Shown: positions 1 to 34,611 of the stretch, in pieces | How the letters are laid out: every line of letters starts with the position of its first letter | Position numbering within the stretch: position 1 is the first letter of the stretch | DNA from: Candidatus Moraniibacteriota bacterium | GTDB lineage: Bacteria; Patescibacteriota; Minisyncoccia; CAIUEV01 | Assembly: GCA_016867255.1 (NCBI GenBank) | Contig: VGKB01000003.1 | Span: forward strand, 1 to 34,611 | Direction of reading: 5' to 3' | Length of the DNA stretch: 34,611 nt | Translations under genes and position numbers: made by a program | Notes under the pieces: generated by a model | The model's input: only the letters and a program-made list of their open reading frames with translations | The model's database searches: none | Told to the model about the DNA's origin: nothing

Positions 1-105
1 GGCCACAAATTCGGCGTGACCCGAGAGAGAATTCGCCAAATTGAGGCCAAGGCGCTTGACCGCTTGAGAAAACATAATGTTTCAAACAAACTCAAAGATT
101 TTTAA
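1..105 (+). CDS. rpoD: RNA polymerase sigma-70 factor (RpoD/SigA), C-terminal fragment (region 4.2)
   Basis: Reading frame 1 from base 1 translates as [34 protein letters not shown], the canonical sigma-70 region 4.2 ([18 protein letters not shown]). The 5' end is outside the window. Confidence 0.95.
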
Positions 106-148
106 TAAGTCTTATAGGGCATATATGACCTATAAGACTTATTAAAAA
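99..148. repeat. Perfect 20-bp inverted repeat (stem-loop, 10-nt loop) overlapping the rpoD stop codon
   Basis: tttttaataagtcttatagg (99-118) / cctataagacttattaaaaa (129-148) are exact reverse complements. A further direct copy of acttattaaaaa follows at 151-162. Confidence 0.9.
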
Positions 149-167
149 GGACTTATTAAAAAATAAA

Positions 168-620
168 ATGTCAAAATCCAAAGCCAAAAACAAAAATAGG
201 GGTTTCACACTGATTGAGATGATCGTGGTTATTGGCGTTATTGGCCTGCTAACCACAATGATCTTGGTGTCCGTGGGCAGAATAAGGAAAAATTCCATTG
301 ACACTAGGAGAAAATCTAACATTGAAAATGTGCGCGGAGCCATTACGATGTATTATGCCGCCAAGAGCGCTTGGCCGAGCATTTCCAGCGGGTGGAGCGG
401 GTTGATTACTGATTTGTCGGATGGGGGATATATTTCTGATAACATTCCGGCGGACGAAGATGGCGACGGAGTGAATGATTATTCGGTGTGTTCTTGCTCC
501 TCGTGCAGCCCGGCTTGCAGTAGCGCGAGCGTCCAAATGAAGCTTTGCACCAGCTGTATGGTTGAAGACGGGGAGGGTTGTTCGGGCACTCCCAGTAAAT
601 ATTGTCTGGAAGTAAAGTGA
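168..620 (+). CDS. Type IV pilin/pseudopilin-like protein with Cys-rich C-terminus
   Basis: N-terminal prepilin motif RGFTLIEMIVVIGVIGLLTTMILVSVGR; C-terminal DEDGDGVNDY loop and eight Cys in the last ~45 residues. Confidence 0.85.
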   Translation: MSKSKAKNKNRGFTLIEMIVVIGVIGLLTTMILVSVGRIRKNSIDTRRKSNIENVRGAITMYYAAKSAWPSISSGWSGLITDLSDGGYISDNIPADEDGDGVNDYSVCSCSSCSPACSSASVQMKLCTSCMVEDGEGCSGTPSKYCLEVK

Positions 621-649
621 CACTAGCCCACTGATTGCGCAAAAACAGT

Positions 650-677
650 TTGACAATCTTGAAATATTATTTTAATT
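650..677 (+). promoter_or_regulatory. Possible sigma-70 promoter upstream of the KH-domain gene
   Basis: TTGACA at 650-655 followed after ~15-16 nt by an AT-rich TTTAAT/TTAATT -10-like box. By eye only. Confidence 0.35.
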
Positions 678-748
678 TCAAACCAGATAAATTGAGCACA
701 TTGCCAAAAAGGCAACATAGTGAAGGATAATCATTAAATTAAGAAAAG

Positions 749-1108
749 ATGACCGCAGCAACACCGAAAGACGCAGACTTCGTGGAGTACGTGGTTAAAT
801 CCATCGTGGACCACCCCGACGAAGTTAAAGCCGAGCGTAAGGTAGATGAAATGGGAGTATTAATTACTCTCCATGTTCACGCCGAAGATATGGGCATGGT
901 GATCGGAAGGGATGGTTCAACCGCCAAAGCTCTCCGCACTTTGCTTCGCGTGGTGGGAGCCCGCAATAACGCCCGGGTTAACCTTAAGATTAGCGAGCCG
1001 GAAGGCGGCAAGAGGGCCAGGAAATTTGAAAGAGGGGAAGAGGAAAGAGGGGGACGGAAGGAGAAAAAAACTGATATTGAAGAAGTGGTAAATGATTTAA
1101 AACTGTAA
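749..1108 (+). CDS. khpA: KH-domain RNA-binding protein (KhpA-like)
   Basis: LHVHAEDMGMVIGRDGSTAKALRTLLRVVGA matches the KH 'VIGRDGxxAKALR' core; charged C-terminal extension. Confidence 0.85.
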   Translation: MTAATPKDADFVEYVVKSIVDHPDEVKAERKVDEMGVLITLHVHAEDMGMVIGRDGSTAKALRTLLRVVGARNNARVNLKISEPEGGKRARKFERGEEERGGRKEKKTDIEEVVNDLKL

Positions 1109-1109
1109 A

Positions 1110-1194
1110 ATTAAGTGCTTGGTTTTAGTTACCAAGGCGGAAAGCGGAGAATGTTTCTTGTCTTCACTTGGTAACTTTATACTTAGTACTTAAT
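1110..1194. repeat. Imperfect inverted repeat with perfect 10-bp inner stem
   Basis: agttaccaag (1127-1136) / cttggtaact (1167-1176) plus outer attaagt / acttaat pairing, in the gap between the KH gene and the pilin array. Confidence 0.7.
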
Positions 1195-1274
1195 ATTCAA
1201 TTGCTTTTCGCGAATATTAAAAAAATCAATTATTATAATATAATTAAACAGTAATAATTAAACCTAAGAAAAAA

Positions 1275-1625
1275 ATGCAAAAAAAGAAAAACAAAATGAA
1301 GGAGAAGCTGAACAGTTTGCTTAGTTTGGTGCCAGTGGCGAGCGCTGACATTACCGATGCCGCGAGCAAGGCCCGGGGGGTGGCTAAAAAAGCGGACGTG
1401 GTGGAGATGCTTTTAACCATTATTAACTACGCTTTAATTGTCCTTGGCGTGCTGGCAGTGGCGGTATTTATTTACGCGGGGTTTTTATATTTGACGGCGG
1501 CGGGAGTGCAGGAGAAGATTGATAAAGCCAAAAATACTTTGCTGTACGCCGTTATTGGTATTGTGGTGGCAGTTTTGGGATTTGTGGCAGTGGCAACCGT
1601 CCAGCGGTTTATTGTTCAAGGATAA
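1275..1625 (+). CDS. VirB2/TrbC-like small two-TM 'T4SS pilin' family protein, paralog 1
   Basis: INYALIVLGVLAVAVFIYAGFLYLTAAGVQEKIDKAKNTLLYAVIGIVVAVLGFVAV: two TM segments around a short basic/acidic loop, shared with the neighbouring ORFs. Confidence 0.75.
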   Translation: MQKKKNKMKEKLNSLLSLVPVASADITDAASKARGVAKKADVVEMLLTIINYALIVLGVLAVAVFIYAGFLYLTAAGVQEKIDKAKNTLLYAVIGIVVAVLGFVAVATVQRFIVQG

Positions 1626-1661
1626 AATTTCTCGTTTTTTCTAAAAAGAAAAAAGAATAAA

Positions 1662-1889
1662 ATGGCGGATGACGGTCTGGTGCTAATAAAAACTCTGTTT
1701 GTCTGGGTGTCGGTTTTGGTTGGGATGCTGGGCGTGGTAATGATCGCGGTAGCAATTTTTTTGTACCTAATTGCCGCGGGAGAGGAGCCAAAAATGAAAA
1801 AAGCCCACGGGATGTTGTGGGGCGGGATTGGTTGCTTAATTGGAGCATTTGCGATGTATGCAATTGGATCAATCTTTAATTATTCTTAA
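1662..1889 (+). CDS. VirB2/TrbC-like small two-TM protein, paralog 2 (divergent)
   Basis: GVVMIAVAIFLYLIAAGEEPKMKKAHGMLWGGIGCLIGAFAMYAIGSIF aligns by eye with the paralog motif. Confidence 0.65.
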   Translation: MADDGLVLIKTLFVWVSVLVGMLGVVMIAVAIFLYLIAAGEEPKMKKAHGMLWGGIGCLIGAFAMYAIGSIFNYS

Positions 1890-1899
1890 TTCTTAATTA

Positions 1900-2397
1900 T
1901 TGTCGGTGGTAAAAAAAATCAAAAAACTGTTGCTGGTGGGGGTGCCTTTTGGCGGAATAATTTTTTATACGGTTGCGCTGGCGGCCGCTTCTCAGGAAGG
2001 ATGGGATCCGGACGCCCTGGCGGGCTCTATTGGGGGAAAAGGGCTTTCCACCCGCAGCGTGTCTGAGATTTTACTCTCGGTCATTGATTGGGCGCTTATA
2101 ATAATTGGGCTGTTGGGAGTTTTAACTTTTATTTACGCGGGGTATTTGTATTTGACCGCCCAAGGGGAGGAGGATAAGATTAGCACGGCTAAGAGAGTGG
2201 TTATCTGGGCGGTTGCGGGAATAGCAGTCGCGGTGTTGGGTTTCGTGGTGGTAAAAACCATAAACGATCTTTTGGTGGGTGGAGGATCTTCCGGCGCCGG
2301 CGGCGGCGGAGCCGGACCGGGAATGGGCGCTCCCACGGAGCCGGCCGCTCCTCCCAGCGGGTCATTGCCTGCGACGCAAGAGATGGTGGGACAGTAA
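1900..2397 (+). CDS. VirB2/TrbC-like pilin-family protein, paralog 3, with signal peptide and Gly/Pro-rich tail
   Basis: IDWALIIIGLLGVLTFIYAGYLYLTAQGEEDKISTAKRVVIWAVAGIAVAVLGFVVVKTI; TTG start at 1900 (GTG at 1906 also possible). Confidence 0.75.
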   Translation: MSVVKKIKKLLLVGVPFGGIIFYTVALAAASQEGWDPDALAGSIGGKGLSTRSVSEILLSVIDWALIIIGLLGVLTFIYAGYLYLTAQGEEDKISTAKRVVIWAVAGIAVAVLGFVVVKTINDLLVGGGSSGAGGGGAGPGMGAPTEPAAPPSGSLPATQEMVGQ

Positions 2398-2461
2398 AAG
2401 TTTAAAAATAAAAATTTTGAATTTAAAGCGGGGCGACAATTCAAGCCAATAATTATCCTTA

Positions 2462-2815
2462 ATGAAACTGAACCTAAAAAGCAGATTAACGAAGAAAGTT
2501 TTGATGTGGGAAAGCGTTATGGGGCCGTGGACGGGAGTGGGTAATTTACCCGATCCGGGCGGAGAGGGTGGGGGGCATCCAATCGCGGCAGTGCTGACTC
2601 GTGTGCTGAACTGGCTTTTGGTGATTTTTGGGCTGTTGGCGCTAATATGTTTTATCGCGGCAGGGTTTCTTTATCTGACGGCCCGGGGCGACCGGGGACG
2701 GATTGAAAAAGCCCATAAAGCAATCCTGTACGGGGTAATCGGCGTAGTGGTTGGGCTTATTGGGATGGTGGCGGTAAAGACGATTGATTCGCTGCTGCGG
2801 GGAGGAGGACAGTGA
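2462..2815 (+). CDS. VirB2/TrbC-like pilin-family protein, paralog 4
   Basis: LNWLLVIFGLLALICFIAAGFLYLTARGDRGRIEKAHKAILYGVIGVVVGLIGMVAVKTIDSLL. Confidence 0.75.
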   Translation: MKLNLKSRLTKKVLMWESVMGPWTGVGNLPDPGGEGGGHPIAAVLTRVLNWLLVIFGLLALICFIAAGFLYLTARGDRGRIEKAHKAILYGVIGVVVGLIGMVAVKTIDSLLRGGGQ

Positions 2816-2849
2816 AAAGTGAAAATTGATAAGTATTGAAAGTTAATTT

Positions 2850-3182
2850 ATGTTTATGGCTAAAGAAATTGGTGACAATGACTTCAAGTCGGAGATAGAA
2901 GATTATAAAGGATTGGCGCTGGTGGATTTTTGGGCGCCGTGGTGCGGCCCCTGCCGCGAAATGGGACTAATAATCAATGAGTTGGCCGAAGAATATTCCG
3001 CGAAAATTAAAATAATTAAGTTGAACGTTGACGAAAGTCAGGAAATTGCCTCAAAGTTTGCGGTAATGTCAATCCCCACGCTGATTTTTTTCCGGGACGG
3101 AAAGGAGATTTTAAGAAAGATTGGATTGCAGGCAAAGGAAGAAATTATTAAAATCATTGAGAAAGAAAAAGCTGATAAATAG
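2850..3182 (+). CDS. trxA: Thioredoxin
   Basis: LVDFWAPWCGPCREMGLIINELAEEY...KLNVDESQEIASKFAVMSIPTLIFFRDG: canonical WCGPC active site and cis-Pro IPT. Confidence 0.95.
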   Translation: MFMAKEIGDNDFKSEIEDYKGLALVDFWAPWCGPCREMGLIINELAEEYSAKIKIIKLNVDESQEIASKFAVMSIPTLIFFRDGKEILRKIGLQAKEEIIKIIEKEKADK

Positions 3183-3217
3183 AAAAAGTGGAAGATAAAA
3201 ACAGGTGCAAATAAATA

Positions 3218-3254
3218 ACATAGAGACGGGGAGAGCCCGTCTCTATGTGTTTTT
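3218..3254 (+). terminator. Rho-independent terminator downstream of trxA
   Basis: Perfect 13-bp stem acatagagacggg / cccgtctctatgt (3218-3230/3236-3248) with 5-nt loop, followed by gttttt. Confidence 0.9.
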
Positions 3255-3304
3255 AAATAATTTGTATATAATGAGAAGCAACTGTTTTACCCGCCTGCCA
3301 AAGT

Positions 3305-3376
3305 GCCGCTTTAGCTCAATGGCAGAGCAACTGTTTTGTAAACAGTAGGTTGTCGGTTCAAATCCGACAAGCGGCT
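3305..3376 (+). tRNA. tRNA-Thr (anticodon UGU), no encoded CCA
   Basis: Acceptor GCCGCTT/AAGCGGC, D-arm, anticodon loop TTTGTAA, T-arm GTCGGTTCAAATCCGAC. Confidence 0.95.
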
Positions 3377-3392
3377 CAACAGTTAATCCATC

Positions 3393-3428
3393 AAGTTTTT
3401 TAAGTTTATAAAGTTTGTTAAGAAAGAG
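3393..3428 (+). repeat. Short degenerate 9-nt tandem repeat (AAGTTTNNN)
   Basis: AAGTTTTTT AAGTTTATA AAGTTTGTT AAGAAAGAG immediately downstream of tRNA-Thr. Confidence 0.6.
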
Positions 3429-3470
3429 TCAGCAGTTTAAAATTATTCTCCCCCTTGATGAACTAATTAT

Positions 3471-5249
3471 ATGTCAAAACAAATCATTACTCCCCAGATG
3501 GATTATTTTCTGGATGTTTTAGAGCAGGAAGCCAAGAAAAAGAAAGACACTAAACAAACCATATTTAAATTGGAAACTTCCGATGTTGCCGGGCAGATGG
3601 CTCTTTGGTATGAAAAAGTCCGCACGGCCGTGCAGTATAAAGAAGAGCACTTACTGCGGCGGACGGCGATGTATCGTATCCTAAAAAGGTTAATTCTTTT
3701 TGAACAGCGGCGCAAGAAGAGGGAAATCACCATGGCGTTGTTTGTTGAACTGGTCCTGGCCGGCTATCTGCAAAACAAAGACGCAAATGACGATAATTTT
3801 GAGAAGACCGAAAAGATAGTTCAGCGCCACTTGAAAGCAATCGGGTATTTGGGAAAACTGGTTAAAAATCCGGCGGAATCAATGGAAACAAGGCGCTGGT
3901 TGATTAATTTGCTTTCAGAGGAGATTGAGAGTCTTATTAATCCCCAGCGAGAGAAAATGGCTTTTATTTTTGCCGTTTATGAAACTTTGAGGCAGAGAAT
4001 AAATTTTATCCTTGAAAAACCACCCTTTCCTCTTCCTGGGTCAAAATCCGGAGGGCTGCACAGCGTGGCGGAGGAATATCTGGGAGTGGGGTCTTTGGTG
4101 GAGCCGATAGCTGAAAGTTTTTCACCGAGCGAGAAGGTGGAAGAGAATAGCAGAAGTTTAAGGGAAAAAGAAAAAATCCTGAATTTAGTCACCTATCTTG
4201 CGATTTTTCGCAATCTAAGGCGCTCTGACCGGGTAATGCTTCGGTCGTTAATTTTCAATGTTTATTTCCCCGCCTGGAATGATTTGGACCCTCTTGACGA
4301 CGAAAAGATTCATTACATAATGAAAAAATTTCTAAGAAAGAGAAGAGAGATTGGAATTATTGCGGAGCATCCGCTGGTGCCAAGAATCCTTTTCCCCGTA
4401 AAGAAATATATGCTTTGTTCCTCTTTTTTGTTTGATGCTTTGATAGGCAATCCCAAGGAAGCCCGGAGTATAGTCTCTCAAGAATTTTTGCTGCATCAGC
4501 AAATTAGAGAAAAATGCAACGTTCGCTACGCCAAGGAAAAAGGAAAATTGAGGAAGAGAATTATCCGGGGCTTTATTTACGTCTTTCTCACTAAGATGCT
4601 GGTGGCGATAATTTTGGAAATTCCTTACGAATATCTCAAGAGTACTGGAGGGGTGCAGTATCGTTCATTGTTAATCAACTTGCTGTTTCCTCCCTTCCTC
4701 TTGACCGCCATTGCGTCTTCGGCGCGGCAGCCCAGCGAGGAAAACACCAAAGAAATTATAAAAGGAGTGGAGACGCTTGTGTACAAGGCCAAACAGGAAG
4801 AGGAGCTGCGTGAAATCAGGGTTACCGACAGGGAAAGCGCTTGGGCGGAAAGGATATTAGACCTGTTTTACGTGATAGTATTTGTCGGAATGTTTTTTTT
4901 GTTGATAAAATTACTCAATATCCTGGATTTTAACGCGGTGGCGGCAGTGATATTCGTAATTTTTGCCGGGACGGTCAGCTTTTTTGGCGCTTTAATCCGC
5001 CAATCAACCAGAGATTTAGTGATAACTAAAGACAAGGAGGGATTTTTCAGTCTGGTATTTGACACTGTCTTACTGCCTTTTGTGAGATTTGGCCGGTTGC
5101 TTTCCGTAAAGTTTTCCCGAATCAACGTCTTCATTTTTCTGTTGGATTTTTTAATAGAGGCCCCTTTTAAGTTTATCATTAGAGCTTTTGAAGCTTGGAT
5201 AGATTTTTTGCGGCGCAAGAGGGATGAAATAGAAAGACAGATTGATTAA
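3471..5249 (+). CDS. Uncharacterised large membrane protein (soluble N-terminal half, several C-terminal TM segments)
   Basis: 592-aa ORF; hydrophobic runs such as LLINLLFPPFLLTAIAS, ILDLFYVIVFVGMFFLLIKLLNIL and VAAVIFVIFAGTVSFFGALI; no family recognised. Confidence 0.75.
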   Translation: MSKQIITPQMDYFLDVLEQEAKKKKDTKQTIFKLETSDVAGQMALWYEKVRTAVQYKEEHLLRRTAMYRILKRLILFEQRRKKREITMALFVELVLAGYLQNKDANDDNFEKTEKIVQRHLKAIGYLGKLVKNPAESMETRRWLINLLSEEIESLINPQREKMAFIFAVYETLRQRINFILEKPPFPLPGSKSGGLHSVAEEYLGVGSLVEPIAESFSPSEKVEENSRSLREKEKILNLVTYLAIFRNLRRSDRVMLRSLIFNVYFPAWNDLDPLDDEKIHYIMKKFLRKRREIGIIAEHPLVPRILFPVKKYMLCSSFLFDALIGNPKEARSIVSQEFLLHQQIREKCNVRYAKEKGKLRKRIIRGFIYVFLTKMLVAIILEIPYEYLKSTGGVQYRSLLINLLFPPFLLTAIASSARQPSEENTKEIIKGVETLVYKAKQEEELREIRVTDRESAWAERILDLFYVIVFVGMFFLLIKLLNILDFNAVAAVIFVIFAGTVSFFGALIRQSTRDLVITKDKEGFFSLVFDTVLLPFVRFGRLLSVKFSRINVFIFLLDFLIEAPFKFIIRAFEAWIDFLRRKRDEIERQID

Positions 5250-5302
5250 AGAAGAAAAGGATTTAACAATCGCTGATTTTCCTAATTTTTAATTATATTG
5301 CT

Positions 5303-5947
5303 ATGCAAAACTATGACAACGATGGAGGGAAAACTAATGTAATCATTGCGCTTATTGTGCTGCTGCTTATCATTACAGGGTTTGTGGCTTACAAAAAAGG
5401 GATTTTTACCGGTCCGGCAAGCAGCGTCAAGGAACCTCCAGTCGTTAGGGAGAACAGGAATGACAACGCCGCTTCTAGCCCGAATCAATCAGAGTCAAAC
5501 GATAACGAAGAAGTTGACTATGCCGATGATGCCATTTCGGACCTTGCCGATGAAGGAAAAAGAAGCCCGGAAAAAGCGGACGAATCTCTGAGACAGAGGG
5601 TTATTGATTTCGTTATGGATAACCTGAACAAACTTGTCCCTCCTCCCAAGGATGATAAATGGGATATCCCATTGTTTTATTTTGTCGGCAACAGCAATAT
5701 CTATCTGGAACTGTATGGGTACGACACGGAATTAACTGGGTTAAAGTTGCTTTATAAGGTGGAAAAAGACGGAGAGAAATTTAAGCTCACCGAATTAGCC
5801 CGCTATAAAGAAGGAAAGGAAGATTGGACTCTGGTCTCCGGGACTGATTCTTTCAGTGATTACATAATAGAAGAATATGGTTTCGACGAAGAAACGAACA
5901 AATGGGAAAAAACTGATGAATTTGTTGACGAATCAAGTTTTGAATAA
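5303..5947 (+). CDS. Hypothetical membrane-anchored protein
   Basis: N-terminal TM (VIIALIVLLLIITGFVAYKKG), acidic linker, soluble C-terminal domain; no family recognised. Confidence 0.7.
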   Translation: MQNYDNDGGKTNVIIALIVLLLIITGFVAYKKGIFTGPASSVKEPPVVRENRNDNAASSPNQSESNDNEEVDYADDAISDLADEGKRSPEKADESLRQRVIDFVMDNLNKLVPPPKDDKWDIPLFYFVGNSNIYLELYGYDTELTGLKLLYKVEKDGEKFKLTELARYKEGKEDWTLVSGTDSFSDYIIEEYGFDEETNKWEKTDEFVDESSFE

Positions 5948-5971
5948 AAAATAACAATATAAATTCATTAA

Positions 5972-7789
5972 GTGCCCAAGATTGATATAAAAATAAACCA
6001 CCGTGATTATTCAGTGGAGGAAGGCGCGGGAATTTTAGAATTTTGCCGAAAGCGGGAAATTGATTTGGCCGCTCTTTGCCAGCATCCCGACTTTATTAAA
6101 AGTGAAGCGGTATGCCGCTTATGTCTGGTCAAAGTAAAAACTGGTGGCAGCGGAGAGGAAAATCTGGTCCCGGCCTGTACGCTTTCCGCCGAGGCGGGAA
6201 TGGAAATAATTACCGAGGATGCCGAAATAGCCAAAATAAGAAAGACAATCATTGAACTGCTCTTTCCGGAACACGCGGGTCTCTGCGCTAGCTGTTACCG
6301 AAACTTGAATTGCGAGTTGCAGTCTTTGGCCATGAAATATTCGGTGGATGAATTTCGATTTTTGCCAAAGACGGCGGAGATTGACGATATTGAAGAAAAA
6401 GAAAGATTGTGGGATCGGCTCAGAAGAAGGGTGGTGGATACTGCCAATCCGTCAATTGCGCGAGACAGCTCTAAATGCGTGGAGTGTCGGCGCTGTATAA
6501 AGGCGTGCCGGGAAATTCAGGATGTCAGAGCATTAGAAATTCAGAAAAGAGGTGTATCGTTAAATGTGGGAACGGAATATAACACTCCGCTTGAGTGTAC
6601 CTACTGCGGACAATGTGTGCTTCATTGCCCTACTGCGGCTATTATTGAAAAAAGCGATATCGCCGATGTAATTAAAGCCCTCAAAAAATCCGGAAAATTT
6701 CTAGTGGCCCAGACGGCGCCGGCGGTAAGATTTACTCTGGGGGAGGAATTTGGCTATTTGCCCGGAACGGTAACCACTGGGAAGATGGTCACTGCTCTTA
6801 GAAAGTGCGGTTTTGAATACGTGTTTGACGTTGTTACAGGAGCGGATTTTACAATTGTTGAGGAAGGGACAGAATTAATTAAACGTTTAAAAAATGACGG
6901 AGAAAAGAAACAATTGCCTCAGTTTACCAGCTGTTGCCCGGCTTGGGTTTTGTTTTGCGAACAAAATTATCCTCAAATTTTACCCCACTTGTCTTCCGCC
7001 AGATCTCCTCAGATGATGATGGGGTCTTTAATAAAGAGTTATTGGGCGAAGAAGTTAAAAATAAACCCGGCGGAAATTATTTTAGTTTCAATTATGCCCT
7101 GCGTCGCGAAAAAATACGAGGTCTTAAGGCCGGAATTTATGTCCAAAGGCATAAAGGATGTGGATTTGGTTTTAACCGTGAGAGAGCTTACCCATATAAT
7201 CAAAAGCATGGGCATCTCCTACAACGATCTTCCTGACGGCGATTTTGACCCGGCTCTGGGAATAACGACCGGATCGGGAGTTATCTTTGCCGCAAGCGGC
7301 GGAGTGGCTGAAGCGGCCCTTCGCACCGCTAATTTTTACCTGTCGGGGAGGAGTCTTCCGGATCTGAATTTTAGAAAGGTTCGGGGGATTAGAGGAGTAA
7401 AGGAGACCGAAATAAGGATGGGGGGCAGGAGCGTAAGGATGGCTATCGTGCAAGGTCTAAAAAATGCACGTAAAATTGTAACGATGGCTTTAAAAAATGA
7501 ATGTCCCTACGATTTTGTGGAAGTGATGGCTTGCCCCGGCGGTTGCGTTGGGGGAGGAGGCCAGCCAGTGCCAATCAATAACTCTATTAGAAAGGCAAGA
7601 ATGAAAGCAGTCTATCTAACCGACAAAGCGCTTCCCGTAAGAGAGTCGCACAATAATCCGGTGGTAGAGGAGGTGTACAGGAGCTTCCTTTACGGGCCGG
7701 GAAGCAGAAAGGCGGAAAAATTGCTCCATACTAAATACTGCCCGTATGATTGGAGATTGCGCCGGGAATATTTGCGAGGCAGAGTTTAA
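5972..7789 (+). CDS. [FeFe]-hydrogenase, CpI-like modular (2Fe-2S + His-Cys 4Fe-4S + 2x 4Fe-4S + H-cluster)
   Basis: GTG start. N-terminal LCQHPD...VCRLCLVKV...PAC (2Fe-2S); HAGLCASCYRNLNC; CVECRRCIKAC and CTYCGQCVLHC; H-cluster motifs TSCCPAW, MPCVAKKYE, VMACPGGCVGGGGQP. Confidence 0.95.
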   Translation: MPKIDIKINHRDYSVEEGAGILEFCRKREIDLAALCQHPDFIKSEAVCRLCLVKVKTGGSGEENLVPACTLSAEAGMEIITEDAEIAKIRKTIIELLFPEHAGLCASCYRNLNCELQSLAMKYSVDEFRFLPKTAEIDDIEEKERLWDRLRRRVVDTANPSIARDSSKCVECRRCIKACREIQDVRALEIQKRGVSLNVGTEYNTPLECTYCGQCVLHCPTAAIIEKSDIADVIKALKKSGKFLVAQTAPAVRFTLGEEFGYLPGTVTTGKMVTALRKCGFEYVFDVVTGADFTIVEEGTELIKRLKNDGEKKQLPQFTSCCPAWVLFCEQNYPQILPHLSSARSPQMMMGSLIKSYWAKKLKINPAEIILVSIMPCVAKKYEVLRPEFMSKGIKDVDLVLTVRELTHIIKSMGISYNDLPDGDFDPALGITTGSGVIFAASGGVAEAALRTANFYLSGRSLPDLNFRKVRGIRGVKETEIRMGGRSVRMAIVQGLKNARKIVTMALKNECPYDFVEVMACPGGCVGGGGQPVPINNSIRKARMKAVYLTDKALPVRESHNNPVVEEVYRSFLYGPGSRKAEKLLHTKYCPYDWRLRREYLRGRV

Positions 7790-7805
7790 TTTTTGATACC
7801 CCAAA

Positions 7806-8369
7806 GTGGACATAATTGGCGGGAAAAGCAATAAAAGGTTTTCGCTTGGCCGCTCCCGGGCAAGACAGAAGAGAAGAGAAGAAAAATTTTCTCCGCTGGG
7901 AGCTGGCGGGGAAACATTATTTTGCTGGAAGGCGAAGGAATTTCCTTTTTACAAAAAATCAAAGGGCTGGTTTTTTGCCGGCGGGATAATTTTTTTTCTG
8001 CTGGTGGGTTATTTTACTTACTCAAAACAGTTGATTACCGCGCTAACCTTTCTTTTACTGGGGCTTACTATTTACCTTTTTTCTTTCAAAAAGCCGCGAG
8101 AAATTGATTGTGTTATAACCTACCAATCAATCAGCGTTGACGATACGATCTATCCATTTAAAGAACTTATTTCTTTCTGGACGTTCTATGAGCCTCCCGA
8201 TTTTAAGGTAATCAGTTTGAAACATAAAAAACCTTACCTGCCCTATATCCAAATTCCTTTGGGAAATGAGGATCCCATGAAGATTCGCAGGGTGCTGCTT
8301 AAATATTTGCCTGAAGAGGAGCAGGAAGAACCGTTTAGCGATCGGTTAGCTAGGATTATTCGTTTTTAA
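7806..8369 (+). CDS. Hypothetical membrane protein (two TM plus small cytosolic, possibly PH-like, domain)
   Basis: GTG start; WFFAGGIIFFLLVGYFTYSKQLITALTFLLLGLTIYLFSF hairpin. Confidence 0.65.
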   Translation: MDIIGGKSNKRFSLGRSRARQKRREEKFSPLGAGGETLFCWKAKEFPFYKKSKGWFFAGGIIFFLLVGYFTYSKQLITALTFLLLGLTIYLFSFKKPREIDCVITYQSISVDDTIYPFKELISFWTFYEPPDFKVISLKHKKPYLPYIQIPLGNEDPMKIRRVLLKYLPEEEQEEPFSDRLARIIRF

Positions 8370-8381
8370 ACGTCTAGCGTT

Positions 8382-8507
8382 ATGGCAAAAGACAAAACAT
8401 TTTTGGAAACTTGGCCGGAGGCAGTGTTATTAAAAATTCAGTTCTTGTGGCTGCCATTTGTGGCGATGGTGAAAATAATCCAAAAAATAAGGGAAAAGAA
8501 GAAATGA
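8382..8507 (+). CDS. Small ORF, 41 aa, unknown
   Basis: MAKDKTFLETWPEAVLLKIQFLWLPFVAMVKIIQKIREKKK*; sits between two same-strand ORFs; too short for the supplied ORF track. Confidence 0.4.
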   Translation: MAKDKTFLETWPEAVLLKIQFLWLPFVAMVKIIQKIREKKK

Positions 8508-8532
8508 AAAATAATTATTAATTTTAAGATTC

Positions 8533-9363
8533 ATGCGCCGCGTTTACAAACAAATTTTGATTATTTTTACCGTTATACTGTTTCTTTCAGCCATTACATA
8601 TGGGATTGTTTGGTTAATCCAAGTGGAACCGACTTGCTTTGATAAAATCCAAAACGGCGAAGAAGAAGGAATTGATTGTGGGGCGGTTTGCGGCAATACC
8701 TGTGAAAAAATTGTCAAGCCAATGCCGCTCCGGGTGAGCAAATCTCAAGTTATTCAAGGAGGGGCGAAATGTGATTTTGTGGCCGTTGTGACTAATCCCA
8801 ATGCCTCAAGCGGCGCCCAGAACATACCCTACGAACTGCGTTGGGGTGAGGCAAGCAAAAAGGGAGAATTTTATATATATCCCAGCGAAGAGAGATATAT
8901 TGCGGAAGTGAATCTCCCCTGCCAAGCCGGCACTAATTGGGAATTTAAACTAGGAGAGCCCTCCAAGTGGGAGATTCTGAAAGGTTATACCGGCAAGCCG
9001 AATTTGCAAATTTCCAATGCGAAATTTCAATATTTGGATAACTCCCTTGAGTTTGCCGAGACGACGGGCATTATTACGAACAAAAGTTCTTTTGATTTAA
9101 AGACAATTGAAATCTATTCCATAATTAAAAATGCCGCGGGGGAGGTAATCGCCGCTAACAAAACAAACCTTAACAGTTTACCGGTAAGCCAAAAAAGAGA
9201 GTTTAGGATTTTTTGGACTCACAGTTTTCCCAAGGGGGGGATTAATAGTTTTTATTTAACCACCAACCTCTTTGATTCGGAAAATTTTCTCAGGACTTAT
9301 GACGCGGAAAGCGTTAAATGGGGGATTGGAGAAGAGAAGGGACAGATTTATTATCAAAAGTAG
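8533..9363 (+). CDS. Hypothetical membrane-anchored extracytoplasmic protein with Cys-rich loop
   Basis: N-terminal TM then CFDKIQNGEEEGIDCGAVCGNTC and a beta-rich C-terminal domain. Confidence 0.7.
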   Translation: MRRVYKQILIIFTVILFLSAITYGIVWLIQVEPTCFDKIQNGEEEGIDCGAVCGNTCEKIVKPMPLRVSKSQVIQGGAKCDFVAVVTNPNASSGAQNIPYELRWGEASKKGEFYIYPSEERYIAEVNLPCQAGTNWEFKLGEPSKWEILKGYTGKPNLQISNAKFQYLDNSLEFAETTGIITNKSSFDLKTIEIYSIIKNAAGEVIAANKTNLNSLPVSQKREFRIFWTHSFPKGGINSFYLTTNLFDSENFLRTYDAESVKWGIGEEKGQIYYQK

Positions 9364-9373
9364 ACTTTGGTGA

Positions 9374-10465
9374 TTATTTTTTCTGTACGCACTGGCTACC
9401 CTGCAGACATTTGCCTTCCGGACAGTTGCAGGCCGTGATTAAGGCACGGGATTTTTCGGAAGTGCATTTTACGCTTTCACATTTTTCTTGTTCGGCGCCG
9501 CAAATGTCATTAAAGCGGAACCAAACGCCACCGGAAGTGAAACACTGGTTTATGTCTTGGACTATGTCAAGGATGGCGGAGACGGGTATGTTGCCGGCCG
9601 GGTTGTCTTTCAAGTTGATATTCGGCCGGTCGGTGATAATGGTGATTATTTCAATATTGTTTTCTAGGAGCCGATTAACGAGTTGCGCCAGTTCGCTGAA
9701 AAATTTCTCTATCTCGGCAGAATTATTTCCCGCGGCGTAGGCCGAGGAAACGCCGAGAAGATTTTCCGGTTTAAATGAGGATTTTAGAGAATCAATGATA
9801 GCGCTGCGGTTAATATACAGGAGCTCCGGCTCCTCGTTGCGCTTGCCGATGACGGCAAATGTCTCGGTGTTTTTTCCGGCCCTGACCTCAAGAATTAAAA
9901 TGTCGTCTTTATCCAGCCGGGAAAATAGTTTTACTAGGTCTGAAAGGGGCGTTCCTTTGGTTAATTTACCGCTAACCTCTCCCCCCGAAGCCGCTGAATT
10001 TATGAGATATCCGGCTTCCCGGCGCGGTATATTGATGCTGATGTCTTCTGAATCTGACACGCATTCAAAACTGCTCCAAATTGCTTGGTCGGTAGCGCCG
10101 CTTATCCTGAAAGTCGTCTGGATGGCTATCCAGCCAAATAGGATGAAGCCAAAGCCGATGATTGACCAGATTACGGTTCTTTTGGCCTGAAACATCCAGT
10201 TTTCGTTTCCCCGCGAGCCGATGTAGACGAAGCCCCCGATTACCATAAAGAGAATGGCGAAGACAAAAGAAGTTCCCATTACCCAAGTGGCAATGTTGGA
10301 TATCATTTCCAGAAGCTTGCAGACATCGCAATCCATCCCATTGCAGGTCATCAAAGAATTGCTACCGCTACTTTCGGCGGACTCGGCGGCGGAAACAAAG
10401 AAGTTTAACATACGGAGACCTGAATTAAATTTTTTATTTTTGAAGCAGTTTAATCGCTTTTTCAA
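9374..10465 (-). CDS. VirB2/TrbC-like two-TM protein fused to a ~240-aa extension with Cys-rich C-terminus
   Basis: VMGTSFVFAILFMVIGGFVYIGSRGNENWMFQAKRTVIWSIIGFGFILFGWIAIQTTF resembles paralogs 1-4; C-terminus CFTSGGVWFRFNDICGAEQEKCESVKC...CNCPEGKCLQGSQC. Confidence 0.7.
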   Translation of the reverse strand: MKKRLNCFKNKKFNSGLRMLNFFVSAAESAESSGSNSLMTCNGMDCDVCKLLEMISNIATWVMGTSFVFAILFMVIGGFVYIGSRGNENWMFQAKRTVIWSIIGFGFILFGWIAIQTTFRISGATDQAIWSSFECVSDSEDISINIPRREAGYLINSAASGGEVSGKLTKGTPLSDLVKLFSRLDKDDILILEVRAGKNTETFAVIGKRNEEPELLYINRSAIIDSLKSSFKPENLLGVSSAYAAGNNSAEIEKFFSELAQLVNRLLENNIEIITIITDRPNINLKDNPAGNIPVSAILDIVQDINQCFTSGGVWFRFNDICGAEQEKCESVKCTSEKSRALITACNCPEGKCLQGSQCVQKK

Positions 10466-11348
10466 AGGAAGTTTGGCTGTTGGCGAAGATTATGTATTTA
10501 CCGACCACGATATAGTTAAGGGAAACAACGCCGTTGCCGGAAAAGTCAACGAAGCGAGCCCCCCGGTAAATGTTGCTGTTTTGAAAAGTTTTTTGGCCGG
10601 AAGCTTCCACAAAGTCTTTCTTAAGGCCAATTAAGATAAAGGGTTTAAGAGTGTTGATTAGCGAACTTTCCCAATTTCCGAGAGCTTTATCCAATTCGCT
10701 CTTTTCCATTCCGGTTGAAAGCACCAAGGCGGTTCCGGGCCCCTTTTCCTCCGGCGCGCGGTACATAAATATTCGGTAGAAGCTATCCAGGCGACTGAAC
10801 AGATTTTCAGGAACTTCAATCCGGGATCTGTCAAGAAATTCGCTCAGTGGCAGTTGGGCGTTGCGGGTGTTGTAAAGATTAATTTCCATTAGACCAGAGA
10901 TATCCGGAGTGATTGTGTTAAGCGAACTTAGGGGGTTTTCGTTCTCGTCAATCATTAAGCTTTTTTGAATGGGAACGCCTTCAATTGGATTGCCCGCTTC
11001 GTCCACGGCTACTCGCGCTCCGCTGGTTTTAGCCGGATAAGCGTTTTTCGGCTCTCCCGCCTTCTGGGCGGTGTCGGTGCCGGCACCGCGGCTATAGTTT
11101 TCGTCAAAAACAATGCCCGGCGTTTGGTCCAGCCCTTGCTCAGAAAGTTCTGCCGCTGCCTGTTCTTTTGTTTGCTCTTTCTTGCTTCCGGAGACTAAAG
11201 ATAAAATCACGGCGATGACCACTAGGACGATTGCCACCGCTCCGCCAATGATGAGAAGTTTTCGGTTTCCCTTGTTGTCGTCATAATTTTCTTCCAGCTC
11301 CTCAATCAGTTTTTCTTCTAATTCCGCCTTTTTTGTTTCTTTGTTCAT
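10434..11348 (-). CDS. Hypothetical membrane-anchored protein, 304 aa
   Basis: N-terminal TM LLIIGGAVAIVLVVIAVILSLVSG; 3' end overlaps the start of the 9374-10465 gene by 32 nt. Confidence 0.75.
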   Translation of the reverse strand: MNKETKKAELEEKLIEELEENYDDNKGNRKLLIIGGAVAIVLVVIAVILSLVSGSKKEQTKEQAAAELSEQGLDQTPGIVFDENYSRGAGTDTAQKAGEPKNAYPAKTSGARVAVDEAGNPIEGVPIQKSLMIDENENPLSSLNTITPDISGLMEINLYNTRNAQLPLSEFLDRSRIEVPENLFSRLDSFYRIFMYRAPEEKGPGTALVLSTGMEKSELDKALGNWESSLINTLKPFILIGLKKDFVEASGQKTFQNSNIYRGARFVDFSGNGVVSLNYIVVGKYIIFANSQTSFEKAIKLLQK

Positions 11349-11511
11349 TTTAAGTGATTTAATTTTCTTATTTATTTTTTAAGGCAAAAAGACTATTTAA
11401 TACATTTTAAGTGAAAAATTTTATTTGGCAAATATTTTTTATTTTGAAAAAAGCAAATAGTGCCAACAAAAAACTTAGCAATGGTATAAAAAAGATATTT
11501 TTTAAACTAAA

Positions 11512-11598
11512 TGGTGCCGAGGGGGAGATTTGAACTCCCAAGCCGATTAAGGCACATGGTCCTAAGCCATGCGTGTCTGCCAGTTTCACCACCTCGGC
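11512..11598 (-). tRNA. tRNA-Leu (anticodon UAG), CCA encoded
   Basis: Reverse complement GCCGAGGTGGTGAAACTGGCAGACACGCATGGCTTAGGACCATGTGCCTTAATCGGCTTGGGAGTTCAAATCTCCCCCTCGGCACCA; long variable arm; anticodon loop CTTAGGA. Confidence 0.96.
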
Positions 11599-11601
11599 CG
11601 G

Positions 11602-11650
11602 AACATAAAACATAAAACATGAAACATAAAAAATAAAACTTGGAACACGG
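11602..11650. repeat. Heptanucleotide tandem array (AACATAA-type)
   Basis: AACATAA AACATAA AACATGA AACATAA AAAATAA AACTTGG AACACGG, starting 4 nt from the tRNA-Leu 5' end. Confidence 0.85.
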
Positions 11651-11653
11651 GTT

Positions 11654-13114
11654 CTAATTCTTTTCCTTTTTTCTGCGGAACACGTCTTTTACCAGCGTTA
11701 GTTCAAACTGATTGAATTCTTTCAATATGTAAAGCAAAAATACATAAAACGCTAGTAAAATTGCTGACCAGAGCGGAAAAAGAAAACTGTCGCGGGGGAA
11801 CAGGAAAGATAATCCGTAAAGCGCGCCTGACCCTATCAGTATCTTAATAATGCTCTCTAATTTAAACAAATAGCCGAAAAATTTATAAGAATAGCCGAGA
11901 ATTATTAGCATCACTAAAAGTGAAGTGAGGGTGGTGCCCACTACGGCGCCCCAGAGGGCGTATTTTGCTATTAGCACATAAGTTAAAATGGTGTTTGCTA
12001 ACAGTCCCAAGAATGATATTACCATTGGCACTTTGACCTTGCCGGCTCCGTTAAGCGCGAAAGTCAAAACATAAAACACGGTCAAAAATCCTACCCCAAA
12101 AACAAAAAGGGACATTAGCGGCGCGGCATCCAAAAACCGCCGGGAATAAAAAAGCTGGATAATTGGGCGGGAATAAAGAGACATCAGGATACAAATAGGG
12201 AGTAAAAACATCACCATTAGGCGCAAGGATTGACTAATCAGCTTTTTTGTTTCCGCGGCGTTTTTACTGGAGGTGGCTTTTGAGACGGCCGGCAGCAGTA
12301 TAATGGTCAGCGCGTAGAACAAATAATAGGGAATGCGCCCCACCGTGATGGCGGCATTGTAAATGCCAGTATGATAGTCGCTCATTAAAATCCCCTTAAC
12401 CAGATAGAGGTCAACGGTTATTAAAAGCTCGTAAGCGATCATAAAAAAAGTTATCGGCCAGGCGTAATGAAACAGTTTTTTCCAGTCAAATGTGCCGCTC
12501 GGTTTATATTTATGCAGCGAATCGTATATTTTTGCTCCCAAAAAGACCAAGAGGGGAGCCAAAGCGAAACCAATAACGCTGCCTTCTAGGGACAGATTTT
12601 GCGGCTTTAATAACCAAGCGAAACCCAGGATAAACAAAATGCGGGAGAAGGATCGCAGGGTCTTAAGGAAGGCCTGTACTTTAAACTTGTGGATGCCGGT
12701 GTAGTAGGAGAAATAAAAAGAGGCCAGGGCAAAAGTTGGGATGATAAGAGAAGATATCCGGAAAAGCGGCGTCAAAGAAGGGTCTTTGAGCAAGGCGGCA
12801 AGAACCGGAGCTAAGAGGAAAAACGTCAAAGTAACGCTTCCCATCAGAAGCGCCTGAAATAGAGCGGCCTTTCGCTTGATAACCGGGATCAGCCCGGGCT
12901 TGTTTTCAAATATCTCGCTTAGATATTTAGCCATAGCGGTAGGGATCCCATTGCCGATCAGGATGATGATCGTGGTGGTAAGGGTAATTACCACGCCGTA
13001 GCGGCCATAATCAGCCGGTCCTAAAATTCTTCCGATGCCGCTGTGCACCACATAACTGGATATGTTGTAGACAATCTCGCTGGCTAGGACGAATGCAAAA
13101 GATTTGGCAAGCAT
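11654..13114 (-). CDS. Polysaccharide flippase (MATE/Wzx-like; MOP superfamily)
   Basis: 486 aa with ~12-14 hydrophobic segments; N-terminal SEIVYNISSYVVHSGIGRILGPADYGRYGVVITLTTTI typical of Wzx/polysaccharide_synt proteins. Confidence 0.85.
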   Translation of the reverse strand: MLAKSFAFVLASEIVYNISSYVVHSGIGRILGPADYGRYGVVITLTTTIIILIGNGIPTAMAKYLSEIFENKPGLIPVIKRKAALFQALLMGSVTLTFFLLAPVLAALLKDPSLTPLFRISSLIIPTFALASFYFSYYTGIHKFKVQAFLKTLRSFSRILFILGFAWLLKPQNLSLEGSVIGFALAPLLVFLGAKIYDSLHKYKPSGTFDWKKLFHYAWPITFFMIAYELLITVDLYLVKGILMSDYHTGIYNAAITVGRIPYYLFYALTIILLPAVSKATSSKNAAETKKLISQSLRLMVMFLLPICILMSLYSRPIIQLFYSRRFLDAAPLMSLFVFGVGFLTVFYVLTFALNGAGKVKVPMVISFLGLLANTILTYVLIAKYALWGAVVGTTLTSLLVMLIILGYSYKFFGYLFKLESIIKILIGSGALYGLSFLFPRDSFLFPLWSAILLAFYVFLLYILKEFNQFELTLVKDVFRRKKEKN

Positions 13115-13155
13115 GATAAAAGATAGAAAATGGATAATGGAAAATGGAAAATAAA
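13114..13155. repeat. Heptanucleotide tandem array (AAATGGA-type)
   Basis: TGATAAA AGATAGA AAATGGA TAATGGA AAATGGA AAATAAA in the flippase-murC gap. Confidence 0.75.
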
Positions 13156-13165
13156 TATACTTTTT

Positions 13166-14674
13166 TTAATTCTCCCTTTTTAAATAGTTTTTTCCCACTC
13201 GCCAGCCGTCTCCCGCTCCCATAGTTATTAAGATAGTCGGTTTCTTGGATTTATATTTTTTCAGGAAATCAAGGCAATCCTGATGGGAGGGAAAATTAAA
13301 GGCCGTTTTTTTGTTTTTGATAAGCTTTTTAGCGATGTCAGCGCTTCTGACTTTACCTTTTAATTCTCTGGCAGAGCCATAGATCGGAAGAAGCCCAATC
13401 AGATCGGCGGCGGAAAGCGATTTAATAAATTCAGCAAGGAACGCACTGGTTCGGGTGAAAGTGTGCGACTGGAAGATTACGAAAATTTTAAACTTGGGAA
13501 AGTGCCTTCTTACGGCGGCTAAAGTCGCGTCAATTTCAGCGGGATGGTGGGCGTAATCGTCATAGACCAGTACTTCCCCCCTTTTTCCAATAAATTGCAT
13601 CCGACGCTCGGTTCCCCGGAAACTCTCAAAACTTTTGGCTATTTTATTGTTTGAAATTTTCAACTTGAAGTTTGGGACGCAAGATAATGCCAAGACAAAG
13701 GCGACCGCCGCCGCTAGATTATAGGCGTTGTGCTCGCCAAAAAGAGAGGCGGAGACGGCAATTTTCTGTTTCTTATTGAAAATATTTTGTGCTGTCTTCT
13801 TTGGCAGGTTAATCTTGAAAAAGTATTTTGGAATTTGGAATCTAGAATTTGGAATTTGGTTTGGATCCTGGGATCCGGAATCCAAAATTTGAATATCATT
13901 ATTTTTATTTTTTCCGTAGGTTAAAATTACGCGATCATCGTTATTTTTTAGGTTTAATTCCTTCAACATGCGTAATGTTTTAACGTCATCCCCGTTAAAT
14001 ACGCCGATTTTAGGCAGCTTTAATTTTGTTCTTGCCCACTTCCCTACCCACTTTTCAAACACCCGGTAATAATTTTCCGGTTTTTTATAGTAATCCGGAT
14101 GGTCATAGTCAATATTGGTAATGATAATGGACCACGGCCGGTAATGTCTTAGTTTATTTTGGTGCTCGTCGGCTTCAATTACGAAAAACGAACTTTTGCC
14201 GGTTATCGCGTTAGTCTGCCAATTGGCTACCCGACTGCCGATTAGCGCGGTGGGATCTAAGCCAAGGTTTTTCATTGATTCGGCGATAAGGGCGGAAGTG
14301 GTTGTTTTGCCGTGCGTTCCTGAAACCGCGATGCCCAAAGAGGCGTTAAATAAAGCGCTAACTGCTTCAGGATACGACATAACCGGAATTTTTTTCTTTT
14401 TGGCCGATAAAATCTCCGGATGCTTTATTGGATCAAAAGCGGTTGAGTATACTACCAGTTCAGTATTTTTGGGCAAATTAGAAGTTCTGAATCCTTCTCT
14501 GAAAGGAATTTTGAGTTTCTTAAGCACCGCGTCAGTAAAAAATTTTTCGTGGGTGTCCGAACCACTGATGATTTTACCGCGGCTCTTAAGAATCTGCGCC
14601 AGCGCCGTCATCCCGACACCCTTGATGCCGACCAGATAAATATGTTTTAATTTTTGCAATAAATTATTTTTCAT
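13166..14674 (-). CDS. murC: UDP-N-acetylmuramate--L-alanine ligase (MurC)
   Basis: HIYLVGIKGVGMTALAQILKSRG...GIAVSGTHGKTTTSALIAESM...GEHNAYNLAAAVAFV...VYDDYAHHPAEIDATLAAVRRHFP. Confidence 0.93.
   Translation of the reverse strand: MKNNLLQKLKHIYLVGIKGVGMTALAQILKSRGKIISGSDTHEKFFTDAVLKKLKIPFREGFRTSNLPKNTELVVYSTAFDPIKHPEILSAKKKKIPVMSYPEAVSALFNASLGIAVSGTHGKTTTSALIAESMKNLGLDPTALIGSRVANWQTNAITGKSSFFVIEADEHQNKLRHYRPWSIIITNIDYDHPDYYKKPENYYRVFEKWVGKWARTKLKLPKIGVFNGDDVKTLRMLKELNLKNNDDRVILTYGKNKNNDIQILDSGSQDPNQIPNSRFQIPKYFFKINLPKKTAQNIFNKKQKIAVSASLFGEHNAYNLAAAVAFVLALSCVPNFKLKISNNKIAKSFESFRGTERRMQFIGKRGEVLVYDDYAHHPAEIDATLAAVRRHFPKFKIFVIFQSHTFTRTSAFLAEFIKSLSAADLIGLLPIYGSARELKGKVRSADIAKKLIKNKKTAFNFPSHQDCLDFLKKYKSKKPTILITMGAGDGWRVGKNYLKREN
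13831..13893. repeat. Heptanucleotide array (GAATTTG-type) inside murC
   Basis: GAATTTG GAATCTA GAATTTG GAATTTG then degenerating units gtttgga tcctggg atccgga atccaaa atttgaa. Confidence 0.75.
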
Positions 14675-14722
14675 TTGGCATTCTCCAATTATACGAAACG
14701 ATAGAATATATTATAGATATAG

Positions 14723-14728
14723 TATAAT
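14723..14728 (+). promoter_or_regulatory. Possible -10 element for dnaG
   Basis: TATAAT in an AT-rich leader 38 nt before the dnaG ATG; no convincing -35. Confidence 0.3.
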
Positions 14729-14765
14729 ATTTGCATATATTAACATTAATTTTTGATTTAGCCTC

Positions 14766-16592
14766 ATGGCAACGCTTGTCGATGACGTGAAGGATAAATT
14801 GGATGTTGTGGACATTGTCTCCGGTTACGTTAAATTGACGCCGGCCGGCGCGAACATGCGAGGTTTGTGCCCTTTTCACCGGGAGAAAACGCCTTCTTTT
14901 ATGGTGAGCAAGGAAAAACAGATATTCCACTGCTTTGGCTGCGGCAAGGGGGGAGATGTGATTACTTTCATTGAAGAAATGGAAGGGATGGAGTTTAAGG
15001 AGGCGCTCCGAATGTTGGCGGAAAGAGCCGGCTTGGATTATCGCAGATATCAGGGGACTTTTTCCGACCAAGGCCAAGTAGATGATAAAGAGACAATTCG
15101 GCGGCTGCTGGAAGCCACCGCGGTTTTTTACGAGAAAGAGTTAAAAGGAGCCAAAGGCAAAAAAGCTACCAATTACCTTAGAGAACGGGGGCTGAAAAAC
15201 AGTTATGCCTCTTTATTCCGTTTGGGCTACGCCCCCAGATTAAACGCTAAAGGCACTCCCGCGGCCCTTTATGATCATTTGAGAGAGCTTGGCTTTTCCG
15301 CGGATGCTATTTTGAAAAGCGGCAGTGTGTATAAAAAAGACAACCAAGATGTTTTTGTGGACCGTTTCCGGGGACGGCTGATATTCCCGATTACGGATGG
15401 TCTGGGGCGGATAGTAGGATTTTCCGCCCGACTGCTTCCCGGCGATGAGAGCGGGCAAGGGAAATACATCAATACGCCCGGAACAATCCTCTACGACAAG
15501 AGCAGTTTGCTCTACGGTTTTCACTTGGCAAAAAACAGCATTCGGGAAAGTCAAGAGGTGATAATGCTGGAAGGTAATCTGGATGTTATTCTGAGCCATC
15601 AAGCCGGAGTAAAACAAGCCGTGGCCACTTGCGGCACTGCCGTGGGAGTTAAACAACTTACTTACTTGCGCCGTTTTACCGAAAAACTAATATTAGCGTT
15701 TGACGCCGATATGGCGGGGGTGAAAGCTGCCAAAAGAACCGCGGAATTGGCTTGGGCGCAGGATATGGACGTGAAAGTGATTCCCCTAAAAACCGGCAAG
15801 GACGTGGCGGACATTGCCAGCGCGGAACCGGATAACTGGCAAGAGATGGTAAAAAAGCCCAGAAGCGTGGCCGGATATTTTTTTAACCTTGCTTTTGGGA
15901 ACCGGGTGTTAAGTCTGGACCAAAAAAAAGTATTGGCGGAAAAAATTATAAAGTTGCTGTCTCAGATCCCATCGCGGGTGGAGCAGTCCTACTACCTGAA
16001 AAAATTGGCCGAATTAGTAAAAGTGCCGGAAAATCTTCTTTGGGAAAAAATTTCGGGAAAAAACGCAAATTTGGCGCTAAAACAAGAATCTGAGAAAGAA
16101 AAAAGCCCCTTCTTTTCCAAAGGCAGGAGGATTTTATTGGAGGAAAGACTTATCGGACTAATCTTCAATTACCCCGAGTTGTATTTCAAAAACAGGGAGA
16201 AAGTCGGGAGTATTGTTTTGGTGGGAGAAGTAAACAAGTCTATTTGGCGGGAAATGAAGAATTATCTGGATTCACTGGACGCGAAGAAAGAAGGCGCGAA
16301 AGAAAAAATTGATTTAAAATTTTCCAGTCGGGAGCTGAACCTTTTAGCCAAAGAATACGCAATAAGCGTGGACAAGGAATTAGGAGGAGATTCAGATAAC
16401 ATTCTGGAGGATGCGAAAAATGAGCTGCTTAAGTGCGCCAACGCTCTGGAATTGGAATTTTTAAAAGACAAAAGATCGGAATTATTGGCAAAAATAGAGA
16501 AAATATCTCCCTCAAAGAAAAAAAAGCTGCGGGCGGTCATGAAACAGTTGGAAAGGATAAGCAAGGAAATCAACCGTAAAAGAGTATTCTGA
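14766..16592 (+). CDS. dnaG: DNA primase
   Basis: IVSGYVKLTPAGANMRGLCPFHREKTPSFMVSKEKQIFHCFGCGKGGDVITFIEEMEGMEFKEAL (CHC2 zinc finger), TOPRIM region (MLEGNLDVI ... FDADMAGVKAAKR). Confidence 0.97.
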   Translation: MATLVDDVKDKLDVVDIVSGYVKLTPAGANMRGLCPFHREKTPSFMVSKEKQIFHCFGCGKGGDVITFIEEMEGMEFKEALRMLAERAGLDYRRYQGTFSDQGQVDDKETIRRLLEATAVFYEKELKGAKGKKATNYLRERGLKNSYASLFRLGYAPRLNAKGTPAALYDHLRELGFSADAILKSGSVYKKDNQDVFVDRFRGRLIFPITDGLGRIVGFSARLLPGDESGQGKYINTPGTILYDKSSLLYGFHLAKNSIRESQEVIMLEGNLDVILSHQAGVKQAVATCGTAVGVKQLTYLRRFTEKLILAFDADMAGVKAAKRTAELAWAQDMDVKVIPLKTGKDVADIASAEPDNWQEMVKKPRSVAGYFFNLAFGNRVLSLDQKKVLAEKIIKLLSQIPSRVEQSYYLKKLAELVKVPENLLWEKISGKNANLALKQESEKEKSPFFSKGRRILLEERLIGLIFNYPELYFKNREKVGSIVLVGEVNKSIWREMKNYLDSLDAKKEGAKEKIDLKFSSRELNLLAKEYAISVDKELGGDSDNILEDAKNELLKCANALELEFLKDKRSELLAKIEKISPSKKKKLRAVMKQLERISKEINRKRVF

Positions 16593-16612
16593 AAATAAAT
16601 ATAATTTTAAAA

Positions 16613-17590
16613 ATGAGAACCGGACGAAACAGAAAAATAATTTTTCTCGCGGTTGCCGCGATAGCGGCGATTATATCATTGCTTTTGATTTTTCTTCCCT
16701 CTACCAGTTCGCGCCAAATCGGGCTCGGATCCTCCTTTTTTACTGCTTCTCTTCCCTCGGACGGAGATAATTTTGAATTTGCCGTAATTGGCGATACGCA
16801 GAAGTTTAACCCGGGGAGAAAAAACGGGGGCCTGCAAAAAGCCGCAGAGGGTATTGGCAGAAAAAAAGCTGCTTTTACTCTGGCAATGGGAGATTTAGCG
16901 ACCGATTGTAAAGGAGGAAAAAAATGCGAAAAGAATTGGAGGAAATGGAAAAAGATTGTTTTAGCTGATGTGCCGGAAGTTTATCCGGTAATGGGTAATC
17001 ATGACCAAATCAAGGACGAAGCTTATGCGACTTGGCGTAGAGTTTTTAACCTGCCGGATAACGGTCCGGAAGGATACCAGGAGATAGTTTATTCCTTTGA
17101 TTACGGCAATTCCCATTTTGTGGTTTTAAATAGCGGAACCAGCCATTCTGTCAATAAAGAGCAGCGAGATTGGCTGGAAGAAGATTTAGATAGCAACCAA
17201 AAGGAAAACATTTTTGTGTTTTTTCACGAACCTGCCTGGCCTACTGGTGATAAAATTGGAGAAAGTCTGGACGTACATCCGGAAGAACGCGATGAATTGT
17301 GGGGAATATTAGATAGACACGGCGTTGCGGCGGTATTCTCAGGACACGAGCATTTATTTAGTCGCAGAAAAATAACGGCCGTTCAATTCTCTGGAGCAGA
17401 GAAGGAAATTTATCAATTTATTGTGGGCAACACTGATTCGTTTCGGCACGGCAAACCTCGGAAAAATAAAGCGGATTATTATTTTACTAATAAGAGTTAC
17501 GCTTTAGTTCAAGTTAACGGATCAGAAATAACCGTGAAGAACTATTCTATTGGAGGCAGAAAGATGGACGAGTTTAAATTTACCCGGTAA
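16613..17590 (+). CDS. Calcineurin-like metallophosphoesterase (N-terminal membrane anchor)
   Basis: FAVIGDTQKF, LAMGDLATD, VMGNHDQI, FFHEPAWP, VFSGHEHLFSRR: PPP/MPE motif series. Confidence 0.9.
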   Translation: MRTGRNRKIIFLAVAAIAAIISLLLIFLPSTSSRQIGLGSSFFTASLPSDGDNFEFAVIGDTQKFNPGRKNGGLQKAAEGIGRKKAAFTLAMGDLATDCKGGKKCEKNWRKWKKIVLADVPEVYPVMGNHDQIKDEAYATWRRVFNLPDNGPEGYQEIVYSFDYGNSHFVVLNSGTSHSVNKEQRDWLEEDLDSNQKENIFVFFHEPAWPTGDKIGESLDVHPEERDELWGILDRHGVAAVFSGHEHLFSRRKITAVQFSGAEKEIYQFIVGNTDSFRHGKPRKNKADYYFTNKSYALVQVNGSEITVKNYSIGGRKMDEFKFTR

Positions 17591-17593
17591 AAA

Positions 17594-17866
17594 CTACTTT
17601 TTCTTGTTGGAACGCAATTTTTTATACAAGTGCCTTTTTTTGCGGGCGGCGGTATTTTTTTTAATTACGTTTTTTTGGGCGGCCCGGTCAATTATTCTTT
17701 GGGCCTCTCGCAAAATTTTATTAATCTTGGTTGGATCAACATTTTCAGCGATGTGTTTTTCGGCTTTTTTGATGATGTCTTTAACTCTTTTTTTAACGAT
17801 AGTGTTGCGAATTCGGTTTTTTTGAGCGACCTTTAGGTATTTTTTTGCGGCTTTTTTAATGGGCAT
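17594..17866 (-). CDS. rpsT: 30S ribosomal protein S20
   Basis: MPIKKAAKKYLKVAQKNRIRNTIVKKRVKDIIKKAEKH...IIDRAAQKNVIKKNTAARKKRHLYKKL matches bS20. Confidence 0.92.
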   Translation of the reverse strand: MPIKKAAKKYLKVAQKNRIRNTIVKKRVKDIIKKAEKHIAENVDPTKINKILREAQRIIDRAAQKNVIKKNTAARKKRHLYKKLRSNKKK

Positions 17867-18012
17867 GTGAAAAATTTAATTTAGGGATTTAAGTTGGTTT
17901 CTTAAACTTCCGTAACAATCTACGAATTATTAAAGATAATGTCAAATTATCCCACTTTTAAAATTGGTGATAAAATAACAAAAACTCAAAGAAATTTTGT
18001 GACCATTAGATT

Positions 18013-19143
18013 ATGCCGCCCCAAAAAAAGAAAGTGAAGAAAATAGAGGAGAATGACCGGTCTTATAAAAAAGAGCTGCCCGATGGTAAACTATGGCTTA
18101 ACTTGCTTCGCTGGGCGGCGGTTTTTGCAACAGTTTTTGTTATTGGTCTTATGGTTACTGTTTGGGGGATATATCAAAAAAATTGGCAAAATTATTTTAT
18201 TGAGGCGTTTGAGAAATCCATTCCCTTTCCTGCGGCAAGTATTGGATATGGAGGTTGGATTAGTATTGCCGAATTTAACAGTAAGACAAAGGCCATAAAA
18301 GTCTTTTTGGAAGGGCGGGAAGTGGTTTTCCAAAGGGGGATATTTGATTTTTCTACTCCGGAAGGGTTAAGAAGACTTGAAGTGATTAAGAAAAACGTCT
18401 TGAATCAGGCAATAGAGAATAAAATTATGGAGATTGAAGCCGAGAAAAGAGGAATCCAAGCAGATAGGAGCGAAATCAAAGATATTAGCAGGAAGATTTT
18501 AGAAAGAGACAATAAAAGAGAGGAAAATCTCAATCAATTAAAATTGATGTATAATTGGGGCGAAAATGATTTTTCAGAGCAGATTGTTAAAAAAATGGTA
18601 ATTAAGGGAAAATTGGAGGAGAAGCTAAAATCATCCGGGGAACTAAATGCCGCCGCGAGAAAGAAAGTCAATATCGTCAGGGAAAAAGTTGAACGGGGAG
18701 AAAACTTTGAAAATGTTGCTCGTGAGTACAGCGAAGCGTCAAGCCGCCAATACGGCGGGCTACTTCCGCCCTTTAGCCAAAATGAATCTCCCGAAGAATT
18801 CAAGAACACCGCCTTTTTGTTAGGGGAGGGTGAGGTAAGTGAACCGATAGAGACTGAAAATGGCTGGCAAATTATCAAGCTAGAGAGAAGCTATCCGGAA
18901 GGGGGCGTAAAGAAAGTAGAGATAAGGCATATTTTGATAAACAAAAACAGCTTTGACAGTTGGGTGGCGGAAAGAAAGAAGGCGGAAAAAGTGAAAGTAT
19001 TTTTAAAACCCTATTATTGGCATTCTCAAATGGGCAGATTATATTTTAAGGATGAGGAGTTAAACGGTTTTGAGGATCAAATCAATAGGGAATACCTGGA
19101 AGAGAGGTCGCAAGAAATTGATTTTATAATTAACACTGAGTAA
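18013..19143 (+). CDS. Membrane-anchored parvulin-type peptidyl-prolyl isomerase (SurA/PrsA-like)
   Basis: ENFENVAREYSEASSRQYGGLLPPFSQNESPEEFKNTAFLLGEGEVSEPIETENGWQIIKLE is a rotamase/PpiC domain; N-terminal TM. Confidence 0.88.
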   Translation: MPPQKKKVKKIEENDRSYKKELPDGKLWLNLLRWAAVFATVFVIGLMVTVWGIYQKNWQNYFIEAFEKSIPFPAASIGYGGWISIAEFNSKTKAIKVFLEGREVVFQRGIFDFSTPEGLRRLEVIKKNVLNQAIENKIMEIEAEKRGIQADRSEIKDISRKILERDNKREENLNQLKLMYNWGENDFSEQIVKKMVIKGKLEEKLKSSGELNAAARKKVNIVREKVERGENFENVAREYSEASSRQYGGLLPPFSQNESPEEFKNTAFLLGEGEVSEPIETENGWQIIKLERSYPEGGVKKVEIRHILINKNSFDSWVAERKKAEKVKVFLKPYYWHSQMGRLYFKDEELNGFEDQINREYLEERSQEIDFIINTE

Positions 19144-19161
19144 GAATAGTAAACGTAAAAA

Positions 19162-19770
19162 ATGGGCAAAATCAATCAAAAAAACAAATTAGTGGAAGAA
19201 CTGAGAATTATCGGAAGCGGATTCATTGACCCTGAAACAGTGGCGGCTGACTGGAACATAAAAAAAGGGGAAGTAGTCGCCGATTTAGGTTGCGGCGGCG
19301 GATATTTCACTATCCCTACCGCCAGGATGGTTGGCGATGAAGGGAAGGTGTATGCGGTAGACGTGATGGAAGGGCCTATAGAATCAGTAAAGAGCCGTGC
19401 TTATCTGGCTGGGTTAAGTAATATTATCGCGATAAGAGCTGATTTGGAGGGGAAAGAATCTCTTTCAAAATGGGTAAAGGCGGGAGAATGCGATAAAGTG
19501 CTTTTAGCTAACGTGCTTTATACTTCAAAAAAGAAGAACGCTATAATTAGCGAAGCAAGGAGGATATTGAAGAAAAAAGGAAACTTAATTGTAGTTGAGT
19601 GGAAGAAAAAAATTGAAGAAGGCCAAGAAAAAATAAAATATTTTGGTCCTCCGGAAAAGACCAGGATTAGCGGGAAAGAGCTTAAAGACATGCTCAAAAA
19701 GTCCGGATTTAAATTTATTCGGGGTTTTGAAGCGGGTAACTTCCATTTCGGTATGGTACTGGAAAAATAA
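19162..19770 (+). CDS. Class I SAM-dependent methyltransferase
   Basis: VVADLGCGGGYFTIPTARMVGDEGKVYAVDVMEGPIESVKSRA...EARRILKKKGNLIVVEWKK. Confidence 0.88.
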   Translation: MGKINQKNKLVEELRIIGSGFIDPETVAADWNIKKGEVVADLGCGGGYFTIPTARMVGDEGKVYAVDVMEGPIESVKSRAYLAGLSNIIAIRADLEGKESLSKWVKAGECDKVLLANVLYTSKKKNAIISEARRILKKKGNLIVVEWKKKIEEGQEKIKYFGPPEKTRISGKELKDMLKKSGFKFIRGFEAGNFHFGMVLEK

Positions 19771-19789
19771 TCAATAACATTTATCGTCC

Positions 19790-22147
19790 GTGGGTAGAAG
19801 AAAAAAGAAAAAAGAAATTGACTCAGAGTTGAAAGAGGGAGAATTAAATATATCCAGTACGGCAGAGCGGTGGCTTATAGGGGTATTGGCTTGGGGGATA
19901 GCGTGTATTGTTGTTCTGAGTCTTTTTAACGAAGCCGGAATTGTGGGAAAATATTTAGGGAAAGGAATGGTTGAAATTTTCGGCTGGGGAAAGTATTTGA
20001 TTCCATTTATTCTTATGGTAAGCGGCTACTGGATTATCCGGCAGGAAAGATTAGCCCATCCCTATTATCGGGTAAACGGGCTCTTTTTAACTTTTATTTG
20101 TGCGCTGGCAATTTCATCTTTGGTTAGTAACGGGCTGGAAGGAAAGGTAAACTTGCCTGTCATGAAATCGGCCGGCGGTTACGTGGGGTTGGCGTTGGGG
20201 TATGCGGCAAGTTACTTGGGTTTTTGGGGCGGTTTGATAATTTTAATCACCCTATTTTTTGTAGGGATAATATTGTTGCTTGACGGATACTTCAGGAAAG
20301 TTGAATCAGCGGAAAAAGAACAGATTTCAGCAAAGACCGAATTTGCTGAATCAGAAATAATTGAAAAGGAAGGAGAAGAGGCGAAGGAATTTTTGGCTCA
20401 GGGTTTTGTTTTAGAAAAAGACAATTGGAAAAACTCTCTCCTCCACACCCTGAGAAAAGTAAAAAACAAACTTATAAAAAACAAGAGAAATGGGGCATTG
20501 CAAGATCTAGAGGCCTTTGGGGATAAAAAGAACCAAACTAATGAAGCTTCTTTTTCAGGGACGCCTTCAGAATCTGGGAAAAATAAAAAAGGGAGCCAAC
20601 ATTTGAAAGTAAAGATAATTCCGGGATTGAATGAGAATTGGAAATTTCCTTCACTTGACATTTTGGAGAAAAATACTACCAAGGCGGTTGCGGAAGACAT
20701 CAAAACCAATTCAGCCGCGATTAAAAAGACATTGTTAAATTTTGGAATACCGGCGGAAGTGGCGGAAGTGAATGTGGGTCCAACGGTTACCCAATACGCT
20801 ATTAAGCCGGCAGAAGGGATAAAATTGAGCCGAATAACTGCAATCCAGAGCAATTTGGCTATGTCCTTGGCGGCTCATCCTATAAGGATTGAAGCCCCTA
20901 TCCCCGGTCGCTCTCTGGTGGGAGTTGAAGTGCCCAATAAAGTCAAAAGGGTCGTGAATCTCTGCGAATTGATAGAAGACCCGGCTTTTAAAGAATCGCC
21001 GGAAAAACTATTAATCTCTCTCGGAGAGGACCCGGCGGGAAATTATGTTTACGCCGATCTTTCTGAAATGCCCCATTTGCTTATTGCCGGCGCTACGGGT
21101 TCGGGGAAAAGCATTGACATTAATTGTCTAATTGCCAGCTTGCTCTACCGCAACACACCCAGAGAGATGAAAATGATCATGGTAGATCCTAAAAGAGTGG
21201 AGCTTTCAATTTTTAATAATATTCCGCATTTGCTAACCCCGGTTATTGTGGATCACCACAAAGTTGCCAATGCTCTCAAATGGGCAGTGTCAGAGATGGA
21301 GAGGAGATACATAGTTATTCAGGAAACAATGTCGCGCAATATTGTATCATATAACCAGAAAGTGGTGGACGGGGAAATTGAGCCGGAGGTGGTTAAAGAA
21401 ACCGGCGAAATAATTGAACCGGAATTTATGCCCTACATTGTAATAATAATTGACGAGTTGGCTGATTTAATGTCTTCTCCCTATGCCAAAGAGGTGGAAG
21501 CCCTTATTGTGCGGCTGGCGCAGATGTCACGGGCAGTGGGAATTCACTTGGTGCTTTCTACCCAGCGCCCTTCGGTAAATGTCATCACCGGCATAATCAA
21601 GGCAAATTTTCCCACGCGGATTGCGTTTCAGGTGGTCTCTCAAGTGGATTCCCGCACTATTCTGGATATGTCTGGCGCGGAGAAATTGTTGGGAAGAGGC
21701 GACATGCTCTATTTGCCGAAAGAGTCTAATCAACCCAGGCGCATTCAAGGGACTTATATTTCCGAGAAGGAAGTGCAAAAGATCGTGGACCATTTAATTG
21801 AACAGGAGGTAGCGAGCTACAATCCTACTGTGATTCAGTCCGTTGGACCGGAAATTGAAGGGAAGATGAGTAATCAGGGGGAGGAAGATGAATTATATAA
21901 TCAAGCGCGGGAAATTGTTTTGAGAGACAATAGGGCTTCAACTTCGTTGCTGCAAAGACATTTACGGATTGGTTACTCCCGGGCGGCAAGAATAATGGAT
22001 TTATTAGAAGAAAATGGGGTTATCGGCCCGGCGGAAGGATCGCGCCCGAGGCAAGTGATAAAAGGCAGTGGAAATGAGGAAAGCAAAGAAATTAATTATG
22101 AAAATCCGGCGCAAGATCAAGAGAAAAGAGATAACTGGACGCAATAA
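19790..22147 (+). CDS. ftsK: DNA translocase FtsK/SpoIIIE
   Basis: GTG start; N-terminal TMs; LLIAGATGSGKSIDINCLIASLLYRN (Walker A); PYIVIIIDELADLM (Walker B); C-terminal gamma wHTH STSLLQRHLRIGYSRAARIMDLLEENGVIGP. Confidence 0.96.
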   Translation: MGRRKKKKEIDSELKEGELNISSTAERWLIGVLAWGIACIVVLSLFNEAGIVGKYLGKGMVEIFGWGKYLIPFILMVSGYWIIRQERLAHPYYRVNGLFLTFICALAISSLVSNGLEGKVNLPVMKSAGGYVGLALGYAASYLGFWGGLIILITLFFVGIILLLDGYFRKVESAEKEQISAKTEFAESEIIEKEGEEAKEFLAQGFVLEKDNWKNSLLHTLRKVKNKLIKNKRNGALQDLEAFGDKKNQTNEASFSGTPSESGKNKKGSQHLKVKIIPGLNENWKFPSLDILEKNTTKAVAEDIKTNSAAIKKTLLNFGIPAEVAEVNVGPTVTQYAIKPAEGIKLSRITAIQSNLAMSLAAHPIRIEAPIPGRSLVGVEVPNKVKRVVNLCELIEDPAFKESPEKLLISLGEDPAGNYVYADLSEMPHLLIAGATGSGKSIDINCLIASLLYRNTPREMKMIMVDPKRVELSIFNNIPHLLTPVIVDHHKVANALKWAVSEMERRYIVIQETMSRNIVSYNQKVVDGEIEPEVVKETGEIIEPEFMPYIVIIIDELADLMSSPYAKEVEALIVRLAQMSRAVGIHLVLSTQRPSVNVITGIIKANFPTRIAFQVVSQVDSRTILDMSGAEKLLGRGDMLYLPKESNQPRRIQGTYISEKEVQKIVDHLIEQEVASYNPTVIQSVGPEIEGKMSNQGEEDELYNQAREIVLRDNRASTSLLQRHLRIGYSRAARIMDLLEENGVIGPAEGSRPRQVIKGSGNEESKEINYENPAQDQEKRDNWTQ

Positions 22148-22171
22148 AATAGAAAAAAGTTACACATTGTG

Positions 22172-22312
22172 ATGGTTATAAAACTCCCCATTTTAATTTT
22201 TTTGTGGGACGCCCGCCTGCGCCGAGGCTTCGGCGGGCAGGTCGCCTGAGAGGCATTAACTGCAATGCGAGCTAGATACAAAAAAATTAAAAAAGTTGAG
22301 TTTTATAACCAT
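22172..22312. repeat. MITE-like element: ~34-35-nt terminal inverted repeats around a GC-rich hairpin core
   Basis: Left arm 22172-22205 atggttataaaactc-ccca-ttttaatttttttgt; reverse complement of right arm 22278-22312 atggttataaaactc-aactt-ttttaatttttttgt. Core hairpin cctgcgccga-ggct-tcggcgggcagg (22216-22241). Confidence 0.85.
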
Positions 22313-22385
22313 TTTTCTCTATACCTGAGCTAAATTTCATAAAAATTTTATCTGGATTTAATAATCGTTGTGGTATGGTGGGTGC

Positions 22386-23930
22386 ATGAAACATACCAGT
22401 CGAGTTAAATCATGCGCCGTGGTCGGTTTAGACACCGTTATTGTGGATGTAGAAACTGACTTTTTCCCAGGAATCCACAAATTTAATATTGTGGGATTGC
22501 CGGATGCCGCCATTAAAGAGTCCCAACAAAGGGTTGGATCTGCCCTGAAAAATAGCGGCGCCGTTCCTCCGTATCGGCTGGGGGTGGTAATTGTTAATTT
22601 GGCTCCGGCCGATTTACGCAAGGTGGGAGCGGTTTACGATCTTCCGATAGCAATTGGGATATTGTCGGCCAGCAGCCAAATCCGTTCCAACTCTTCCTAT
22701 TTAAAGGACAGTCTTTTTGTGGGCGAACTGGCCTTAAATGGAGATCTAAGAGGAGTAAAAGGGGTGTTGCCGATTGCCTTGTCTGCAAAAAATGCCGGCT
22801 ATAAAAACTTATTTATCCCTGAAGCCAATGCCAGCGAAACATCGGTCGTTAAAGGACTGAGAGTGTATCCCGTGAAAAATCTAGAGCAGTTGATGCTATT
22901 CTTTGAAGAGGAAAAAAACATTACTCCCTTTAAAGTCTTCCGGGAAATTAGCATTAAGCCAAAATATCTTTTTGATATGAGAGAGATTTGCGGCCAGGAA
23001 CACGTTAAACGGGCTATGGAAATTGTGGCAGCTGGGGGACATAATGTTTGTCTTATTGGACCGCCGGGCTCGGGCAAGACCTTAATTGCGAGAACTTTTC
23101 CTAGCATCCTTCCTGAAATGGGGTTGGAAGAATGTCTGGAGACTACCAAAATATTCAGCGTCGCGGGTAAATTAGATGACAGTAATCCGCTGGTAAGAGA
23201 ACGGCCTTTCCGGGCGCCTCATCACACCTCTTCTAATATTGCTTTGATTGGGGGCGGGACTAACCCTCATCCCGGCGAAATAAGTCTTTCTCATCGGGGC
23301 GTGCTATTCTTGGATGAATTTTTGGAGTTTCCGGCCAAGACTTTGGATTGTTTGAGACAACCTTTGGAGGACGGAATTATTACCATTTCCCGGGCGGCGG
23401 GCTCAGTTACCTTTCCAGCCCGTTTTATTCTTATTGCCGCTATGAATCCTTGTCCTTGCGGCTACGCTACTGACACGGAAAAGGAGTGTACTTGCAACGC
23501 TAACGCCATTAGCCGGTATCAAAGGAAATTGTCCGGTCCGATTTGTGACCGAATTGATATTTTTGTGGACGTTCCCCGAGTCAAGTATGACAAGCTAACC
23601 GGAGAAGGAGGGAGAGAATCGTCCGAAGAAATTCGTGAAAGGGTGCAAAAAGCCAGAGACATTCAAAGTTTGCGCTTTAAGGAAAACGCGATATTTTCTA
23701 ATGCGGAGATGAACAATCAGTACATAAAAAAATATTGCCAATACGGTCAGGAGACAAAGGATATCCTTATTGAAGCTATCAGGAAATTTCATCTTTCCGC
23801 CCGGAGCTACTTTCGGACGCTTAAAATCGCCCGTACCATCGCAGATCTTGAGAATTCTGGCCAAATTGAAACGCGGCATGTGGCGGAAGCGCTCCAGTAC
23901 CGTTTTCAGGGCGAATCATTAATTTCTTAA
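22386..23930 (+). CDS. comM: YifB/ComM family Mg-chelatase-like AAA+ ATPase
   Basis: VDVETDFFPGIHKFNIVGLPDAAIKESQQRV; LIGPPGSGKTLIARTFPSILP; RPFRAPHHTSSNIALIGGG; HRGVLFLDEFLEF; MNPCPCGY. ATG at 22386 preferred over TTG at 22368. Confidence 0.95.
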   Translation: MKHTSRVKSCAVVGLDTVIVDVETDFFPGIHKFNIVGLPDAAIKESQQRVGSALKNSGAVPPYRLGVVIVNLAPADLRKVGAVYDLPIAIGILSASSQIRSNSSYLKDSLFVGELALNGDLRGVKGVLPIALSAKNAGYKNLFIPEANASETSVVKGLRVYPVKNLEQLMLFFEEEKNITPFKVFREISIKPKYLFDMREICGQEHVKRAMEIVAAGGHNVCLIGPPGSGKTLIARTFPSILPEMGLEECLETTKIFSVAGKLDDSNPLVRERPFRAPHHTSSNIALIGGGTNPHPGEISLSHRGVLFLDEFLEFPAKTLDCLRQPLEDGIITISRAAGSVTFPARFILIAAMNPCPCGYATDTEKECTCNANAISRYQRKLSGPICDRIDIFVDVPRVKYDKLTGEGGRESSEEIRERVQKARDIQSLRFKENAIFSNAEMNNQYIKKYCQYGQETKDILIEAIRKFHLSARSYFRTLKIARTIADLENSGQIETRHVAEALQYRFQGESLIS

Positions 23931-23939
23931 ACGTAGATT

Positions 23940-24371
23940 ATGGATGACTCTCGCAAACTGCGCGGTTCCTTTGCCGAGGGAATAGCGATAAACTTTTTAA
24001 AAAAGAAGCGATTTAAGATTATCACTGCTAATTATCAGTACCGAGGCGGGGAGATAGACATAATTGCGTTTGACCCCCGAAAAAAAGAATTGGTATTTGT
24101 GGAAGTGCGTAGTAAATGGTGCGATAGTTTGGCAAAGGATTGGCAGACTATGCCAATTATACCGGAGGATAGTGTGAATAAGACGAAATTCCACAAGATT
24201 GAAAAGACTGTCTGGTTTTTTCTGGAGAAGGAAACCGTGTCTTGGCAAAGATACGCCGGGAATTTACCCCGGTATTCCTTTCCGGAATGGCGAATTGACC
24301 TAATCAGCGTGACTATTGAAAAATATACCAAAACAGCCCAGATAAGGCACTATGAATATTTATTTTTTTGA
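23940..24371 (+). CDS. YraN/UPF0102 family endonuclease-like protein
   Basis: GSFAEGIAINFLKKKRFKIITANYQYRGGEIDIIAFDPRKKELVFVEVRSKW. Confidence 0.88.
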   Translation: MDDSRKLRGSFAEGIAINFLKKKRFKIITANYQYRGGEIDIIAFDPRKKELVFVEVRSKWCDSLAKDWQTMPIIPEDSVNKTKFHKIEKTVWFFLEKETVSWQRYAGNLPRYSFPEWRIDLISVTIEKYTKTAQIRHYEYLFF

Positions 24372-25811
24372 TTTCCGCTGAGTGATCTTTATTTTGTAAT
24401 CCCAGTTGTCTCTTTTTTCTTTTCCTTCTATGAAAATATGATTGGGGTAGTTCTGCACCGCTTTTTGAAATTGGCTTTCAGAGGGATAAGGAAGCACCCC
24501 GTAACGCAAAATTAATTTTCTGGTTAAGGGATTGTGATTGCCGACGTAGCAAAGCAAAGGGACATTCAAACGGAAATTGGAGAGTTTGGTAATAAAAGAT
24601 GCCGGGACGCGCGACAGAATAATTGCTTTGGGATGCATTTCCTCCGTTAAGTTACCGATTGTATGAATATTCATTTCCTCGCTGTTTCCGGGTGTTTTGG
24701 AGCGGATTTTCAGTAATTCCGGGATTTTATTCTGGTCGTCAAAATGGGATTTTTCAGTAGTCTTTATGATTTTACTCATTGTCGCGACGGAACGGACGGG
24801 ATATTTGCCGTTAGCCGTTTCACCCGATAGCATAAGAGAATCCGCTCGATCAATTACCGCGTTGGCAACATCGGTAAGCTCCGCTCTGGTGGGTCGGGGT
24901 AAAATTGTCATTGATTCCAGCATATTGGTGGCGACTATTACCGGAATATTGTTTTTAATACAATGCCTGATTAGTAATTTTTGGTATAGAGGGACTTTCT
25001 CCTGCGGGGCTTCAATGCCCATGTCTCCTCTGGCCACCATAGCGGCATCCGCTACGGCTAGAATTTCTTTGATGTTATGAAGAGCGGCGAGGGTTTCAAT
25101 TTTTGCCACCACTTCGGGCAACCCCTTTCTTCTCCCTAAAATTTTAACCATTCTTTTCCGCAAATTAATGATGTCATTGGCGTCTTTGACAAAGGAAAGC
25201 GCAACAAAGTCAACTCCTTGCTTTAGGGCAAAGTGTAAATCAGCGGAATCTTTAGAAGTGAAGGAAGGAATATATCGGGCTAACGTAGGGAAGTTTATTC
25301 CTTTTCTAGTTTTAATCAGGCCGTCGTTTTTCACTTCCATCTCCCAACCCTGTTTTTTTCGGTTTTTTTCTGCTGTAAGTTCTACCGTGCCGTTATCTAA
25401 ATAGACTTTGTCTCCCGTTTTTAATTTTCCCAACAAAGAAGTGTCAGAGTCAATCAGGATTTGTTTTTCTAGATATCCGGGCAGTCTTTTGGAAGAGCGA
25501 TTTTCTTTAAGGAGGATCCTGTCGCCGCGATTGAATTGCAGCTTAGAAATTTTGATTTTCTTGTCTTGGAGTTCGGCGATTCTAATGCGCGGTCCCTGAA
25601 TATCGGCCATTATACCAAGACATTTTTGGGCCTGATAAGCGGCGTGGCGTAAGTTTATTATGGCTTGAAAGTGCCAATCGTGGGATCCGTGAGAAAAATT
25701 CAATCGCGCCACGTCCATGCCGGCTTTAATCATTGCTTTTAAGGTTTCCCGTTTTTCGCAGGCGGGGCCGATAGTGCAAACTATTTTTGTTAAATCGTCT
25801 TTTCTTTTCAT
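24360..25811 (-). CDS. pyk: Pyruvate kinase
   Basis: TKIVCTIGPACEKRETLKAMIKAGMDVARLNFSHGSHDWH...VDFVALSFVKDANDI...VARGDMGIEAPQEKVPLYQK...VATNMLESM...PTRAELTDVANAVIDRADSLMLSGETANGKYPV. Confidence 0.97.
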   Translation of the reverse strand: MKRKDDLTKIVCTIGPACEKRETLKAMIKAGMDVARLNFSHGSHDWHFQAIINLRHAAYQAQKCLGIMADIQGPRIRIAELQDKKIKISKLQFNRGDRILLKENRSSKRLPGYLEKQILIDSDTSLLGKLKTGDKVYLDNGTVELTAEKNRKKQGWEMEVKNDGLIKTRKGINFPTLARYIPSFTSKDSADLHFALKQGVDFVALSFVKDANDIINLRKRMVKILGRRKGLPEVVAKIETLAALHNIKEILAVADAAMVARGDMGIEAPQEKVPLYQKLLIRHCIKNNIPVIVATNMLESMTILPRPTRAELTDVANAVIDRADSLMLSGETANGKYPVRSVATMSKIIKTTEKSHFDDQNKIPELLKIRSKTPGNSEEMNIHTIGNLTEEMHPKAIILSRVPASFITKLSNFRLNVPLLCYVGNHNPLTRKLILRYGVLPYPSESQFQKAVQNYPNHIFIEGKEKRDNWDYKIKITQRKSKK

Positions 25812-25891
25812 GGCAATATCAATAACAATAGTAAATATTAAAATTACATATCAAAATTTAAAACTGTCTAAATCTTAAAATTTTAATTTGT

Positions 25892-25919
25892 CGTTTTGAT
25901 ATTTGATTTTTGATTTATT
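25892..25919. repeat. Heptanucleotide tandem array (ATTTTTG/ATATTTG-type)
   Basis: CGTTTTG ATATTTG ATTTTTG ATTTATT; the adjacent gap also has an inverted repeat atatcaaaa / ttttgatat. Confidence 0.6.
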
Positions 25920-26505
25920 CTATACAACAGTTTACCGCTTTTTTGACTAATTCGCCTAATTTTCCGAGCAGCCCTTGGGGTTTTTTTGCGCCGGGAATTT
26001 TTTGGTTTATTCCCAGTTTTTTTAATTTATCCATAACGGCTTTGTCAACTAATTTAGACTCGCCGGGCTTAATGACATCCATGTTGATTCCCCAAAACAG
26101 CAAGTAAAGCTCGTAACTTAGCTTAAACATCTCCTTGGCGGTATCCTCGCTGCCTTCCTTGAGGTGTTTAGTGCCGACTTCCATGAGGCGCATGCTGCCG
26201 GAAAGCAGGTGCTTACTAGTGCACCATACTTCCCCTTCGTATTCTTTAACAATCCTTTTAAGCAGGTTTTTGCGCATTTCCCGAACTGTTTTAAGCAGTG
26301 CAAAGTAGCCGTCTTTTTCAGTCTTTTCGGCGGTGAAAAAGAGATGTTCTTCAATGGCGATTAAGTTCATGATAGCCAAACTTAAGTCTTCGTCGGTTGA
26401 GAGATCAAGCTTATTGTCCCGCTTCAAATCGTTAATTTTTTTGACAAACTCGGCAATTCTCTCTTCAGTGAGCAGATTTTCAAGTATGTCGTTATGGCTG
26501 GGCAT
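25915..26505 (-). CDS. Conserved hypothetical, mostly alpha-helical soluble protein
   Basis: 196-aa ORF; no family recognised; overlaps the upstream gene by 14 nt. Confidence 0.75.
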   Translation of the reverse strand: MPSHNDILENLLTEERIAEFVKKINDLKRDNKLDLSTDEDLSLAIMNLIAIEEHLFFTAEKTEKDGYFALLKTVREMRKNLLKRIVKEYEGEVWCTSKHLLSGSMRLMEVGTKHLKEGSEDTAKEMFKLSYELYLLFWGINMDVIKPGESKLVDKAVMDKLKKLGINQKIPGAKKPQGLLGKLGELVKKAVNCCIE

Positions 26506-27559
26506 TCTGGTTGTTGCTTAAATATTTTTTTTCAAATATTTCCAGAAGAGCGAAAAATATTGTTACTAAAAGCGGACCGATTACAAAGCCCATAATGCCA
26601 AATTCCAATATTCCGCCAAACGTTCCAATTAAAATCCACAAAGGATGAAGCGCCGTGTCGCTGCCGATTAACTTGGGGCGCAAGAAATTATCCACCGATC
26701 CGATAATGAAACTGCCAAAGAAGAGTAGCACCAACCCTTTTATCCAGAAACCGGAGACGATGAGCCAAATGGCCACGGGCAGCCAGATTATTACTGGCCC
26801 GATAAGGGGAAGAACGGAGAAAATCCCCATTATTACTCCCCAAAGAAAGGGGGCGCCAATGCCTAATGCCCAAAAGGATAAACCGCCCAACAACCCTTGC
26901 ACAATGCCAATAATAATTGTTCCTTTTATGGTCGCGCGGTTCATTGACAAAAAACGGTTTAAAATAATTTTTTCGTCTTTACTGGAAAGAGGCGAGATTT
27001 GGAAGAGAGAGCGAATAAATCTATTTCCATCCAAGAAAAGGTAATACAAAGCGAAAAGCATAACGAACGCCAAAAATATGAATTCGCTGATCTTTTGGTA
27101 AGCTCCGGTTAAAAAATTCGCCGCCAGACTCGTCGCCTTTTTTAGCCCTTCCGAAAAATCAATCTGATTGAGTGAATTTTCTACTTTACTTTGGTCTATG
27201 CCGAAGCTTTGAAAATAAGACGACAAGGAATTTTGAAGACTTTTTTGAATTTCAAAAAAAGGGACTGGCTCTTTAACCATACTTTTATAAAGCTCGGAAG
27301 CTTCTTTTGCGGCAATGCCCCCAATTATAAAGAAAGGCAAAACTATAATAATGGCCACCAAAAAACAAGTAATTAGCGCAGAAGTCTTGGGATGGCGGGT
27401 GATTTTTCCAAGATAATCAAAGACCGGGTTGAAAAGCTGCCAAAAAATAAAGGCCATAAGAAGAGTGGCCATGAAGGGCAAAAACATCTTAAAAACCGCT
27501 ATTCCGATCAAGATAATTAACGCAATTAGGAAATAACGGCTAATGTTTTGACGAAACAT
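26492..27559 (-). CDS. AI-2E family transporter / PerM-like permease
   Basis: Hydrophobic 355 aa; IIGIVQGLLGGLSFWALGIGAPFLWGVIMGIFSVLPLIGPVIIWLPVAIWLI and LRPKLIGSDTALHPLWILIGTFGGILEFGIMGFVIGPLL are characteristic. Confidence 0.92.
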   Translation of the reverse strand: MFRQNISRYFLIALIILIGIAVFKMFLPFMATLLMAFIFWQLFNPVFDYLGKITRHPKTSALITCFLVAIIIVLPFFIIGGIAAKEASELYKSMVKEPVPFFEIQKSLQNSLSSYFQSFGIDQSKVENSLNQIDFSEGLKKATSLAANFLTGAYQKISEFIFLAFVMLFALYYLFLDGNRFIRSLFQISPLSSKDEKIILNRFLSMNRATIKGTIIIGIVQGLLGGLSFWALGIGAPFLWGVIMGIFSVLPLIGPVIIWLPVAIWLIVSGFWIKGLVLLFFGSFIIGSVDNFLRPKLIGSDTALHPLWILIGTFGGILEFGIMGFVIGPLLVTIFFALLEIFEKKYLSNNQNAQP

Positions 27560-27616
27560 AAAATTTAGTTACTTTTAATATTGATAAACTAACAGATTTT
27601 TTAATTTTAGAAAAAT

Positions 27617-27838
27617 ATGAAAGAGATTTTGTCGCTTGTCCAAATTATTTCATCCGTACTTCTTATTGTGGTAATTTTACTGCAAAATCGGGAAGGCGGC
27701 GTATCCGGTATTTTAGGGGGAGAGGGAGTAGGCGGATCGTTTTATACCAAAAGGGGTATTGAAAAAAGTTTGCTGTACGCGACAATAATTTTAGCCGTTA
27801 TATTTGTCGGCAGTGCCATACTGAGCTTTCTCAGCTAG
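27617..27838 (+). CDS. secG: Preprotein translocase subunit SecG
   Basis: ILSLVQIISSVLLIVVILLQNREGGVSGILGGEGVGGSFYTKRGIEKSLLYATIILAVIFVGSAI. Confidence 0.92.
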   Translation: MKEILSLVQIISSVLLIVVILLQNREGGVSGILGGEGVGGSFYTKRGIEKSLLYATIILAVIFVGSAILSFLS

Positions 27839-27899
27839 TTTTTTATCTGCGCTGCAATAATAAGGTTGCTGCAACAAGGCCGTGAGTCCGAGGAACGCT

Positions 27900-28799
27900 T
27901 CAATTCTGAAGCAGGTAAGCGTCCAATAGCGATTTGGGGCTTGCTCCCGAAAAAGATTGGGATTGGTCTATAAAATCTAAAATTAAGCGTAATTTATCCA
28001 GCGTAGGCGCAGAGCTTTCTCTTGGTTTTTTCTGGAGATCTTTTTTTAGCAGTTCCGTGAGTCTTATTGCCTCAAATTGAAAAAAATCTAGAATTTTGGA
28101 ATTGCTGTCCCCTAGCTGTTCACTGCCTAATTTTAATTTATTGGCGGGAGAAAGTTTTTTTTGTTTTTCGTGAAAATCAGACAGTTCCCAAAAGCGATTA
28201 TAATTTTGGGACATTTTGGCGGCGTTCCCCAAATTCAGGCCCGACCAGGAGAGAATATTTTTCCTTTCAGCGTAAGACATTTCCGGGTGATTTCTTTGAA
28301 GGTATTTTGTTAATAATTGGGGGGATTTTAAATTTAAATTCAAGATGAGCGAGCGGGATAAAATAGTCGGAAGTATCTTATTTTTTTCCGGGGAGAGCAG
28401 AAGCAAATACCGGGACCGTTGGGGTTCTTCCAGAGTCTTAAGCAGGGCATTTTGTGACGGGTGAGTTAGATGTTGAGCGCTTGGGACAATGCCTATTTTA
28501 TAAGGAAGATTCTGGGACGAGAGGGACAAAAGATAGATAAATTGGCGAACCTGCTTTACTTCAATGGTGTTTTTGTCTTTTTCCTTCTCTAACACTATAA
28601 TGTCCGGGTTGTAGCGGGTGTTGCGCGCGCAAATTCCCCGAGCTTTGTTTGGTCCGACAAGCAGTTTGATGATTTCGTCCCCAAGCCACTTCCATTCGTG
28701 TTCCGAGAACCCTGCCAGCAGTAGGGGCGGTCTTTCTTTGTTTTTTGTCCAACTGGAAAGTGCCTTATGGAGTGAAGGGAAATAAGTTTTTATCAGCAT
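27900..28799 (-). CDS. holB: DNA polymerase III delta'/DnaX-like clamp-loader subunit
   Basis: IEVKQVRQFIYLLSLSSQNLPYKIGIVPSAQHLTHPSQNALLKTLEEPQRSRYLLLLSPEKNKILPTILSRSLILNL (xNALLKTLEEP and SR motif). Confidence 0.85.
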   Translation of the reverse strand: MLIKTYFPSLHKALSSWTKNKERPPLLLAGFSEHEWKWLGDEIIKLLVGPNKARGICARNTRYNPDIIVLEKEKDKNTIEVKQVRQFIYLLSLSSQNLPYKIGIVPSAQHLTHPSQNALLKTLEEPQRSRYLLLLSPEKNKILPTILSRSLILNLNLKSPQLLTKYLQRNHPEMSYAERKNILSWSGLNLGNAAKMSQNYNRFWELSDFHEKQKKLSPANKLKLGSEQLGDSNSKILDFFQFEAIRLTELLKKDLQKKPRESSAPTLDKLRLILDFIDQSQSFSGASPKSLLDAYLLQN

Positions 28800-28817
28800 T
28801 TGTTTGTTTAGCGGAGC

Positions 28818-30602
28818 TTATTCTTCCGGGATATGGTAGATCAGGATTGAATTGCCAATCATATCCACTGGCTGGTAGTTATCAGTTAACCAATGGTAAT
28901 TGCCTTTTTGGGGAGGATTTAATGTATTCCATTGGATGGCGCTGGCGCTTAGAGCGAACCAACCCTTGCTGGGCATTTTATTGTAACCCCAGCTCTCATA
29001 GCGGTTGCCTAAGTAGTAATCAAGGTTTCCTCCGCCAAAATAGTCAACCTTGATGGTTTGGATGTTGTTTTTATCTGCGTAATCGCGCAAGCGAATAAGG
29101 TCTTGGCCCCAGTCTACGTTTGAGTCAACCATATATTTCCAACCGTTTTTTGACCCGCCGATAAACTCGTTAAAATAAGGAAGGTAGCTGGGAAATACTG
29201 AAACATTACTTCCAAAATGCCAAATCAGCAATCCGACAAGGATGATTATATTTGCCCAATAGTAGCCAAGGCGTTTCTTGAAGTCAAAGTTTTGGGAGAA
29301 TTTCCAGAGCATCAGGGCGATAAACAAATATAAAAAGGGAAACACGGGCAGGATATACCTGATACCCAGCTGGAGCCGGTTCATGGATGACATGATAAAA
29401 ACCAGAAGGGCAAAAAAGAAATAACCGATCATGACTGCGTTTTCCCTGACCCAGATGCCGAGCTTGAACTTTCGGCGCAAGATGGTAAAGGCCAGCACGG
29501 TGAAAAAAACCATCACGGCGAAATAAAACAGTATTTGGGCGGCAATCGTCTCTTTTAAAAAATAAGCGAAGACGAAATATTCCGGCCAGTGAGTGCCGAT
29601 TTCTCCAAAAAAATAAGTTGTGTGGCCGCCGGTCGTATGCGCCGAGACCATAAGAAATCCCAGAAGATACTGGGCGTAGGGACGCAGAAGGGAGATATCG
29701 GTCATATTATTGAGCAAAGTGTTAAAACCAAGCTTGCCCAAATCCCTATCCGTAATGGATTCATTGATGAGCTTATGCTGAACGGCAATCGGCATGTTCC
29801 AGATGTGAATTTCATACCATACGCCTACCAAAAGATAGCCGATCGCCATTATCCCAATTGCTTTCGCGACGCTTAAGCCGGTTTCTTGAAGAGCAATTTT
29901 AATTTTTCCTTTGCGGAAAGTGCTTATTCCGTGGAGAAAAGCAATTACCAAAAAAGTGGGTATAAGTAAAAATAGGTTGAATTTTGCCAATTGCGCCAGA
30001 CCGAAGACGATGCCTGCCCAAATAAACCTGCCCCAGTTGGGTCTTTCCAAGTAAAGGTAGTAGGCGTAAAGAGCAAAGATCGTAAAAATGGTGGCTCCCA
30101 TATCCGTAGTGATGAAACGGCCGTGGGCCATTAAATTGGGAGAGAACAGAAATAATGCCAAGGCGACAAGGGCCAATTCCCTTCTTCTGATTATTTTTTC
30201 GCTGAAACGGTAAAGCACCCATCCTCCCAACAAAAATACCAAAACCATCATAATTCTGCCCGCAAATAACATTTGATCAGCGTCATTGCCGTATTTATAG
30301 AGAAATTTGTCTCCCAAATCCCACTGGTCGTTGACGTTATCTCGCCAAGCGGGATCATTCTGCGGAAAATAGATATTCTGGAAAAGCAGCGGCAGGGCGG
30401 CTAATTCTTTGATGAGCGGAGGATGCTCCGGGTTAACCCGGTAATCCGCCTCGGTGAGATACGAGTAGCCGGCTACAATATGGGGCATCTCATCGCGGAT
30501 GGCCGAATCTTTCCACATACTGCCGACTGCCAAGAGACCGGCCGCGGCAAGCAGGACGGCGGCAATAAAATGGGTTTTGATGAGGTTTTTCCAGAATTTC
30601 AT
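28818..30602 (-). CDS. GT39/ArnT-like polytopic glycosyltransferase
   Basis: DEMPHIVAGYSYLTEADYRVNPEHPPLIKELAALPLLF (luminal acidic motif) and ~11 TM segments. Confidence 0.8.
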   Translation of the reverse strand: MKFWKNLIKTHFIAAVLLAAAGLLAVGSMWKDSAIRDEMPHIVAGYSYLTEADYRVNPEHPPLIKELAALPLLFQNIYFPQNDPAWRDNVNDQWDLGDKFLYKYGNDADQMLFAGRIMMVLVFLLGGWVLYRFSEKIIRRRELALVALALFLFSPNLMAHGRFITTDMGATIFTIFALYAYYLYLERPNWGRFIWAGIVFGLAQLAKFNLFLLIPTFLVIAFLHGISTFRKGKIKIALQETGLSVAKAIGIMAIGYLLVGVWYEIHIWNMPIAVQHKLINESITDRDLGKLGFNTLLNNMTDISLLRPYAQYLLGFLMVSAHTTGGHTTYFFGEIGTHWPEYFVFAYFLKETIAAQILFYFAVMVFFTVLAFTILRRKFKLGIWVRENAVMIGYFFFALLVFIMSSMNRLQLGIRYILPVFPFLYLFIALMLWKFSQNFDFKKRLGYYWANIIILVGLLIWHFGSNVSVFPSYLPYFNEFIGGSKNGWKYMVDSNVDWGQDLIRLRDYADKNNIQTIKVDYFGGGNLDYYLGNRYESWGYNKMPSKGWFALSASAIQWNTLNPPQKGNYHWLTDNYQPVDMIGNSILIYHIPEE

Positions 30603-30619
30603 TTTTTTGTTTTAGTATT

Positions 30620-31645
30620 TTAAATAAGCATTTTTTTAAATTTTTCTACCATTGCCACCGGCGTGGGGTCAATTCCGTAAAGCAGCGCCAGGTAATAAGA
30701 GGCGAAACAGCCGATCTGAAGGGTGGAAAAGATCCGGTGGATTATTTCTCCTTCTGGCATTTCTATAATTGTAGATTCAAAATTGTATTCTTTCAAAATT
30801 TTAGCTGTTTTTTCAAACCGCTTAAGGTTCTGGGGGTAATCGTCTCTGTTGCGCAGGTAAATAAAATGGAAATTAGCCTGTGGAAGAGTAAATCCCACCA
30901 TTTCATTATGGTTTAACTCTGGGAGATAGTTCCAAAAAGCCGGCGTCTTGGCGTTCTCATTGAACATAATTTTCCAAATCATGGCCAGCGAGCGGTATTG
31001 GTAAGAGGCGTAAATTATAGGGGTCTTGCCCTTTACTTTTTTAGCGATGTCTTCCCCTAGAGCCCTGTATATGGCAAGATCCGCTTTAATTTTTTCCGCC
31101 GTGTCTCGGAATTTAATTAGGGGATCGTTTATTAAGCCCAATACGGAAAAATATTTTAAGATAGCGGAAAGAGCGTAACCGTAGCCCATTCGGGGCTGGA
31201 ATTGCGGGTGGGGTTTAGGAAGGAGGATAAAGGGGATATTTTTTTCTTTGCATACGTCAATCAATTTTCCCCCGCTGGCCATTCCCAAACAATCTAAGTT
31301 ATTTTTTAGGGCTTCCTCAAAGCAGGAGAGGGTTTCTTCGGTGTTACCGGAATAGGAGGAGATGATATTCAGGCAGTTCGGCTCATAAGCTTCTTTTGGC
31401 AAGCTGTAAGAGCGATTGACGTGTGTTTTGATCGCCGTCTCCCGTCTGCTATCTGTTGTCTTAAGATATGTTTTTAGCAATTCTCCCACTAAAGCCGACC
31501 CTCCCATGCCGCTTAGGACGAAAGTGTTGAAATCACCTTTGGGCACGTTACTGCGCACCAATTCCGGCCCCGCAAGCAGCTGCTCGGGTATTTTTTTGAT
31601 TGTTTCCAATAGGTTTTCTTTGTCTATTTCGTGTTGTAGATCCAT
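30620..31645 (-). CDS. Bifunctional phosphoglucose/phosphomannose isomerase (SIS fold)
   Basis: FVLSGMGGSALVGELLKTY...NIISSYSGNTEETLSCFEEAL...PQFQPRMGYGYALSAILKYF...WNYLPELNHNEMVGF. Confidence 0.92.
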   Translation of the reverse strand: MDLQHEIDKENLLETIKKIPEQLLAGPELVRSNVPKGDFNTFVLSGMGGSALVGELLKTYLKTTDSRRETAIKTHVNRSYSLPKEAYEPNCLNIISSYSGNTEETLSCFEEALKNNLDCLGMASGGKLIDVCKEKNIPFILLPKPHPQFQPRMGYGYALSAILKYFSVLGLINDPLIKFRDTAEKIKADLAIYRALGEDIAKKVKGKTPIIYASYQYRSLAMIWKIMFNENAKTPAFWNYLPELNHNEMVGFTLPQANFHFIYLRNRDDYPQNLKRFEKTAKILKEYNFESTIIEMPEGEIIHRIFSTLQIGCFASYYLALLYGIDPTPVAMVEKFKKMLI

Positions 31646-31650
31646 ATTTT

Positions 31651-31678
31651 ACTAGTTACAAATGACTAGTTACTTTTT
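31651..31678. repeat. 14-nt (2x7) tandem repeat ACTAGTTACAAATG/ACTAGTTACTTTTT
   Basis: ACTAGTT ACAAATG ACTAGTT ACTTTTT; between the PGI/PMI start and tRNA-His. Confidence 0.6.
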
Positions 31679-31722
31679 ATCTATTTTCTCCCACTTTTTC
31701 TAAAAATCAAGAAATACCCATT

Positions 31723-31798
31723 GGGGTGGCTAGAGGGAGTTGAACCCTCGTGACTTGCTCCACAGGCAAGCGTTCTACCGTTGAACTATAGCCACCCC
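31723..31798 (-). tRNA. tRNA-His (anticodon GUG), G-1 encoded
   Basis: Reverse complement G-GGGTGGCTATAGTTCAACGGTAGAACGCTTGCCTGTGGAGCAAGTCACGAGGGTTCAACTCCCTCTAGCCACCC-C; full cloverleaf; anticodon loop CTGTGGA. Confidence 0.95.
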
Positions 31799-31840
31799 GA
31801 TAGGTATTAATTATTCAAATAATGTACTATGGTACGTTAC

Positions 31841-31862
31841 AGAACACGCCAGGGCGTGTTCT
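31841..31862. repeat. 9-bp hairpin agaacacgc/gcgtgttct
   Basis: Inverted repeat with cagg loop between tRNA-His and the 32057 ORF; no U-tract on either side; preceded by the palindrome gtac-tatg-gtac. Confidence 0.7.
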
Positions 31863-32056
31863 TACACAAATAAACTTATCAGATTTATACTATTTTACAA
31901 ATCATTCCAAGATTTTTCCAGGAAGAAGAGCTTATCTAATAAATATATTAAAACTGATGAAGTGAATTGAATTTCCTTATTAGAATAGCTTTTATCGACA
32001 TTTTCCAGTCCTTGTAAATGAATTTTGTTTCTTGATAATCTAACTTTTTCTATTTT

Positions 32057-32452
32057 TTAAAAATCTTTCTTTGAAAAAATATTTAACCTCAAGCAAACCT
32101 CATTAATTTTTTTAAAATCGGTATTTCTATTCAACTCGAATTTTTCACGTCTGCGTTTACAGACACTCAATCTATATTCATCAACGGAAAACTTAATTGG
32201 AAGGAAGTGTGATTCAAAGCACCTATAATTTTCCAAAAGTCTTTTGTCTTCACTGCTAATCTTTTTCAAATTTCTTTTTAACAACTCATGTGCTAGTGCC
32301 TCAACAATCGAGCAACTCAACATCAAAGCAATTTTATAATATCCGCTTCTTGCTTTGCCTTTTACCTTGCCTGCGTGGCTAATTTGGATAGCAACCTGTT
32401 TGAGGTTCCAAATAATATTTTTTCTTAGAACATCGTCTACTAGATAAATCAT
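32057..32452 (-). CDS. Hypothetical protein, possibly HEPN-like helical
   Basis: 131 aa; ARSGYYKIALMLSCSIVEALAHELLKRNLKK; 11 nt downstream of the 64-aa ORF. Confidence 0.55.
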   Translation of the reverse strand: MIYLVDDVLRKNIIWNLKQVAIQISHAGKVKGKARSGYYKIALMLSCSIVEALAHELLKRNLKKISSEDKRLLENYRCFESHFLPIKFSVDEYRLSVCKRRREKFELNRNTDFKKINEVCLRLNIFSKKDF

Positions 32453-32463
32453 CGGGGTTGTTA

Positions 32464-32658
32464 TTATCTAGAACATGCAGCTTTTTCGAGTGCTTCACCA
32501 AGAGAAACGAAACCTTTTTTTTTCAGATATGTACTTAATTTCATATCGGGCTTAACGCCAAGTTTAACGTTGAAGTCTTTTTCAAAGCTTTTTACGGAAA
32601 TGTCTATACAGCGTTTTTTTCTTGAATAACCTATTTTTGCTTGTCGTTTGCCCCTCAT
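32464..32658 (-). CDS. Hypothetical small basic protein
   Basis: 64 aa MRGKRQAKIGYSRKKRCIDISVKSFEKDFNVKLGVKPDMKLSTYLKKKGFVSLGEALEKAACSR. Confidence 0.5.
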   Translation of the reverse strand: MRGKRQAKIGYSRKKRCIDISVKSFEKDFNVKLGVKPDMKLSTYLKKKGFVSLGEALEKAACSR

Positions 32659-32716
32659 GAGTATGATTTATTTACTTTTGTCTATATTATATTATTAAAA
32701 ATGTCAACTTACAAAT

Positions 32717-33394
32717 TTATTTTATTTTCACGCCTAGTTTCCCCAGATCAGATATTTTCTCACTTGAAATTAGTTTATTTTTAATCAGAAAACTTTTTAC
32801 TTTCTCGAAAATAAATTTATGGCCGGTGGAATTGGGGTGGACGCCGTCGGTGATGAATTTTTTGTAATCTAGTTTTGCCACTTCTTTATAAATATCAATA
32901 AAATACACACTATTTTCTTTAGCCACAGATTTCATTGCATGATTATATTTTTCAACATACTTATTCTCATAAGAAAATCCTAGTTTCCAGGGGATGGGAT
33001 TGACTTTACTTTCATCAACTGGAAAAAATCCTACAAAAACAATCTTTTTGGAATAATTATTGGCTAGTTTGATTATTTTTTGGAGATTTTCAGTATAATT
33101 TTCTATGGAAACATTATTCAAGCTCGTTTCATTGTTTAACATACAGTCATTAACTCCAACAGAAACTATAAATAAGTTTTCTTCGTTATTGCCCGCTCTA
33201 GCTTCAACTTCCTTTTCAAATCTGCTAATTAAATCTTGGCTTGTGTTTCCTGAAATCCCTAGATTATACAAAAAACAAGATGATTCGTCTAAATTTTTCT
33301 CATCAATATATTTTCTTAGCCTTCCAACCCAACCACCTTCTTCATCCCAAGCTCCGTAAGTCAGACTATCACCAAAAGCAAAAATATTATCCAT
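32717..33394 (-). CDS. SGNH/GDSL-type esterase
   Basis: FAFGDSLTYG (block I), NLGISGNTSQD (block II), VSVGVNDC (block III), DGVHPNSTGH (block V). Confidence 0.92.
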   Translation of the reverse strand: MDNIFAFGDSLTYGAWDEEGGWVGRLRKYIDEKNLDESSCFLYNLGISGNTSQDLISRFEKEVEARAGNNEENLFIVSVGVNDCMLNNETSLNNVSIENYTENLQKIIKLANNYSKKIVFVGFFPVDESKVNPIPWKLGFSYENKYVEKYNHAMKSVAKENSVYFIDIYKEVAKLDYKKFITDGVHPNSTGHKFIFEKVKSFLIKNKLISSEKISDLGKLGVKIK

Positions 33395-33470
33395 AATTAG
33401 TTTTATTTATTTTAACAGCCCAATAACTTGATTCTAAGCCATATTTTGACTGTTTCCTTGGGAAAGTCAT

Positions 33471-33547
33471 TGTCCAAGCGGACTCGAACCCACAGCCACC
33501 AGGACCACAACCTGGCGCTCTACCATTGAGCTACTACCACCAAGACA
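33471..33547 (-). pseudogene. tRNA-His-like sequence (GUG) with intact D and anticodon arms but aberrant T/acceptor region
   Basis: Reverse complement ...GGTGGTAGTAGCTCAATGGTAGAGCGCCAGGTTGTGGTCCTGGTGGCTGTGGGTTCGAGTCCGCTTGGACA. D stem GCTC/GAGC and anticodon stem CCAGG/CCTGG are perfect; the expected CTACCAC acceptor partner is absent. Confidence 0.65.
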
Positions 33548-33574
33548 GCCATAAGCCGTAAGCCATAAGCTGTT
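33547..33574. repeat. Heptanucleotide tandem array (AGCCRTA)
   Basis: AGCCATA AGCCGTA AGCCATA AGCTGTT abutting the tRNA-His-like 5' end. Confidence 0.8.
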
Positions 33575-33606
33575 TAATTTATTCTACCTCAACTTTTCTA
33601 ACTGGT

Positions 33607-34467
33607 TTAGAGTAGCAGGTTTTGTAAGGTTTTGTCAAAATTTCTAGTTAAAAATTCCCAAATTTTTTTAATTATCTCCCAAGAACTGCTTTCTTTTGCT
33701 TGAAGGCCTATATTAGCATTTTCAAATTCGGTAGCTGTTTTTTTGGCTATTTCCCGGTCTTTTTCGTCCACCGGGCCGGGGTAATTACAATCTTTTTCTA
33801 TATTGCCAAGAACATTTTGAGAAAATTTATTGTCGGTTAATTTGATTGATTCGTACCAATAGTAATCAGGCGGCTGTTTGCCTTCGGGAATAGAGCAGTC
33901 AATCCCGTATTTCTGGTTTTTCTCAAAACCGTTCTGGAACAATTTAATCTTTCCCTCGTCTCTAGTAAAAGTGTAAAATTGCAAGGCCAAACCGCTGGCG
34001 CCGTTGCCGGAAAAAACATTTTTATTAATTTCTAAATTGGTTTTTCCTACGATGAGCTCTATCCCGCTTTCGCCGTTATTTTCAAACTTATTGTTAGTTA
34101 TAAACCCGCTTATGGCGTTTCTTACGTCCAGACCTTCTTCTTGACAATGAGATATGTTGGAGTTGTAAATATTAACGGTCCTTCCCGGCTGAATATACAA
34201 TCCTTTGCCGGCCTGGCTGGTTATTTGGGAGTCGCTGATCGTTACGGTTCCGCTTCCAGGCAGGGCCTCTACGGCGATTTTCTTATTGGTGTTAATGATA
34301 CAATTTTTTATGGTCACATTGGCATCGCCTTCTATCACAATGCCAGAACTGCCGCTTAAAACGGCATCTTTCAAAAAATCACCGTCTTTTAGCTGGATGA
34401 TGCCATTATCTGAAGCATTAACGGCAATAGGCAAAAAAAATAGGAAAAACACCCAACATTTTTTCAT
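33607..34467 (-). CDS. Secreted right-handed beta-helix repeat protein
   Basis: Signal peptide MKKCWVFFLFFLPIAVNA; repeated rungs GSGTVTISDSQITSQAGKGLYIQPGRTVNIYNSNISHCQEEGLDVRNAISGFITNNKFENNGESGIELI. Confidence 0.85.
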   Translation of the reverse strand: MKKCWVFFLFFLPIAVNASDNGIIQLKDGDFLKDAVLSGSSGIVIEGDANVTIKNCIINTNKKIAVEALPGSGTVTISDSQITSQAGKGLYIQPGRTVNIYNSNISHCQEEGLDVRNAISGFITNNKFENNGESGIELIVGKTNLEINKNVFSGNGASGLALQFYTFTRDEGKIKLFQNGFEKNQKYGIDCSIPEGKQPPDYYWYESIKLTDNKFSQNVLGNIEKDCNYPGPVDEKDREIAKKTATEFENANIGLQAKESSSWEIIKKIWEFLTRNFDKTLQNLLL

Positions 34468-34610
34468 TTTATTTGATTGTAATTGCGAATGAAATTGCTG
34501 GGACTGCGCCAGTATTCCAGTTTCGTGCGCAGCGTACCTTCGCGGTAATATCCCGGCAGCACAGCGCCCTTCCAGGGGCCTAGATAAATCGCAAAATGTA
34601 GATGAGTGGG
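34464..34610 (-). CDS. M23/LytM-type peptidase, C-terminal fragment
   Basis: Minus-strand frame translates PTHLHFAIYLGPWKGAVLPGYYREGTLRTKLEYWRSPSNFIRNYNQIK*, with the HLHF catalytic motif; its stop overlaps the beta-helix start (ATGA). Runs off the window. Confidence 0.75.
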   Translation of the reverse strand, partial: PTHLHFAIYLGPWKGAVLPGYYREGTLRTKLEYWRSPSNFIRNYNQIK

Positions 34611-34611
34611 C

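Follow-up and report, generated by a model that had tools for sequence, protein, structure and literature searches.

A probable lineage-specific MITE with a nested palindromic core between ftsK and comM in a Patescibacteria genome

The intergenic palindrome that separates ftsK from comM in the window (the whole stretch of 34,611 nucleotides analysed here) is a MITE for which no partner is known; the family is new, the class itself is known. Taken as a whole, the evidence is best explained by a lineage-specific MITE with a nested core and with arms subject to template switching, a reading to which we assign a probability of roughly 85%. The element belongs to a known class; what is unusual is how clearly nested palindrome capture and arm correction can be read from its copies, a neat case rather than a revolutionary one.

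The anatomy of the element agrees with the first-pass annotation of this DNA, which had placed it between ftsK and comM, all on the same strand. As described there, two arms (22172–22205, 34 nt, and 22278–22312, 35 nt) pair over 15 + 15 nt on either side of a mismatched block of 4 nt (CCCA) versus 5 nt (AAGTT), and the GC-rich hairpin lies at 22211–22241 with the sequence as quoted. The arms, which match each other with E = 1.6e-5 in the own-genome search, are A/T-rich; the inner hairpin is GC-rich. Folding of the element yielded -58.1 kcal/mol (z = -6.5 against 200 dinucleotide shuffles). We conclude that the true element extends 3 nt further per side than 22172–22312, that is, over 22169–22315, because the 3-bp target duplications of sister copies fit only with three additional nucleotides on each side. 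These outer trinucleotides read GTG...TTT in the window copy and CTG/CCG...CTA in most copies. The features of the locus are as follows.

22169..22315, no strand assigned: full extent of the element with both outer trinucleotides counted in, delimited by the 3-bp target duplications of sister copies and the nhmmer hit limits
22172..22205, + strand: left arm, whose outer 15 nt ATGGTTATAAAACTC form the terminal inverted repeat
22206..22211, + strand: spacer GGGACG to the left of the core, almost unvarying across all copies in the copy alignment
22212..22241, + strand: nested 30-bp palindrome CCCGCCTGCGCCGAGGCTTCGGCGGGCAGG, missing from eight short copies and found without arms in other genomes of the phylum
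22242..22268, + strand: second part of the long core, TCGCCTGAGAGGCATTAACTGCAATGC, which replaces the TCGCTTCGCCGCAGACGGC of short copies
22269..22277, + strand: spacer GAGCTAGAT to the right of the core, almost unvarying across all copies in the copy alignment
22278..22312, - strand: right arm, its outer 15 nt reverse-complementary to those of the left arm
19790..22147, + strand: ftsK, the upstream neighbour, ending 21 bp before the element
22386..23930, + strand: comM (Mg chelatase-like), the downstream neighbour, with its ATG at 22386, 70 bp after the element

Searches of the bacterium's own genome (869,887 bp in 105 contigs, ~95% complete; 869,239 bp rebuilt for the profile search) returned further copies at 95–98% identity and others alike in the arms only. 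The profile search recovered 18 dispersed two-armed copies with unrelated flanks, which fall into four classes by core version: seven copies measure ~141 bp, two ~161 bp, eight ~102 bp and one 112 bp. A single-copy RNA or terminator is ruled out by this number. The copies span 101–161 bp and contain neither a transposase nor any other convincing gene. An arm-only profile added roughly a dozen single ends, the best at E 6e-12 (the reversed genome gave 4 hits, all with E > 1), and two ends-only miniatures lie at C13:8724-8762 and near C17:12060-12095, the latter flanked by ATT left and right on inspection of the sequence. Copies are located at gene boundaries: by our reading, nearly every copy has a gene 3' end on one side or both, and a single copy is clearly placed between divergent genes. 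Where copies fall 'inside' open reading frames, those frames are short and mechanical, except at C13:9800-9908, where the copy lies at the end of a 229-aa mechanical frame. A lone left arm of 38 bp was also observed at C7:16693-16730, 34 bp upstream of recA.

When the three extra nucleotides per side (CTG or CCG / CTA) are counted as element, 12 of the 18 copies are flanked by an exact 3-bp target-site duplication. Random re-pairing of left and right flanks produced a mean of 2.8 duplications and reached 12 in 0 of 20,000 trials, and no other 3-bp offset comes near this value. The duplicated bases are A/T-rich, the first being mostly A, and the wider target is A/T-rich as well. The first-pass annotation had proposed looking for target-site duplications and for empty sites in relatives. 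The former were found for the family and not for the window copy, one of the six without an exact duplication (ATT versus TCT), whose insertion we infer from its sister copies. The latter yielded no base-level empty site: ftsK–comM synteny gave none, since the arrangement differs in the relatives G001 and G002, where the two genes are close but convergent. The non-autonomous mobile element proposed at the outset is well founded, as an element of less than 500 bp without protein-coding capacity, with terminal inverted repeats (15 identical outer nucleotides in arms of 34/35 nt), a duplication of fixed length in two thirds of the copies and several dispersed copies in the one genome (18 plus solo ends). 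In the mechanism that we propose, a transposase encoded elsewhere (none was found in the assembly) would recognise both ends, (CTG/TAG)ATGGTTACAAAACTC, and move the element into A/T-rich gene boundaries, where a 3-bp staggered cut would give rise to the 3-bp direct repeats.

The suggestion that one palindrome had been inserted in another was borne out by eight copies without the GC-rich core and by the presence of the core on its own elsewhere in the class and phylum. The eight short copies carry TCGCTTCGCCGCAGACGGC or a variant differing by 1–2 bases, and the long copies carry CCCGCCTGCGCCGAGGCTTCGGCGGGCAGG followed by TCGCCTG(A/C)GAGGCATTAACTGCAATGC; taking the 30-bp palindrome out of the latter leaves GGGACG-TCGC, the same as in short copies. 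The search for the core alone in relatives, also proposed in the annotation, detected the palindrome without arms in 13 of 54 related genomes, with mostly unrelated flanks. Allowing ≤3 mismatches, it was present in 24 of 379 other sampled genomes of the phylum (backwards control, 0). Because it occurs without arms in relatives and across the phylum, the core is, as judged from this distribution, an independent repeat; because core-less copies exist and the core is widely distributed, it probably entered the MITE and not the reverse. The founding form would accordingly have been a ~102-bp near-perfect palindrome, into whose loop a 30-bp GC-rich palindromic repeat circulating in the phylum landed, and the composite would then have multiplied as a unit. 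Copies C1a and C1b contain a third palindrome, TCTGCCTGCCGGCAGGCAGG, in the loop of the 30-bp palindrome, where it may have landed in its turn. Copy C22 has the long core less a segment delimited by an 8-bp direct repeat, CGCCTGCG.

Comparison of the arms revealed that changes tend to occur on both sides. Across the outer 18 pairs we counted 13 two-sided cells versus 1.9 with right arms reshuffled (13 reached in 0 of 5,000 trials), and relative to the family majority the outer 15 nt show 9 two-sided and 8 one-sided changes where independence predicts ~0.2 two-sided, with the proviso that these shuffles ignore the relatedness of copies, so that shared changes (such as G at position 7 in C20, C18 and C4) are counted repeatedly and private ones are not. 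The window copy has its own private arm pair, GGTTAT/ATAACC, and C20 carries a paired change in the inner stem too. The interior has no fixed orientation with respect to the ends: the GGGACG side bears CTG (or CCG) in 7 copies and TAG in 8, the motif being absent in 3, so that the core faces the CTG/CTA ends at random; alternatively, either trinucleotide could be allowed at either end. In the literature, template switching at short inverted repeats is recognised by arm homogenisation together with spacer inversion (PMC8604942, PMC8794818), and switching between the inverted arms would fit both observations. Between moves, replication through the foldback would let one arm template the other, making mutations two-sided and allowing the interior to flip. 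Both features are common to template-switch corrected quasipalindromes (PMC8604942, PMC8794818) and the present family, which differs in displaying them across 18 dispersed copies of a mobile element in one genome.

Gene conversion between copies, or several master copies, could generate two-sided changes without any switching within a copy, and copies of different core types do have arm variants in common (C27/C13b, C33/C1b and C13a/C15). Yet several two-sided changes are private to a single copy (C3, C20, C13c), and the right arm of C27 has shifted toward its own left arm while that of C13b, which has the same left arm, has not. We therefore regard conversion or multiple masters as a doubtful replacement for template switching, to which inter-copy conversion probably adds. 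The same arm changes bear on the structured-RNA and terminator readings of the first-pass annotation. Since template switching fits the arm covariation, the latter is not evidence for an RNA, and compensatory changes in a hairpin that occurs in many copies do not by themselves imply selection for an RNA. A family of structured RNAs or bidirectional terminators at 3' gene ends, with covariation kept by selection on pairing, would also account for the strong fold and for the position of nearly all copies, but the target-site duplications and dispersed near-identical copies require movement, the sequence and length of the core change between copies, and the family is absent from all sampled relatives. 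Moreover, no Rho-independent terminator (a G+C-rich stem followed by a T run) was found in 22100–22420, and Rfam returned no model match up to E = 1. With the covariation explained by arm homogenisation, these readings are not needed and we give selection on pairing very little credence, although a terminator or structured-RNA role could be a side effect of the MITE. An integron attC site seems unlikely as well: the conserved GTT/AAC motifs face the wrong way, and attC insertion is not known to leave a 3-bp duplication.

Candidate partners were sought in five transposase families (DDE_Tnp_1, DDE_Tnp_1_2, rve, Y1 and IS1595). Neither DDE_Tnp_1 nor DDE_Tnp_1_2 gave a match in the bacterium's own ~95% complete draft genome. 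The rve search led to a complete-looking IS3-family element with two reading frames at C8:16810-18173 (L159), whose ends, TGTACCC, do not match those of the MITE; beside it lie reading frames resembling pieces of a broken tyrosine recombinase. A single IS1595-family transposase gene at C34:600-1330 (L209) has ends around GTCTAGAACA, again without a match, and the only Y1 transposase, a 139-aa protein of IS200-like appearance encoded on C19, is unlinked to the element and has unlike ends. Across the five families, no autonomous partner with MITE ends was thus found in the ~95% complete draft assembly. The partner may have been lost, may lie in the missing 5% of the assembly or may belong to another family. 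A known autonomous partner is a supporting and not a defining feature of a MITE, and many accepted MITEs lack one.

An autonomous insertion sequence with these ends could also be present but split or missing in the draft, the copies being its recent deletion derivatives. The assembly is incomplete and fragmented into 105 contigs, and contigs often break at repeats. Against this, among all end-like sequences with ≤2 mismatches, all of which were listed, no convergent pair flanks a transposase, and an arm occurs at one contig end only, that of C72, where two coding sequences, one of them dnaB-like, end on either side of it; we consider such a hidden element unlikely. Equally speculative is an undescribed transposon type, defined by a 3-bp duplication and an asymmetric CTG/TAG on otherwise identical ends, in which palindromic passengers would serve as landing pads for more palindromes and the stacked hairpins would be kept perfect by template switching.

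Among the genomes, phages and plasmids sampled, the arms do not occur beyond chance, and the MITE family appears confined to this lineage. Across 383 further genomes of the class, the arms gave nothing more than short A/T-run or core matches, with E 9e-5 at best and none extending to the element end, and in eight genomes of the same family or order matches were at or below the backwards-pattern control overall. A search of genome contigs provided one match, from a Chromatiaceae MAG, where no partner end accompanies it; the ends were not found in phage and plasmid records, and the nine pattern matches in IMG/VR, all but one, had no partner end of any kind. The remaining viral contig contains one exact AGATGGTTACAAAACTC (L191:4068) and two weak partial matches on the opposite strand, with 3–4 mismatches, 250–640 bp downstream.

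Bacterial MITEs such as ERIC, Chunjie and QMITE2 (PMC10969869) are likewise short, non-coding, intergenic and A/T-rich, with terminal inverted repeats, target duplications, a stable transcript fold, and truncated and solo-end copies. In contrast to these, to which no sequence relation was detected, the present family has a 3-bp duplication, outer trinucleotides that are asymmetric (CTG/CTA) and a nested phylum-wide palindrome, and has no identified partner IS. The pneumococcal BOX, RUP and SPRITE clusters (described in PMC10969869) also consist of small elements inserted in one another, whereas in the present family the composite spread as one unit and the palindrome that it acquired is shared across the phylum. 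Among the open-access papers searched we found none describing MITEs in Patescibacteria. A single genome holding the palindrome 18 times offers a natural experiment in arm-to-arm correction and stepwise nesting.

The captured core, in turn, brings to light a small palindromic repeat that many genomes of the phylum share. Its 30 bp fall within the 20–40 bp size range of GTAG- or CGTC-tagged REP sequences (PMC3733652), from which it differs in its low copy number per genome and in that no constant GTAG or CGTC tag stands beside it in relatives; GACG precedes the core in the MITE only. As for the RAYT transposases with which such REPs are associated, the own-genome search gave one Y1 transposase, the IS200-like protein encoded unlinked on C19. 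In two genomes of different families (L029 and L031), closely similar sequence flanks the 30-bp palindrome (gattttttctt ... taaaaggaaaagaaaactttttt), which may mark an orthologous terminator site. In the bacterium's own genome, a predicted YbeY-like protein on contig C9 (L025:2452-2958) includes an odd stretch, LACLASSPCQSFRRSTGRQA, that resembles a palindromic repeat read in frame.
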